Shown: positions 1 through 56,427 of the stretch, piece after piece
Numbering within the stretch: position 1 is the first letter of the stretch
How the letters are laid out: every line of letters starts with the position of its first letter
Source: an uncultured Eubacteriales bacterium
Lineage (GTDB): Bacteria; Bacillota; Clostridia; Saccharofermentanales; Saccharofermentanaceae
Direction of reading: 5' to 3'
NCBI GenBank assembly: GCA_900317035.1
Contig: ONFC01000009.1
Coordinates: 1 to 56,427 of the forward strand
DNA length: 56,427 nucleotides
Translations under genes and position numbers: made by a program
The notes under the pieces: model-generated
The model's input: the letters and a program-made list of their open reading frames with translations, nothing else
The model's database searches: none
Told to the model about the DNA's origin: nothing

Positions 1-40
1 CTCGAATCTTTCTAATTAAGTGTTTTTTGGAGGTACATAT

Positions 41-1969
41 ATGTCTAAAAAAGGAACGATCTCAGTAACTACGGAAAACATCTTTCCGATCATCAGGAAA
101 TGGCTGTATTCCGATCAGGATATTTTCGTAAGAGAACTTGTCAGTAACGGCTCGGACGCGATCGCCAAGTTTAAGAGACTTGTGGATCTCGGCGAAGCAG
201 TAAAAGAAGATACAGATGATTATCAGCTCCATGTCAACTATGACAGTGAGGCGGGAACGATCGAGTTTACCGATAATGGTATCGGTATGACGGAAGAGGA
301 AGTCGATAAGTACATCAATCAGATCGCTTTCTCCGGCGCGATGGACTTCGTTGAGAAGTATAAGGAAGAGAGCACGGATGCCAGCGGCATCATCGGACAT
401 TTCGGTCTCGGTTTCTATTCCGCATTCATGGTGGCGGATAAGGTCCGTATCGATACAAAATCCTTCCAGAAGGATGCTCCGGCTGTATCCTGGGAATCGG
501 ATGACGGGATGGATTATGAGATCTCTGATTCGGATAGAACCGCGCGTGGTACGACGATCACGATCACGCTTTCCGAAGAAGCAAAGAAGATCTTCGATGC
601 CGGCAAGATCCGCGGCGTACTGAAGAAATACTGTTCCTTCATGCCTTTTGACCTCTACTACAGTGATGTGGTGGCGGACAGAAAGCATGAAGCAGAAGAA
701 GCAAAGAAGAAGAAAGAAGCCGAGGAGAAAGGCGAGGAGTATAAAGAACATGAGCATGAGATCATGCCGATCAACGATACCGAGCCACTCTGGAAGAAAG
801 CTCCGAAGGACTGCACCGAGGAAGAATATAAGAATTTCTACCGTACGGTATTCCATGACATGAAGGAGCCGCTATTCTGGATCCACCTCAATATGGATTA
901 TCCTTTCAATCTTCAGGGTATCCTTTACTTCCCGAAGACGAACAATGTTTATGAGACTCTCGAGGGACGTATCAAGATCTACAATCATCAGGTATTCGTT
1001 GCCGATAATATCGAGGAAGTCATTCCGGAATTCCTGTTCCTTCTGAGAGGCTGCCTCGACTGCACGGATCTGCCGCTCAATGTTTCCCGTTCGGCGCTGC
1101 AGCAGGATGAATACGTTAAGAAGCTGTCTTCCCACATCATCCGTAAGGTCTCCGATAAGCTCAATGAAGTCTTTAAGAATGACAGAAAGAGCTTCGAAGG
1201 CTACTGGTCCGATATCAGCATCTTCGTGAAGTACGGCATGATGAAGGACGAGAAGTTCTATGAGAAGGTTAAGGACATCTGCCTCTTTAAGACCGTGGAT
1301 AACGAGTTCTTCACGCTGAAAGAACTTACCAAGGATAAGGAGAAGGATACTGTCCGCTATACAAAAGCACCTGACCAGCAGGCTGCCTATATCGCGATGG
1401 CAAAAGAGAAGGGCTTCGATGTCGTTGTTCTGAATGAAGAACTCGACAATAACTTCATCTCCTTCCTCGAATATAAGCAGAACGATATCAAGTTCAAGCG
1501 TGTTGATGCCGAGCTCGAAGGTGAGAAAGCTTCCGATGATGAGGCAAAAGCACTTTCCGACCTCTTTAAGTCGGCAACCGGCGAGGATAAGCTTGAGGTA
1601 TCGGCTGTTGCTCTCGGTGCAGACCAGCTTCCGGCGTTTATCCGTGAGACGGAGGAAGCCCGCCGTATGGCAGAGATGAGAAAACAGTTTGAAGCGATGC
1701 GTACCGGTAAGGAGGATGATCCGTATAAGAATCTGGACGATATGTTCCCGGTCAAGATGGATCTCGTTCTTAATACCGATCATCCGCTGGTCTTAAGACT
1801 TCGCGGCATGGCCGGTGTGGCTTCGGAAAAAGAGAAGATGAATGCGCTTTGCCAGCATATCTACGATCAGGCGCGTCTGGCGCACGGTTCTCTCGATGCG
1901 GAAGGCCTGAAGCGCTTCCTCAAATATAACAGCGAACTTCTTACGGAAGTCGCGGAAAAACTTGAGTGA
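41..1969 (+). CDS. htpG: Molecular chaperone HtpG (Hsp90 family)
   Basis: Cytosolic ATP-dependent chaperone, 642 residues, a normal bacterial length. The N-terminal GHKL ATPase motifs are visible: the helix with ELVSNGSDA near residues 32-40, DNGIGM near 80 and GHFGLGFYS near 120. A charged KKKEAEEKGEEYKE-type linker near 215-240 joins the N and middle domains, as in most HtpG proteins. The middle domain keeps the conserved NVSR segment (LPLNVSRSALQ) that contacts the ATP phosphate. I chose the ATG at 41 because GGAGG sits 7 bases upstream; an upstream in-frame GTG at 20 has no such site. No promoter is visible because the window starts just upstream. A hairpin lies after the stop. Confidence 0.97.
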   Translation: MSKKGTISVTTENIFPIIRKWLYSDQDIFVRELVSNGSDAIAKFKRLVDLGEAVKEDTDDYQLHVNYDSEAGTIEFTDNGIGMTEEEVDKYINQIAFSGAMDFVEKYKEESTDASGIIGHFGLGFYSAFMVADKVRIDTKSFQKDAPAVSWESDDGMDYEISDSDRTARGTTITITLSEEAKKIFDAGKIRGVLKKYCSFMPFDLYYSDVVADRKHEAEEAKKKKEAEEKGEEYKEHEHEIMPINDTEPLWKKAPKDCTEEEYKNFYRTVFHDMKEPLFWIHLNMDYPFNLQGILYFPKTNNVYETLEGRIKIYNHQVFVADNIEEVIPEFLFLLRGCLDCTDLPLNVSRSALQQDEYVKKLSSHIIRKVSDKLNEVFKNDRKSFEGYWSDISIFVKYGMMKDEKFYEKVKDICLFKTVDNEFFTLKELTKDKEKDTVRYTKAPDQQAAYIAMAKEKGFDVVVLNEELDNNFISFLEYKQNDIKFKRVDAELEGEKASDDEAKALSDLFKSATGEDKLEVSAVALGADQLPAFIRETEEARRMAEMRKQFEAMRTGKEDDPYKNLDDMFPVKMDLVLNTDHPLVLRLRGMAGVASEKEKMNALCQHIYDQARLAHGSLDAEGLKRFLKYNSELLTEVAEKLE

Positions 1970-1972
1970 TAC

Positions 1973-2015
1973 CACAAAACCCGTGTTTCCTTTGCGTAGG
2001 AGGCAGGGTTTTGTG
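1973..2015 (+). terminator. Possible hairpin terminator after htpG
   Basis: A perfect 10-bp inverted repeat (CACAAAACCC at 1973-1982 and GGGTTTTGTG at 2006-2015) follows the htpG stop by three bases. There is no clear run of T after it, so termination efficiency is uncertain. Confidence 0.4.
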
Positions 2016-2060
2016 TTACCATAGAAATGTTAGAAGGATACATCTTTTGGAGGTTTATTT

Positions 2061-5000
2061 ATGAGTAATCAAGTTCGAAGAATCTTTTCGGAGAAGAAGA
2101 AGGAATTCGCTGTCGAGGCGGCCGGTCTGATGAAGGACGTCAAGTCCGATGTCGGTGTAAAAACGATCGAGAGCGTGAGGATCTTCCACAGATACGATGT
2201 ATCCGGTCTGACGGATGAAGAGTATGAACTCGCTAAAAACGTCGTTTTCTCGGAGCCGCCGGTCGATGATGTCTATGATGAGACGATCGATACATCCGGT
2301 TCTGCTTATGTGCTGGCGATCGAATCCCTGCCGGGCCAGTATGACCAGCGTGCAGACTCCGCTGCCCAGTGCTGCCAGATCCTGACACAGAAGGAAAAAC
2401 CGCTGGTACGTGTTGCCCGCGTGATCGTGTTCTACGGATCCGTTACAGATGACCAGAAGAAAGCGATCGCGAAATACCTGATCAACCCGGTAGAGTGCCG
2501 TGAAGCTTCGATGGATAAGCCGGAAACTCTGGAAGATGTATTTGATGTACCGTCCTCCGTTCCTACGATCGATGGTTTTACATCTAAGTCGAAAGAAGAG
2601 CTTTCCGAACTCCGTAAGACCTGGGGCCTGGCGATGTCCGATGCTGATATCCAGTTTACACAGGAGTTCTTCCAGTCCATCAAGCGTGATCCGACCATGA
2701 CCGAGATCAGAGTGCTCGATACCTACTGGTCCGACCACTGCCGTCATACCACATTCCTTACAGAGCTTACGGACGTAAAGATCGACGGTGACAGTGCTTT
2801 TGCCGAGGAATTAAAGAAGATCTATTCTGACTACCTCTCCACAAGAGAAGATGTCTATGGCGAGAGGATCAGTAAGAAGCCGGTCTGCCTCATGGATGTG
2901 GCGACCATGGCGATGAGAAAACTGAAGAAGGACGGAAAGCTCCAGGATCTTGACGAGTCCGAAGAGATCAATGCCTGCTCCATCAAGATTCAGATCGATG
3001 TAGATGGAAAGAAAGAAGACTACGTTCTGATGTTTAAGAACGAGACCCATAACCACCCGACGGAGATCGAGCCGTTCGGTGGTGCGGCGACCTGCCTCGG
3101 CGGTGCGATCCGTGACCCGCTCTCCGGACGTTCCTATGTTTACCAGGCAATGCGTGTGACCGGCGCCGGTGACCCGACCGTTCCGGTATCCATGACACTC
3201 GAAGGAAAACTCTCCCAGAAGAAACTCGTACGTACGGCAGCTGCAGGTTACAGCTCCTATGGTAACCAGATCGGTCTCTGCACCGGCCACGTCGATGAGA
3301 TCTATCACCCGGGCTATGTTGCCAAGAGAATGGAGATCGGTGCTGTTGTCGGTGCTGCTCCGGCAGATAATATCGTACGTGTACGTCCGAGACCGGGCGA
3401 CATTGTTGTTCTTCTCGGCGGAAGAACCGGCCGTGACGGTATCGGCGGTGCGACAGGATCCTCTAAGGCGCACGATGAGAAGTCCGTTCTGACCTGCGGC
3501 TCTGAGGTCCAGAAGGGTAACCCGCCGACAGAAAGAAAGATCCAGAGACTGTTCCGTATTCCTGAAGTTTCTAAGATGATCCTCCGCTGCAATGACTTCG
3601 GTGCCGGCGGTGTATCCGTTGCGATCGGTGAGCTCGCGGACGGTCTTGCCATCGACCTGGATAAGGTTCCGAAGAAGTATGAAGGCCTCGACGGCACAGA
3701 GATCGCGATCTCCGAGTCTCAGGAGAGAATGGCGGTTGTTATCGATCCGAAGGATGAAAAGGCATTCTTCGATTATGCGGCAAAAGAAAACCTAGAAGCT
3801 ACTGTTGTTGCAGTTGTTACCGAGGAGCCGGTCATGAAGATGACCTGGAAGGGAAATACCATCGTAGAGCTCCCGAGAGCTTTCATCGATACCAACGGTG
3901 CTTCCTCTTATGCCAAGGCTGAGGTCACCGAGCCTGATTTCGATAACGGTATCATCGATAAGACGACAGAAGCTTATGTAAAGGATGACTTTGCTGCATC
4001 CGTGAAGAGCGCGCTTTCCTCGCTCGACGGCTGCTCCAGAAAGGGTCTGGTTTCCCGCTTCGACGGAACGATCGGTGCCGGTACTGTCCTGATGCCGTTC
4101 GGCGGACGCTACCAGCTGTCTCCGGAAGAGGGTATGGCCTGCAAGATCCCTGTAGAAGAAGGAAAGACAAATGCCGTTTCCGTTATGGCTTATGGTTTCG
4201 ATCCGTATTTCTCCGCATGGAGCCCGTTCCATGGCGCATATCATGCTGTTACTGAGTCCCTCCTGCGTCTGGCCTGCCTCGGCTGTGATCCTTTTAAGGC
4301 AAGACTGACATTCCAGGAGTATTTCGAGAGAATGACCGGTGAGAAGTCCTGGGGCAAGCCGCTGGCCGCACTTCTCGGTGCATACCAGGCACAGCTTGAC
4401 TTCGGTACCGCATCTATCGGCGGTAAGGACAGTATGTCCGGTTCCTTTAATGAACTGCATGTTCCGCCGACGCTCGTTTCTTTCGCAGTCGGCATGACAA
4501 CAACAGATAAGGTCGTTTCCTCGACACTTACGGCTTCCGGTGAGAAGCTCTACATGATCAAGATCCGCCGTGACGAAAAGGGCTGCTATGTGAAGGATCA
4601 TGCGATCCGTGTCATGAAGTGCCTGACTCAGATCCAGGATCGCGGCCAGCTCCGCTGCGCAGGTGTCGTAAGATCCGCTGGTATCGCTGCCCGTGTCGCA
4701 CAGATGTGCATGGGTAATAAGCTCGGTTTCGCATTCGCTGACGGTATCGATATGGAGACGCTGTTCCAGCACTCTTTTGGTACAGTACTCCTTTCCGTAA
4801 GTGATGGAAATGCGGTAGATAAGATCGAGCAGGTCGGTGGTAAGCTCCTCGGTAAGACTACTTCTGAAAAAGCACTTACCTTCGGTTCCCAGTCCATCTC
4901 TATCGACGATGCGATCGATGCATATGTTTCTAAGCTCGAGCCGATCTTCCCGACGATCGTGGATGAAGGCGATGCGGTTTCCTATGAGAAGGGCGAGGTC

Positions 5001-5843
5001 GTAAAGAATGCGATCACCGCACCGACGATCCTTACAGGTGCGAAGCCGAAGGTATTTATTCCGGTATTCCCGGGTACGAACTGCGAGTATGACACCGCAT
5101 TTGCATTCTCCAGAGCAGGTGCAGAGCCGGATGTCATGGTCATCCGCAACCGTAACTCCAAGGAAGTTGAAGAATCCTTCCAGGAGATGAGCGAGCGTAT
5201 CAAGAAAGCAAATATGATCATGATCCCTGGCGGATTCTCTGCCGGTGATGAGCCGGAAGGATCCGGTAAGTTTATCGCCGCTGCCTTTAGAAATGCGGCG
5301 GTTACAGAGTCTGTCCGTGACCTGCTCTTTAACAGAGACGGCCTTATGCTCGGTATCTGTAACGGATTCCAGGCTCTGATGAAACTCGGACTTCTCCCGT
5401 ACGGCGATATCCTCCCGCTGGAGCATGATGGTCCGACGCTGACATTTAACCGTATCGGCCGCCACCAGAGCGCATATGTTTCCACGAAGATCGTTTCCAA
5501 TAATTCTCCGTGGCTCAGCTTCACCAATGAGGGCGATACCTACGAGATCGCGATCTCCCATGGTGAAGGCCGTTTCTGCGGATCTGAAGCTCTCCTTAAG
5601 GAACTCTTTGCGAAGGGACAGGTCGCAACCCAGTATGTGGATGATAAAGGCAATCCGACCATGGATACCGCCTTTAACCCGAACGGTTCCATGTGTGCGA
5701 TCGAGGGTATCATCTCTCCGAACGGACGTATCCTCGGTAAGATGGGTCACAGTGAGCGTATGGGCAACGGCATTGCCAAGAATATTCCGGGTGAGAAAGA
5801 TCAGAAGATCTTCGAGGCCGGTGTACGGTACTTTGTAGGATGA
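2061..5843 (+). CDS. purL: Phosphoribosylformylglycinamidine synthase, fused form
   Basis: Fourth step of de novo purine synthesis: converts FGAR to FGAM with glutamine and ATP in the cytosol. At 1260 residues it is the single-chain form that carries the PurS-like, PurL synthetase and PurQ glutaminase parts, rather than the separate PurS/PurQ/PurL set of Bacillus. Visible motifs: DTYWSDHCRHTTF near residue 222, FKNETHNHPTEIEPFGGAATCLGG near 326-350 (active-site region), and at the C-terminus the class I amidotransferase domain with FPGTNCEYDTA near 1012 and the nucleophile cysteine in GICNGFQAL near 1102. GGAGG lies about 7 bases before the ATG. The gene overlaps rsmA by four bases (ATGA), so the two are probably translated in a coupled way. 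No other pur gene is in the window. Confidence 0.97.
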   Translation: MSNQVRRIFSEKKKEFAVEAAGLMKDVKSDVGVKTIESVRIFHRYDVSGLTDEEYELAKNVVFSEPPVDDVYDETIDTSGSAYVLAIESLPGQYDQRADSAAQCCQILTQKEKPLVRVARVIVFYGSVTDDQKKAIAKYLINPVECREASMDKPETLEDVFDVPSSVPTIDGFTSKSKEELSELRKTWGLAMSDADIQFTQEFFQSIKRDPTMTEIRVLDTYWSDHCRHTTFLTELTDVKIDGDSAFAEELKKIYSDYLSTREDVYGERISKKPVCLMDVATMAMRKLKKDGKLQDLDESEEINACSIKIQIDVDGKKEDYVLMFKNETHNHPTEIEPFGGAATCLGGAIRDPLSGRSYVYQAMRVTGAGDPTVPVSMTLEGKLSQKKLVRTAAAGYSSYGNQIGLCTGHVDEIYHPGYVAKRMEIGAVVGAAPADNIVRVRPRPGDIVVLLGGRTGRDGIGGATGSSKAHDEKSVLTCGSEVQKGNPPTERKIQRLFRIPEVSKMILRCNDFGAGGVSVAIGELADGLAIDLDKVPKKYEGLDGTEIAISESQERMAVVIDPKDEKAFFDYAAKENLEATVVAVVTEEPVMKMTWKGNTIVELPRAFIDTNGASSYAKAEVTEPDFDNGIIDKTTEAYVKDDFAASVKSALSSLDGCSRKGLVSRFDGTIGAGTVLMPFGGRYQLSPEEGMACKIPVEEGKTNAVSVMAYGFDPYFSAWSPFHGAYHAVTESLLRLACLGCDPFKARLTFQEYFERMTGEKSWGKPLAALLGAYQAQLDFGTASIGGKDSMSGSFNELHVPPTLVSFAVGMTTTDKVVSSTLTASGEKLYMIKIRRDEKGCYVKDHAIRVMKCLTQIQDRGQLRCAGVVRSAGIAARVAQMCMGNKLGFAFADGIDMETLFQHSFGTVLLSVSDGNAVDKIEQVGGKLLGKTTSEKALTFGSQSISIDDAIDAYVSKLEPIFPTIVDEGDAVSYEKGEVVKNAITAPTILTGAKPKVFIPVFPGTNCEYDTAFAFSRAGAEPDVMVIRNRNSKEVEESFQEMSERIKKANMIMIPGGFSAGDEPEGSGKFIAAAFRNAAVTESVRDLLFNRDGLMLGICNGFQALMKLGLLPYGDILPLEHDGPTLTFNRIGRHQSAYVSTKIVSNNSPWLSFTNEGDTYEIAISHGEGRFCGSEALLKELFAKGQVATQYVDDKGNPTMDTAFNPNGSMCAIEGIISPNGRILGKMGHSERMGNGIAKNIPGEKDQKIFEAGVRYFVG

Positions 5844-6673
5844 ATAAGCAGGAAGTTCTGTCGATACTGGATCAGTATGGCCTCTCGGCCAAAAAGAGCC
5901 TGGGGCAGAACTTCTTGTGTAATGATGACGTGATCGGGGATATCCTCGATCTTTCGGAACTTGATAAAACGACGACATGCCTTGAGATCGGACCCGGTCT
6001 CGGGGCATTGTCGGAAAAAGCGGTCGATCTTTGCGGCACATATGTGGCAGTGGAGATCGACACCAGGTTTTCGGACCGCCTTCATGCGATCATTGAAGAT
6101 AAAGGCGGAACGGTGATCTATAAGGATTATCTGGCACTCGGAAAAGACGATCTTCCGGATCCGGAGATGGCACCGGATGTGATCCTTTCGAATCTTCCGT
6201 ATTATGTCATGACTCCGATCATGCTGAAGGTCATGAAGGATTTCCCGGCCTGCAGGAAGATGGTCTTCATGGTGGAAGAAGAAGCGCTGGACCGGATCTT
6301 TGCCCGTCCCGGGACGAAACAGTATGGTCCTCTATCGATCCTGACAGATCTCTTCGGTAAGAAGAGAAAGTGTTTCAATGTCGATGGCGGAAGCTTCTAT
6401 CCCGCACCGAATACGGTCTCATCCGTGATCGAGATCGTAGCGGAGGGAAATACATGGAATCCGGAATGGATCGGATTCGTGGAGAGTGCTTTTGCATTAC
6501 GGAGAAAGACACTGGTCAATAGTCTTTCATCCGGTGGTAAATATAGTAAAGAAAGTATCCTTGCGGCGCTAAAAGCACTGGACATCAAGGAAACGGTGAG
6601 AAGTGAGGAACTTCAGCCTGCGGATCTTGTTAAGATGTATGAGATCCTGCACGAAGGAAAGGATGAGAACTGA
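5840..6673 (+). CDS. rsmA: 16S rRNA dimethyladenosine transferase RsmA (KsgA)
   Basis: Dimethylates the two adjacent adenines in the 3'-terminal helix 45 of 16S rRNA during late 30S assembly, using SAM. Family signatures: KKSLGQNFLCN near residues 18-28, the SAM-binding EIGPGLGALSE near 46-56, the acidic end of strand 2 (VEIDTRFS), and the catalytic NLPYY motif near 119-123. Length 277 is normal. The start overlaps the purL stop as ATGA, and the next gene begins one base after its stop, placing it inside a compact operon. Confidence 0.96.
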   Translation: MNKQEVLSILDQYGLSAKKSLGQNFLCNDDVIGDILDLSELDKTTTCLEIGPGLGALSEKAVDLCGTYVAVEIDTRFSDRLHAIIEDKGGTVIYKDYLALGKDDLPDPEMAPDVILSNLPYYVMTPIMLKVMKDFPACRKMVFMVEEEALDRIFARPGTKQYGPLSILTDLFGKKRKCFNVDGGSFYPAPNTVSSVIEIVAEGNTWNPEWIGFVESAFALRRKTLVNSLSSGGKYSKESILAALKALDIKETVRSEELQPADLVKMYEILHEGKDEN

Positions 6674-6674
6674 C

Positions 6675-7154
6675 ATGGGATATGAGCGTATATCGGATTC
6701 TCTTTTCGAGAAGTATTCTTCTTCTAATGAGAAGGGAAAAACGAAATCGAAGAAGAGTAAAAAACAGGAAAAACCTGCAATTGCAGAGTATCTGCAGCTT
6801 CCTCGTGAGAATGAGCCGAAGGTGAAAAGAAAGTCGAAGAATCCTTCTGAGAAGTATCCGCAGACCCTGATGATCCGTATCGCCGGTATGAATTACCGTT
6901 TCCAGGTGGACTCGGATATTGAAAAGGCAAAAACGCTCTACTGCGCGAAGATCGCCAATGATCTTCTGCAGGAAACACTCGATGAAAACCCGATGATCCC
7001 GACAAATCAGGCACTTATCCTCGCTTATATGGAGGCTTGCTTCCGCTGGCAGAATGAGGTACATAAAGCTCCTGAAGAAAAAGAGAAGGAAGAGCCTCTG
7101 CTTCCACTGGAACAGTATTGTAAAGAGAACAATATTCCGAAGGAGATATTATGA
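6675..7154 (+). CDS. Cell division protein ZapA-like
   Basis: 159 residues. The N-terminal ~50 residues are lysine/serine-rich and probably disordered; residues about 60-120 match the ZapA fold, beginning with LMIRIAGMNYRFQVDSDIEKAKTL and continuing into a helix ending in LAYMEACFRWQNEV. ZapA proteins bind FtsZ and promote bundling at the division site. Family ZapA proteins are usually 80-130 residues, so both the N-terminal extension and the acidic C-terminal tail are extra. The ATG at 6675 lies one base after the rsmA stop; a longer frame starting inside rsmA is less likely. Its stop overlaps the next ATG as ATGA. Confidence in the exact function is moderate because ZapA domains diverge strongly. 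Confidence 0.7.
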   Translation: MGYERISDSLFEKYSSSNEKGKTKSKKSKKQEKPAIAEYLQLPRENEPKVKRKSKNPSEKYPQTLMIRIAGMNYRFQVDSDIEKAKTLYCAKIANDLLQETLDENPMIPTNQALILAYMEACFRWQNEVHKAPEEKEKEEPLLPLEQYCKENNIPKEIL

Positions 7155-9589
7155 AAAAACCGGAACTGCTGGCCCCGGCGGGCTCTATGAATATGCTCCG
7201 TGCCGCTATAGACGCGGGTGCGGATGCTGTCTATCTCGGACTGGATCAGTACAATGCCCGTATGCATGCGGAAAACTTCACGCTCGAGACACTTCGGGAA
7301 GCGCTGGATTATGCACATCTTCGTAATTCAAAGGTGTATATCACTCTGAATACTCTTATCGATGACGATGAGATGATGGATGCGGTGGAGCTGGCGCTTG
7401 CCGCTTATATGAAGGGCGTGGATGCTTTTCTCGTTCAGGATAAAGGCCTTGCCGCTTATCTTGCCGAGCATCTCCCGCAGATCCCTCTGCATGCGAGTAC
7501 ACAGATGAATGTCTTTTCTCTTTCCCATTGTGAAGAGATGAAGAAACTCGGTATGAAGCGTGTCGTACTCCCGAGAGAGCTCTCTATGGATGAGATCCGC
7601 GCCAGAGCGGAGCTTTTCCACGATAACGATATTGAGGTCGAGGTATTTGTTCATGGCGCGATGTGCGTCTGCTACTCCGGACTCTGTCTTTTTAGTGCAA
7701 TGAATAAATCCGGATCCAGATCCGGTAACCGCGGATCCTGTGCGCAGCCCTGCCGCCAGAGCTATCAGCTGTGGGACGGCAATCGTGAGGTAGCGGCATC
7801 CGGAAAGCCGATCCGCTCCGGAAAACTTCTTTCTCCGAAGGATCAGTCTGCACTTCCTTATCTTCGCGAACTGATGGATCTCGGTGTGGATTCTCTTAAG
7901 ATCGAAGGAAGAATGCGCGATGAACAGTATGTCACTGCAGTGGTATCCGCATATCGGAAAATGATCGATGCGATATACGAGAACAAGGATTCAAAGGAAG
8001 TGCTTGAGCAGGTCAGAAATGATCTTCTGATCACCTTTAACCGTGGCGGCAGCTTCACGACCCAATATCTGCAGGGCAGAAAAGGACCGGATTATCTCTC
8101 CGGTGAATATGTCGGCAAATACGGCCTTTATTGGGGAGATATCATTTCTGTAAGTGCCAAGGCAGGTACGATCAGTGTGAGGTCTTTTCTTCCGGATCCG
8201 CCGCAGAAAGGTGATTTCCTGTCGATCCGCGATAAGGAAGAGGAGATCGCGAGTTTTCCTCTAGGTAAGATCGATGTCGAGCGGGATATGTCTGTCGTAA
8301 AAGGACTTCACCCGGATGCGATCGCGAAGCTTTCCCGTGGCATGTCCGTCTATCGGATGAGTAAGAAGATAGAGATCCCGAGAGAGAATCTCCGCCGCAC
8401 ACCCATTTCCGGCACGCTTCGTCAGGATGGCGGTTCTATCATCCTTGAGGTTGTGGTGAAGGAGGGTGCTTTTGCAGGAGTAAGTGCTTCTTCAAGTGCT
8501 GAAATACAGGACCTTGGTGATAGTGAACCATTGACCTGGGAGCGCACAAAAGAACAGCTTCAGAAGACCGGCCAGACGCCTTTTGCTTTTGCTGAACTTA
8601 AAAAGGACGGGGATTTCCCGATAAAACTTCGTATCTCGAATATCAATGCCATGAGAAGAGATGCAATGGCTTTCCTCGCGGAGGCGATCCTGGAAAGACA
8701 GACATCAGGGCGTTCGGAAGAATATGCATCCGATGATAAAGATGCCATATCTTCAGATAAACCTGAGAAGATGCATATCGTTATCGCTGAGTATATCGAC
8801 ATGCGGCGTATCACCTCCGGATATGCCTGCGGTGCGGATATTTACGTATTCCCGGCGCTTCAGATCGGACAGGCCGGAAGGATCAATTACATCGATGAAC
8901 TGTTAAATTCCGAGCCGGATGCGAAGATCGCACTACGCCTTCCCGGTGCATATAAAGATGATATGCTCGATGCGTTAAGCAAAGCGAAGAAACTTGCTTC
9001 TTCACATGCAGGAGAGCATTTCCTCGGATTCTTTGGTACAAATGCTTCGGATGGCACAGTCGGCCTTACTTCCGGTGCGAATATCTATAACCACTTTACA
9101 TATTTGTATGAGGCGGGAAAAGCACTTGATTTTCTTTATCTGTCCTATGAATTAACCGAAGAGCAGATCCGTAAACTTGCGATGGACATCAGCGGAGAGG
9201 ATCAGCATGCATATATGTGCCTCCACCGCTACGGCCCGATCGAGTGGATGCAGTCGGAATTTTGTCCGCTCGGACGTCATCAGGCGCACTGCACGGTATG
9301 CCGTGACCATCCGGAAACCTCGATCGGAGAGAAGACTTCGGAGAAAAACGACCATCATGACGACCGTGTCGATATTGTATGTTACCCTGGATTCTGCCGT
9401 GCGGATCTCTTCGGAAATGCGAGAAATACCGTATCCGGACAAACGGTATCCGAGATCGTCCGGATGGGCGTTCCGGCCGCTTCGGTGGTTCGTTTTATGA
9501 ATGAGGATCAGGAAGAGAGAAGAATGATCATTGACTCTCTTATGGATGAGGATACAGATGATGAAGGAGAAGAGTGGTATGAGTACTGA
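7151..9589 (+). CDS. U32 family protein (RlhA/TrhP-like, with DUF3656-type middle)
   Basis: 812 residues. The N-terminus KPELLAPAGSMNMLRAAIDAGADAVYLG is the classic start of U32 proteins. The cysteine cluster typical of the family is present: CVCYSGLC near residue 174, then NRGSCAQPCR near 193-202, and further cysteines near the C-terminus (CPLGRHQAHCTVCRDH). U32 proteins were named peptidases, but studied members (TrhP, RlhA) act in RNA hydroxylation; the long form with a DUF3656-like central part resembles RlhA, which modifies a 23S rRNA cytidine. I infer an RNA-modification role but cannot say which RNA. Neighbouring rsmA is also an rRNA modifier. Start overlaps the zapA-like stop (ATGA) and the 3' end overlaps dut by 11 bases. 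Confidence 0.85.
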   Translation: MKKPELLAPAGSMNMLRAAIDAGADAVYLGLDQYNARMHAENFTLETLREALDYAHLRNSKVYITLNTLIDDDEMMDAVELALAAYMKGVDAFLVQDKGLAAYLAEHLPQIPLHASTQMNVFSLSHCEEMKKLGMKRVVLPRELSMDEIRARAELFHDNDIEVEVFVHGAMCVCYSGLCLFSAMNKSGSRSGNRGSCAQPCRQSYQLWDGNREVAASGKPIRSGKLLSPKDQSALPYLRELMDLGVDSLKIEGRMRDEQYVTAVVSAYRKMIDAIYENKDSKEVLEQVRNDLLITFNRGGSFTTQYLQGRKGPDYLSGEYVGKYGLYWGDIISVSAKAGTISVRSFLPDPPQKGDFLSIRDKEEEIASFPLGKIDVERDMSVVKGLHPDAIAKLSRGMSVYRMSKKIEIPRENLRRTPISGTLRQDGGSIILEVVVKEGAFAGVSASSSAEIQDLGDSEPLTWERTKEQLQKTGQTPFAFAELKKDGDFPIKLRISNINAMRRDAMAFLAEAILERQTSGRSEEYASDDKDAISSDKPEKMHIVIAEYIDMRRITSGYACGADIYVFPALQIGQAGRINYIDELLNSEPDAKIALRLPGAYKDDMLDALSKAKKLASSHAGEHFLGFFGTNASDGTVGLTSGANIYNHFTYLYEAGKALDFLYLSYELTEEQIRKLAMDISGEDQHAYMCLHRYGPIEWMQSEFCPLGRHQAHCTVCRDHPETSIGEKTSEKNDHHDDRVDIVCYPGFCRADLFGNARNTVSGQTVSEIVRMGVPAASVVRFMNEDQEERRMIIDSLMDEDTDDEGEEWYEY

Positions 9590-10070
9590 GATATTTGTGG
9601 AACGCATGCAGGAAGATGCTGTTCTTCCGAAATATGCCCATGATGGCGATGCGGGAATGGATCTTTACAGTGTGACGGATACCGTGATCCGCCCCGGAGA
9701 GACAGTCCTGATCCATACCGGACTGAAGTTCGCGATCCCTTACGGATATGAGGTGCAGATCCGCCCGAGATCCGGCCTTTCCCTGAATACTCCGCTTCGT
9801 ATTCCGAATGCTCCGGGTACGATCGACAGCGGATACAGAGGAGAGATCTGCATCATTATGGAGAACACATCTCCGGAATCCTATTCCGGCGGACAAGTGC
9901 TTTCCCTAAAGGATAAAGGGAACCAGAAGGGACCCTACCATATTCAAAAGGGTGACCGTATCGCTCAGATGGTCGTGGCAAAATATGAAACTGCAGAGTT
10001 CACTATGACCGATAATGTTGAAACTATTGGTATAAACCGCGAAGGCGGTTTTGGTTCGACCGGTGTCTGA
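9579..10070 (+). CDS. dut: dUTP diphosphatase
   Basis: Hydrolyses dUTP to dUMP and pyrophosphate, keeping uracil out of DNA and feeding dTMP synthesis. 163 residues with the five trimeric dUTPase motifs: DAGMDLYS near residue 24, RPRSGLS near 68, the GTIDSGYRGEI motif near 87-97 (catalytic Asp), GDRIAQMVV near 130, and the C-terminal glycine-rich FGSTGV arm that closes over the site. The ATG at 9579 is inside the last codons of the U32 gene; a longer frame from 9531 would run through that gene with no ribosome-binding site. Last gene of the purL-led run. Confidence 0.94.
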   Translation: MSTEIFVERMQEDAVLPKYAHDGDAGMDLYSVTDTVIRPGETVLIHTGLKFAIPYGYEVQIRPRSGLSLNTPLRIPNAPGTIDSGYRGEICIIMENTSPESYSGGQVLSLKDKGNQKGPYHIQKGDRIAQMVVAKYETAEFTMTDNVETIGINREGGFGSTGV

Positions 10071-10075
10071 GTCTG

Positions 10076-10084
10076 TGGTAAAAT
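10076..10084 (+). promoter_or_regulatory. Extended -10 promoter before the hydrolase-like gene
   Basis: TGG followed by TAAAAT fits an extended -10 element (TGn-TAnnnT) about 40 bases before the 10125 start. No convincing -35 is seen. It shares TGGTA with three other candidates in this window. Confidence 0.45.
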
Positions 10085-10124
10085 AGACTAATTCTGTGGA
10101 AGGACGTAAGAAGATTCTCGGCAT

Positions 10125-11141
10125 ATGGGAAGAGGAATTATAAAACGCGAAGGAAAACGACTCTCGCTGTCCGGACTGATCGTCCGTATTGCTTTGGTGC
10201 TCAGTATTCTCGCAGCGGCGACGATCTCCGTGATCGTTATGACCACGTCTACGGCGAACAATCTGATGAGTATCGAGAGTAAGCCGCTTCCGAATATCCC
10301 GTCCAATGTTCTTCCCCCGTATTCGGCTACCAGCTTTACTTCGGCGGATGAGCAGACGCAGCTTTCCGGCTGGTTCTTCAAGACGGAAGATCCGATCAGT
10401 ACGATCATCGTAGTGCATGATACCCAGTCCAACCGTCTTCCGTTTAGCGTATCGATGGTTCAGATGATCGAAGATTTCCTGAATATGCATTTCAATGTTT
10501 TTCTATTCGATCTTAGAAATTCAGGAGAGAGCGGCGGTACGATATGCGGGTACGGGTATCTGGAGTGGCAGGATGTTCTGGGTGCGATCAAGCATGTCAA
10601 GAAGATCTCGGTTACGAAAGATGTTGTGCTTTATGGTATCGGATCCGGCTGCAGTGCCTGCCTTCTTGCGATGCACAAGCTTCCGCCGTCTCTTGATACG
10701 GAGGTGCTGGAGAATTATAACCAAAAGATCGCAGACCTCGGCTTTGATGTGCACTATATCTCGGGAATCATTCTGGATTCTCCAGCGAAGAACTCCGACG
10801 ACTATATCACGCCTTTTGTCATGAAGAAGTCAAAAATGGCGTTTATAACGAAGAATTTTGTTCCGTATGCTATCCGTGTGTCTTCCGGAGAGTCCGGAAG
10901 TCTTAATCTTGCGGCGGAAATCTCGCGCCTTCCGATCCCGGTTTGTATCATCTACGGCGGCCGTGATACGTTTGTCGGATCCGATAAGATCGGACAGATC
11001 GTGGAAGAGAGAAAACGTCTGAATCCAAATACCACAATGGCAACGATGGTCTCCGGTGCAGGTTATTGTGAAGCATACATGATAGATCAGAACGGTTACA
11101 GGCAGATCCTGAAGGATTTCCTGCAGCAATACTTTAAATGA
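10125..11141 (+). CDS. Membrane-anchored alpha/beta hydrolase-fold protein, probably inactive
   Basis: 338 residues: a short basic N-terminus, one membrane segment near residues 15-35 (LIVRIALVLSILAAATISVIV), then an extracytoplasmic alpha/beta hydrolase domain. The layout (GWFFKTEDPISTIIVVHD, FLFDLRNSGESGG, IIYGGRDTF) matches the YqkD-type family. The expected nucleophile motif G-x-S-x-G reads GIGSG at residues about 170-174, with glycine at the serine position, and the usual GAGH-E motif reads GAGYCEAY near residue 311, with tyrosine replacing the catalytic histidine; only the acid Asp in GGRDTF remains. I therefore infer a non-catalytic or altered role. It sits between dut and tsaD, its stop overlapping an in-frame ATG just upstream of the chosen tsaD start. 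No good ribosome-binding site is adjacent to the ATG. Confidence 0.8.
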   Translation: MGRGIIKREGKRLSLSGLIVRIALVLSILAAATISVIVMTTSTANNLMSIESKPLPNIPSNVLPPYSATSFTSADEQTQLSGWFFKTEDPISTIIVVHDTQSNRLPFSVSMVQMIEDFLNMHFNVFLFDLRNSGESGGTICGYGYLEWQDVLGAIKHVKKISVTKDVVLYGIGSGCSACLLAMHKLPPSLDTEVLENYNQKIADLGFDVHYISGIILDSPAKNSDDYITPFVMKKSKMAFITKNFVPYAIRVSSGESGSLNLAAEISRLPIPVCIIYGGRDTFVGSDKIGQIVEERKRLNPNTTMATMVSGAGYCEAYMIDQNGYRQILKDFLQQYFK

Positions 11142-11149
11142 GGCGGAAT

Positions 11150-12172
11150 ATGGCAGTTTTGACATTAGGCATCGAATCTTCATGTGACGAGACAGCTTGT
11201 GCAGTCATCGAGGACGGCCGCATCGTCCGTGCGAGCATGATCGCTTCCCAGGCAGATCTTCACAGCCAGTACGGCGGTGTTGTTCCTGAGATTGCTTCCC
11301 GTATGCATGTTGAGGCGATCGTTCCGGTAATCTCCGAGACTATGAAACAGGCAGGTGTCTCGTATGATGAGATCGATGCTGTCTGCGTGACAAAAGGACC
11401 GGGGCTGGTCGGAGCCCTTCTTGTCGGTGTTTCTGCGGCAAAAGCACTGTGTGAAGTCAAGAAGATCCCGCTTGTCGGTGTGAATCATATGGCGGGGCAT
11501 ATTGCCGCCAATTATCTTACCGATCCTTCCTGGGAACCGCCGTTCCTCTGCCTGGTCGTCTCCGGCGGACATAGTGAGATCCTGCTTGTGAAAGACTATG
11601 CGGATATGGAGTGTATCTGCAGTACGAGAGATGACGCAGCGGGCGAAGCTTTTGATAAGATCGCACGAGTGATCGGACTCGGATATCCCGGTGGCCCAAA
11701 ACTTGATAAAGCTAGTAAAACCGGCGATCCTCACGCTTATTCATTCCCATCGCCGAAGATTACGGATTCCCTGGATTTTTCTTTTAGTGGGATCAAAACA
11801 GCTGCGCTGAATACGATCAATCAGGTCCGTATGAGCGGGGAAGAAGTGAATATCAATGACTTTGCGGCTTCTTATCAGGATGCGATATGCTCGATCCTTT
11901 GTGACCGGCTGGAAAAGGCCGTTAAGCAGACAGGCATGAAGAAAGTCTGTCTTGCCGGCGGTGTGTCTGCGAACTCATGCCTTAGACAGAAGGTGGAAGA
12001 GCTTTCCAAAAGAAAACACTGCTCCCTCTGTCTTCCGAAGATGGCCTACTGCACGGATAACGCTGCTATGATCGCTTCGGCCGGCTATTATTCTTTCCGT
12101 GAAGGTATAAGGGACACTTTGGATATGAATGCGTATCCTTCACTCGAACTTGGAGGTGCCTATGGCAATTAA
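11150..12172 (+). CDS. tsaD: tRNA N6-threonylcarbamoyladenosine transferase TsaD
   Basis: Catalytic subunit that, with TsaB and TsaE, transfers threonylcarbamoyl to A37 of ANN-decoding tRNAs. 340 residues, normal size. ASKHA-fold signatures: [13 protein letters not shown] at residues 6-18, the metal-binding HMAGH motif near 108-112, VSGGHSE near 132, and the C-terminal ASAGYYSF region. I prefer the ATG at 11150, with GAGGCGG about 6 bases upstream, over the ATG at 11138 that overlaps the previous stop. The 3' end overlaps smpB by 11 bases. Confidence 0.95.
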
Positions 12173-12635
12173 GAAGGGAATCAAAGTCATTGCCGAGAAC
12201 CGTAAGGCTTTCCATGACTACTTTATTGATGAGAAATTTGAGGCAGGGATAGTTCTTTCCGGAACGGAGGTGAAATCTCTCCGCGCCGGCAAAGTCAATC
12301 TTAAGGACAGTTATGTTCAGGTAAAGGAAGGCGAGATCTTTCTGATCGGGGTACATATCAGCCCATATGAGCAGGGAAACAGGTTTAATCTTGATCCGAT
12401 GCGGACAAGAAAGCTTCTGATGCATAAAAATGAGATCATCAGATTGTTTTCTACGGTCAAACAGGACGGTTTGACGATTGTTCCGACGAAATGCTACTTC
12501 AAGGATGGAAAAGTCAAGTTTGAGATCGGGCTTGCAAGAGGTAAGAAAAACTTCGATAAGCGTGATTCTGCGGCAGAGAAGACAGCGAAACGCGACATTG
12601 ACCGCGCGATGAAGGATCAGAGAAATCGCTCCTGA
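12162..12635 (+). CDS. smpB: SsrA-binding protein SmpB
   Basis: Binds tmRNA and brings it to stalled ribosomes for trans-translation. 157 residues with the OB-fold core: [10 protein letters not shown] near 14, [21 protein letters not shown] near 27-47, and the basic C-terminal tail that enters the mRNA channel ([17 protein letters not shown]). A textbook GGAGGT lies 6 bases before the ATG. The tmRNA gene itself is not found in the window. The rqcH gene at 23.6-25.5 kb provides the parallel rescue route on 50S subunits. A terminator hairpin starts inside the last codons. Confidence 0.96.
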
Positions 12636-12645
12636 TCCTTTTCTA
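12614..12645 (+). terminator. Rho-independent terminator after smpB
   Basis: GGATCAG (12614-12620) pairs perfectly with CTGATCC (12632-12638), followed by TTTTCTATTT. The smpB stop codon lies in the second arm. Confidence 0.75.
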
Positions 12646-12658
12646 TTTACTAATTATT

Positions 12659-12687
12659 TTGAGATGTTCCTGTATTTGTAGTATACT
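12659..12687 (+). promoter_or_regulatory. Sigma-A-type promoter for the VanZ-like gene
   Basis: TTGAGA at 12659-12664 and TATACT at 12682-12687 with a 17-base spacer, about 30 bases before the start codon. Confidence 0.75.
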
Positions 12688-12717
12688 TTTAGTGTATATC
12701 TGTTGGAGAAGATTGGA

Positions 12718-13296
12718 ATGGGACTGGAACAGAAAAAAAAGAAAGCGGCATTTCATCCACTATATTTTCTTTTTGCGGTGATCATGTGGATCCTGGTGAT
12801 CGGCTGGCTTGCTGTGATTTTCTCGCTTTCAGCGGAAACTGCCGAGGCATCTTCGCTTCGCTCTCAGGAACTGATAAGACTCTCCGCTAATATTTTCCAT
12901 AAAGAAGTAAATGAAGCCTTTGTCAGAGGCTGCGCCCATATTTTTGAGTTTACGGTCCTTTCTGTACTAGCTTATATCGCTATGTTTGCGACGAATCATA
13001 TTCAGACCCGTCTGGATCAGATGGAGATGAAGTTTCTGGATAAGTTTAAGAATGATAATGAGGTGTATATAGCAGTTTCGCTATGGATCACGGCGCTTTC
13101 CGCATCTGCTGACGAGTATCATCAGATCTTCGTAGACGGCCGGACAGCCGACCTTTTTGATGTGTTTCTTGACCTGTGCGGTGCAGTTATAGTAATGGCT
13201 ATCATCCGCATCGTTGTTTCTATTTATGTGTATGTTAAGAGAAAAAAAGAAAATGTTACTTTGATTTCGCATGAGTCAAAGGTTGAGGAGTTGTGA
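12718..13296 (+). CDS. VanZ-like membrane protein
   Basis: 192 residues with about four membrane segments (near 15-35, 75-95, 115-135 and 150-175). The VanZ-family signature is clear near the third segment: SADEYHQIFVDGRTADLFDV, with a following DLCGA. VanZ itself raises teicoplanin resistance by an unknown mechanism; most family members have no assigned role beyond the envelope. I use ATG 12718, with GGAG about 9 bases before it, rather than the TTG at 12703. The next gene starts 4 bases after the stop. Confidence 0.85.
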   Translation: MGLEQKKKKAAFHPLYFLFAVIMWILVIGWLAVIFSLSAETAEASSLRSQELIRLSANIFHKEVNEAFVRGCAHIFEFTVLSVLAYIAMFATNHIQTRLDQMEMKFLDKFKNDNEVYIAVSLWITALSASADEYHQIFVDGRTADLFDVFLDLCGAVIVMAIIRIVVSIYVYVKRKKENVTLISHESKVEEL

Positions 13297-13299
13297 TAT

Positions 13300-13650
13300 A
13301 TGGGTATTTTTGATCGGCGTAAAGAGAATGAAAAAGACTCTCCGTTATGGAAAAATGCGTATGTCCCTTCATATAATTATCAATCGGACAAAAACGGCAA
13401 TGCAGCGGCGTCCTTTGCATTGAACGAGGGGATTGCTACCAGACTTCTCAAAAAGCCTCATGACTTTTATGAGGAGACGGATAAGTTCCTGCTGCTTCTG
13501 ATCAGTTCCACAGATAAGAAGATACTTGGAACTCTTCCTTATGACAAAGCTCTTAAGATGCTTGATCCGTATAAGCTTGAGGAAACGAAGGAAGAAGTAA
13601 TTATCCGCCCTTTGACATACGCGGAGATATCCGGACTTCTGAAAAACTGA
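13300..13650 (+). CDS. Small unknown soluble protein
   Basis: 116 residues, no membrane segment or signal peptide, no cysteine. A charged N-terminus (MGIFDRRKENEKDS) is followed by a predicted alpha/beta segment with KFLLLLISSTDKKILGTLPYDKALKML. I do not recognise the family. It has a GAGGAG ribosome-binding site and follows the VanZ-like gene with a 3-base gap, so the two are almost certainly co-transcribed. It ends at a bidirectional terminator shared with the converging lipoprotein gene. Confidence 0.75.
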   Translation: MGIFDRRKENEKDSPLWKNAYVPSYNYQSDKNGNAAASFALNEGIATRLLKKPHDFYEETDKFLLLLISSTDKKILGTLPYDKALKMLDPYKLEETKEEVIIRPLTYAEISGLLKN

Positions 13651-13672
13651 TTTATTTTTTTGCATTTTGAAT

Positions 13673-13705
13673 AAAAAAAGAGCGGTTCACGACCGCTCCT
13701 TTTTT
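13673..13705. terminator. Bidirectional terminator between converging genes
   Basis: AAAAAAA, then GAGCGGT (13680-13686), loop TCACG, ACCGCTC (13692-13698), then CTTTTTTATT. A T-run follows the hairpin on either strand, so it can end both the 13300 gene and the minus-strand lipoprotein gene. Confidence 0.85.
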
Positions 13706-13722
13706 ATTCATTCCGGCGATTA

Positions 13723-14940
13723 TCACTGGAATGTTGTTTTCTTCATGTAATCGTTGTCTACGACGCAGATATAGGATTTACCTGCATTGACTTCAATCTC
13801 GTTACCATTGCTGTCGAAGCACTTGATCGGGTCGTTCGGTGTCGGCTTTGTCCATGTGATATTAATGAGTTTGCCGTTGGATACATAGTATCCGGAGCCG
13901 CCTTCCTCAAAATGGATATCCTTATGGCGTTCAGCACCTCTATCATTCGGTCTGGGAATAATAGGGCAGAAGATAACAAAAACGTTTGTAAAGCTGATCT
14001 GCTTATCTACATTGCAGTCCATCTGAGGATCGCCATTATACTGGCTCTTATAGTAGACACCCTCTTGAGCGTTATAAACGAAGAGTCCGTCGTCATTTGT
14101 GGAAGAAAAATATACATTGAGTTCTGTACAAGGCACGGAATCTGTCATCTTTGCAGTTCCTGTCTTTACAAAGTTGAACATTCTCGGCATCTGTCCGGAA
14201 ATATCGACATTATTCTTTTCGAGTGCCTTTAAAATGAAGTCTCCACGGGTAACTCCACAATGCTCAATTCCCGTACGATGACCCGGCTGGTTCATCCATT
14301 CACGGTCACGCCAGCAATAACGGCCATCCGGAACATCCTCCGCGTCATGACCTTTAAGTGAATCGTAGATATAGTTGTTCAGGTCAAACCAGAGGATGCT
14401 GTTGTTTTTAACATGTGAAGGAACAGCTGCATAGTCAGCACCCCAGCAAATAAAGATCGCGCCGGTGCCCGCACACATATCTGCTGAACCAACTCGTCCG
14501 CTTCGTACAGCACCGACTAACGGCATTTTAGCGATGTCGGGGTACATGCAGAGAAGTCTTGTCTGTCCGCCCTCTGTCTCATACTCGAAGATGACAGATG
14601 CTTCTGTTGTTCCACGCTGAGGGTTCGCAACCTTACAGTTGTTGATCGTGATACCGATTCCTTTTTTGCCTGCATTTGCTTCATCTACTTCATAAAGCCC
14701 GGTGAACGGGTTTTCGATCAAACCTGCCGGTGTGGTTTCTGAAGGCTCTGTTGTGGCAGATGTTTCTACTGGAGTAGTTGAAGTAGAAGGTTCGGATGAT
14801 TCTTCTGATGATTCTTCGGAAGTCCACCATGTTTCATAACTCACGGTTTCTTCCTTCTTTTTGCCGCATGCAATAAGAGGTGATGCGAAAAGCATAAGTG
14901 ACAGTGAAAGCGCCACTAGTTTAGAGATCTGCTTTTTCAT
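13723..14940 (-). CDS. DUF3048 (YerB-like) lipoprotein
   Basis: 405 residues. The signal peptide ends in a lipobox with Cys25 (SPLIAC, then GKKKEE), so the mature protein is expected on the outer face of the membrane. Residues about 35-70 form a Ser/Glu/Thr/Pro-rich linker. The rest matches DUF3048: NPFTG near 79, GIGITINNCKVANPQ near 95, MPLVGAVRSGR near 138, then a second domain with the segment GVTRGDFILKAL and, near the end, ITWTKPTPNDPIKCFDSNG. The function of YerB proteins is unknown. GGAGAGAG lies just upstream of the ATG. It is transcribed divergently from the LCP gene, sharing a ~120-base promoter region. Confidence 0.9.
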   Translation of the reverse strand: MKKQISKLVALSLSLMLFASPLIACGKKKEETVSYETWWTSEESSEESSEPSTSTTPVETSATTEPSETTPAGLIENPFTGLYEVDEANAGKKGIGITINNCKVANPQRGTTEASVIFEYETEGGQTRLLCMYPDIAKMPLVGAVRSGRVGSADMCAGTGAIFICWGADYAAVPSHVKNNSILWFDLNNYIYDSLKGHDAEDVPDGRYCWRDREWMNQPGHRTGIEHCGVTRGDFILKALEKNNVDISGQMPRMFNFVKTGTAKMTDSVPCTELNVYFSSTNDDGLFVYNAQEGVYYKSQYNGDPQMDCNVDKQISFTNVFVIFCPIIPRPNDRGAERHKDIHFEEGGSGYYVSNGKLINITWTKPTPNDPIKCFDSNGNEIEVNAGKSYICVVDNDYMKKTTFQ

Positions 14941-14971
14941 ATTCTCTCTCCTTGATATGTAATATAACTCT

Positions 14972-14980
14972 ATTGTAACA
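14972..14980 (-). promoter_or_regulatory. Extended -10 promoter for the DUF3048 gene
   Basis: On the minus strand TGT-TACAAT reads as an extended -10 about 32 bases before the ATG. The -35 is weak. Confidence 0.5.
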
Positions 14981-15006
14981 TAACCTGCGAAATAACAAGC
15001 ATATCA

Positions 15007-15035
15007 TTGAAAATTCATAGCAAATCGGTTAATAT
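15007..15035 (+). promoter_or_regulatory. Sigma-A-type promoter for the LCP operon
   Basis: TTGAAA (15007-15012), 17-base spacer, TAATAT (15030-15035), 26 bases before the LCP start codon. Confidence 0.7.
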
Positions 15036-15061
15036 GTTCCATGTTAAGAAAGGGAAATATT

Positions 15062-16186
15062 ATGTCTTCTAATAGAAATGATCGGTCGAAAGCCGATTCA
15101 AATAACAAGCCGGCAAAGAAGAAAAAATCTGCAGTCAAGATCCTGATCAAGGTACTGTGCTTTATTCTTTGTGCTGTTCTCGGCCTTGGTGTGGGTGCTT
15201 TTATATATGTATATAGAACACTCGGCGCTGTAGGCTTTGTTAATACACCATTCGTAAGCAAGAGCCAGTATGAAACGATCGAGTTTGATAATCTGGATGA
15301 TATTGATCTTGATTCGGGAGATGTTGCGTCTTCCTGGCAGGATGGCGGTCATACACGCGTGTATGTAAATAAGAAATATCCAATTAAAAAGGTTTCACAG
15401 AAAGACAGTAAAGTCGAAAATATCCTTGTCTTCGGTGTCGATTCTCGTGGAACCAATGATGTTACCTGTCGTGCAGATGCTATCCTGATCGTCTCTATAG
15501 ACAAACGCAGAGACTGTGTCAAGATGATCTCGCTGATGCGAGATACCGGTGTCAAGATCGAGGGAAGATCTGCGACCGATAAGCTCACACATGCGTATGC
15601 ATATGGCGGTGTAGGACTTCTGATCAATACGATCAATGATAATTTCGGTCTCGATATCCAGCGCTTTGTTATGCTCGATTTCGGAAGTTCTTCGGGTATT
15701 ATCGATATGGTCGGTGGTATCGAACTTGATGTTACAGCCGGTGAAGTAAAATACGCCAACAAGAGCATAGCAGAAGAAAATGCGCTTCTTGGTACTAATG
15801 TCCCGCTTTTAACTCATGGCGGCCGCCAGACATTAAATGGCGTTCAGGCTACATCCTGGGCAAGAATCAGAAGCCTCGATTCCGATTATGTCCGTTCCGG
15901 ACGTCAGCGTACACTGGCTATAGCACTTATGCACAAGGTCGCAGGATTTAAAAAGACTGCGCAGATTGCCTTGTTAGAGGACTCTGCCGGAATGTTCGAA
16001 ACGAATATGAATTCTATGGATATGATGCGTATCGCACTTGATGCCGTAGATGTTCTCGGTGAAGTTAAGGAGTATCGTGCTCCTGCCGATGGAATGTTTA
16101 AGGTCCAGAGCAATCCATGGATGATGATTATAGACTGGGACAAGCAGCTTCCTGATCTGCATCGTTTCATCTGGGAGGAGGAGTAA
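15062..16186 (+). CDS. LCP (LytR-CpsA-Psr) family cell-wall glycopolymer ligase
   Basis: 374 residues: basic cytosolic N-terminus, one membrane segment near 25-50 (ILIKVLCFILCAVLGLGVGAFIYVY), then an external LCP domain. Family marks: NILVFGVDSR near 116-126 with the conserved Asp and Arg, DAILIVSIDKR near 137, SLMRDTGVKI near 155, and LNGVQATSWARIR near 256-270 followed by the arginine-rich YVRSGRQRT motif. LCP enzymes transfer undecaprenyl-linked polymers to peptidoglycan. ATG 15062 has AAGGGA 6 bases upstream. The next gene begins 1 base after its stop, so the two form an operon. Confidence 0.92.
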   Translation: MSSNRNDRSKADSNNKPAKKKKSAVKILIKVLCFILCAVLGLGVGAFIYVYRTLGAVGFVNTPFVSKSQYETIEFDNLDDIDLDSGDVASSWQDGGHTRVYVNKKYPIKKVSQKDSKVENILVFGVDSRGTNDVTCRADAILIVSIDKRRDCVKMISLMRDTGVKIEGRSATDKLTHAYAYGGVGLLINTINDNFGLDIQRFVMLDFGSSSGIIDMVGGIELDVTAGEVKYANKSIAEENALLGTNVPLLTHGGRQTLNGVQATSWARIRSLDSDYVRSGRQRTLAIALMHKVAGFKKTAQIALLEDSAGMFETNMNSMDMMRIALDAVDVLGEVKEYRAPADGMFKVQSNPWMMIIDWDKQLPDLHRFIWEEE

Positions 16187-16187
16187 C

Positions 16188-17999
16188 ATGAGTAAAACTT
16201 CATCCGCAGTTGTTTGCGAAACTAATCAGATACTTGGGAAGAATCAGGAAAACGTCTATTTTCATAGCCTTTTCCGTTTGCCGGAAGAATTTGGTTCGAG
16301 TTATGTCCGTTCGGCAAAATCAACCGCACCGATTCAGATCTGCGCCCTTTTTTCCGCACAGGGAGAAGACACACTTGCCGCGATGACCCTTCAGGCTGTC
16401 CTTGCCAAGATGCAGGAGATTACAGCGGCTACGCAGCAGATGAGTGTCCTTGATTATGAGAATTTTACATCTCAGGTCGTTAATGTACTGAATACAACGG
16501 TTTGTAATGAATCGCTCAAACACAACGGCGCCAATATCCGTGTATCCATGTCGATGGTCATCATCGAGGGTGATACTCTGCGCGTCATGAATATAGGTAA
16601 TACGCATATCTGGATGTTCCGTCAGGGAAAGCTGATCTCGCTTACGGAGAATCAGACCGTAGCTCACCGCTATGTTCAGATGGGTGCGATCCCGAAAGAA
16701 GCTGAATATACACACGAAGGCAGAAATGAACTGACCCAGTATCTGGGCAGATTTGCTCAAGATGGTGAGGTTCTTCCGGACAAGAAAGTCCATCTGAAAC
16801 TGATGGATGGTGATGAACTGGTCATGATCGGTACGGGTCTTGATCAGGAAGTTCCTATCCAGAAACTCGGAGTCATTATTGCTCGCCCGACACAGCCTGA
16901 GACAAAGGCGTCCGAACTTGTTTCATATGCTATGCAGCAGGGGGTAAAAGCAGGCCTTACAGCTCTGGTTGTTCGGATCGAGAGTACGCTTCTGCTTCCC
17001 GGAGATGCGAAGATCGAGGAATCTGCCGTAACTAATGACCTTTCAGTAGCTTCCCGTCCTGTTGTCGCAGCTACTCCTGTTGCACCGGTTTCTCAGGCGC
17101 AGCAGCCGGCTCCCGTAAGTGATGCACCTACGATCCAGTCCGATGAACTGCGGTTCAGAATGAATCAGCAGTTCCAGGAACCTCCGATCCCTGCTTTTGG
17201 TGATGAAGAGGATCTGGAGGATGACGAAGAGGAGAGCGCTCCTGTTCGTGTCAGTGCAAAAGAAAAGAAGAAAAAGAACGAGAAGAAGGGTTCTGCATTG
17301 AAAAACGTCCTTATCGGATTGCTGATCTTCCTTATCTGCGGTGTGGTCGGATATGTAGGTATGTATGTGCTTTTTAATATTGCGCATTGGAATGGTGATC
17401 TGAAGCCTGTCGAGACTTCTGAACAGTCTGACGAAGAACTTGATCAGGTAATGTATGCACTTTATGATGATACTTCACTTTATGTTGAGGAGTCTCTGGA
17501 TAGTCAGGTGATCGATACATTAGAGAGAGGTGAGGCGATCACGCTTCTTGCATCTAACGGTAATTTCGCGAAGATCCGTAAGGAAAACGGTCTGATCGGT
17601 TATGTTCCGCTTGACATGATTTCCGAGGAAGATCCTACGATCGGTGAGTCGAAGGAGTCCGAGTTTATCGATCCTACTCCGATCCCGACGACGCCGACGG
17701 AGATCACGAAAGCGACATCAAAGAAAGAAGAGACAGAACCTACTTCAGAGCCTTCGGATACCACATCCGAGATCACTCCGCCGGAGTCCTCTTCGGAGGA
17801 AACATCCGCACCGGAAAGCTCTTCCGAAACATCGCCTGAATCCAGTGAGAGTAGTGAGTCATCGGAGACTCCGGCACCTTCTTCGGAGGAGTCATCGAGT
17901 GAGTCTTCTTCGGAGTCTTCCTCTGAATCCCCTGAGGAGACCTCATCGGATACAGAAGCTCCATCCTCAGAGACAGAAGCCCCTGCGGATCCGGCGTAA
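16188..17999 (+). CDS. Transmembrane PP2C-like protein lacking metal ligands, with SH3 domain
   Basis: 603 residues in four parts. Residues 1-270 follow a PPM/PP2C phosphatase pattern: KNQENVYF where active enzymes have NED, LFSAQGED for the DGxGG motif, VMNIGNTHIWMFRQGKLISLTEN (a clear PPM strand pair) near 137-159, MIGTGLDQEV for the SDGL motif, and GVKAGLTALVV for GxxDN. Each position that binds Mg/Mn in active enzymes is replaced (N, S, T, A), so I predict no phosphatase activity. An acidic/basic linker leads to one membrane segment near 370-392. Outside follow an SH3-like domain (about 420-485, ending NGLIGYVPLDMI) and a ~115-residue Ser/Glu/Pro tail. GGAGGAGGAG precedes the ATG and the gene directly follows the LCP ligase, so a role in cell-envelope signalling is likely but unproven. 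Confidence 0.85.
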   Translation: MSKTSSAVVCETNQILGKNQENVYFHSLFRLPEEFGSSYVRSAKSTAPIQICALFSAQGEDTLAAMTLQAVLAKMQEITAATQQMSVLDYENFTSQVVNVLNTTVCNESLKHNGANIRVSMSMVIIEGDTLRVMNIGNTHIWMFRQGKLISLTENQTVAHRYVQMGAIPKEAEYTHEGRNELTQYLGRFAQDGEVLPDKKVHLKLMDGDELVMIGTGLDQEVPIQKLGVIIARPTQPETKASELVSYAMQQGVKAGLTALVVRIESTLLLPGDAKIEESAVTNDLSVASRPVVAATPVAPVSQAQQPAPVSDAPTIQSDELRFRMNQQFQEPPIPAFGDEEDLEDDEEESAPVRVSAKEKKKKNEKKGSALKNVLIGLLIFLICGVVGYVGMYVLFNIAHWNGDLKPVETSEQSDEELDQVMYALYDDTSLYVEESLDSQVIDTLERGEAITLLASNGNFAKIRKENGLIGYVPLDMISEEDPTIGESKESEFIDPTPIPTTPTEITKATSKKEETEPTSEPSDTTSEITPPESSSEETSAPESSSETSPESSESSESSETPAPSSEESSSESSSESSSESPEETSSDTEAPSSETEAPADPA

Positions 18000-18026
18000 A
18001 GTATTACTGTTTTTTGTAACTGGATA

Positions 18027-19172
18027 TTAAAGCTCAAGTTTTGCCATTTCCTCGATCTTAAATTCGCCGGGAAGTGGCAATTCTATTTCTGACTTTTTCA
18101 GCACGGAGCGGTAGAAGCCGAGGACCATATCTACAGCAAGATAGCCTGATCTTCCATCTGCAACCGGTGAGGATGAAGTGGTAATAGCACGATACAAGTC
18201 GGTATAGATCCCGTAGTGCGGGTTCTTCGCGACAGCGATCAGGTAGGAAAGCCCGTTCTGCTTGATATATCTTCGCAGATATTTGAATGCCAGGTTCTTT
18301 CCCTTCGGTGTACGGATCGAATAGGATGGTTTTCCTTTATAAAGCGAAATACGGATCGCCGCATTCTCCGCGTTGATAAAGAACGAGGCTTCGTGTTCCT
18401 TCGGGAAGGTGGCCGTCGTTCCTTCGACCTGGCAAAGTGCTCCGTTGGCAAAGGTATATACGCCCATAGCCGTATCTTCGGCTTCCATATCGCGGAATCT
18501 TCTGGCGATCATGCCGTTCACGGAAACGGCTTCCGAGTTCATCAGATAACACATCAGGTCCAGCGCGTGGACGGTCTGGTTCATCAGCGCGCCGCCGTCG
18601 CTTTTCCAGGTGCCTCTCCAGGCGGCCTGCTGATAGTATTCATTCTCGTGTCCCCAGCGGACGATAACGGAGCCGTGTCCGGCTTTTCCGAAAACTCCAT
18701 TGACCATATCCTCGTGAAGAAGAGATACGATCGGGAAATATCTGTAAATGTGACCCATCGCGATGCGAAGTCCTTTGCTCTGCGCGAGTTCATAGAGCTC
18801 ACGTGAGGACTTATTGCTCATTGTCATCGGCTTTTCGAGAAGAATATTCGCATTAGCTTCGAGGCAGTCCTTTGCGATCTGGAAGTGAAGCCCGGAAGGG
18901 ACTGTGATCGCTACGATATCAGGATGCATATCCTTCAGCATCTCTTTATAGTCGATATATGTTTTCAGTGAAGCGCAAACGTCCTTGTATTTCTTGATCT
19001 TCTTTTTACATGTGGAAAGAAGATGAGAGGGGGCATCCGGGTTGTTATCCACAAGTGCACAGAGAGAAAGCCGGTCAGATAGTCCGGTGACAGCGCGGAT
19101 ATGCTTTTCGCTTACCCTGCCGCAGCCGATAATGGCGACTTTCAATTTATTCGTTATAGCATCCTGCGACAT
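18027..19172 (-). CDS. Gfo/Idh/MocA family NAD(P)-dependent oxidoreductase
   Basis: 381 residues. Rossmann start KVAIIGCGRVSEKHIRAV at about residues 11-28, VAITVPSGLHFQIAKDCLEA near 95, and the family motif LLEKPMTMS near 116-124 with its conserved EKP. The C-terminal half is the substrate domain. These enzymes oxidise or epimerise sugars and inositols; the substrate cannot be read from sequence. I use the inner ATG at 19172, which has GAGGGA 5 bases upstream, rather than the one at 19190. The gene converges on the PP2C-like gene with only 27 bases between stops and no strong terminator. It stands alone, divergent from the nucleoside phosphorylase gene. Confidence 0.9.
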   Translation of the reverse strand: MSQDAITNKLKVAIIGCGRVSEKHIRAVTGLSDRLSLCALVDNNPDAPSHLLSTCKKKIKKYKDVCASLKTYIDYKEMLKDMHPDIVAITVPSGLHFQIAKDCLEANANILLEKPMTMSNKSSRELYELAQSKGLRIAMGHIYRYFPIVSLLHEDMVNGVFGKAGHGSVIVRWGHENEYYQQAAWRGTWKSDGGALMNQTVHALDLMCYLMNSEAVSVNGMIARRFRDMEAEDTAMGVYTFANGALCQVEGTTATFPKEHEASFFINAENAAIRISLYKGKPSYSIRTPKGKNLAFKYLRRYIKQNGLSYLIAVAKNPHYGIYTDLYRAITTSSSPVADGRSGYLAVDMVLGFYRSVLKKSEIELPLPGEFKIEEMAKLEL

Positions 19173-19240
19173 GATTCTCCCTCGCTTCATGATTTGTCTA
19201 TCGATATTCTAACATAATAGAAAGAGAAACCAACATAAAA

Positions 19241-19249
19241 TGGTACAAT
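19241..19249 (+). promoter_or_regulatory. Extended -10 promoter for the nucleoside phosphorylase gene
   Basis: TGG-TACAAT is an extended -10 about 35 bases before the ATG; no clear -35. Confidence 0.55.
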
Positions 19250-19283
19250 AACAGTAGGTTGCTTATTAAGGAGGCTTCTTTTC

Positions 19284-20615
19284 ATGAATATGCTCGAATT
19301 GATCGAAAAGAAACGTGATGGCGGTGTCATCAGTAAAGAAGAGATAGAGTTTTTTGTCCGGGGAGTGACGGAAAAAACGATTCCGGATTATCAGATCTCA
19401 GCCTTCCTTATGGCAGTGCTCTGGCGGGGGATGAATGATGAGGAGACGGCGGATCTTACGCTCAGTATGGCAAAGTCCGGTAAGATCTGTGATCTGTCGG
19501 ATATTCCCGGAGTAAAAGTTGATAAACACAGTACCGGCGGTGTCGGAGATAAAGTAACTCCGATCCTCCTTCCAATCGTCGCATCTTTCGGCGTCCCGTG
19601 CGTCAAGCTTTCCGGACGCGGCTTGGGATTTACCGGCGGTACGATCGATAAGTTTGAGTCTATCGAGGGATTCTGCACATCCGTCGAACCATCCGAGTTC
19701 AAGAGCAAGATCGAGAAGTTCGGCCTTCTCTTAGGAGGGCAGACAGAAGATCTTGCTCCCTGTGACAAGTATCTGTATGCACTTCGTGACGTGACCGGTA
19801 CTGTTCCGTCGATCCCGCTGATCGCTTCGAGTATCATGAGCAAGAAGATCGCTGGCGGTTCAGATGCGATCGTTCTGGATATCACCTGCGGCAGCGGTGC
19901 TTTTATGAAGGATACCGAATCGGCAGAAGAACTTGCCAGAAGAATGATTGCCATCGGAAAACTCGCCGGTAAGCCGGTGACCTGTGTGATGTCCTCGATG
20001 GAACAGCCTCTGGGCAGTATGGTCGGAAATATCCTTGAAATGCAGGAAGCGGTAAGCGTCCTTCAGGGAAGAGGCAGCGAAGATGTGAAAAACGTCGTTC
20101 TTACGATGGCGTCTGAAATGCTGAAGATGACTCCTGCCGGTGAAGGAAAAGATATCGAAGAACTGAAGAAACTCTGTAATGAGAAGCTGGAAAACGGAGA
20201 AGCGTTCGGAAAATTCGGCGATCTCGTGCTCTCTCAGGGCGGTATCCTTCAGTCTGACGGCACTCCGGTATATGTCGATCAGCCTTTTGAGGTCATGACT
20301 GTGTATGCTGAAAAAGACGGCTATATTTCTTCCTGCGACGCGCTTTCTGTCGGCGAAGCATCCTGCCTTCTTGGCGCAGGCCGAATGGAGAAAGATGATG
20401 TTATCGATATGGGAGCCGGTATCCGTCTTTATAAGAAGATCGGAGATAAGGTATCCCGGGGCGAAGAACTCTTCACTCTTTATACCGGTACAAAAGCACC
20501 TGTCGGTGACGATCGGATCGATGAAGCGCTTTTCCGGATGCAGGATGCGTATGTGATCTCGGATTCTCCTGTTACTGCCCCGAAAGAGATACTGGGAGTG
20601 ATTTCACAGAGGTAG
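19284..20615 (+). CDS. pdp: Pyrimidine-nucleoside (thymidine) phosphorylase
   Basis: Phosphorolysis of thymidine, deoxyuridine or uridine to base and (deoxy)ribose-1-phosphate, for salvage. 443 residues, normal length. Family signature KVDKHSTGGVGDKVTP near residues 79-94, SGRGLGFTGGTIDKFESI near 111-128 and SSIMSKKIAGGSDAIVLDIT near 184. Bacillus enzymes of this type are broad pyrimidine phosphorylases while DeoA is thymidine-specific; the sequence alone does not separate them. AAGGAGG lies 9 bases before the ATG. It has its own promoter and is monocistronic. Confidence 0.95.
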   Translation: MNMLELIEKKRDGGVISKEEIEFFVRGVTEKTIPDYQISAFLMAVLWRGMNDEETADLTLSMAKSGKICDLSDIPGVKVDKHSTGGVGDKVTPILLPIVASFGVPCVKLSGRGLGFTGGTIDKFESIEGFCTSVEPSEFKSKIEKFGLLLGGQTEDLAPCDKYLYALRDVTGTVPSIPLIASSIMSKKIAGGSDAIVLDITCGSGAFMKDTESAEELARRMIAIGKLAGKPVTCVMSSMEQPLGSMVGNILEMQEAVSVLQGRGSEDVKNVVLTMASEMLKMTPAGEGKDIEELKKLCNEKLENGEAFGKFGDLVLSQGGILQSDGTPVYVDQPFEVMTVYAEKDGYISSCDALSVGEASCLLGAGRMEKDDVIDMGAGIRLYKKIGDKVSRGEELFTLYTGTKAPVGDDRIDEALFRMQDAYVISDSPVTAPKEILGVISQR

Positions 20616-20644
20616 TTGCGAAGTCAAAAAATGATTGTTATAAT
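20616..20644 (+). promoter_or_regulatory. Strong sigma-A promoter for ruvCAB
   Basis: TTGCGA (20616-20621), 17-base spacer, consensus TATAAT (20639-20644), preceded by TGT so the -10 is also extended. It begins at the end of the pdp gene. Confidence 0.85.
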
Positions 20645-20650
20645 CGAAAA

Positions 20651-20662
20651 GAACGAATGTTC
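20651..20662 (+). promoter_or_regulatory. LexA (SOS) operator before ruvC
   Basis: GAACGAATGTTC matches the Gram-positive LexA/DinR box GAAC-RNRY-GTTC at every defined position. It lies 6 bases downstream of the -10, over the expected transcription start, where a repressor would block ruvCAB transcription until DNA damage. ruv genes are SOS-controlled in many bacteria. Confidence 0.8.
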
Positions 20663-20686
20663 ACATTTTGAAAAAGGAGTAGTGGC

Positions 20687-21223
20687 ATGATTATTCTTGG
20701 GATCGATCCTGGATATGCGATCACGGGATACGGTGTGGTGTCTTATGAAAAGAATCACTTTACCGTTATGGATTACGGTGCCATCACGACGAAAGCCCAT
20801 ACTCCTTTTGAACAGAGGCTTCTGACGCTGCACCAGCAGATGGATGTACTGATGGAGCGGCATCATCCGGATGTGATGGCGATCGAGGAACTCTTTTTTG
20901 AAAGAAATACGACTACCGCGATCGGAACGGCGCAGGCCAGAGGTGTCGAGATCTTAGCTGCCGCAGAAGCGAACGTTCCTGTTTATGAATATACGCCGAT
21001 GCAGATCAAGCAGGCGGTGACAGGTTACGGAAGAGCGGACAAGAATCAGGTCTCACAAATGGTGAAGATGCTTCTGAATCTGAAAGAGCTTCCGAAGCCG
21101 GACGACGTGACAGATGCCCTGGCGATCTGTATCTGTCAGGCACATACAGGAGTAAATGCCGCATTTAAGGCGGTTTCCGGATATCAATATGGCCGTTACG
21201 GCAAGAAGGAGTGGGATATTTAA
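20687..21223 (+). CDS. ruvC: Holliday junction resolvase RuvC
   Basis: Dimeric endonuclease that cuts Holliday junctions moved by RuvAB. 178 residues. The four catalytic acids are in place: Asp7 in LGIDPG, Glu in AIEELFFERN near 67, and the pair in PKPDDVTDALA near 140-146. AAAAAGGAG is 9 bases before the ATG. Its TAA overlaps the ruvA ATG (TAATG). First gene of ruvC-ruvA-ruvB. Confidence 0.96.
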   Translation: MIILGIDPGYAITGYGVVSYEKNHFTVMDYGAITTKAHTPFEQRLLTLHQQMDVLMERHHPDVMAIEELFFERNTTTAIGTAQARGVEILAAAEANVPVYEYTPMQIKQAVTGYGRADKNQVSQMVKMLLNLKELPKPDDVTDALAICICQAHTGVNAAFKAVSGYQYGRYGKKEWDI

Positions 21224-21831
21224 TGTACGCATATATCAAGGGTACTTTCGTTTCCGTACGCGGAGATAATATCGTTGTTGAGAATAACGGGATCGGGTAT
21301 AAGATCTATATGCCGATGCTGCTTCAGGGAAGGATCGGTCATATCGGGGATGAGGTATGTGTATATACATATCACTATGTCCGTGAAGATGTGGTCGCTC
21401 TTTATGGGTTCCCGGAGCCGGAAGACCAGGATATGTTCGAACTTCTGCTGACAGTAAGCGGAGTCGGCCCGAAGAGTGCGATCGGAGTCGTGGAAGCACT
21501 TCGTCCTTCCGAACTTGCCATGGCTGTCTTACAGGGCGATATTAAGAAGATCTGCACGGTAAAAGGACTGGGAAAAAAGTCTGCCGAAAGGATCGTTCTG
21601 GAACTGAAGGATAAGCTGAAGGGCTTTGATATGAGTTCTGTCGAGGACCTCGGTGATTCTTCCGTTGTAATATCCGGTCCGGCACAGAGTGAACTGGAGG
21701 ACTGCATCTCCGCACTGGTAGTGCTCGGTTATCCGGCATCTGAAGCGAATAAGGCAGCCCGTTCCGCATATGAAGACGGCTTGAGCGTGGATGAACTGAT
21801 CAGAAGATCTCTTCGCCTTCTTGCAAAATAG
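21223..21831 (+). CDS. ruvA: Holliday junction branch migration protein RuvA
   Basis: Tetrameric junction-binding subunit that loads RuvB. 202 residues: N-terminal OB fold (MYAYIKGTFVSVRGDNIVVENNGIGYKI), central helix-hairpin-helix pair (LLTVSGVGPKSAIGVVEAL near 72 and ICTVKGLGKKSAERIVLELKDKL near 107-129), and the C-terminal RuvB-binding domain after a flexible linker. I use ATG 21223, overlapping the ruvC stop, rather than an ATG 12 bases upstream inside ruvC. Confidence 0.96.
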   Translation: MYAYIKGTFVSVRGDNIVVENNGIGYKIYMPMLLQGRIGHIGDEVCVYTYHYVREDVVALYGFPEPEDQDMFELLLTVSGVGPKSAIGVVEALRPSELAMAVLQGDIKKICTVKGLGKKSAERIVLELKDKLKGFDMSSVEDLGDSSVVISGPAQSELEDCISALVVLGYPASEANKAARSAYEDGLSVDELIRRSLRLLAK

Positions 21832-21836
21832 TAGAG

Positions 21837-21842
21837 TATAAT
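21837..21842 (+). promoter_or_regulatory. Possible internal -10 box before ruvB
   Basis: A consensus TATAAT lies in the 59-base gap between ruvA and ruvB, but no matching -35 at the right distance; a secondary promoter is only possible. Confidence 0.3.
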
Positions 21843-21890
21843 AGGAAAGACCGTTAAACGGCGCATCTTTTAAGAAACTGGCAGGATAGT

Positions 21891-23006
21891 ATGGAGTTTA
21901 CGGATTTTGAACATGATGAACGTATGATCGCCAGGGAACGTCTCCCTGAAGATCGTGATGAGAAGAGCTTACGTCCTCTTACCTGGGCGGATTATTCCGG
22001 CCAGAAGCAGGTGACGGATAATCTGAAGATCTTTATCGAAGCGGCGATGCGCCGTGGAGAAGCTCTCGATCACTGCCTGCTCTATGGCCCTCCGGGCCTT
22101 GGTAAGACGACACTTGCCGGTATTATTGCAAATGAAATGGGCGTGAATCTCCGTATTACGACCGGTCCTGCGATCGAAAAAGCAGGAGATCTTGCTGCAC
22201 TTCTCACCAGTCTTCAGGAAAGAGAAGTACTCTTCATTGATGAGATCCACCGCCTGAACAGAAGCGTGGAGGAAGTTCTTTATCCGGCGATGGAGGACTT
22301 CGCCTTAGATATCATGATCGGAAAAGGACCTGCAGCCAGATCGATCCGTCTGGATCTCCCGAGATTTACCCTGATCGGAGCGACTACACGTGCTGGTATG
22401 CTTTCCGCACCTCTCCGTGACCGTTTTGGCATGGTTCACAGACTGGAGCTTTATAAGCCGGAAGAACTTAAAGTGATCCTGAAGAGAGATGCCGAGATCC
22501 TGAATATCGGTATCGATGAGGACGGTCTGGACTGTCTTGCCAGAAGATCCCGTGGTACTCCTCGTATCGCGATTCGTCTCCTGAAGCGTCTCCGTGACTA
22601 CGCGGAGGTCCGCGGCGGCGGTGTGATCGATCGCGATATTGCCGAATTCGGTCTCGAGCAGCTGGCTATTGATGAAATGGGCTTGGATCTTACGGACAGA
22701 AGGATCATGAGTACGATTGCCGAGAAGTTCCTCGGAGGTCCGGTAGGACTCGAAACACTTGCTGCATGTACCGGAGAAGATGCCGGTACGATCGAAGATG
22801 TGTACGAGCCGTTCCTGATGCAGTGCGGATTTATTGCCAAGACTCCGAGAGGCCGTGTTCTGGCACCTGCAGGATGGAAGCATCTCGGACTTACCTGTCC
22901 GCAGGATCTCGATAAGCGTCTCACCGGAATGGGTGTCTCTATGAAGGGCGGCGCGGATCCGTCTCAGATCACGATCGATGAGATGATCGATAAGAAGGAG
23001 AAATAA
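21891..23006 (+). CDS. ruvB: Holliday junction branch migration ATPase RuvB
   Basis: Hexameric AAA+ motor driving branch migration. 371 residues, slightly longer than usual because of an N-terminal extension. Signatures: [11 protein letters not shown] near 26, Walker [10 protein letters not shown] near 66-74, Walker [10 protein letters not shown] near 114-122, sensor [19 protein letters not shown] near 163-181 with the arginine finger, and the winged-helix C-terminus with TPRGRV near 318. queH follows 4 bases after the stop. Confidence 0.97.
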
Positions 23007-23010
23007 GGAG

Positions 23011-23604
23011 ATGGAGACGAAGAGCGATAGCAGGATGCTTCTTCATGCCTGTTGCGCGCCTTGCGCGGAATATCCTGTTTCTGATCTTCTTTCTTTAGGC
23101 GTTCGTCCGGACATTCTTTACTACAATCCGAATATTCATCCGAAATTTGAATTTGATAGAAGAAAAGAACAGATCGTGAAACTCGGACAGATCTATGATC
23201 TCTCCTGCCTGTATTCCGATGATTTCCGCATGGATGACTGGCTTGCAAAGGCTTGGGAAGGGAAGTATTCATCCCGCTGTGAAATGTGCTATTCCATCCG
23301 CATGGACTATGTCGCGAAATATGCCAGCGAAAACGGCTATGACTGCTTTAGTACAAGCCTTCTGGTCAGCCCGTATCAGCAGCATGATTTTATTGCAGAG
23401 ATCGCTTCGGCAAGTGCGGATAAGTATGGCGTCCGATTTGAGTATTTTGACTGGAGACCGCATTTCCGTGAAGGGCAGGCTATGGCCCGTGAACACGGAC
23501 TATACCGCCAGAAATACTGCGGATGCATCTATTCTCTGGAAGATTCCGAGTTTAAAGAAAAGATCATTGCGTCTTTTCCTGACTCCTGGGAAGCTTCGCG
23601 CTGA
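23011..23604 (+). CDS. queH: Epoxyqueuosine reductase QueH
   Basis: Last step of queuosine synthesis: reduces epoxyqueuosine in tRNA to queuosine. This is the QueH (DUF208) type that replaces QueG in many Firmicutes. 197 residues with the paired cysteines HACCAPC near 13-18, CEMCYSIRM near 91-98 and YCGC near 169-172, which bind the iron-sulfur/metal centre. The start is not fully settled: AAGGAG abuts ATG 23011 directly, and ATG 23035 (MLLHACC) matches most homologues. The 3' end overlaps the converging rqcH gene by 41 bases. No other que gene is in the window. Confidence 0.9.
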   Translation: METKSDSRMLLHACCAPCAEYPVSDLLSLGVRPDILYYNPNIHPKFEFDRRKEQIVKLGQIYDLSCLYSDDFRMDDWLAKAWEGKYSSRCEMCYSIRMDYVAKYASENGYDCFSTSLLVSPYQQHDFIAEIASASADKYGVRFEYFDWRPHFREGQAMAREHGLYRQKYCGCIYSLEDSEFKEKIIASFPDSWEASR

Positions 23605-25474
23605 CCAGAAGTGTGCTGTATTCCTCATAGATCACCATGCCCGGTTTAGCTTTCGGGATCTTCTTTACATGGCTTACCGGACAGTAATCGATCTCCACCC
23701 GGACATCGTATTCGGTTTTTGACTCGGTCATCTCATTAGCGAAAGGTTTATTGCTTCGAGAATAGTAGGCAGCAATAGAAGCGGCCTCTGTGATTGCTTT
23801 GTCGGAGGGTGCTTTTCCATAGGTGCGGAGAATAACATGTGTTCCGGGGATATTCTTGGCATGAAACCAGAGATCATCTTTCGATGCGACATGGAAAGTG
23901 AGGTTATCATTCTGGATGTTGTTTCTTCCGGATAATACCTCGAGACCGCCGTCAACAGTATATTTGCGGGGAAGAGAAGGATCTTCCGTCTTCTTTGCAG
24001 TGTTATTCTTATTTTTCTTGGACTGGGCTGCTTTTGCCGCCTGACGGAGATTCCTGGAAGAGACTTTCCCGGATTTTGATTTACCGGGGTGATAGACCTG
24101 CTTGGTATCTGAGTTTCGGGAAGAGTTTTCCTTGTCTGAAGCCAGTGATGTCTTGATTTCATACTCGATGGCCGAAAGATCGTCCGGTTCACTGGCTGCA
24201 TCAACTGCCTTGAGTAGAGAATCGAGATAAGCGACTTCATCTTTTTCAGTTTCTATAAAACGCTGCGCAGACTCCCTGCGGCTGATCTCTTTGCGGTAAC
24301 GCTTAAGATACAGCTGTCCCTGCTCAGATGGCGTCATGCCGGGCTCCAGGGATAGAGTGGTCGATTGTCCGAAATCCGGGTAGTCAGGGATCGTAAGCTC
24401 AGTGTCATCCGGCTTGATCAGGTACTGATAGGCTAAGACAAGTTCTCCCTCGAGCTTGAGCTTTTCGGCATTGGATGTTTCACGGAGATCGGTCTCATGG
24501 ATAGAGAGTTTCTTTGAAGCGTGATTGAATGCGTTGTTTAAGATCGCCCGGATCGAGCGCCGCTTTGCCTCAAATCCGGCTCTTTGATCGGAAAAATGCT
24601 GGACTGTATCCATCGCATCGGAGATAGATGATACACTCTTACTGATTCCGGCATCTTTAAGAGAGAGCGCATGCCAGTCTTTAGGCTCACCGTCGATATA
24701 AAAAACAGCAGGACTTGCGTGAAGTGAACAGATCGAAGAAAGAATATCCCGACAGACAGAAAGGATCGCCTTTTTCTGATCTTCAGTAAGGGAAGATAGA
24801 GCACATCTGGGATCAGTCTTGGACTGGAAGCAGATATCGTTCGCCAGAAGAGGAGAGAATCCGAGAAGTGAATCTAAAAGTGCTTTTGCCAAAGGACGGT
24901 GCATCGAGTCCGGAAGGATCGGCAATTCGCTGTTTTCGACCATGGAGAGTGCATCGTCCGGTGCGATCTTTCCCTGGGCAGGCGGCGCTTCGTAAATTCG
25001 TGCCGGCATGATCTCGCGGACGCGGCTGGTGCTGCTGTCAACATGGACGAGAGCATCGATGATCCGGTTCTCCGAGTTTAGAAAGATGATATTACTGTAG
25101 CGGCCCATCATCTCGATGATGAGTTTTTTTGTCGAAGTATCGTGAAGTTCATCGGTCACGGATAGCGATATTTCAATGATCCGCTCGTAATGCGGACAGG
25201 TAATGCTGATGATACGGGATCCCTGAAGATGCTTGCGAAGGAGCATACAGAAATTCGGAGGCATCTGCGGATTTTCACGCATATATTCCGTAAGCTGAAC
25301 TCTGGGACTCTGCGGGTCGCAGCTTAAAAGAAGCTTGCTATTACCGTTTTTGGTACGGACAATAAAGAAAACATCGAAGCGGGAAGGCTGGTAGATCTTG
25401 TCTATGCGCGCATCCTGAAGGGCTTCGTTCAGTTCATGAGATAGAAGATGAGTGGAGATCCCGTCTAAAGGCAT
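23564..25474 (-). CDS. rqcH: Ribosome quality control protein RqcH (NFACT family)
   Basis: Binds stalled 50S subunits carrying peptidyl-tRNA and recruits tRNA-Ala to add C-terminal alanine tails that mark proteins for degradation. 636 residues: NFACT-N domain (starts MPLDGISTHLLSHELNEAL), a long helical coiled-coil middle (about 290-450), a Lys/Ser-rich linker, and the C-terminal NFACT-R domain with KYTVDGG near 517 and KDDLWFHAKNIPGTHVIL near 545-562. Earlier annotations call this family fibronectin-binding protein. GAGGAA lies 8 bases upstream of the ATG. Lies in a minus-strand group with a small membrane protein and two prs genes. Confidence 0.93.
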   Translation of the reverse strand: MPLDGISTHLLSHELNEALQDARIDKIYQPSRFDVFFIVRTKNGNSKLLLSCDPQSPRVQLTEYMRENPQMPPNFCMLLRKHLQGSRIISITCPHYERIIEISLSVTDELHDTSTKKLIIEMMGRYSNIIFLNSENRIIDALVHVDSSTSRVREIMPARIYEAPPAQGKIAPDDALSMVENSELPILPDSMHRPLAKALLDSLLGFSPLLANDICFQSKTDPRCALSSLTEDQKKAILSVCRDILSSICSLHASPAVFYIDGEPKDWHALSLKDAGISKSVSSISDAMDTVQHFSDQRAGFEAKRRSIRAILNNAFNHASKKLSIHETDLRETSNAEKLKLEGELVLAYQYLIKPDDTELTIPDYPDFGQSTTLSLEPGMTPSEQGQLYLKRYRKEISRRESAQRFIETEKDEVAYLDSLLKAVDAASEPDDLSAIEYEIKTSLASDKENSSRNSDTKQVYHPGKSKSGKVSSRNLRQAAKAAQSKKNKNNTAKKTEDPSLPRKYTVDGGLEVLSGRNNIQNDNLTFHVASKDDLWFHAKNIPGTHVILRTYGKAPSDKAITEAASIAAYYSRSNKPFANEMTESKTEYDVRVEIDYCPVSHVKKIPKAKPGMVIYEEYSTLLVSAKLPRSQEKTQ

Positions 25475-25477
25475 AGA

Positions 25478-25852
25478 TTATTCCTCGGCTTCGGGATCAG
25501 ATTCGTTTTCCTCGAGACTGTCTTTCTGCTTCATCCGGTCGATGATGATGTATGCGATCCATCCGATCAGCATAGCAGCGATGATCTCCACGCCAAGTAC
25601 TGTAAAGAACAGGTGGTAGTGATTCATTGCGATAAGAAGGTCCAGACCGATCAGTACAAGAATAGCAAGTAAAAGGTACAGTGCTTTTCCCCAGGAATAA
25701 GACCAGATCACGGAGTAGAGAGGTTCTTTCTCGACGACCGGCTCTGCGCGGCGGGAAGGCTGCTTAGCCGCACGCGAAGAAGACGCCGGCTTCTTAGAAG
25801 AACTGCCGGAACGGGAAGAACGATTACTCGTGGACGTCTTGCGCTGTGCCAT
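25478..25852 (-). CDS. Small two-helix membrane protein of unknown function
   Basis: 124 residues. The first 45 are Ser/Arg/Lys-rich and likely disordered and cytosolic (AQRKTSTSNRSSRSGSS). Two membrane segments follow, near 54-74 (KALYLLLAILVLIGLDLLIAM) and 79-102 (FFTVLGVEIIAAMLIGWIAYIII), with an acidic C-terminal tail (EENESDPEAEE). I do not recognise it. It lies between prs and rqcH with gaps of 11 and 3 bases, so it is almost certainly expressed with them, although its own ribosome-binding site is weak. Confidence 0.8.
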   Translation of the reverse strand: MAQRKTSTSNRSSRSGSSSKKPASSSRAAKQPSRRAEPVVEKEPLYSVIWSYSWGKALYLLLAILVLIGLDLLIAMNHYHLFFTVLGVEIIAAMLIGWIAYIIIDRMKQKDSLEENESDPEAEE

Positions 25853-25863
25853 GGGTATGCCTG

Positions 25864-27126
25864 TCAGGAGTTACCGGACATATCTTTCAGATCACCCTTG
25901 CTGGCAAGGAGCTTCTTGATCTTGTCGGTAGGCTTGATAAGGTTCGACAGGGAGGAGTCATGGTTGATCGCATCGATAAGGAGCGCTACGAACTTGCTCA
26001 TATTAACATCTGCAAACCAAGGAGCTGCAAGGAGTTCCGGTCTTCTGTAGATCAGGTTGGTAGCAAATACCTTGGAGATGATGCCTTCCTCATATGCTCT
26101 GTCGAAATGCTCGACGCCTTCGGTGAAAAGACCGAAAGTTACGGCACAGTAGATGTTTCTGGCGCCGCGCTGCTTCATCTCGCGGGCGATATCAAGCATG
26201 GAATCACCTGATGAGATCATGTCATCGACGATAAGGATATCCAGACCTTCAACGGAATCACCGAGGAATTCATGAGCAACGATCGGGTTTCTACCGTTTA
26301 CTACGCGGGTATAGTCTCTTCTCTTATAGAAGGTTCCCAGCGGAACACCGAGCATGGAAGCAAAGTACATAGCACGGGAGATACCGCCTTCATCCGGGCT
26401 GATGACCATGAACTTATCCTCAGTAAAGTGGAGATCCGGAATTGAACGGTACATTTCTTTAATGATCTGATATGTAGCCGACAGGCTCTCGAAACCGGAT
26501 GTCGGGATAGCATTAGCTACTCGCTCATCGTGTGCGTCAAAGGTGATAATGTTTTCGACACCGAGATTGTAGATCTCTTCGAGTGCAAAAGCACAGTCGA
26601 GGGATTCACGGGAGTTTCTCTTATGCTGGCGTCCTTCGTAAAGGAACGGCATGATGACGTTGATTCGGCGGGCTTTACCGGAGCAGGCAAGAATAACACG
26701 CTTGAGATCCTGGTAGTGATCGTCCGGGCTCATGTGGTTTTCCTGACCGAACATCTTATAGGTGCAGGAAAAATTGGTTACATCACTGATGATGAAAAGG
26801 TCATGACCACGGACAGAACTCTGGATAACGGCCTTACCTTCACCGGAAGAGAAACGGGTATTCTCGACGGCAATTCGATAGTCCTGACGATAGAATCCCG
26901 GGTATTTGCTGATAAACTCCTGTTCCTGATACTCGGATCTGCGCTTATTGAGGTACCAGTTGACTTTATCCGTAAACTCCACGCTGCCTTTCAGCGGTAC
27001 AAGGGCAATTGGTCCAACAGGAGCCATCGGGTTATCACCATACTGGTTATAACGGGAATAAGCACCTTCATCAGGACCCTGTGCCAGCTGTTCCAAAATC
27101 GGATTCTTTGCTTCTGATTCACTCAT
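25864..27126 (-). CDS. prs: Ribose-phosphate diphosphokinase (long clostridial form)
   Basis: Makes PRPP from ribose-5-phosphate and ATP for nucleotide, histidine, tryptophan and NAD synthesis. 420 residues against about 315 for classical Prs; the extra length is an N-terminal ~100-residue extension and an insert, as in long Lachnospiraceae-type enzymes. Recognisable parts: FSSGEGKAVIQSSVRGHDLFI (ATP site), ITFDAHDERV, VISPDEGGISRA near 245, the catalytic loop TFYKRRDYT with its lysine, and the PRPP motif LIVDDMISSGDSM near 310-322. This copy keeps the catalytic-loop KRR. Second of two tandem copies, 7 bases after the first. Confidence 0.88.
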   Translation of the reverse strand: MSESEAKNPILEQLAQGPDEGAYSRYNQYGDNPMAPVGPIALVPLKGSVEFTDKVNWYLNKRRSEYQEQEFISKYPGFYRQDYRIAVENTRFSSGEGKAVIQSSVRGHDLFIISDVTNFSCTYKMFGQENHMSPDDHYQDLKRVILACSGKARRINVIMPFLYEGRQHKRNSRESLDCAFALEEIYNLGVENIITFDAHDERVANAIPTSGFESLSATYQIIKEMYRSIPDLHFTEDKFMVISPDEGGISRAMYFASMLGVPLGTFYKRRDYTRVVNGRNPIVAHEFLGDSVEGLDILIVDDMISSGDSMLDIAREMKQRGARNIYCAVTFGLFTEGVEHFDRAYEEGIISKVFATNLIYRRPELLAAPWFADVNMSKFVALLIDAINHDSSLSNLIKPTDKIKKLLASKGDLKDMSGNS

Positions 27127-27133
27127 TTTTACA

Positions 27134-28357
27134 TTACCCCATCAATTCTTCGATTCGGACTTGTCCGAGCAGAGAGTCATATTTCTCGATCGGACTGATC
27201 AGTTTTCCTATAGATTCATCTACGTTCAGTGCATCGATGATACGAGCTACGAAAGGTGTCATATTTACATCCACATACCAGGGCTTTTCGAAAAGCGCCT
27301 TTGGACGGTATGTCAAGTTAGTGCAGTAAACCTGTTTAATGATTCCATCGTTGTATGCCTGGTCAAAAGGCTCCAGCCCATCGGTAAAAAGACCGAAGGG
27401 GGCGGCACAGAAGATGTTTCCGGCGCCGCGTTCGTGCATATACGTTGCGGTACGGATCATGGTGTTACCGGAATTGATCATATCATCGACGATCAGGATA
27501 TCTTTTCCCTTTGGGTCATCGCCCAGGAAACGGAAAGATTTGATCGGATGGTTGCCTTCATCGTCTACCTTCGTGTAATCACGGTCACGATAGAACATGC
27601 CCAGAGGAAGTTCCAGCATGGAAGAGTAGAAGATCGCTCTGGAAACAGCTGTTTCATCAGGGCTTACGATCATCATGTTATCTTTATTGATATGAAGCCC
27701 CGGATTCTTGGAAATCAGTGTGCTGATGATTTTATATGCCGATTTCGGCATCTCGATTCCCATAAGAGGAACAGCATTGATAATTCGAGGATCATGCGGA
27801 TCGAAGACGATCAGGTTCGCAACTCCGAGATTATAAAGGTCTTTCAGCATCTGAGCGCAATCCAGAGACTCTCTTGTAATAGAGTGGTCCTGACGTCCTT
27901 CGTATAGGAAAGGCATGATTACATTGATACGGCGGGCTTTGCCACTGACAGCCATAATAATACGGAGAAGATCTCTGAAATGATCATCCGGACTTTTGAA
28001 ATGAGGCTGACCGGACAGCGTAAACTGTTCATCGTGGGAAAGAACATCGGTAATAATATATATATCATGACCTCTTACGGTCTGGTTAAGTGTTACTTTA
28101 CCTTCGCCTGTAGCGAATCGTGTGATCGTAGCAGAAATAGTAAAATCCCTACGTAAGTAGCCAGCGCTGTTTACATAAGGACTATAGTTGTTTTGCTGCT
28201 TAAGAAGCCTTTTTTCGTATAAGATATCATTTACCTGACGGACAAAAGCCCCGTTTGAGGTATGGGAAATGATCCCGATCGGTCCGAAAGGTTCCAAAAG
28301 GTAGCCACGATAGTCAAAAGAATCAACAGGACTCGGTGTTGACATATTCTCCGGCAT
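27134..28357 (-). CDS. prs: Second, divergent PRPP synthetase paralogue
   Basis: 407 residues, similar throughout to the downstream copy: FATGEGKVTLNQTVRGHDIYI, IVFDPHDPRI, IVSPDETAVSRAI, LIVDDMINSGNTM. The catalytic loop differs: MFYRDRDYT replaces YKRRDYT, so the lysine essential in classical Prs is arginine here and the middle arginine is aspartate. It may be a slower enzyme, a regulatory partner of the adjacent copy, or specialised. The chosen ATG (28357) has GGAGG 6 bases upstream; the GTG 12 bases earlier overlaps that site. First gene of the minus-strand operon prs-prs-membrane protein-rqcH. Confidence 0.85.
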   Translation of the reverse strand: MPENMSTPSPVDSFDYRGYLLEPFGPIGIISHTSNGAFVRQVNDILYEKRLLKQQNNYSPYVNSAGYLRRDFTISATITRFATGEGKVTLNQTVRGHDIYIITDVLSHDEQFTLSGQPHFKSPDDHFRDLLRIIMAVSGKARRINVIMPFLYEGRQDHSITRESLDCAQMLKDLYNLGVANLIVFDPHDPRIINAVPLMGIEMPKSAYKIISTLISKNPGLHINKDNMMIVSPDETAVSRAIFYSSMLELPLGMFYRDRDYTKVDDEGNHPIKSFRFLGDDPKGKDILIVDDMINSGNTMIRTATYMHERGAGNIFCAAPFGLFTDGLEPFDQAYNDGIIKQVYCTNLTYRPKALFEKPWYVDVNMTPFVARIIDALNVDESIGKLISPIEKYDSLLGQVRIEELMG

Positions 28358-28399
28358 AGAATCCTCCACAAAAGCAATATAGCAATCCGCTACAGAATT

Positions 28400-28405
28400 A
28401 GTATA
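28400..28405 (-). promoter_or_regulatory. Possible -10 box for the prs operon
   Basis: TATACT on the minus strand about 43 bases before the ATG; the -35 is unclear in the A-rich sequence upstream. Confidence 0.4.
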
Positions 28406-28532
28406 ACCCTAATTTTTTTATTTTGGTACTGTTATCTTTTGTGAATTATCGTAAAAAAATCTACTGTATATAGGTAAAATGCATATAAAAATCATTTGCG
28501 AAACTATGTTCCTTTTTGAAAAATCAGACTAT

Positions 28533-28541
28533 ATGGTATTA
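28533..28541 (+). promoter_or_regulatory. Extended -10 promoter for ysxC
   Basis: TGG-TATTAT, 27 bases before the start codon, in the ~210-base divergent region shared with the prs operon. TTTTTGAAA upstream could supply a weak -35. The rest of the region is AT-rich without other recognisable sites. Confidence 0.55.
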
Positions 28542-28567
28542 TGTACTGGTATTCAGGGAGGAATGGT

Positions 28568-29182
28568 ATGAGCATACAGTTTCGAAAGACAAATTATTGG
28601 GGCGCAGCTGCAGATCTGGCTTCCTGTCCGCCGCAGGACCGGCCGGAAATAGTTCTTTCCGGTAAGTCTAATGTTGGAAAATCTTCCCTGATCAATGCTC
28701 TTGCTGATAATAGAAAACTAGCCAGAGTCAGTGCCACTCCCGGGAAAACGAGACTTGTCATCTATTTTAATGTTGACGATAAGCTCTATTTTGCTGATCT
28801 TCCTGGGTATGGATATGCCAAGGCGTCCAAAGATGTTAAAGAGAAGTTCAATAAGCTTTGTGACCAGTACTTTACCTCTGGCAGAAGATTCTCGTTAGTT
28901 CTTCATCTTATTGATATCCGTCACGCCCCTTCGGCGGATGATGTTCGCATGCTGGAATACATGAATCAGCAGGAAATTCCGTATTTCCTTGTGTTTACGA
29001 AGTGTGACAAGCTCTCGAAAGCCCAGATCCGAAAGCAGCTTTCCGAGTTTGCGAAAATCCTTGATTTTCATGAAGATGCCAGATGTTATGCTGTTTCTGC
29101 GGAAAAGAAGATCGGACTAGATGATCTTCGAAAGGGGATTGAAGATTTCCTTTTCGATTCATCTGAGGATCAGATAAATTAA
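28568..29182 (+). CDS. ysxC: Ribosome biogenesis GTPase YsxC (EngB)
   Basis: GTPase needed for late assembly of the 50S subunit. 204 residues with all G motifs: G1 SGKSNVGKSS near 30-39, G3 DLPGYG near 76-81, G4 FTKCDKL near 141-147, G5 VSAEKK near 174. Start at ATG 28568 with GGAGG 6 bases upstream. Followed by a perfect palindromic terminator, so it is a single-gene unit. Confidence 0.95.
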   Translation: MSIQFRKTNYWGAAADLASCPPQDRPEIVLSGKSNVGKSSLINALADNRKLARVSATPGKTRLVIYFNVDDKLYFADLPGYGYAKASKDVKEKFNKLCDQYFTSGRRFSLVLHLIDIRHAPSADDVRMLEYMNQQEIPYFLVFTKCDKLSKAQIRKQLSEFAKILDFHEDARCYAVSAEKKIGLDDLRKGIEDFLFDSSEDQIN

Positions 29183-29194
29183 CAAATATCCATC

Positions 29195-29218
29195 AAAAGG
29201 ACGAAATTTCGTCCTTTT
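29195..29218 (+). terminator. Palindromic terminator after ysxC
   Basis: A perfect 24-base inverted repeat, AAAAGGACGAAA and its complement TTTCGTCCTTTT, ends in T-rich sequence and can act on either strand. Confidence 0.75.
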
Positions 29219-29305
29219 GCTACATTTTGTCGAAAAATAACATCCCAAGTTTTCTATCTTACGGATTAGACTCTTCTTAAGAATTTGCACGTTAGGAGAA
29301 AGCGG

Positions 29306-29644
29306 ATGGATGATTTCTTTCCCGGATATGCTGTTTTTAGGCCGAGTAATGGTTTTTCAGTCTGCAAATGGCTTGATATCAGCTTTTCGGTTTTCTTAAA
29401 AAGGCCTTTGGTAAGTATCCTTTTTTCATCACTTACAGGAGCGTATCTAGGCTTTTATTTCACGGCTTTCCTTCGAAGTATGACCGCTGTCGTATATTCG
29501 ATGATTATACTTTTTTCTTTGCTCTGGAGAAGTACGAAAACACGTGAACTTCTGGTAGTTTTTATGAGCGTAGCCGGATTTGCCGTTTTCTTTTCAGTGT
29601 TTGTTATGTGGAAAAACACACTTGATAGTCCTGAAACAGTATAA
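29306..29644 (+). pseudogene. comEC: comEC fragment 1: N-terminal membrane part
   Basis: 112 residues from an ATG with AGGAG 7 bases upstream. It holds two or three membrane segments (LVSILFSSLTGAYLGFYF, VVYSMIILFSLLW, ELLVVFMSVAGFAVFFSVFVM) as at the start of ComEC, the inner-membrane channel for DNA uptake. The frame stops at TAA 29642, while ComEC-like sequence resumes in the next frame. Roughly the first strands of the OB-like domain that should follow the third segment seem to be missing, suggesting a small deletion plus frameshift rather than a single-base sequencing error. This part alone is unlikely to work. Confidence 0.65.
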
Positions 29645-30653
29645 GAATATAGTTCTGCGTCTTGATAATGGTGAAAAAGTGATTTACTTAACCGATCATG
29701 TTTTTGAATATGGTGATGAAGTGGATTTGAGATGCTTTCTGAGACCTATAGTTTCTAAAGGTAATCCCGGGGATTTTGATACTCAGGCATATTATTACCG
29801 GCAGGGAATCGTCCGACAGGCTGATTCTCCTAGCATTGAGCGGGTTCGAAACGGTCGGTTTTCCCTGGTGGATTGGGGATTCCGGTTCGGTAGTAAAGTC
29901 AGGAAAATATTTTACCGTATCTGGCTTGGTGCTACCGGTGAGGAGACGGCCGCTCTTTTATCTGCGCTGATCGTTGGTGATGATTCCAAACTGTCTTCTG
30001 ATGTCAAAAACTCGTTCAAAAAGAGCAATCTTTCGCACATTCTGGTCGTTTCCGGAGCACATGTCGGTTATTTTTCTGCAACTGTCGGAACTATCACTTC
30101 TGTTTTTTTCAAAAATAGAAAGAAAATGATTCTGTTGCCCATATTTTTAGTGCTTTTCGGATTTGTTACCGGCTGGGGCGGATCTGCAGCGCGAAGTATT
30201 TTCTCATATCTTGTAGCCGGCTTTCTCGCAATTGATGAGAAAATGGTTGACCGTTTATCTGTATGTGCTCTAAGTGCGCTGATAATTATGTGTATTGATC
30301 CGTTTGCCGTATTTTCATTGGGGATCCTACTTTCATTTGGTGCGACATTCTCGATCATGTTGTTCCAAAATAGAACAAAGATCAAGGTGAAAAGAGTTTT
30401 CGGGTTTCTCCCGGATGAGCTATGTACGGCCATATCCTGTTTTGTTTGTGCACAGATGGGTATGCTTCCTGTTCTTTTTTTGCTTGGCGGGACGATATCT
30501 TTGAATTCTATGATGGTTGTTCTTTTGGCCGGATTTCCGGCAGAGGTCATATGTAGCTGCGGTTTGGTTCTTACTGTCATCTGCTGCTTTCTTCCCGGTA
30601 TTCTTCATTCCGTTTTGTTTGCTCCGATTTCAGGGATAGTCGAAAATGGCTGA
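29580..30653 (+). pseudogene. comEC: comEC fragment 2: competence domain
   Basis: ComEC homology in this frame begins about 29645 (YKNIVLRLDNGEKVIYL) and runs to the stop at 30651; the first ~20 codons from 29580 are out-of-frame to fragment 1 and probably not real. It carries GNPGDFDTQAYYYRQGI, the competence-domain signature SNLSHILVVSGAHVGYF near 30030, and about six membrane segments. The start of translation is unclear; no ribosome-binding site is evident at 29645. Confidence 0.7.
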
Positions 30654-31584
30654 TTTCGGAGCTTTGGATACATTTGGAAGACTGAAACTCAGACAAATTC
30701 CTGTTTTGATGCTGGTTTTCGTAGTCTGTCTGATCCTTTCAATTCTCATAAGCAGTGGTTTTAAACGTAGAATTATGCTGGTTTTCTCGTTATGTGCGGT
30801 ATCCGGTCTTCTGACACACTCGCTTATCTATCAGGATAACCGGTCGTGTATCTACTTTTTGAATGTTGGTCAGGGGGATTGTGCGCTGATTGTTCATAAT
30901 GATATTTCCATTCTTATAGATGGAGGGAATACCGGGAACGGGGAAACGATTGAAAAAACAATGGACCATCTCAATATCAGCCAAATAGATATTGCTTTTA
31001 TCTCTCATCTGGATACAGATCACTGTGCCGGAATTTTTGAATTGTGGAATAGAAACAAGATCGACAGAATGTTTACTTCATTCTGGAATGAGAGCGATGA
31101 GATGGATCAGCTCAAGAAGAGCGGAATAAAGCTTCCGGAAAATGTCGGAATCCTAACAAAAGGGGATAGGGTCAGGATCGATCAGGATCTATGCTTTGAT
31201 GTTTTGTGGCCTAAAGCTCCATCTGATGGAGGAAATGATGACTCTTTAGTGCTTCTGTGCGAACTTTACAAAACAAAAATACTATTTACGGGAGATATTT
31301 CTATAGAGGCCGAAGAGAAAATGGATAAGTCGCTGATCTGCGATATTGATGTGTTGAAAGTGGCACATCATGGGAGCCGTTTTTCAACTTCGGATTTGTT
31401 CTTGGATGATATAAAAACAGATGCGGCTATCATCAGTGTGGGGTATAATCATTATGGACATCCTTCAAGAGAAGTCCTGAGTCGGCTTGTTTCCCATCAA
31501 GTGGATTACTTTCGGACGGACGAGAATGGGTGCGTTGAACTTAATGTTTCAGATGATGCCTGGAAACTGGATTATTATTTCTAA
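30646..31584 (+). CDS. comEC: comEC fragment 3: C-terminal metallo-beta-lactamase part
   Basis: 312 residues: two membrane segments (about 20-35 and 45-60) and a beta-lactamase-like domain with the metal motif SHLDTDHCAG near 122-131, GDISIEAEE, AHHGSRFS near 242 and a final HYGHPS. In intact ComEC this domain degrades the non-transforming strand. Its ATG overlaps the fragment 2 stop (AAAATGGCTGA) with AGGGA 9 bases upstream, so re-initiation or a +1 frameshift could produce it. Sequence reads smoothly across the join, which suggests the split here is a simple frameshift. Confidence 0.75.
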   Translation: MADFGALDTFGRLKLRQIPVLMLVFVVCLILSILISSGFKRRIMLVFSLCAVSGLLTHSLIYQDNRSCIYFLNVGQGDCALIVHNDISILIDGGNTGNGETIEKTMDHLNISQIDIAFISHLDTDHCAGIFELWNRNKIDRMFTSFWNESDEMDQLKKSGIKLPENVGILTKGDRVRIDQDLCFDVLWPKAPSDGGNDDSLVLLCELYKTKILFTGDISIEAEEKMDKSLICDIDVLKVAHHGSRFSTSDLFLDDIKTDAAIISVGYNHYGHPSREVLSRLVSHQVDYFRTDENGCVELNVSDDAWKLDYYF

Positions 31585-31596
31585 ACGTGAGGAACC

Positions 31597-32640
31597 ATGG
31601 CTAAACAGGAAAAAAACAGTAATTGGAAGAATTATGCAGATATTGTCGCTGACATTAAGAACGATTCTCCTTCGAGGATCTATCTTATCTCCGGCGAAGA
31701 GAAGTATCTTGTCGATAAAATTGTTGCCGAAATGAAGAAAAGGTGGATCGCTTCCGGTGCGGAGAGTCTGGATTTTTATCTTAAAGATCAGTCAAATTCC
31801 GATCTGCCGATCGATGAATTTCAGTCCCTGGCCGGAACTCCTCCGTTCCTTTCCCGGCTTCGAATGACAGTAATTCGGAATACAGGACTGTTCTCTACAA
31901 AATCACCATCAGTATCTGCAGATGTTGAACGATGGAAAGCAGCTATCAGCGCGGTTCCTGAATTTGCTCTGGTGGTTTTTGTTGAAGATAAAGTCGACAA
32001 ACGGAAAAAACAGCTGCTTGAGGCGGTTTCTTCAGTAGGAACCCTGGCTGAGTTAAATTTTCAGGATGAAGAGATGCTGGCCAAGTGGATCAAGTCATCT
32101 CTTGCCAGAAAGAATATCAATATTCCGGCAAATTGTGTTTCCAGCCTGATCAGCCGTACAGATTCTTCCATGCGGATGATTGAGAATGAAGTTACGAAGA
32201 TCATGCTTTATTGCGAAAACAAAGATGTTCATCAGCTTGATCTTAATCTTCTGAATCGGCTTTCTATCCCGGATGTCCATGCTTCTGTCTTCAATATGAC
32301 AGATGCGATCGGTCAGAAACAGCCCGGACGTGCTTTAGAGATCATGAACGATCTGATTATTCTAAAGGAAGCGATCCCGAAGATAAGGCTTATGCTGGCA
32401 AGGCATATCCGCCATCTTATCTGTGCCAAGGAACTCGGAAATGCTTCTGAAATTGCTTCAAGGCTGAAAGTTCAGCCATTTGTAGCTAGAAACCTTGTTT
32501 CCCAGTCCCGTGGATTCACGCTCCAGCAATTGGAGAAAATCTATTTTCTCTGTTTTGAGTCTGACCAGTGGGTAAAGACCGGAAAAATGGATGACCGGAT
32601 GTCGATGGAAGTATTGTTATCCGCCTGTGGTCAGGTATGA
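31597..32640 (+). CDS. holA: DNA polymerase III delta subunit
   Basis: Clamp-loader subunit that opens the beta clamp. 347 residues: N-terminal AAA+-like fold beginning YLISGEEKYLVDKIVAEMKK near residues 28-47 without a functional Walker A, FLSRLRMTVIRNTG near 85, and a helical C-terminal collar domain (IPKIRLMLARHIRHLI near 261). holA directly after comEC is a common Firmicutes order, which supports both calls. GAGG is 6 bases before the ATG. Confidence 0.92.
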   Translation: MAKQEKNSNWKNYADIVADIKNDSPSRIYLISGEEKYLVDKIVAEMKKRWIASGAESLDFYLKDQSNSDLPIDEFQSLAGTPPFLSRLRMTVIRNTGLFSTKSPSVSADVERWKAAISAVPEFALVVFVEDKVDKRKKQLLEAVSSVGTLAELNFQDEEMLAKWIKSSLARKNINIPANCVSSLISRTDSSMRMIENEVTKIMLYCENKDVHQLDLNLLNRLSIPDVHASVFNMTDAIGQKQPGRALEIMNDLIILKEAIPKIRLMLARHIRHLICAKELGNASEIASRLKVQPFVARNLVSQSRGFTLQQLEKIYFLCFESDQWVKTGKMDDRMSMEVLLSACGQV

Positions 32641-32647
32641 TTTGTAA

Positions 32648-32676
32648 TTGACGGAATATAGGAATTAAGATAGAAT
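32648..32676 (+). promoter_or_regulatory. Sigma-A-type promoter for icd
   Basis: TTGACG (32648-32653), 17-base spacer, TAGAAT (32671-32676), 32 bases before the icd start codon. Confidence 0.75.
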
Positions 32677-32708
32677 CAATTGGTATTTTACGAAATGCGG
32701 AGGATAAG

Positions 32709-33908
32709 ATGAGTAAAATTCAAATGAAAACGCCACTCGTTGAGATGGATGGCGATGAAATGACACGAATCATCTGGAAGCAGATCAAGGATATCGTCAT
32801 TGAACCTTTTGTGGATCTGAAGACAGAGTATTTTGATCTGGGACTGCCTCATCGTGATGAAACTGACGATCAGGTAACAATCGATGCTGCCAACCGTACC
32901 GTTGAACTCGGCGTTGCAGTTAAGTGTGCCACAATCACTCCAAACGCACAGCGTATGGATGAGTATAAGCTTAAGCAGATGTGGAAGAGCCCGAACGGTA
33001 CGATCCGTGCGATCATGGACGGTACGGTCTTCCGTGCGCCGATCCTCGTAAAAGGTATTTCTCCTTTTGTTTCCTGCTGGAAGAAGCCGATCACTTTAGC
33101 ACGTCATGCTTATGGTGATGTATATCGTGATGCTGAAATGTATGTGTCCGGTCCGGCAACAGCCGAGCTGGTCGTAACTTATGAAGACGGAAGAAAAGAA
33201 GTTAAGAAGATCCATGACTTTAAAGGCCCGGGCGTAATCGAGGGAATGCATAACCTTGATGCTTCCATCGAGGCATTTGCCCGTTCCTGCTTTATGTATG
33301 CTTTAGATATTAAGCAGGATCTCTGGTTTGCTACAAAAGATACCATCTCTAAGGTATATGATCATCGCTTCAAGGATATCTTCCAGGAGATCTTTGATAA
33401 GGAGTTCAAGGATAAGTTTGAAGAAGCAGGTATTACTTACTTCTATACACTTATCGATGATGCAGTTGCCCGTGTCATGCGTTCTGAGGGCGGTATGCTC
33501 TGGGCCTGCAAGAACTATGACGGCGACGTAATGTCCGACATGGTAGCTTCTGCCTGCGGCAGCCTTGCTATGATGACTTCTGTTCTTGTTTCTCCGTCTG
33601 GGAAATATGAATTTGAAGCCGCTCATGGTACTGTTACAAGACACTATTACCGTTATCTCAAGGGCGAGATGACTTCCACAAACCCGATGGCGACGCTTTT
33701 TGCATGGACCGGTGCTCTTCGTAAGAGAGGTCAGTTAGATGACCTTCCGGATCTGGTTGATTTTGCCGACCGTCTGGAGAAAGCATCGATCGATACGATC
33801 GAAGAGGGCGTTATTACCGGTGATCTCAATGCCCTTATGGATCACCCGAATAAAAAAGTTGTTGATACAACGGCATTTTTACAGGCTATTGCCGAAAAAC
33901 TTAACTGA
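32709..33908 (+). CDS. icd: NADP-dependent isocitrate dehydrogenase, eukaryote-like subfamily
   Basis: Oxidative decarboxylation of isocitrate to 2-oxoglutarate. 399 residues; the start [22 protein letters not shown] and [21 protein letters not shown] near 97 belong to the homodimeric type II family of eukaryotes and some anaerobes, not the Bacillus/E. coli type. The metal-binding aspartates ([14 protein letters not shown] near 252; [12 protein letters not shown] near 274) and the NADP loop with [10 protein letters not shown] near 310 are intact. No other TCA-cycle gene is nearby, so it likely supplies 2-oxoglutarate for glutamate. GGAGG precedes the ATG. Confidence 0.95.
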
Positions 33909-33923
33909 TCTGGAGGATTCTAT

Positions 33924-34445
33924 ATGAGCTATTTTGAGGATTGGACCAAGCACTCTGAAACGGTCGAAAATGAAAACGATTATAAGGCATATATTTCTAA
34001 GTACTACGAGCTTGAGAAAAATGCATATGATGCTATTCTGACGAAGTATCCGGACAATGAGGATCTTCTCAATGGTAAAGCTGTTGATCTTGCTGAGAAG
34101 CTCGGCTTCGGCAAGAACGAGATGGAGATCTTCGTAGGTTTCCTCGAGGGAGTCAGCACCAGTCTTACGGAGGAGTATGATTATAAGTCCGTTACGGATG
34201 ATTCTGATGTTTCTTTGAAGATCGACTACGAAAAGCTCTATTACAATATGCGCGATGCGAAGGCAGAGTGGCTTTACTCTTTGAAGAGCTGGAATAACGT
34301 TCTTTCTGAGGAGAAGATGCAGGAGATCACGAAAAAGTATCGTGAAGATAATATCGCACATGTCGAGAAGATCGGCAGAAATGATCCGTGTCCGTGCGGA
34401 AGCGGCAAAAAGTATAAGAAGTGCTGCGGAAAGAAAGAGAACTAA
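33924..34445 (+). CDS. Small helical protein with SecA-type SEC-C zinc motif
   Basis: 173 residues. About 145 residues of charged, mostly helical sequence of unknown family precede a C-terminal zinc motif [18 protein letters not shown] that is almost identical to the C-terminus of SecA in this genome, even at DNA level. In SecA that motif binds zinc and SecB or ribosomes; in free-standing proteins its role is unknown. It has GGAGG 8 bases upstream, follows icd by 15 bases, and ends before a long terminator hairpin. Confidence 0.85.
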
Positions 34446-34508
34446 TATTTTTCTTTAAAACTTAATATGTTGATATTTGGGCTTATGGCCCGTTAGTATC
34501 GGTTTTGA

Positions 34509-34563
34509 CCCGACTATGAGATCGAATTGTATGACATTCAATTCTCGTAGTCGGGATTTTTTT
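34509..34563 (+). terminator. Long hairpin terminator between the SEC-C gene and radC
   Basis: A 13-bp stem with one G-T pair (CCCGACTATGAGA at 34509-34521 with TCTCGTAGTCGGG at 34543-34555) encloses a second complement (GAATTG/CAATTC) and ends in seven T. The stretch before it (34446-34508) holds a small GGGC/GCCC hairpin but no riboswitch I recognise. Confidence 0.8.
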
Positions 34564-34583
34564 GCGTAAAGGAGGTGAGAATA

Positions 34584-35279
34584 ATGAAAATCAGTGAGCT
34601 TCATCCATCACTAAGACCATATGAAAGGCTTGAGACGTATGGTGCTGAAGCATTGTCTGACGAAGAACTGATTGCGATAGTGATCCGAAATGGATCAAAA
34701 GGAAAATCGTCAAAGGATATTGCATCACAGTTACTGTCAAATAGTGATAATCCGGATGGATTATGTGGCCTGTATAAGCTTTCTTTAAAAGAGCTTTCTG
34801 AGCAGGAAGGTGTTGGAAGAGTGAAAGCTATTGTCCTTAAGGCTTGTCTTGAACTTGGAAGAAGAAGCGTTCTGACTTATGGATGCAATAACAGGCTTCA
34901 GTTTCTGACAAGTGAAATAGCAGAAGCTTTTTTTGAGGAGAAGATGGCATTCCTCGAAACTGAGGAAGTTCAGATAGCGCTTCTTGATAACCGGCAATGC
35001 CTTATATCACATCATGTTATCTGTAAGGGCAGTGTAAATGGAGTTGGGCTTTGTTTTCGTGAGTTGTTCAGAATGGCTGTGAAAGCCAATGCTTCCGGAT
35101 TGATCCTGGCCCATAATCATCCCGGCGGGGATCCTACTCCGAGTGAAGAGGACATTGAAACGACAGCAAAACTTATAAACAGCGGAAAACTTATCGGAAT
35201 CAGTGTGGTAGATCATATCATTATCGGTCGCGGGATTTCGTTCAGTATGTTGAAGAATGGATTAATGGAGGAGAACTAA
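34584..35279 (+). CDS. radC: RadC/JAB-domain protein
   Basis: 231 residues: N-terminal helix-hairpin-helix (GAEALSDEELIAIVIRNGSKGKS near 17-40, LSEQEGVGRVKAIVLKA near 70) and a C-terminal JAB/MPN domain with the metal motif AHNHPGGDPTPSEED near 174-188. RadC was once linked to DNA repair, but its real function is unsettled. GGAGGTGA lies 6 bases before the ATG. In Clostridia radC is the usual first gene of the mreBCD cluster, as here. Confidence 0.93.
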   Translation: MKISELHPSLRPYERLETYGAEALSDEELIAIVIRNGSKGKSSKDIASQLLSNSDNPDGLCGLYKLSLKELSEQEGVGRVKAIVLKACLELGRRSVLTYGCNNRLQFLTSEIAEAFFEEKMAFLETEEVQIALLDNRQCLISHHVICKGSVNGVGLCFRELFRMAVKANASGLILAHNHPGGDPTPSEEDIETTAKLINSGKLIGISVVDHIIIGRGISFSMLKNGLMEEN

Positions 35280-35280
35280 A

Positions 35281-36225
35281 ATGACAAATGAGAAGAGTAC
35301 GGTAATAAATAAACTGACATTTACGGATTTTATGCGGGCATTTCGCGCACAATACAATTACGGTAACACGGAATTGAAAGATTACATGATCGCGGAACAG
35401 GTTGTTCACAAGAATAATAAAAATCTTCATGGAATCATCATAAGAAAACCGGGAACCAGAATTGCTCCTGTGTTCTACTATGAAGACTTTTATGACGCCT
35501 ATAAAAAAGGGGCTACCATTGAAGAATGTGTTTCTAAAATGATTGATTTTGTCGCCGGAAGAGACTTTTCCAATGAGTGTCTGGGTGAGATTTTTTCTTC
35601 GTGGGAGAGTGTAAAAGACAAATTAATCGTTAAACTTATCAATTTCAGCAAGAATAAGAGTCAGCTGTTATCTCTCCCATATCGGGTATTCGGTGACATG
35701 GCCGTTGTAGTCCAAATCTATCTTGATGATCCATCAATCGGGAAAGGTGCTGTTATGGTCGACATGAATCTTCTTGAGATATGGAAAAAGAATGATAGAC
35801 AATTGTTCGATACAGCTTTTGAGAATATGAAGCAATATCGCATAAAGGCAATCAATCTGCTCGATTTTGATATGGATGAGAAGATGAAAGATAAAGATTC
35901 ACCTGAAATCTATGTAGTTTCATATGATGCGCCATTCCCGGGAGCATCAGCTTTGCTGCAAACACAGTATTTAAAGAGCTTTGCGATAATGAAGGAATCG
36001 GATTTTTACGTGCTTCCTGTTTCTGTTCATGAAGTGCTTTTGATCCAGAAAAAGAAAAATATAGTGGATGATATGCTTTTTGGCATGCTTCAGGGGATTA
36101 ATTCCGACGAAAATCTGGCGGATAATATGCTGTCAGATGAAGTGCTTTATCTTAGCCGTGAATCGGACAATATTGAGTATCTTCTAGGCGGAAAAGAAGT
36201 AGTGATGGTGGATCCGTTCGCGTAG
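35281..36225 (+). CDS. DUF5688-like protein of unknown function
   Basis: 314 residues, soluble, 1 base after the radC stop. The text resembles DUF5688 proteins of Lachnospiraceae: an N-terminal helix with NYGNTELKDYMIAEQVV, then GIIIRKPGTRIAPVFYYEDFYDAYKKG near 54-78, and a C-terminal part with SFAIMKESDFYVLPVSVHEVLLI near 232-255 (family members end with a SDFYVLPSSVHEV-type stretch). No catalytic motif is visible. It sits where mreB is normally found between radC and mreC. Family call moderate. Confidence 0.7.
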   Translation: MTNEKSTVINKLTFTDFMRAFRAQYNYGNTELKDYMIAEQVVHKNNKNLHGIIIRKPGTRIAPVFYYEDFYDAYKKGATIEECVSKMIDFVAGRDFSNECLGEIFSSWESVKDKLIVKLINFSKNKSQLLSLPYRVFGDMAVVVQIYLDDPSIGKGAVMVDMNLLEIWKKNDRQLFDTAFENMKQYRIKAINLLDFDMDEKMKDKDSPEIYVVSYDAPFPGASALLQTQYLKSFAIMKESDFYVLPVSVHEVLLIQKKKNIVDDMLFGMLQGINSDENLADNMLSDEVLYLSRESDNIEYLLGGKEVVMVDPFA

Positions 36226-36259
36226 ATTCAGCTATGGTTTAACATGGCAGGGGAAATTG

Positions 36260-36268
36260 TGGTATACT
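36260..36268 (+). promoter_or_regulatory. Extended -10 promoter for the mreCD-mrdA genes
   Basis: TGG-TATACT lies 30 bases before the mreC TTG start. TTTAAC at 36238-36243 is a possible but over-spaced -35 (19 bases). Confidence 0.55.
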
Positions 36269-36298
36269 TTACAAAAGTTTGCTGTGGAGGATGCTGTA

Positions 36299-37273
36299 TT
36301 GAGACGCTTGTTTGAAAATAAACTTCTGGCACTGGTTTTGACGACCATATTGCTGGTTTCATTCATTATTCTCAGTGCGATACCCGGCAGTCCGCTGGCT
36401 GGTGCCACAAAACCCCTGTCATTTATTGTTGATCCGATTCAGTCAGTCTTCCAGAAAATCGGAACTAAGCTATCGGATTTTTATTCTGCAATTGCAGATG
36501 GTATGGAGATCCGTAAAGAAAACGAGCGCCTTAAAGAAGAAATTGCTGAGTTGGAATACAAGGTTCAGCAGGGAGAAGAAGCCCGTATTCGATGGGAAGA
36601 ACTGAAGAGTGCTTTTCAGATACAGGATACATTTGAAAACTATCATATTCGCGGAGCTTCCGTACTTACCCGTGAATCCGATGAGTGGTTTTCTGTTATC
36701 CGTATCAATGTTGGTACACATTCCGGCATTGACACATCTACCGGATCTTATGCGGTTGTAGACGCCCGTATGCACCTTGTGGGACGTGTAATGTCAACAG
36801 ATCTGGATTCATCGAAGATCTTACCTCTCCTTCATGAAGGTTTTACGGTCAGTGCTAAGGTGAATGAGGTGAACGGAGCGACTGTAATTGTTTCAGGAGA
36901 TATCATTCTAAAGAATCAGGGCCTTTGCGTGGTAAGCAGGATCCCTTCTAATATTGTATTAAAGCCTGGTACGGAACTGGTTACAAGTGGTGAGGGAGGT
37001 CTTTTCCCCGCAGGTATTCCAATCGGTGTTATTGAGAGTTTTGATAATTCCGACCCGGATAATCTGAAGGCGACTATGCGTCCTTATGTATCTTTATCCG
37101 ATATTAAAGACGTTTTCATCATGGTACCGAATACTGAAGAGGATATAGAGAATACTGAAAATCAGCAGACATCACTGACGGCGCCTACATCAGTTGTGCC
37201 GCCGGAATCAGCTGATCCTAAAGAATCTGAAGTTGAAAGCACACCGCAAGCATCCGGAGAAGGTGCGGCATGA
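36299..37273 (+). CDS. mreC: Rod-shape protein MreC
   Basis: 324 residues: short cytosolic N-terminus, one membrane segment near 8-28 (KLLALVLTTILLVSFIILSAI), a coiled coil near 60-95 (RKENERLKEEIAELEYKVQQ), then the periplasm-side beta domain (VIRINVGTHSGIDTSTGSYAVV near 126) and a Ser/Thr/Glu-rich tail of about 45 residues. MreC links wall synthases to the cell-shape machinery. The start is likely TTG 36299, with GGAGG 8 bases upstream; the longer frame from an ATG at 36257 has no ribosome-binding site and overlaps the promoter. mreB is not upstream. Overlaps mreD by ATGA. Confidence 0.92.
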   Translation: MRRLFENKLLALVLTTILLVSFIILSAIPGSPLAGATKPLSFIVDPIQSVFQKIGTKLSDFYSAIADGMEIRKENERLKEEIAELEYKVQQGEEARIRWEELKSAFQIQDTFENYHIRGASVLTRESDEWFSVIRINVGTHSGIDTSTGSYAVVDARMHLVGRVMSTDLDSSKILPLLHEGFTVSAKVNEVNGATVIVSGDIILKNQGLCVVSRIPSNIVLKPGTELVTSGEGGLFPAGIPIGVIESFDNSDPDNLKATMRPYVSLSDIKDVFIMVPNTEEDIENTENQQTSLTAPTSVVPPESADPKESEVESTPQASGEGAA

Positions 37274-37887
37274 GCAAAAAAGAAAAAGCCAGACAGATAA
37301 TAGTATATGCTATATATATTACAAGTGTATGCTGTTTACAGGTGACATTCCCTCACGTGTTTCGCCTTTTTGGCCGCACATGTGATCTTATGCTCGTTTT
37401 TGTTGTGCTTTCCGGTTATTTGTTCGGAACCAAAGATGGTATTGTGGTAGGACTTTTTGTCGGGATGCTACGCGATTATTTTTCCGGACCGGTTATATCA
37501 GGACTAGATAGAGCACCTGTTGCTGTTTTAGGTATTGGCCTTTTAGCTTTCTTTTATATCGGACTTTTATCATCTGTGCTGTTTCGTAAAAGATTCAGAA
37601 GAAAGTATAATCAGTCTATTATTCAGGTAGTAATCATCTCTGCAATGTATTATTCTCTCGGCCATATCTGTTCTATGATCTATCTAAAAATGTCACAGAA
37701 CATTCAAGCCTATCATTCTGTCAAGTATATTATTCTCTCAAGCATTCTGCCGCAGATCCTTGTAAATGTTATAGCTGCTTTACCGCTGCTTTTGCTTTTG
37801 AGATTTGCGGGTCCTTATAAGAAAGGCATACGTACCGGGCTTGTTGACGGATATAGTATGGAGGATCGAAGATGGCAAAAAATCTAA
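37270..37887 (+). CDS. mreD: Rod-shape membrane protein MreD
   Basis: 205 residues, about five membrane segments; GYLFGTKDGIVVGLFVGMLRDYFSG near 50-74 is the MreD core signature. It starts inside the mreC stop (ATGA) and overlaps the next gene by 16 bases, so translation of mreC, mreD and mrdA is coupled. Confidence 0.88.
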   Translation: MSKKEKARQIIVYAIYITSVCCLQVTFPHVFRLFGRTCDLMLVFVVLSGYLFGTKDGIVVGLFVGMLRDYFSGPVISGLDRAPVAVLGIGLLAFFYIGLLSSVLFRKRFRRKYNQSIIQVVIISAMYYSLGHICSMIYLKMSQNIQAYHSVKYIILSSILPQILVNVIAALPLLLLLRFAGPYKKGIRTGLVDGYSMEDRRWQKI

Positions 37888-40247
37888 AAGACGATAATTT
37901 GTATGTGTTTGATGAGGATCATATTTCTTCCAAACCGGTATCGAATAGTGGTGGATTTACCCAGCATCTGATCGATTTCTTTACCAGCCGCTATTTTGTA
38001 CTTGGTCTGGTATTCTGTGTTTTCGGGCTTTTGATCCTTATAAAAACTGTATCTTTACAGTTTTCGGATTATTCGAAGAAAATCTCCGCAGACTCTGTCG
38101 GAGTATCCCATCAATATGTCGTTCCAGCGCCTAGAGGCGATATTATTGACGGAAATGGCCGTGTAATCGCAACCACACAGGAAATTAATGTCCTTATGCT
38201 CGCTAACTCAGGACTTCCGGATGACAAGCTTAACAGCATGTGTCTGGAATTATCGTATCTGTTTGATGAGTATAATTGTGTTCCAGTGGCTGATCTTGAT
38301 AAATATTTTGCAGTTGAGCCGTATAGATTTTTAAAATCTGATGAAGAAATAGCTTTGTGGCAAACCAATAGAAATCTCTTTGCTTTAAAAGAACCTAATC
38401 CGAATACGGTCGTAACATATAGCGATCTCTATGTGAAAAGTGATCCGAAGGTATTTTTCCTTTTCCTTCGAAGACAGTTTAAACTGGATGAAAACTATAC
38501 AGAAGAGGAAGCTTACCGCATTATTCGTATCCGATATCAGATCTATATGGATAACTGGTCTTTCCAGACCGGAACTCCTGTCATGATCGCAAAAGATGTT
38601 CCAGAAGAACTTATTCGAATGCTTTTGGAACAGAATTACCATTATATGGGCATTCTGCCTAATAAAGAATATAGACGTGTGTATACACCTCTGGCGAAGT
38701 ATTCCTCTCATGTTATTGGATACATCTGGCCGATTTCGCAGGAGAGACTTACGGAACTTGCCCCTGTGGGATATCAGGCATCTGACCTGGTAGGTCAAGG
38801 TGGAGTTGAAGCTCAGATGGAGCGTTATCTGCATGGCCAGTATGGTGAAAAGCCATATAACATCTGGTCTACAGATGAGGAAAACGGTTACTTCTATGAT
38901 TCTGCGCTGGGTATAGAACCGGTACCTGGAGCACGTGTAGAGCTTACAATTGATAGCAACATCCAACAGGTTGGTATCAACGCTATCAAAGATTATATTG
39001 AAGCGGCTAAACGTAAAGAGGAAGCACGTCCGGAAGATGAACGATACAAAACTGCTTCTGCCGGTTCTTTCGTTATGATGAATGTCAAAAGCGGAGAGAT
39101 CATCGCTATGGGATCTTATCCTGATTTTGACCCGAATGACTTTGTCCTTTACATGGAAGGCGACGCACAGGCAAAGGCTCAGTTTAAATACTATCTTGGA
39201 ATTGATGAGTATCAGGATATTACCGCAGTCGATACACCGATTTGGAATCGTGCGATCATGTCCAAGTATCCTCCGGGATCGACATTCAAGATGGTTACTG
39301 CACTTGCTGCGCTGGATAGTGGAAGGATTACACCTGAAAACAGTGAAGTTCGCTGCGTAAGCCCGACAGATTTCGGCGGAATGCAATGGAAGTGTCTTGA
39401 GAGAAAGGATGGAGGACATGGAATTCTTGATCTGACCTCTGGATTAGCAACGTCTTGCAATATTTATTTTGCTTCACTTGGTGTTGATACTACGATCAAT
39501 GAAATCGACCGGATCGGCGAATCGCTTGGACTTGGGAAGCTTACAGGAGTTGATCTTCCGGGTGAGATCCCGGGCGTCCGAGCAAATCGTGTGAATAAGA
39601 GACTGCTTCGTGAGGCGAGTACAACAGATGAGGACAAGGACTGGCACGTGGCGGATACTGCGCAGGCTTCAATCGGACAGTTCGATAACTGCTTTACTGT
39701 AATTCAGTTAGCAAGATATACTGCGGCACTTTCCACGAACTATCTTGTTACACCTCATGTTATCAGAAGAGTAGTCGCTGCGGATGGTTCTATTCTCTAT
39801 AATGGAACAAACAATGTGATTCCTCTGGGATATAAAGAAGAATACCTTCAGGCGATCCGGAAAGGCATGCGCGCTGTAGTAACCAGCAATCAGGGAACTG
39901 CAAATAAACTGCTTGGAGATTTTCCAATCGAGGTAGCATGTAAGACAGGAACGGCAGAGACCGGATTTGAGGATGTTAAAAAAGAGTATTCTAACGGCGT
40001 TTTTGTTTGCTATGCTCCATACGATGATCCGGAAATATGTATTGCTCTCTGTATCGAAAAAGGTGAGTGGGGTTCCAATACTATCGAAATAGCGAAAAAA
40101 CTGCTGATGGCGTATTATGGTGAACCTGACCCGAAACAGGCAAAACCGGTTAGAACGTATCCGCCCCTCGGAGATGTCTCGGCTAATGAAACGTCTGCGG
40201 ACCCCAATGCTCAGGAAACTTCTGCAGAGCCAAACACTGAGGGTTGA
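37872..40247 (+). CDS. mrdA: Penicillin-binding protein 2 (class B transpeptidase)
   Basis: Peptidoglycan transpeptidase of the elongation machinery. 791 residues, longer than most. Membrane anchor near 38-60 (FVLGLVFCVFGLLILIKTV), pedestal domain, then the penicillin-binding domain with SxxK as PPGSTFKMV near 470, SxN as TSCNIYFAS near 528, and KTG as CKTGTAETG near 690. A Thr/Ser/Glu/Asn-rich C-terminal tail of about 25 residues follows (ANETSADPNAQETS). GGAGG is 8 bases before the ATG. No rodA partner gene is found beside it. Confidence 0.95.
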   Translation: MAKNLKDDNLYVFDEDHISSKPVSNSGGFTQHLIDFFTSRYFVLGLVFCVFGLLILIKTVSLQFSDYSKKISADSVGVSHQYVVPAPRGDIIDGNGRVIATTQEINVLMLANSGLPDDKLNSMCLELSYLFDEYNCVPVADLDKYFAVEPYRFLKSDEEIALWQTNRNLFALKEPNPNTVVTYSDLYVKSDPKVFFLFLRRQFKLDENYTEEEAYRIIRIRYQIYMDNWSFQTGTPVMIAKDVPEELIRMLLEQNYHYMGILPNKEYRRVYTPLAKYSSHVIGYIWPISQERLTELAPVGYQASDLVGQGGVEAQMERYLHGQYGEKPYNIWSTDEENGYFYDSALGIEPVPGARVELTIDSNIQQVGINAIKDYIEAAKRKEEARPEDERYKTASAGSFVMMNVKSGEIIAMGSYPDFDPNDFVLYMEGDAQAKAQFKYYLGIDEYQDITAVDTPIWNRAIMSKYPPGSTFKMVTALAALDSGRITPENSEVRCVSPTDFGGMQWKCLERKDGGHGILDLTSGLATSCNIYFASLGVDTTINEIDRIGESLGLGKLTGVDLPGEIPGVRANRVNKRLLREASTTDEDKDWHVADTAQASIGQFDNCFTVIQLARYTAALSTNYLVTPHVIRRVVAADGSILYNGTNNVIPLGYKEEYLQAIRKGMRAVVTSNQGTANKLLGDFPIEVACKTGTAETGFEDVKKEYSNGVFVCYAPYDDPEICIALCIEKGEWGSNTIEIAKKLLMAYYGEPDPKQAKPVRTYPPLGDVSANETSADPNAQETSAEPNTEG

Positions 40248-40291
40248 TTATCTTTTTGAGTGGTATTTTTATGCAAAATAGTAAATTTTAG

Positions 40292-40320
40292 TTGCAGATT
40301 TCCACTTGAGTTAGTAGAAT
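40292..40320 (+). promoter_or_regulatory. Sigma-A-type promoter for the methylglyoxal-synthase-like gene
   Basis: TTGCAG (40292-40297), 17-base spacer, TAGAAT (40315-40320), 30 bases before the start codon and 45 bases after the mrdA stop. Confidence 0.75.
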
Positions 40321-40349
40321 ATATATATACTTTCTTGGAGGCAGCACGA

Positions 40350-40751
40350 ATGAAGATCGTTATAATGGCTGATAATCGTAAAAATGAGCTTCTCGTAAAC
40401 TTTTGTATTGCATATCGTCAGCTTCTTTCTAAACACACTTTGATTTCGCTGCATAATACTGCCACCTTACTTGAATCAGCTGCTGAATTAAATGTTGTCG
40501 GCCTTTCTACTGATTATTCCGGTGGGTTTGATCAGCTTGCGTCCCGTGCTGAATATAATGAGATTGACTCAGTCATCTATCTTAGAGACACTCAGCTTGC
40601 AAATTATAACGAGATCAATCCGCTCTTGAAGGCATGTGATTATAACAGCATCCCGTATGCTACTAATCTGGCAAGTGCCGAGATCCTGATATTGGCCATT
40701 GACCGTGGTGACCTGGATTGGCGTGAACTTGTTCGGGATAATTCCTTCTGA
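40350..40751 (+). CDS. Methylglyoxal-synthase-fold protein lacking catalytic residues
   Basis: 133 residues that align without gaps over the first ~75 to E. coli MgsA (LNV, GG, EID and, later, IPYATN and ASAEILI anchors). Real MgsA turns dihydroxyacetone phosphate into methylglyoxal. Here nearly all active-site positions differ (E. coli numbers): His19-Asp20 become Asp-Asn, Lys23 becomes Asn, Thr45 and Thr47 become Leu and Asn, Gly66 becomes Asp, the catalytic Asp71 becomes Phe, His98 is lost and Asp101 is Glu or Asn; Thr48 and Asp91 remain. I predict no methylglyoxal synthesis. The frame opens further upstream, but the ATG at 40350 has GGAGG 9 bases before it. In Clostridia mgsA normally closes the mre cluster, and this gene holds that place. 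Confidence 0.82.
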   Translation: MKIVIMADNRKNELLVNFCIAYRQLLSKHTLISLHNTATLLESAAELNVVGLSTDYSGGFDQLASRAEYNEIDSVIYLRDTQLANYNEINPLLKACDYNSIPYATNLASAEILILAIDRGDLDWRELVRDNSF

Positions 40752-40756
40752 TTATC

Positions 40757-41389
40757 ATGGATATCCTTTGTTTTTCATATGGCTTGGCTTATGCCAATAT
40801 GTACGTTCTTCGTTTTGGTAATGAAGCGATAGTTATAGATCCATGCTGTCCGTGGGATGAAACAGGTCTTTCGGATGTTTCTGTAAAAGCTGTCTTATGT
40901 ACACATGGCCACTTTGATCATATTTCCGAGGCGGAAGAGATACTAGCACGTTTTTCCTGCCCCCTTTATATCTCCGAATATGACAGAAACATGCTTCCTG
41001 ACCCTGAACTCAACCATTCCTCGAGCTTTGGACTTCATGTCTCGGTAAATGCTCCCTCTGCATCATTCCCCAAAGAAAGTATGAGTTCTGCAGATTTAGG
41101 CCTTCACACAGAGAATGAGTTTATTCTTCAAGTTGTTCCTACTCCTGGACACACTTCCGGATCTGTTTGTTTTCTATTTGTATTCAAAGATGATCATCGG
41201 GAAGTCATGTTTACCGGGGATACTTTGTTTAGAAGAGGGATCGGTCGTACAGATCTTGGAGGCTCTGAAGAAGAGATGCGTAGATCGATCGATCTACTTC
41301 GGACAATGAATGATGATATCGAGTGTTATCCCGGACATGGTTCGAAGACAGACCTTCGATCTGAAAAACGATTGAATCCGTTCTTTTGA
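40757..41389 (+). CDS. Metallo-beta-lactamase-fold hydrolase (glyoxalase II-like)
   Basis: 210 residues, 5 bases after the previous stop. Complete binuclear metal set: THGHFDH near residues 49-55, PTPGHTSGS near 132-140, FTGDTLFRRGIGRTD near 153-167 and CYPGHG near 194-199. This is the YcbL/GloB-like group, which hydrolyses thioesters. The neighbour looks like methylglyoxal synthase, but that protein seems inactive, so a methylglyoxal pathway cannot be assumed. No useful ribosome-binding site stands apart from the previous gene; translation is probably coupled. Confidence 0.87.
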   Translation: MDILCFSYGLAYANMYVLRFGNEAIVIDPCCPWDETGLSDVSVKAVLCTHGHFDHISEAEEILARFSCPLYISEYDRNMLPDPELNHSSSFGLHVSVNAPSASFPKESMSSADLGLHTENEFILQVVPTPGHTSGSVCFLFVFKDDHREVMFTGDTLFRRGIGRTDLGGSEEEMRRSIDLLRTMNDDIECYPGHGSKTDLRSEKRLNPFF

Positions 41390-41397
41390 TTTATAAC

Positions 41398-41417
41398 GAC
41401 TATCCGTAGTCCTTTTG
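41398..41417 (+). terminator. Weak hairpin terminator after the metallo-hydrolase gene
   Basis: GACTA-TCCG-TAGTC (41398-41411) followed by CCTTTTG and more T-rich sequence. Short stem, so only a probable terminator. Confidence 0.4.
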
Positions 41418-41460
41418 TCATTTTTTGTCGTTTTTATCTGCGTATTTATTTTTCCGTTCC

Positions 41461-41469
41461 TGCTATATT
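41461..41469 (+). promoter_or_regulatory. Extended -10 promoter for the pseudopilin-like genes
   Basis: TGC-TATATT lies 20 bases before the 41489 start codon; -35 is weak. Confidence 0.4.
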
Positions 41470-41488
41470 GAGGCAGGAGGTGATAAAT

Positions 41489-41761
41489 ATGCATACAACT
41501 TCAACAGCAATCGTATTTTCTCTGGTATTTGCAGTGCTTTGCTCGGTTCTTTCCTTGTGCCCGGTAGTTTATTTGAGATCTCAGGAAATATCTGCTCTTT
41601 CTGTCGTCTGCCAAGATGAAGACAACTGTAAAAGTTCTATTTATTCAGTTCATTTCCAAAATAGTGAGAACAATGACTGGAACGTCGCTGAGAGCTGCCC
41701 GGAAAAAGCGTACCGCTTCAGCCGTGGCGTCCGGGATTCTGTAAAGATCCTGATTGGATAG
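41489..41761 (+). CDS. Small membrane-anchored, cysteine-containing protein
   Basis: 90 residues, with a very strong AGGAGGTGAT ribosome-binding site. One membrane segment at about residues 6-28 (TAIVFSLVFAVLCSVLSLCPVVYL) and a ~60-residue outer part with cysteines in VVCQDEDNCKS and ESCPEK that could form disulfides. The layout, a start close to a hydrophobic helix followed by a small external domain, resembles TadE/pseudopilin-like proteins, but I cannot place it in a family. It leads a three-gene set with the next two genes. Confidence 0.7.
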   Translation: MHTTSTAIVFSLVFAVLCSVLSLCPVVYLRSQEISALSVVCQDEDNCKSSIYSVHFQNSENNDWNVAESCPEKAYRFSRGVRDSVKILIG

Positions 41762-41771
41762 GAGTTTGATT

Positions 41772-43169
41772 ATGAAAAGACTAGGAAAGGGTAGACGTGG
41801 GTCGATAACGTTATTTCTTTGTATAGTATTGTCAGCCGCAATCGTTCTGGAAAGCATATACATCCGGGGAGCGTACCAGCGTAAAGCCGAAGTTTTGCTA
41901 ACAAGAGCTGTATCTCACCAGTCGGAACAGATATTATCTCAGTTTAATCGCGATTATCTTGATTGGTACGGAATCTATGTTCTTGACGAGATTTGTGCAG
42001 ATCATGCTGTTTTCGATGAAATGACCAAAGGTCATGATAATATGTCTTTCAATTATCAGTTGACGGATGAGTTTTCTAATGAGGATCTTCGTACTTCCAT
42101 AATTGAATTCATGAGGCTTCGCGGTCTTGCGTTCGAAGGCTCGGGAATATTGGACAGGCTTGGTTTTTCTGTCTCTAAAATCAATGGCTCTGCTAACGGG
42201 AGTTCCGGACTCGGCGCGTGGCTTCCGACGTTTGAAGATTATATAGTAAATCGTGAAAAATACGCTGATATGTGGGCAGAGATAGAAGAGAAATGTAAAG
42301 AGAACGGGTATGAGGAGGAGCTGCCGTACTTCTATTCTTTTGTAGATGATCTGGACGGTGTCATGAAAAGAAACATCAGTGCGGTAACTCAAATTGGTGA
42401 TACATCAGTTACTTTATCTTTATTTGATCCTTCTTGCGTCGGTAATTTGACAGATGCTATGGATCAGTACATGGATTTTGACATGCCTGGAGTCCTAGAA
42501 AGACTGTTGATAAATGAATATGCGGCGTTTTCCTTTGATTCTAGAGTTACTTCTTATGAACAGGATGAGGGGTCTATTGAAGAAAGCAATATTGTCGGTA
42601 TCCCTTTTTCAAAAATTCATGGTGACGAAAACACCTGTGATCTGGAATATCTTCTTGTAGGGAATGATTCTAAAACTGTAAACAAGGTGGCATGTTATGC
42701 CATGATATTGGCAACCCGGCTTATTCTGGATTATTGCGCATATATAATGGATAGCACCATGCGCAATATTGCTTTAGCGATTGCATCAGTAATTTCGGTT
42801 CTGGTTTCAGTGTGTTCACTTTTTATTATTTCTGTTGATCCGGTGGCTATACAGTATGCAATCTTATTCTTTATGGCTTTTATCAAGGCTGTTTCCGATA
42901 CCGGCAGGTTAGTTGCAGGTAAGAGTGTACCGGTTTTTTACAATGATTCACTTACTGCAACACTCGGGGAATTCTCTGATACAAATTATCGGGATTACTT
43001 CCGTATCTTTCTTTTGATGGTCCCTGAAAATACACTTCTGGATCGTATGAATACTGTTATTTCCCGGGATTGCGGAGATCATCTTTATACCGGTGTGGAC
43101 GCAGAAGGACAGCTGAATGATGAAGCTTATCGTGTCAAGAGGAGGTTCGAACTATATGAGAATCGTTAA
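41772..43169 (+). CDS. DUF5702-like membrane protein with pilin-like N-terminus
   Basis: 465 residues. The N-terminus KRLGKGRRGSITLFLCIVLSAAIVLESIYIRGA has the GSITLFL-then-helix form seen in DUF5702 and TadG/TadE-like proteins. A ~280-residue external part follows, then paired membrane segments near 322-370 (NIALAIASVISVLVSVCSLFII, AIQYAILFFMAFIKAV). A C-terminal soluble part contains DYFRIFLLMVPENTLLDRMNTVI, which resembles the DUF5702 ending. ATG 41772 has ATAGGAG just upstream; an earlier TTG at 41754 overlaps the previous gene. Family assignment is moderate; function unknown, often near Tad-like secretion genes. Confidence 0.7.
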   Translation: MKRLGKGRRGSITLFLCIVLSAAIVLESIYIRGAYQRKAEVLLTRAVSHQSEQILSQFNRDYLDWYGIYVLDEICADHAVFDEMTKGHDNMSFNYQLTDEFSNEDLRTSIIEFMRLRGLAFEGSGILDRLGFSVSKINGSANGSSGLGAWLPTFEDYIVNREKYADMWAEIEEKCKENGYEEELPYFYSFVDDLDGVMKRNISAVTQIGDTSVTLSLFDPSCVGNLTDAMDQYMDFDMPGVLERLLINEYAAFSFDSRVTSYEQDEGSIEESNIVGIPFSKIHGDENTCDLEYLLVGNDSKTVNKVACYAMILATRLILDYCAYIMDSTMRNIALAIASVISVLVSVCSLFIISVDPVAIQYAILFFMAFIKAVSDTGRLVAGKSVPVFYNDSLTATLGEFSDTNYRDYFRIFLLMVPENTLLDRMNTVISRDCGDHLYTGVDAEGQLNDEAYRVKRRFELYENR

Positions 43170-44196
43170 AAAGCTTTGCAGCAGAGCAGGTTCGATCGTT
43201 CTGGAAGCTTCTGTGGCAATGTCATTGTTTCTGGTGCTTATATGTGCCGCTATTTCATCGATAACAGCTGTTAACACTGAATTATATGTTCAGAGAGCTT
43301 CGGAAAACGTAGTAGCTGAATTAAATGTTGCTATCCCCTTTGTTTCGAATGGAGTTCATACTGTAGATGAAGTGATCTCGGTATTAGGCATTTCGGATAA
43401 AGCTACAGTTGATACAGATCGATTAGATGAAGTTCTTGGTTTGTTTGGTTCTGCGAGCGGTATGACCGGAGTGGATCTGGAAGATGTAGTCGGAACGTCT
43501 GTGTTTGGCAGGTACATTAGAGATCGTATTGTTACGGAGTATCAAAAGCTGATAAATAAGAACTGGATATATGACAAATTGCTGCAAAATGTATCTGTTT
43601 ACGTCGATTATGAGAGTGAAGACAGGAGCATTTACATCTATGTTTACTATGATATCGCTGCTGGAAAAATAAAGATTCCACGATCATACTGTACATCTGT
43701 GGCTCTTTATTCAGAAATGTTTCCGCTGCGTGAGAAGGATCAGGACGATAATGAAAATGCTGAAAATGTCTGGGACAAGGACAATTTTGAAAGAGGATCA
43801 GCTATACGGGAACAGTTCGGAGGAAATCTGCCCTATAATTTTCCTGTAATCAGTTCATATAAGCCGGATGAAATCATTTCTATCAAAAGCATGGATACGA
43901 CATCCCCGTACTATCTGAATCGGAAAAATGCCAATAAACAGCTTAAGTCGTATATTAAAGACCTCAAAAACTTTACAGGTGCCGAGCAGTCAGGAGTGTC
44001 TGTTTCGGTACATGAAGGAACGAAAAAGACATTATTACTCGTGATACCGGAGAATGGCTCGACGGAGGCAGACTGTTATATTTCGGAAATGACAGAATGT
44101 GCTGAAGAATGCGGGATAGTTCTAAAAGTGGTTAAATACGAAAAGTCTAACCGATATGCGGAGCCGTCTGAGTCTGCTGCCTCAGAAGAAGATTAG
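43156..44196 (+). CDS. TadE-like pseudopilin-type membrane protein
   Basis: 346 residues. Begins with MRIVKKLCSRAGSIVLEASVAMSLFLVLICAAISSI: a basic start, then a Gly-Ser/Glu before a long hydrophobic helix, the form of TadE/TadF pseudopilins (GSxxxExA). The rest is a large external domain with an acidic middle (KDQDDNENAENVWDK) and an acidic C-terminus, no catalytic motif. AGGAGG lies 11 bases before the ATG. It overlaps the preceding gene by 14 bases. No prepilin peptidase, ATPase or platform gene is nearby, so how it would be processed is not shown here. Confidence 0.7.
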   Translation: MRIVKKLCSRAGSIVLEASVAMSLFLVLICAAISSITAVNTELYVQRASENVVAELNVAIPFVSNGVHTVDEVISVLGISDKATVDTDRLDEVLGLFGSASGMTGVDLEDVVGTSVFGRYIRDRIVTEYQKLINKNWIYDKLLQNVSVYVDYESEDRSIYIYVYYDIAAGKIKIPRSYCTSVALYSEMFPLREKDQDDNENAENVWDKDNFERGSAIREQFGGNLPYNFPVISSYKPDEIISIKSMDTTSPYYLNRKNANKQLKSYIKDLKNFTGAEQSGVSVSVHEGTKKTLLLVIPENGSTEADCYISEMTECAEECGIVLKVVKYEKSNRYAEPSESAASEED

Positions 44197-44244
44197 GCAA
44201 ATTTCTGACTGGCTTTATATATTATATATATAATAAAAAAGTTG

Positions 44245-44273
44245 TTGTCACATTTCTTTCCTTGCGGTATAGT
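44245..44273 (+). promoter_or_regulatory. Sigma-A-type promoter for the yerC-secA unit
   Basis: TTGTCA (44245-44250), 17-base spacer, TATAGT (44268-44273), 46 bases before the TTG start at 44320. Confidence 0.75.
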
Positions 44274-44319
44274 ATTAGGAGCTGATATTTTGAGTTACTG
44301 TGTTTTCGGAGGAAAGAGA

Positions 44320-44553
44320 TTGAAACAGAATATCGAGCAGGTTCGAGAAGTCGGTTCTACGAAGCAAGCTTCAGCGGGTAGTAACAGGGAGTTATCTATC
44401 GGTGATGTTCTTCGCAGGGCAAATAGACAATTAATGACCAAACGCATTCTGATTGCCATTGTTGTGATCCTTTTGGTTACGTTAGTTGTGTTTTTTGCAT
44501 CTTCCGGCTATATTGACCGCTTAATTGACTATCTGATCAGTCTTGCAGAATGA
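44320..44553 (+). CDS. Small single-helix membrane protein
   Basis: 77 residues from a TTG start with GGAGGA 7 bases upstream; a longer frame back to 44242 would include the promoter. Soluble charged N-terminus (KQNIEQVREVGSTKQAS), then DVLRRANRQLMTKR before one membrane helix near 46-67 (ILIAIVVILLVTLVVFFASSGY) and a short outer end. Family not recognised. Its stop is 4 bases before the yerC-like ATG. Confidence 0.65.
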   Translation: MKQNIEQVREVGSTKQASAGSNRELSIGDVLRRANRQLMTKRILIAIVVILLVTLVVFFASSGYIDRLIDYLISLAE

Positions 44554-44557
44554 AACA

Positions 44558-44896
44558 ATGGTAAACGACAAGTTAAAAGATGAGCATATGGATGATCTCT
44601 TCAAAGCAATACTGACTTTGGAGACGACGGATGAGTGCTATTCTCTTTTTGAGGATCTCTGTACTATATCCGAGATCAAATCGCTTGCGTCCAGGTTTCA
44701 GGTCGCTATCCTTCTTGCAAAAGGATATACCTATACCGAAATATTCGAGAAAACCGGTGTCAGTACAGCTACGATCAGTCGTGTAAAGCGTTGCCTGGAT
44801 TATGGAGCTGATGGCTATAGGACAGTGCTTGACAGGATGAATATACAGGCTGAGAAGTCTGAAAAAGGAAAAACGGAAGGAAAAGGAAAGAAATGA
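44558..44896 (+). CDS. YerC/YecD (TrpR-like) DNA-binding protein
   Basis: 112 residues, aligned to B. subtilis YerC: DDLFKAILTLETTDECYSLFEDLCTISEIKSLASRFQVAILL, then helix-turn-helix KTGVSTATISRVKRCLDYGADGY near 65-87. These TrpR-repressor-fold proteins have unknown targets and no tryptophan site has been shown. Start is uncertain between ATG 44558, used here because it aligns with the YerC N-terminus, and TTG 44543. Overlaps the secA start by 4 bases (ATGA). The C-terminus is Lys/Gly-rich. Confidence 0.85.
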   Translation: MVNDKLKDEHMDDLFKAILTLETTDECYSLFEDLCTISEIKSLASRFQVAILLAKGYTYTEIFEKTGVSTATISRVKRCLDYGADGYRTVLDRMNIQAEKSEKGKTEGKGKK

Positions 44897-47715
44897 GCAT
44901 TATTAGCAAGATCTTCGGTACGCACAGCGATCATGAGATCAAACACATTATGCCGATCGTTGAGGAAATCGAGAGCCGGTCCGATAAGTATAAGAACATG
45001 TCGGAAAAAGAACTGAAAGGCATGACGGATGTCCTTAAGAAGCGACTTGCAGACGGAGAGACTTTAGATGATATTCTTCCTGATGCATTTGCTACGATCC
45101 GCGAGGCAGCTTGGAGAGTTTTAGGACTTCGTCCTTATCAGGTTCAGCTTATCGGTGGTATTATTCTTCATCAGGGCCGAATCGCTGAGATGAAGACAGG
45201 TGAAGGTAAAACACTTGTTGCTACACTGCCTGTTTATCTTAATGCTCTTACCGGCCGCGGAGTTCACGTAGTTACGGTTAATGATTACCTCGCCCGCCGA
45301 GATAGTGAATGGATGGGTAAGGTGTACCGTTATCTTGGTCTTACCGTCGGACTGATCGTTCATGACATGGATAATTCCGACCGCCGTAAAGCATATAATT
45401 CTGATATTACGTATGGTACGAATAATGAATTCGGATTCGATTACCTCCGTGATAACATGGTTGACAGAAAAGAGAAGATGGTTCAGCGTGAACTCGTTTA
45501 TGCTATCGTCGACGAGGTCGATAGTATCCTTATCGATGAAGCGAGAACTCCTCTTATTATTTCCGGAATGGGCGGCGAATCTTCCGATATGTATACTAAG
45601 GCCGACCGTTTTGTTAAAACCCTTAAGAAATTTGTCGTAGTTGAGACAGATGAAAAAGTCGATATTGATGATGTCAGCGGAGACTGCGACTATGTTGTTG
45701 ATGAAAAGGCTAGAACAGCGGTTCTTACTGCGAAAGGTATCGAGAAGGCAGAGAAGCACTTCGGCGTGAATAACCTTTCTGATCCTGAGAACTTCGATCT
45801 TCAGCACTATATCAATAATGCCCTGAAAGCTAATGGTACGATGGAACGTGACCAGAAATACGTTGTCACAAATGGTGAGGTCATCATCGTTGATGACTTT
45901 ACCGGACGTCTTATGTATGGCCGCCGATTCAGCGATGGCCTGCATCAGGCAATCGAGGCGAAAGAGGGCGTAAAGGTCGAAAGAGAATCCAAAACGCTTG
46001 CTACCATTACATTCCAGAACTACTTCCGTATGTATGAGAAACTTGCCGGTATGACAGGTACAGCTTTTACGGAGGAATCCGAATTCCGTCAGATTTATAG
46101 CCTGGATGTTATCCAGATCCCGACGAATAAGCCGATTGCCCGTATTGACGAGCACGATGCCGTTTATAAGAACCAGAGTGGTAAATATGCTGCTGTTCTT
46201 CGTCAGGTAAAGGAAGCACATGAGAAAGGACAGCCTGTTCTTGTCGGTACTGTCGAGGTAAGCAAGTCTGAATTCCTTTCTAAGATCTTTACCCGTGCAG
46301 GCATTAAACATGATGTACTCAATGCGAAGAATCACTTAAGAGAGGCTGAGATCGTTGCTCAGGCCGGACGTTATGGTGCAGTTACCATTGCTACAAACAT
46401 GGCTGGCCGTGGTACCGATATTCTGCTGGGTGGTAACCCGGAGTTTATGGCAAAACAGGAGATGAGAAAACTCGGCTATACTGAGGAACTCATCGATGCA
46501 TCGACAGCGTATAACGAGACTGATGATGAAGTTATTCTTGAAGCCCGTGAAAGATTCTCTTCATTAGAGAAGAAATTCAAAGAAGAAATCAAAGAAGAAA
46601 CTGAGAAGGTTAGAGAAGCCGGCGGTCTTTTTATCGTAGGTACAGAGCGTCATGAATCACGCCGTATCGACAATCAGTTAAGAGGTCGTGCCGGCCGTCA
46701 GGGCGATCCGGGACGTACGAAGTTCTTCCTGGCTCTTGATGATGATCTTATGCGTCTTTTCGGTGGAGATCGTGCAACTGCGGCATTTGAAAAGCTTGGT
46801 GTAGATGAATCTGTTGAGATCCAGAATGGCCTCCTTTCCAAACAGATCGAGAGTGCCCAGAAGAAAGTCGAGGGTATGAACTTCAGTACCAGACGTCACG
46901 TTCTTGAGTACGATGATGTTATGAATGTCCAGAGAAATCTTATCTACGAACAGCGCCGTAAGGTTCTGGACGGTGTGGATATCCACGATACGATCAAGAA
47001 GATGACCTCTGCAGTGTCCGAAAGAATCGTTGAACGTGTTAATCTTGATGGCAAGATCGACACAGAAGAGTGTGTTGGCCTGAAGGCATCGATTTCTGAT
47101 GTTTTCGGAAATCTTCCGGTAATTGAAGATCTTTCTAAAGCGATCAGCGCAAAAGAGGCTGCAGATGCTGAAGATATCTCTGATAAGCTTGAAGAGCAGG
47201 CTCTCGAGAAACTTGAGAAGCGTGATGAGGAACTGACTCCTGAGATCTTCCGTGAAGCTGAGCGTCAGATCCTGCTTTTCAATGTTGACCAGAAATGGAT
47301 GGATCATATCGATGCTATGGATCAGCTCCGTAATGCTATTGGCATGAGAAGTGTCGGTCAGAAGGATCCGGTCGTTGCGTACCGTATCGAAGGTTCTGAG
47401 ATGTTCGATGAGATGAATATGCTCATCCAGAATGATACAGTCCGACTGATCATGAAGGCGAATATCGAGGCTGGTCAGCGTATCGAGAGAAAGAATTCTG
47501 TAAAGAAACTTCAGGAAGGTCATGGTAGTGCTCAGCTGGATTCTGTTGCCAAGCGTGCTCAGTCCGGTGAAGATGCAAAAGCGCATCAGCAGGCCGGTAT
47601 TACGCAGAATCAGCCGGTAAAGCGTGATTCCAAGAAGGTTGGCCGCAATGATCCGTGTCCGTGCGGAAGTGGCAAAAAGTACAAGAATTGCTGTGGAAAG
47701 GATTCTAATGACTAA
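44893..47715 (+). CDS. secA: Preprotein translocase ATPase SecA
   Basis: Motor of Sec-dependent protein export. 940 residues with all domains: Walker A AEMKTGEGKT near 97-106, the DEAD-like IVDEVDSILIDEARTPLI near 206-223, motif TNMAGRGTDI near 502, QLRGRAGRQGDPG near 597-609, helical scaffold and wing, and the C-terminal zinc motif [18 protein letters not shown] at the end. It begins inside the yerC-like stop and its last 8 bases overlap punA, so export motor and purine salvage genes are co-translated. Confidence 0.97.
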   Translation: MSIISKIFGTHSDHEIKHIMPIVEEIESRSDKYKNMSEKELKGMTDVLKKRLADGETLDDILPDAFATIREAAWRVLGLRPYQVQLIGGIILHQGRIAEMKTGEGKTLVATLPVYLNALTGRGVHVVTVNDYLARRDSEWMGKVYRYLGLTVGLIVHDMDNSDRRKAYNSDITYGTNNEFGFDYLRDNMVDRKEKMVQRELVYAIVDEVDSILIDEARTPLIISGMGGESSDMYTKADRFVKTLKKFVVVETDEKVDIDDVSGDCDYVVDEKARTAVLTAKGIEKAEKHFGVNNLSDPENFDLQHYINNALKANGTMERDQKYVVTNGEVIIVDDFTGRLMYGRRFSDGLHQAIEAKEGVKVERESKTLATITFQNYFRMYEKLAGMTGTAFTEESEFRQIYSLDVIQIPTNKPIARIDEHDAVYKNQSGKYAAVLRQVKEAHEKGQPVLVGTVEVSKSEFLSKIFTRAGIKHDVLNAKNHLREAEIVAQAGRYGAVTIATNMAGRGTDILLGGNPEFMAKQEMRKLGYTEELIDASTAYNETDDEVILEARERFSSLEKKFKEEIKEETEKVREAGGLFIVGTERHESRRIDNQLRGRAGRQGDPGRTKFFLALDDDLMRLFGGDRATAAFEKLGVDESVEIQNGLLSKQIESAQKKVEGMNFSTRRHVLEYDDVMNVQRNLIYEQRRKVLDGVDIHDTIKKMTSAVSERIVERVNLDGKIDTEECVGLKASISDVFGNLPVIEDLSKAISAKEAADAEDISDKLEEQALEKLEKRDEELTPEIFREAERQILLFNVDQKWMDHIDAMDQLRNAIGMRSVGQKDPVVAYRIEGSEMFDEMNMLIQNDTVRLIMKANIEAGQRIERKNSVKKLQEGHGSAQLDSVAKRAQSGEDAKAHQQAGITQNQPVKRDSKKVGRNDPCPCGSGKKYKNCCGKDSND

Positions 47716-48535
47716 GTCAGATTATTACGCTGATGTATTGCAGGCAGCAGAATATATCCGTTCGCAGGTGACGGATATACCTGATGCCTGCCTTGTTTTG
47801 GGTTCCGGACTCGGTCCTTTGACCGATCGTGTGGAGACGATTTCCGAGATCCCCTATGAAAATATCCCACATTTCCCGAGAACGACAGTCGCGGGTCATG
47901 ATGGTAAACTTCTGGTGGCAAAACTTTCCGGTAAACTGACGTTTATTATGAAGGGAAGATTCCATTACTACGAGGGTTATTCTACTCAGGAAGCGACATT
48001 TTATGTTCGTGTAATGGCAACGCTTGGTGTAAAAACCCTTGTGATGACTAATGCGGCCGGTGGAATAAACACTGATATGAAACCGTCTGAACTCATGGTC
48101 ATTACTGATCATATCGGATTATTCTGTGATTCTCCGCTTCGTGGTAAGAATCTGGATGAGTTCGGACCTCGTTTCCCTGATCAGACCCGCGTCTATGATT
48201 CAGGGCTTTCTGATCTTTTGAAGGCATCTGCAAAAGAACTTGGAATAACGCTGCATCAGGGCGTTTATGCATATACCAGAGGACCGCAGTACGAGACTCC
48301 TGCGGAGATACGCGCATTAAAGATCTTAGGCGCTGATGCAGTTGGTATGTCCACTGTTGCTGAGGCAATTGCTGCCAGCCACTGTGGAATGAGAATTCTT
48401 GCTGTTTCCTGTATTACAAACTTTGCAGCCGGAATATCCGGACAGCCACTGTCTCATGCTGAAGTTATGGAGAACGCGAATGCTTCGTCTAAAAACAGTA
48501 TTGCGTTAATGGAAAAGTTTTTCTCAAAACTATAA
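47708..48535 (+). CDS. punA: Purine-nucleoside phosphorylase (trimeric type)
   Basis: Splits inosine and guanosine to base and ribose-1-phosphate. 275 residues: CLVLGSGLGPL near 28-38 (phosphate loop), the histidine of GRFHYYEGY near 83-91, MTNAAGGIN near 113-121, and the specificity region GPQYETPAEIR near 193 with Glu, and CITNFAAG near 236 with Asn. This is the inosine/guanosine-specific trimeric family. The ATG at 47708 overlaps the secA end. With ahcY and mtaD it forms a salvage set. Confidence 0.94.
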   Translation: MTKSDYYADVLQAAEYIRSQVTDIPDACLVLGSGLGPLTDRVETISEIPYENIPHFPRTTVAGHDGKLLVAKLSGKLTFIMKGRFHYYEGYSTQEATFYVRVMATLGVKTLVMTNAAGGINTDMKPSELMVITDHIGLFCDSPLRGKNLDEFGPRFPDQTRVYDSGLSDLLKASAKELGITLHQGVYAYTRGPQYETPAEIRALKILGADAVGMSTVAEAIAASHCGMRILAVSCITNFAAGISGQPLSHAEVMENANASSKNSIALMEKFFSKL

Positions 48536-48546
48536 GGAGATACTAT

Positions 48547-49812
48547 ATGAGCGAACTTCCTCAATACGAAATCAAAGACATCAAACTGGCTCCTGAAGGA
48601 CATCACAAGATCGATTGGGCATATAGGAATATGCCGGTTCTTCGGATTATCGAGAAAGAATTGAAGGAGACCCGCCCTTTTGAAGGATTGAAGATCTCCG
48701 TAAGTGTTCATGTGGAAGCAAAAACAGCTAATCTTGCTTTAGTACTTCGCGAAGGCGGTGCAGATGTTGCACTTACCGGCTGTAATCCATTATCTACACA
48801 GGATGATGTTGCTGCAGCGCTTGTAGAGCGAGGAATGAAAGTGTATTGCATCCATGGAGCAGATCCTGAGACGTATAGAAAACATCTGGAAATGACGCTT
48901 GCTTTTGGCCCGGATATCGTTATTGACGATGGTGGAGATCTTGCTATGCTTCTCCATTCAACACACAAACACCTCGTTTCCGGTATGCTTGGTTCATGCG
49001 AAGAGACAACGACAGGCGTTCATCGCCTGAAGATCTTAGAAGAAGAGGGAAGACTCGCATATCCTGTTATTGCAGTTAATGATGCTCGCTGTAAACATCT
49101 TTTTGATAATCGTTTCGGTACCGGACAATCTGTATGGACCGCGATCATGGCAACGACCAATCTCATTGTTGCCGGCAAATACGTTGTTGTAGCCGGATTC
49201 GGTATGTGCGGAAAGGGCGTAGCTCTCCGTGCAAAGGGTATGGGTGCCCGGGTTATTGTTACTGAGATCGATCCCGTTAAGGCCTGTGAAGCGATCATGG
49301 AAGGTTATGATGTCATGACCATGGACGAAGCAGCTCCTCTGGGTGATGTATTTGTAACGGTAACCGGCTGCAAGGATGTCATTACCAAGCAGCATTTTGA
49401 GAAGATGAAGGATGGCGCGATCTGCTGCAACGCCGGCCATTTTGACGTGGAGATCAATCTTGTCCAGCTCGCTGCTATGGCTTCTGAGCGAAAAGAACTC
49501 CGTAAGAATATTGAAGGTTTTGTTCTTCCGGATGGAAGGACGATCTGTATACTTGCCGAGGGCAGACTTGTCAATCTTGCTTCCGGTGACGGACATCCGG
49601 TAGAGATCATGGATATGAGCTTTGCTCTGCAGGCTCAGAGTGCCCGCTATATTGCAGAACATGGAAAAGACCTGGACAAGCACGTTTACGATACTCCGAC
49701 AGTTATTGATGACCGTGTTGGCGAGTTTTTGCTCCAGTCCAAGGGGTATTCGATCGATACATTGACACCTGAACAGGAAAAATATATTCACTCTTGGGAT
49801 CTGGAGGAGTGA
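48547..49812 (+). CDS. ahcY: Adenosylhomocysteinase
   Basis: Reversibly hydrolyses S-adenosylhomocysteine to adenosine and homocysteine, relieving product inhibition of methyltransferases. 421 residues, the shorter bacterial/archaeal form without the ~40-residue insert. NAD-binding VVAGFGMCGKGVALRAKGMG near 218-237, VTEIDPVKACEA near 241, and the family motif CNAGHFDVEI near 298. AAGGAG before the ATG. Followed 1 base after its stop by mtaD. Confidence 0.96.
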   Translation: MSELPQYEIKDIKLAPEGHHKIDWAYRNMPVLRIIEKELKETRPFEGLKISVSVHVEAKTANLALVLREGGADVALTGCNPLSTQDDVAAALVERGMKVYCIHGADPETYRKHLEMTLAFGPDIVIDDGGDLAMLLHSTHKHLVSGMLGSCEETTTGVHRLKILEEEGRLAYPVIAVNDARCKHLFDNRFGTGQSVWTAIMATTNLIVAGKYVVVAGFGMCGKGVALRAKGMGARVIVTEIDPVKACEAIMEGYDVMTMDEAAPLGDVFVTVTGCKDVITKQHFEKMKDGAICCNAGHFDVEINLVQLAAMASERKELRKNIEGFVLPDGRTICILAEGRLVNLASGDGHPVEIMDMSFALQAQSARYIAEHGKDLDKHVYDTPTVIDDRVGEFLLQSKGYSIDTLTPEQEKYIHSWDLEE

Positions 49813-49813
49813 T

Positions 49814-51136
49814 ATGAGTAAAGCTGTTCTTTTTTCTGATATTACGATCGTTAGTCCTCATGATGATGCACCTGTTTCTGTAATTGAACACGGGTACTGT
49901 GCAGTCGCGGACAAGAAGATATTGTATGTGGGCAATTCGAAAGATGCTGCTGTTATTGCATTGAAAGAATGTGCTGGTGAGAATTTCTTCACATATGAAG
50001 GTGAAAATAAGATCCTTTGCCCGACTTTTGCGAATGCACATGCGCATTCACCGATGTCGATCTTCCGCAATATTGCTGATGATACCGCACTTCAGGACTG
50101 GCTTTTCGGTGAGATTATCCCGCGTGAAGATAAGATGATCCCAGATGATTTCTATTATGGAAATCTCCTTACTCTGGCCGAGATGATCGAGGGCGGAACG
50201 GCTTGTGCCGCTAATATGTATGATGGTGCTCTTTTGATTGCCAGAGGTGCGGTTGAATCAGGTTTCCGTATTCAACAGACATCTATGGGCAAGAAGTGCG
50301 TAGACGGGAAATGGCTGATCGACAGATCCAGTGTCGAGGAGCTGAATGACTTTATTCGAAAAGAAGGAAAAGGCCTTATTACGCACAGCCTTCTGGTCCA
50401 TTCTATCTATTTATATCCGGAATACTTCTATCAGCCGCTTTCAGACCTTGCAAGAGAATATGGTATTCCTGTCAGTGTTCATGTTTCCGAGACGATCACG
50501 GAAAACAATAACTGTCAGAATAGCTATGGCTGTTCACCGGTGCAAAAGCTTGATTCTGTCGGACTATTAACTGATACGACTGTTGCAGCCCACTGTGTCC
50601 ATTTAAGTGATGAAGATAGAAAAATCCTTGCATCGCGCAAGACCTGGGTCGCTCATAATCCATCCAGTAATATGAAACTTGCTTCCGGATTTGCGGATAT
50701 GGTCAATATGCAGAAGGATGGCGTACGTCTTTGCATCGGCTCGGATGGTGCTGCCAGCAATAACAATCAGGATATGTTCATGGAGATGCGTCTGGCTTCT
50801 CTTATGGCAAAAGGGAATACCCTTGATCCGACTGTTCTAAAAGCTGCTGACGTCTTTACTATGGCGACCAGAAACGGATATCTGGCATGTGGTTTTGATG
50901 ATTGTGGTATTATAGAGCAGGGTATGCGTGCTGATATCCAGATTATCGATTATGATTGCCCGCAGATGTGGCCTCTCGGAAATCCGGTTTCCGCACTGGT
51001 ATATTCCTGCGGCCCCAAGTGCGTCGAGTCTGTTATGATCGATGGTCAGTTCGTCATGTATAAGCATGAACTGAAAACGATCGATCTTGAAAAGGTGAAA
51101 GCCGAGACAAAAAAGACGATGGATCGCCTGAAATAA
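49814..51136 (+). CDS. mtaD: SAH/5-methylthioadenosine/adenosine deaminase (amidohydrolase)
   Basis: 440 residues. Amidohydrolase metal ligands: HAHSPMSIFR near 75-84, HVSETITE near 222, AAHCVHLSDED near 255, and GSDGAASNNNQD near 313. This subgroup deaminates S-adenosylhomocysteine, methylthioadenosine and adenosine to the inosyl forms, which then enter salvage. With ahcY and punA beside it, both routes of SAH disposal are encoded together. GGAGG precedes the ATG 9 bases upstream inside ahcY. Exact substrate preference cannot be read from sequence. Confidence 0.88.
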   Translation: MSKAVLFSDITIVSPHDDAPVSVIEHGYCAVADKKILYVGNSKDAAVIALKECAGENFFTYEGENKILCPTFANAHAHSPMSIFRNIADDTALQDWLFGEIIPREDKMIPDDFYYGNLLTLAEMIEGGTACAANMYDGALLIARGAVESGFRIQQTSMGKKCVDGKWLIDRSSVEELNDFIRKEGKGLITHSLLVHSIYLYPEYFYQPLSDLAREYGIPVSVHVSETITENNNCQNSYGCSPVQKLDSVGLLTDTTVAAHCVHLSDEDRKILASRKTWVAHNPSSNMKLASGFADMVNMQKDGVRLCIGSDGAASNNNQDMFMEMRLASLMAKGNTLDPTVLKAADVFTMATRNGYLACGFDDCGIIEQGMRADIQIIDYDCPQMWPLGNPVSALVYSCGPKCVESVMIDGQFVMYKHELKTIDLEKVKAETKKTMDRLK

Positions 51137-51172
51137 TTTGAGTGAAACCGGTTGGAACTGCCGTTTTCATAT

Positions 51173-51249
51173 GTCCACGTAGCTCAGCAGGATAGAGCGA
51201 CCGCCTCCTAAGCGGTAGGCCGGAGGTTCGAATCCCCTCGTGGACGCCA
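51173..51249 (+). tRNA. tRNA-Arg (anticodon CCT)
   Basis: Acceptor GTCCACG pairs with CGTGGAC; D arm GCTC/GAGC; anticodon stem ACCGC/GCGGT with loop CTCCTAA giving anticodon CCT (decodes AGG); T arm AGGTTCGAATCCCCT region; G discriminator and encoded CCA at 51247-51249. It lies 36 bases after mtaD and has its own terminator. Confidence 0.97.
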
Positions 51250-51250
51250 G

Positions 51251-51295
51251 AAAGACTCCTTATATCAGATATCTGATACAGGGAGTCTTTTATTT
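51251..51295 (+). terminator. Terminator after tRNA-Arg
   Basis: AAAGACTCC (51251-51259) pairs with GGAGTCTTT (51282-51290), with a 16-base palindrome TATCAGATATCTGATA inside, then T-rich sequence. Confidence 0.8.
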
Positions 51296-51348
51296 TATAA
51301 GATTATTGATTTATAATGGCTTTAAATTGATATGCAGGAGGTTTCTAT

Positions 51349-51894
51349 ATGAAAACACTTATCGTTGTTGATATGCAGACCGATTTTATCGATGGCGCGC
51401 TCGGCTCCAAGGAAGCGGAAAAGATCGTTTCCAACGTGGTGAAAAAGATAAAGACCTATGTCAAAAACGGCGGTCGGGTGATTTTCACACAGGATACTCA
51501 TAAAAAGAACTACCTGAATACCAGAGAGGGAAAATACCTTCCTGTTCCTCACTGCATTAAAGGTACTGATGGATGGAAGATCCCTGAAAAGATCCTGAAA
51601 GCGGCGCCGGAATGTACAATGGTCGTTGAAAAACCATCTTTCGGATATACCGGCTGGAAAAGTATCCTTAAAGGCGATACAGATCCTGTAGAGCTGATCG
51701 GTCTTTGTACGGATATCTGTGTCGTATCCAATGCTCTTACGATCAAAAACCTCTTCCCGGAAAGAGACATCATCGTTGACAGTGCCTGCTGTGCCGGCGT
51801 TTCCCCGGCGTCCCATGATGCGGCTCTGACCACGATGAAGTGCTGTCAGATCGATGTTTTGCATGAGGGAAAAGAACCTTGGAGGAAAGCATAA
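51349..51894 (+). CDS. Nicotinamidase-like cysteine hydrolase
   Basis: 181 residues of the isochorismatase-like fold: catalytic Asp in LIVVDMQTDF near 4-13, lysine and metal region near QDTHKKNYLNTREGKYLP at 48-65, HCIKGTDGW near 68, and the nucleophile Cys in GLCTDICVVSNA near 122-133. Most likely deaminates nicotinamide to nicotinate, supported by pncB one base after its stop. AGGAGG lies about 7 bases before the ATG. Confidence 0.88.
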   Translation: MKTLIVVDMQTDFIDGALGSKEAEKIVSNVVKKIKTYVKNGGRVIFTQDTHKKNYLNTREGKYLPVPHCIKGTDGWKIPEKILKAAPECTMVVEKPSFGYTGWKSILKGDTDPVELIGLCTDICVVSNALTIKNLFPERDIIVDSACCAGVSPASHDAALTTMKCCQIDVLHEGKEPWRKA

Positions 51895-51895
51895 T

Positions 51896-53101
51896 ATGAA
51901 ACTGGAACGAATCATTACAAGTCTCCTTGAGACAGATATGTATAAGTTTTCCATGGGACAGGCGATCTATCACCAGTTCCCGTCGTATAAGACGACCTGG
52001 ACTTTCCGCTGCAGAAACACGGATGTTCATTTTACTCCGGAGATGATCCAGGAGATAAAGGACCAGCTGATGGCTTACTGTGAACTGCGTTTCACAGAAG
52101 AAGAACTTGCTTATCTGGATGAGATCCGATGGATAAAGGGCTCTTATATCGATTTTCTTAGGCTCTGGAAGCCCAGATATGAGGATTTTGAAATAACGAG
52201 TGATGCGGAGTGCGGTCTTTCGATTGAAACCCGTGGTACCTGGCTCAATACGTCCATGTATGAGATCCCGACTCTTGCGATCGTAAATGAAGTGTATTTC
52301 CGGATGGCATATAACTATGATGAACTGATCAAAAGCTTTGAAAAACGCTTAAACGAGAAGATCGGATGGCTCAAGAGCGGGAAGTACTGTATATCTTCCT
52401 TCAGTGAATTTGGCATGCGCCGCCGTCTTTCTGCCCATGCTCAGGATATGGCGGTAAAAGCACTGGCAGAGTCTGATCTCGGTGAAAGCAGATTTGTCGG
52501 TACATCCAATGTTTATCTTGCAAAGAAGTATAACCTCACGCCTGTGGGAACGATGGCGCATGAATGGATCATGTGTATCGGCCAGGGCGATCATAAACAT
52601 AATCCTGCATATTCCAACTGGTACGCTCTTCGTGCCTGGGTGGACGAATATGGTGTCTTAAACGGCACCGCGCTGACGGATACGATCACTACGGATTGTT
52701 TCCTTAGGGATTTCCAGCTGACGTATTCGACGCTGTTCTCCGGTGTACGTCATGATTCCGGTGACCCGATCGCATGGGGAGAGAAGATGGTCGACCATTA
52801 TACGTCCCTCGGAATCGATTCGAAGACGAAAACGCTTCTTTTCTCTGACAGCCTGAACTTCGAAAAGGCTGATTGTATCTACCGGCACTTCCGTGACCGC
52901 GCGAAGGTGGCTTTTGGTATCGGTACTTATATTGCCAATGATACCTGTGTTCCGGCACTGAATATCGTTATGAAGACTACGCTGTGTAACGGTCAGGATG
53001 TGGCGAAGATCTCTGATGTGGACGGAAAAGGAATGTGTAAGAATCCGGATTATGTCCACTACTTACGCCGCTGTATCGACTGGCGTATGCAGCATGAATG
53101 A
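51896..53101 (+). CDS. pncB: Nicotinate phosphoribosyltransferase
   Basis: Makes nicotinate mononucleotide from nicotinate and PRPP with ATP, for NAD salvage. 401 residues. Starts near SLLETDMYKFSMGQAI (residues 9-24), then RGTWLNTSMYEIPTLAIVNE near 109-128 and the PRPP-binding FSGVRHDSGDPIAWGEKM near 280-297. GGAGGA 10 bases before the ATG inside the previous gene. Uses PRPP supplied by the two Prs proteins encoded in the window. Confidence 0.94.
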   Translation: MKLERIITSLLETDMYKFSMGQAIYHQFPSYKTTWTFRCRNTDVHFTPEMIQEIKDQLMAYCELRFTEEELAYLDEIRWIKGSYIDFLRLWKPRYEDFEITSDAECGLSIETRGTWLNTSMYEIPTLAIVNEVYFRMAYNYDELIKSFEKRLNEKIGWLKSGKYCISSFSEFGMRRRLSAHAQDMAVKALAESDLGESRFVGTSNVYLAKKYNLTPVGTMAHEWIMCIGQGDHKHNPAYSNWYALRAWVDEYGVLNGTALTDTITTDCFLRDFQLTYSTLFSGVRHDSGDPIAWGEKMVDHYTSLGIDSKTKTLLFSDSLNFEKADCIYRHFRDRAKVAFGIGTYIANDTCVPALNIVMKTTLCNGQDVAKISDVDGKGMCKNPDYVHYLRRCIDWRMQHE

Positions 53102-53131
53102 TGCTTTTATATAAGTGAATCAAGTCTTTTC

Positions 53132-53170
53132 GATAAACGGCATCCGTATGAAAGATGCCGTTTATCTTTG
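53132..53170 (+). terminator. Terminator after pncB
   Basis: Perfect 13-bp stem GATAAACGGCATC (53132-53144) with GATGCCGTTTATC (53154-53166), followed by TTTGCTT. Confidence 0.8.
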
Positions 53171-53179
53171 CTTCAAAAC

Positions 53180-53208
53180 TTGACATATTACTAAATAATC
53201 GGTATATT
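53180..53208 (+). promoter_or_regulatory. Strong sigma-A promoter for tRNA-Thr
   Basis: Consensus TTGACA (53180-53185), 17-base spacer, TATATT (53203-53208), 22 bases before the tRNA. Confidence 0.85.
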
Positions 53209-53229
53209 TGTTTGTGCTTCAAAAGCAAT

Positions 53230-53304
53230 GCCAATGTGGCTCAGGGGTAGAGCAATTCACTCGTAATGAATAGGTCGTGGGTTCGATTCCCACCATTGGC
53301 TCCA
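53230..53304 (+). tRNA. tRNA-Thr (anticodon CGT)
   Basis: Acceptor GCCAATG pairs with CATTGGC; D arm GCTC/GAGC; anticodon stem ATTCA/TGAAT with loop CTCGTAA giving CGT (decodes ACG); T arm GTGGGTTCGATTCCCAC; discriminator T and encoded CCA at 53302-53304. Confidence 0.97.
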
Positions 53305-53306
53305 GA

Positions 53307-53354
53307 AGAACTGTCTTTCCTGCGGTTTATCGCGAAGAGACAGTTCTTTTTTTT
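53307..53354 (+). terminator. Terminator after tRNA-Thr
   Basis: AGAACTGTCT (53307-53316) pairs with AGACAGTTCT (53338-53347), then a run of eight T. Confidence 0.85.
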
Positions 53355-53367
53355 CGACTATTTATTG

Positions 53368-53373
53368 TATAAT
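53368..53373 (+). promoter_or_regulatory. -10 box before the truncated lipoprotein gene
   Basis: TATAAT 35 bases before the start codon; no well-placed -35 other than the T-run of the preceding terminator. Confidence 0.4.
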
Positions 53374-53407
53374 GAAATCGAAAGATAAAATGAGGACTTA
53401 GGTACGC

Positions 53408-53884
53408 ATGCATTTCTTGAACAGAATTTCGGAAAATACGCGATTCCAAAGCTTAAGACAGCCGATTGCTTTTTTTGTGGCTCTGACTGTTTTGATGTGC
53501 TTGCCCGGATGCAAAAAAGTTCATAATGAGTTCCCGTCGATCCCTGAATCCGAGACACAGGAAACGTCCCAGACGACTGGACATGAAAGTGTTCCTGAGG
53601 ATACAAACGTTGAAATTACCATTGCGTCACCGCTATCCAATGACACCTGTCAGTATCTTGCAAAACTCTATTATGCCAAGTCGGGAGGCCTTCTTGGAGA
53701 TGGCGTGACCGGTGATAACGTAGATTTGAGTTTTCTTGATTCTGTCGATCTGCCGTTTGTCCTCCGTGTGGTTGGAACATCTGAAAACGGCTGTAACACG
53801 TCAACACTGAGCCAGTGGAAATCCAGCGGGAATATGCCGGATATTTTTCTATCGGGGATGATGCGATGTTGGTCGGCTCTTTGA
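53408..53884 (+). pseudogene. Truncated solute-binding-type lipoprotein
   Basis: 158 residues: signal peptide with lipobox (LMCLPGC, Cys35), a Ser/Glu/Thr linker near 45-70, then the start of an extracellular solute-binding domain (VEITIASPLSNDTCQYLAKLYY and QWKSSGNMPDIFLS). Such proteins are usually 400-600 residues. Soon after PDIFLS (about 53860) the frame carries only a few unrelated codons to its stop, and sequence of a different type begins in another frame. Either the gene was cut by insertion of the downstream DNA or the assembly joins two sources here. Confidence 0.65.
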
Positions 53885-54447
53885 ACAGCACCTATGGTCT
53901 CAACATTGATTATGATGAGTTCGAGCGCACCTATTTGTGGATGAAACAGCTAACCATTGACGGCTATTTATTCACCTCACCCGGAACAAAAAACGCAGCC
54001 GATCTCGCTGCTTGGAGCCGCAATGCTTATGAGAGCGAATGGCTCTATGCTCCCGGCGGCCACGGCGATCTGGATGCCGCAGAGCAGCGCCGGACGGCTG
54101 ATAATGTCGGGCTGATACTCGGCTATTTCAATTATGATTTTGTCGGAAAAGCCTTTGGCAGCGGCATTGATACGCTCGTTTATACGGAACAGGGCGGCAT
54201 AGACACGATGCCCGATGTGCCGGGAATCGGTGTCTATAACGGTGCAGAGTTCGGTGTGTACGGCGGTAACGGTGAGGTATTTTTCTCCTCTGCCGATGGG
54301 CGGCTTGTGCAGAAAACGACCACTACCGATGCCCGATGGACGGAATGGGTAACATTTGTGGGCATTGAATATTCGCAAAGTTTGTGGGAATATATTGACG
54401 AACTAAACGCTCCGCCGGAAACGGAGCCAACTGAACAAGGAGAATGA
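53866..54447 (+). CDS. Unknown protein, possibly truncated at its 5' end by the junction
   Basis: About 193 residues from ATG 53866 (GGGGA 9 bases before it); the open frame extends back to an ATG at 53815 in lipoprotein DNA, which is unlikely to be its real start. No signal peptide or membrane segment is seen. Contains LNIDYDEFERTYLWMKQL, DTMPDVPGIGVYNGAEFGVY and an acidic, proline-rich end (PPETEPTEQGE). I do not recognise a family. Its stop overlaps an ATG just before the next gene. Confidence 0.5.
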   Translation: MLVGSLNSTYGLNIDYDEFERTYLWMKQLTIDGYLFTSPGTKNAADLAAWSRNAYESEWLYAPGGHGDLDAAEQRRTADNVGLILGYFNYDFVGKAFGSGIDTLVYTEQGGIDTMPDVPGIGVYNGAEFGVYGGNGEVFFSSADGRLVQKTTTTDARWTEWVTFVGIEYSQSLWEYIDELNAPPETEPTEQGE

Positions 54448-54449
54448 AT

Positions 54450-54920
54450 ATGGAACTGAAATTTTGTGTACCGGAGGAATCGGAGCGCCGGTTCCTCTAT
54501 ACGGTCGATGAACAGCAGATCGCAGATGCCTGTGTCGGCTATCTGCGGATGGACTTTGACAGCAGCGGGAACGGCTTTCACCACACATGGTTCGGGCAGA
54601 ACGATACGCTGAACGACAGACGATTCATCAAGGAATTTGACGAGGTGATCGACACGCTCCGGCACGATCTGCTGTCCGGGCGCAGCGGCATGGAGAAATA
54701 CAACCACGCACACGAAGGGCTGGAAATTGTGAACTGGGGCATCCACGGCAAGGGCTACCGGGTGGAAACGGAGCAGAATGTCTACTATTTGCGCTGTATG
54801 CCGCAGCGTGGTGACTACGATTGTTACTGTTATTGCTACGACCGGGCGATGCTGGAGCAGGCGCTTGCTGCCGAGCAGGAGATGGAGGAATCGCAGGATA
54901 TGGGAGGGCTGTCGCAGTGA
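54450..54920 (+). CDS. DUF6329-like protein of mobile elements
   Basis: 156 residues, soluble. Start ELKFCVPEESERRFLYTVDEQ, then a pattern with TWFGQNDTLNDRRFIKEFDEVIDTLR and GRSGMEKYNHAHEGLEIVNWGIHGKGYR, ending YYLRCMPQRGDYDCYCYCYDR, a cysteine-rich strand. It resembles DUF6329 proteins, unknown function, on Clostridia elements. ATG 54450 has AAGGAG 7 bases upstream; the ATG at 54444 is too close to that site. Overlaps the next gene by four bases (GTGA). Confidence 0.6.
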   Translation: MELKFCVPEESERRFLYTVDEQQIADACVGYLRMDFDSSGNGFHHTWFGQNDTLNDRRFIKEFDEVIDTLRHDLLSGRSGMEKYNHAHEGLEIVNWGIHGKGYRVETEQNVYYLRCMPQRGDYDCYCYCYDRAMLEQALAAEQEMEESQDMGGLSQ

Positions 54921-56074
54921 AAATTTCTGTTTACAAGGACGGCATCAGCACGGTTGTCGAGTTCCCGAAACCGGCGCTGGAATTGCAGGACATTCTCGAC
55001 CGGCAGCGTAATCAAGTGGGCAATTCCAATGTGAAGATTCGCTTCCCCGATGACAGAACGATGGTGTTCCCGGCAGCGATGCAGGGCGAGGTATTTCACA
55101 TGAACATCTATGTGCTGAATGCGCTGATCAACCAGTACGAGCAGATGCCGCCGGAGAAACGTGCTGCATTTGTCGCGGTTGCAGACAGATTACAGGTGGA
55201 TCACCCCAATGATCTGCTGCCACTGCTGTACAATCTGGAAACAGTCCCGACGGTTCGTGCGGTTAGCTTTGCAGAGCTGGGGCAGTTCTGCATCGACAAT
55301 GAGATGCTGCCGGAGATTGAAAATTGTCCGGAGGTATTACTTCCCTGCCTTGACCGTGAGCGTATCGGCATGATGATGGCTGACCGGAATCATGGCGTAT
55401 TCGTCGGGGATTACTACTGCGAACCGGATCATTATGAATGCCTGAATGTTTCCGTGGAGGTCGGCAGACCGCACGGGACATTTTTCTCTCTTCTGCTCGG
55501 CGCACCGGACGACCGGCAGAATGCAGCGTGGTTCTCATTTCCGTGTGCGTTTGAGGAAATTTGGAATTTCGCAGAGCAATGCGGCATGGAATACGAGGAT
55601 CTTGTATGCTTTACCATGCACTCAGCACTTCCGCTTTTTTTCTTTGATGATATGGAAGCGCTGCCGGATCTGAATGAAGTCGCCTGGCAGCTTCATGACC
55701 TCTCGCCGGAGAGTGTCACAAAGGTCAAAGCAATCATGGAGGAAACGGACGAGCATGACATCGCCGGTCTGCGCAGAGCGCTGCGGACGATGGACGAATA
55801 CCAGTTTGAGGCTGTCGATGATTACTCGCATTATGGTCTGCGCTACCTCCGGGCAAATTTGCCGGAGGACTTCAATATTTCTGTGCTTTCCAATACCGAC
55901 CTGCATGATCTCGGCGTGACTGTCCTCGGTGCAAAGCAAGGCAGCATGACGGAGTATGGTGTCCTCGTCCGGGGCGGTGACCTGTACTCCATTCTGCCAA
56001 AGCCGGAACAGAAACAGGAGGAATCTGAGGACGAAACCGAAGACTGTGATCCGAAGTGGGGTGATATGACATGA
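54917..56074 (+). CDS. Unknown protein of element region (two similar-looking halves)
   Basis: 385 residues from a GTG with GGGAGGG 8 bases upstream. Soluble. The first half is an antirestriction- or TnpV-free region I cannot name (VYVLNALINQYEQMPPEKRAAFVAVADRL is a helical stretch near 56-80). The middle has FVGDYYCEPDHYECLNVSVEVGRPHGTFFSL near 157; the last third has SVTKVKAIMEETDEHDIAGLRRAL and an acidic tail (EESEDETEDCDP). Parts look like the antirestriction-type helper proteins found next to DUF6103 genes, but I have no firm match. Confidence 0.6.
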   Translation: MKISVYKDGISTVVEFPKPALELQDILDRQRNQVGNSNVKIRFPDDRTMVFPAAMQGEVFHMNIYVLNALINQYEQMPPEKRAAFVAVADRLQVDHPNDLLPLLYNLETVPTVRAVSFAELGQFCIDNEMLPEIENCPEVLLPCLDRERIGMMMADRNHGVFVGDYYCEPDHYECLNVSVEVGRPHGTFFSLLLGAPDDRQNAAWFSFPCAFEEIWNFAEQCGMEYEDLVCFTMHSALPLFFFDDMEALPDLNEVAWQLHDLSPESVTKVKAIMEETDEHDIAGLRRALRTMDEYQFEAVDDYSHYGLRYLRANLPEDFNISVLSNTDLHDLGVTVLGAKQGSMTEYGVLVRGGDLYSILPKPEQKQEESEDETEDCDPKWGDMT

Positions 56075-56292
56075 AGAAGACGATTGATGTGAGCGAGGAA
56101 AAGGTAGCGGCGCTGGAGATGTATCTGGCGCAGAAAGGCAGCACCCTCGATGCAGAGCTGACAAAGCACGCCGAGCATCTGTATGCCAAGATCGTGCCGC
56201 AAAATGTCCGTGACTATATTGAGATGACGGCAAGCAGACGGACTCCCCGCAAGCCAAAGCCCTCCCCGGGCGGTGACAATGATGAGGTGTAA
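56071..56292 (+). CDS. DUF6103-like small protein
   Basis: 73 residues. KKTIDVSEEKVAALEMYLAQKGSTLDAELTKHAEHLYAKIVPQNVRDYIE is characteristic of DUF6103 proteins on mobile elements of Clostridia: a ribbon-helix-helix-like or small helical fold with unknown role. The C-terminus is basic and proline-rich. Start overlaps the previous stop (ATGA). Confidence 0.7.
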   Translation: MKKTIDVSEEKVAALEMYLAQKGSTLDAELTKHAEHLYAKIVPQNVRDYIEMTASRRTPRKPKPSPGGDNDEV

Positions 56293-56295
56293 GTG

Positions 56296-56424
56296 GGAGC
56301 AAAAATGCCCCCGGTGGACGATCGGGGGCGGCTCCTTCAGAGGCAGATCTGACACGGGGGTAGGAATGATGCGAGTTAAAGCGGCGGTGTCGCCGCAATC
56401 ACAGCGGACGGCAAAGCCGACCGC
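56296..56424 (+). repeat. GC-rich tandem hairpins at the window end
   Basis: Three short inverted repeats follow the last gene: GCCCCCG/CGGGGGC (56307-56313, 56323-56329) inside GGAGC/GCTCC; GCGGCG-GTGT-CGCCGC (56381-56396); and GCGG-A-CGGC/GCCG-A-CCGC (56404-56424). The first could end transcription, though no T-run follows. I see no gene in this 135-base stretch. Confidence 0.6.
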
Positions 56425-56427
56425 AAA

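Follow-up and report, generated by a model that had tools for sequence, protein, structure and literature searches.

Locus organisation and gene neighbourhood

The window, which here denotes the whole 56,427-nucleotide stretch of contig ONFC01000009.1 (assembly GCA_900317035.1; order Saccharofermentanales, class Clostridia), contains an open reading frame that begins with ATG at 40350 and closes with a stop codon ending at 40751 (Table 1). The gene lies directly behind PBP2, as an earlier sequence-only reading of this DNA had placed it, and PBP2 is the directly upstream gene in 71 of the 80 loci collected from the order. The conserved gene order with mreC-mreD-PBP2 that would be expected of a component of the elongation machine is therefore observed. 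The cluster in the window (34575-40247) comprises radC, mreC, mreD and PBP2 without mreB, minCDE or rodA. The full-length mreB of this genome (G000) is located on another contig (C60), and no MinC match exceeding the family cut-off was found in 41 related genomes of the order, including that of the window. A DUF5688 protein encoded between radC and mreC (35281-36225) occurs in the genus with a median identity of 53% and is absent from the other loci of the order.

Table 1. Features of the locus, with positions in the window.
Feature	Position	Strand	Basis
mreC	36257..37273	+	
mreD	37270..37887	+	
PBP2 (mrdA type), directly upstream of the MGS-like gene	37872..40247	+	
Promoter-like element: TTGCAG (40292-40297), 17 nt, TAGAAT (40315-40320)	40292..40320	+	conserved in genus
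Ribosome-binding site GGAGG	40337..40341	+	sequence; conserved
Pseudo-MgsA, 133 aa: an MGS fold lacking the MgsA catalytic set	40350..40751	+	sequence, profile matches, model
Codons 8-12, DNRKN, in place of the His19-Asp20...Lys23 motif	40371..40385	+	order alignment
Codons 55-60, DYSGGF, in place of the substrate-covering loop GPLGGD	40512..40529	+	order alignment
Codon 80, Asp (Asp91 in E. coli), the sole acidic residue of the active site that every copy retains	40587..40589	+	
Codons 119-125, RGDLDWR, C-terminal hallmark of the clade of cluster-linked clostridial MGS proteins	40704..40724	+	
GloB-like metallo-beta-lactamase-fold hydrolase, directly downstream of the MGS-like gene	40757..41389	+	

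A GloB-like metallo-beta-lactamase-fold (MBL) hydrolase is found directly downstream in 68 of the 80 order loci, and in the window its start codon is 5 nt past the stop codon of the MGS-like gene. No such pairing was found beside the class copies outside the order. The window hydrolase has an intact THGHFDH motif.

A promoter belonging to the gene itself had also been proposed. The TTGCAG-17 nt-TAGAAT element is conserved throughout the genus and can be made out in two other genera, which supports the proposal, although a consensus promoter scan upstream of the gene returned nothing above chance and scored this element below threshold. A TTTTTATGCAAAATA-like stretch upstream of the element (40265-40290) is likewise present genus-wide and is a possible regulator site.

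Fold and family assignment

The structure of the protein was predicted as a monomer from an input of 46 order sequences, with a pLDDT of 87.4 and a pTM of 0.81. The model adopts the MGS fold over the whole chain. Its top 26 Foldseek matches are all MgsA chains, followed by the MGS domains of carbamoyl-phosphate synthetases. In VIA, the model aligns with T. thermophilus MgsA (1wo8) over 119 residues (Z 20.7, 2.1 A) and with B. subtilis MgsA (Z 19.7), and the carbamoyl-phosphate synthetase domains reach Z values of ~10-14. The methylglyoxal-synthase fold suggested from the letters alone is thus upheld by the prediction, the best PDB matches all being MgsA.

Sequence searches agree on the ancestry and place the protein outside the curated family. 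In phmmer, residues 1-130 match B. subtilis MgsA (6f2c; E 1e-19, ~35% identical) and residues 3-116 match E. coli MgsA (1b93; E 2.4e-7). The alignment had been described as gap-free over the first ~75 residues; against 6f2c, no gap occurs before residue 88, and with the same result in 89 sequences an alignment artefact is ruled out. Both NCBIfam MgsA models stay below cut-off, TIGR00160 scoring 67.1 bits against 146.9 and NF003559 scoring 64.3 against 84. The Pfam MGS family (PF02142) gives 14 bits against a gathering score of 24.1 (E 0.058), also below cut-off, despite a match that spans profile positions 2-94 of 94.

The MGS fold is shared with the regulatory domains of CarB (1ce8) and CPS1 (5dou), which are non-catalytic and ligand-sensing. 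Those domains are C-terminal in large enzymes and 13-17% identical to the window protein, whereas the latter is a free-standing 133-aa ORF with no fusion to CarB; for that reason it does not belong to the CarB type. The regulatory MGS domain of CarB may nevertheless be taken as the closest working analogy.

Loss of the MgsA active site

In MgsA, D71 accepts the proton, the oxygens are stabilised by H19 and H98, and the phosphate is held by K23, S65 and T45-G49 (PMC7843640). Thirteen active-site positions were compared (H8, D9, K12, T34, G35, T36, T37, S54, G55, D60, D80, H87 and D90 in B. subtilis MgsA; 19, 20, 23, 45-48, 65, 66, 71, 91, 98 and 101 in E. coli numbering). The window protein shares its whole-chain fold, clostridial genomic place and C-terminal element with MgsA of the Bacillus/Clostridium type (6f2c; C. 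difficile cdMGS, PMC7843640), but it differs in the replacement of 11 of the 13 residues, in a hydrophobic base position and in an acidic pocket. The catalytic base Asp71 is Phe60. Of the phosphate-binding set (Lys23, Thr45-Thr48 and Ser65-Gly66), only Thr48 is kept, as Thr37, with Lys23 replaced by Asn12, Thr45 by Leu34, Gly46 by His35, Thr47 by Asn36, Ser65 by Thr54 and Gly66 by Asp55. His19 and Asp20 have become Asp8 and Asn9, and both His98 and Asp101 are gone, the loop there bearing a 2-residue deletion. The alignment bears out every substitution that the sequence-only reading had listed (Asp71, Lys23, His19-Asp20, Thr45, Thr47, His98 and Asp101). Its statement that no catalytic set remains is upheld; Asp91 (Asp80) and Thr48, which it does not mention, persist.

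The loss extends over the order. Neither Asp nor Glu occurs at the Asp71 position in any of 89 distinct order sequences, 88 of which have Phe, Leu, Ile, Met, Val or Tyr there, and all 80 collected order copies retain just 1-3 of the 13 active-site residues. Close relatives with intact Asp71, His98 and Asp101, which would have marked this copy as a decayed gene, were therefore not encountered. Because both the catalytic set and the curated-model scores fall short, the protein is not a member of the MgsA family. Judged from its residues, it cannot turn DHAP into methylglyoxal along the known route, having lost the base, the histidines and the residues that bind phosphate, and it would accordingly be predicted to make no methylglyoxal.

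A rewritten, acidic pocket

The active site had been called erased; the order alignment instead reveals a rewritten site, with a new conserved acidic set (positions 8, 55 and 80) together with Ser33, Asn36 and Tyr77. Position 8 is Asp or Glu in 89/89 distinct order sequences and position 55 in 87/89, and all three positions are acidic in 87/89. Ser33 (86/89), Tyr77 (85/89), Thr37 (80/89) and Asn36 (78/89) are also kept, and an acid follows just after the lost base, at position 61, in 78/89. Asp8 and Asp55 are derived states of the order, as these positions are His and Gly in most other linked copies. The loop at position 55 is the least confident part of the model (pLDDT ~69).

Elsewhere in the pocket, positions 9, 12, 35, 54, 56 and 81-90 vary freely inside the order. 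The entropy at the catalytic positions rises from 0.21 bits in intact linked copies to 1.59 bits in the order, and this rise exceeds that at other positions invariant in intact copies (permutation p 0.004), which indicates that selection has shifted away from the catalytic positions.

Most of the invariant residues outside the pocket have an older origin. Residues L14, V16, F18, C19, I20, A21, Y22, R66, N70, E71, R79, C96, D97, E111, L113 and R119-W124 are common to intact, partly eroded and rewritten cluster-linked copies and are rare in unlinked MgsA, and the RGDLDWR signature is retained through the loss of the active site. NFCIAY, YNEID and RGDLDWR, considered as signs of a new function, were rejected as ancestral to clostridial linked MgsA. 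The scaffold anchors noted earlier mostly belong to this ancestral signature; since most invariant residues are ancestral, derived status is confined to the changes in the pocket. The linked-only residue set was itself picked for conservation, so that its low entropy is no test, a purpose served by the permutation at the catalytic sites. These linked-only residues could make up a surface for a partner or a contact in the assembly; they may also reflect clade history or subunit packing and not a partner surface.

Constraint within the order

Of 59 related genomes, 56 carry the gene, among them 45/45 of those at least 90% complete with little contamination. Within the genus, dN/dS is ~0.02, with dS high and near saturation. 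The median identity of the MGS-like protein within the genus is 97%, compared with 93 for IDH, 91 for SecA, 80 for PBP2 and 57 for the MBL hydrolase, which makes it the most conserved of 12 neighbouring genes. Towards other genera of the order, the corresponding medians are 69% for the MGS-like protein, 79 for IDH, 66 for SecA, 53 for PBP2 and 34 for the MBL hydrolase. The substitutions, common to 89 distinct sequences under very strong purifying selection, fit the conserved and not decayed protein implied by the sequence-only reading; as the alignment reads, these residue changes are far beyond chance.

Erosion of cluster-linked copies across the class

An alignment search returned matches in 244 of 391 Clostridia genomes, and 60 loci outside the order (L175-L234) were read together with their neighbours. 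In most loci with a long enough contig, the gene closes the maf-mreBCD-PBP2-minCDE-rodA series, whatever the state of its active site. The earlier statement that mgsA is the closing gene of the clostridial mre/min cluster is thus borne out at class level. The integrity of the active site in these 60 copies ranges from 6 to 13 of 13. Asp71 is absent in 25/60 linked copies from many families, and Glu stands there in 15. Mapped on a PBP2 tree, the Asp71 state switches 7 times, with good branch support for at least 5, and Asp71 is already missing from the families that lie on the same side as the order. From these sequences, the cluster-linked clostridial gene has lost Asp71 in at least five lineages with its place kept, and the window protein is the extreme of a class-wide erosion of cluster-linked MgsA.

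A second, unlinked match was detected in 6/60 class genomes, and two further second copies occur inside the order; all eight are 13/13 intact. In each of these eight two-copy genomes, the cluster-linked copy lacks Asp71. Among the 60 class genomes, a second copy accompanies 6/25 linked copies without Asp71 and 0/35 with it (Fisher p 0.0035, ancestry uncorrected), a pattern that would fit a division of roles between the two copies. The methylglyoxal synthase annotation is accordingly doubtful for cluster-linked clostridial copies that lack Asp71, as far as their residues indicate.

Most genomes of the order have no second MgsA copy, and no other MgsA was found in the window's own genome (94% complete). 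PF02142 has three matches in that genome, in open frames of 525, 1082 and 691 aa. The 691-aa frame is presumably a carbamoyl-phosphate synthetase, as identified by eye, and the 525- and 1082-aa frames are taken from their lengths to be PurH and CarB.

Interpretation

Because the catalytic site is lost, a new pocket is conserved and selection is very strong, the protein very probably does another job than methylglyoxal synthesis, and the label methylglyoxal synthase would be a misreading. The best reading, which we consider likely, is a free-standing, non-catalytic MGS-fold protein with a binding or regulatory role. A vertically inherited, cluster-linked clostridial mgsA would have been converted in place to a non-catalytic protein that, in the manner of other MgsA proteins, presumably acts as an oligomer. 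What was once the phosphate pocket is now acidic (Asp8, Asp55 and Asp80 with Ser33, Asn36 and Tyr77) and would bind another ligand or lock the loop, and a partner might be contacted by FCIAY in helix 1, NE at 70-71, CD at 96-97 and RGDLDW near the C-terminus. A tentative but plausible extension is that the cluster-end clostridial MGS protein has an old non-catalytic role to which catalysis was a dispensable extra, the pocket of the order having been rebuilt for another ligand.

Weak or different chemistry is possible, Asp91 and Thr48 being kept. A different enzyme or a small-molecule sensor appears unlikely; its pocket would have been rebuilt round Asp8, Asp55 and Asp80, perhaps to take an amine-bearing ligand or a cation, and selection would maintain that chemistry or sensing and not partner binding. 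The near-invariant acidic triad, two members of which are derived in the order, and the mostly kept Ser33, Asn36, Tyr77 and Thr37 would suit such a protein, and in CarB, domains of this fold bind allosteric ligands (IMP in 1ce8); however, the free variation of the remaining pocket positions is odd for a shared ligand, and there is no cofactor motif. A methylglyoxal synthase that still works with an unusual active site is very improbable. The fold, Asp91 and Thr48 are retained, most order genomes have no other MgsA, and the MgsA of C. difficile, which has the known residues, is enzymatically active (PMC7843640), but the mechanism assigned to D71, H19, K23, T45-G49 and S65 (PMC7843640) cannot run in a protein that has lost the base and nearly all phosphate-binding residues and has gained an acid in the phosphate loop. 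Decay of the gene is hardly credible. Although catalytic residues are lost, in graded fashion over the class, the dN/dS value, the top conservation within the genus and the presence in all good order genomes rule it out.

The sequence-only reading had also tentatively linked the protein to wall growth, a link drawn from gene order. A part or regulator of MreCD/PBP2 would explain why the gene order is kept across Clostridia at any active-site state, and a strong MGS match tracks MreC over the 391 class genomes (195 with both, 11 with MGS only, 138 with MreC only and 47 with neither; ancestry uncorrected). MreC is missing, however, from three near-complete order genomes (G037, G040 and G049) that keep the MGS-like gene, which is thus not lost with the elongation machine. 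Full-length MreB is absent as well from G040 and G049, in which the gene directly follows radC, and no mreC-mreD-PBP2 block lies beside the gene in L245 and L246 (G040, G049) or L247 (G037). The 138 genomes with MreC and no strong MGS match, together with the promoter-like element belonging to the gene itself, also argue against an elongation-machine accessory, which is quite unlikely. Since three genomes have lost mreC yet keep the gene, the wall-growth link is only suggestive: the partner need not be the elongation machine, and a tie to envelope growth may exist without being demanded by the data.

Implications and possible partners

No free-standing MGS-fold pseudo-enzyme was found in the literature searched, and no paper joining methylglyoxal synthase with pseudoenzyme, with mreB and Clostridium, or with mreC and minD was found in a search confined mostly to literature outside subscription. 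Such a protein, kept throughout an order of gut and rumen bacteria, would thus appear to be a novel form of a known kind of protein. Within the genus, this protein is more constrained than SecA, though it has no known function. If the old non-catalytic role is true, many clostridial genes named mgsA would not encode methylglyoxal synthases. The methylglyoxal bypass is inferred from the presence of mgsA: in a Butyrivibrio study, MgsA was counted in all 62 genomes, and the methylglyoxal pathway was offered as an alternative where enolase seemed missing (PMC4478896). Such inferences would need an active-site check if many cluster-linked copies are inactive. Because Asp71 has been lost repeatedly with the gene order kept, a non-catalytic role of clostridial MgsA can be put to a direct test.

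A protein partner of MgsA has a precedent in the control of B. subtilis MgsA by Crh, in the passages of PMC10714963 and PMC12291648 that cite it, and a passage of the former also cites a tie between elevated methylglyoxal and cell division. As described there, B. subtilis MgsA is active and inhibited by its Crh partner, whereas the window protein is predicted to be non-catalytic. HPr-domain proteins occur in every order genome searched, mostly as one good and one partial match. The partial HPr-like protein of the window's genome, whose gene is not near the MGS-like gene, is encoded at L242:4903-5181 (G000, contig C178) and is a possible Crh-like partner.
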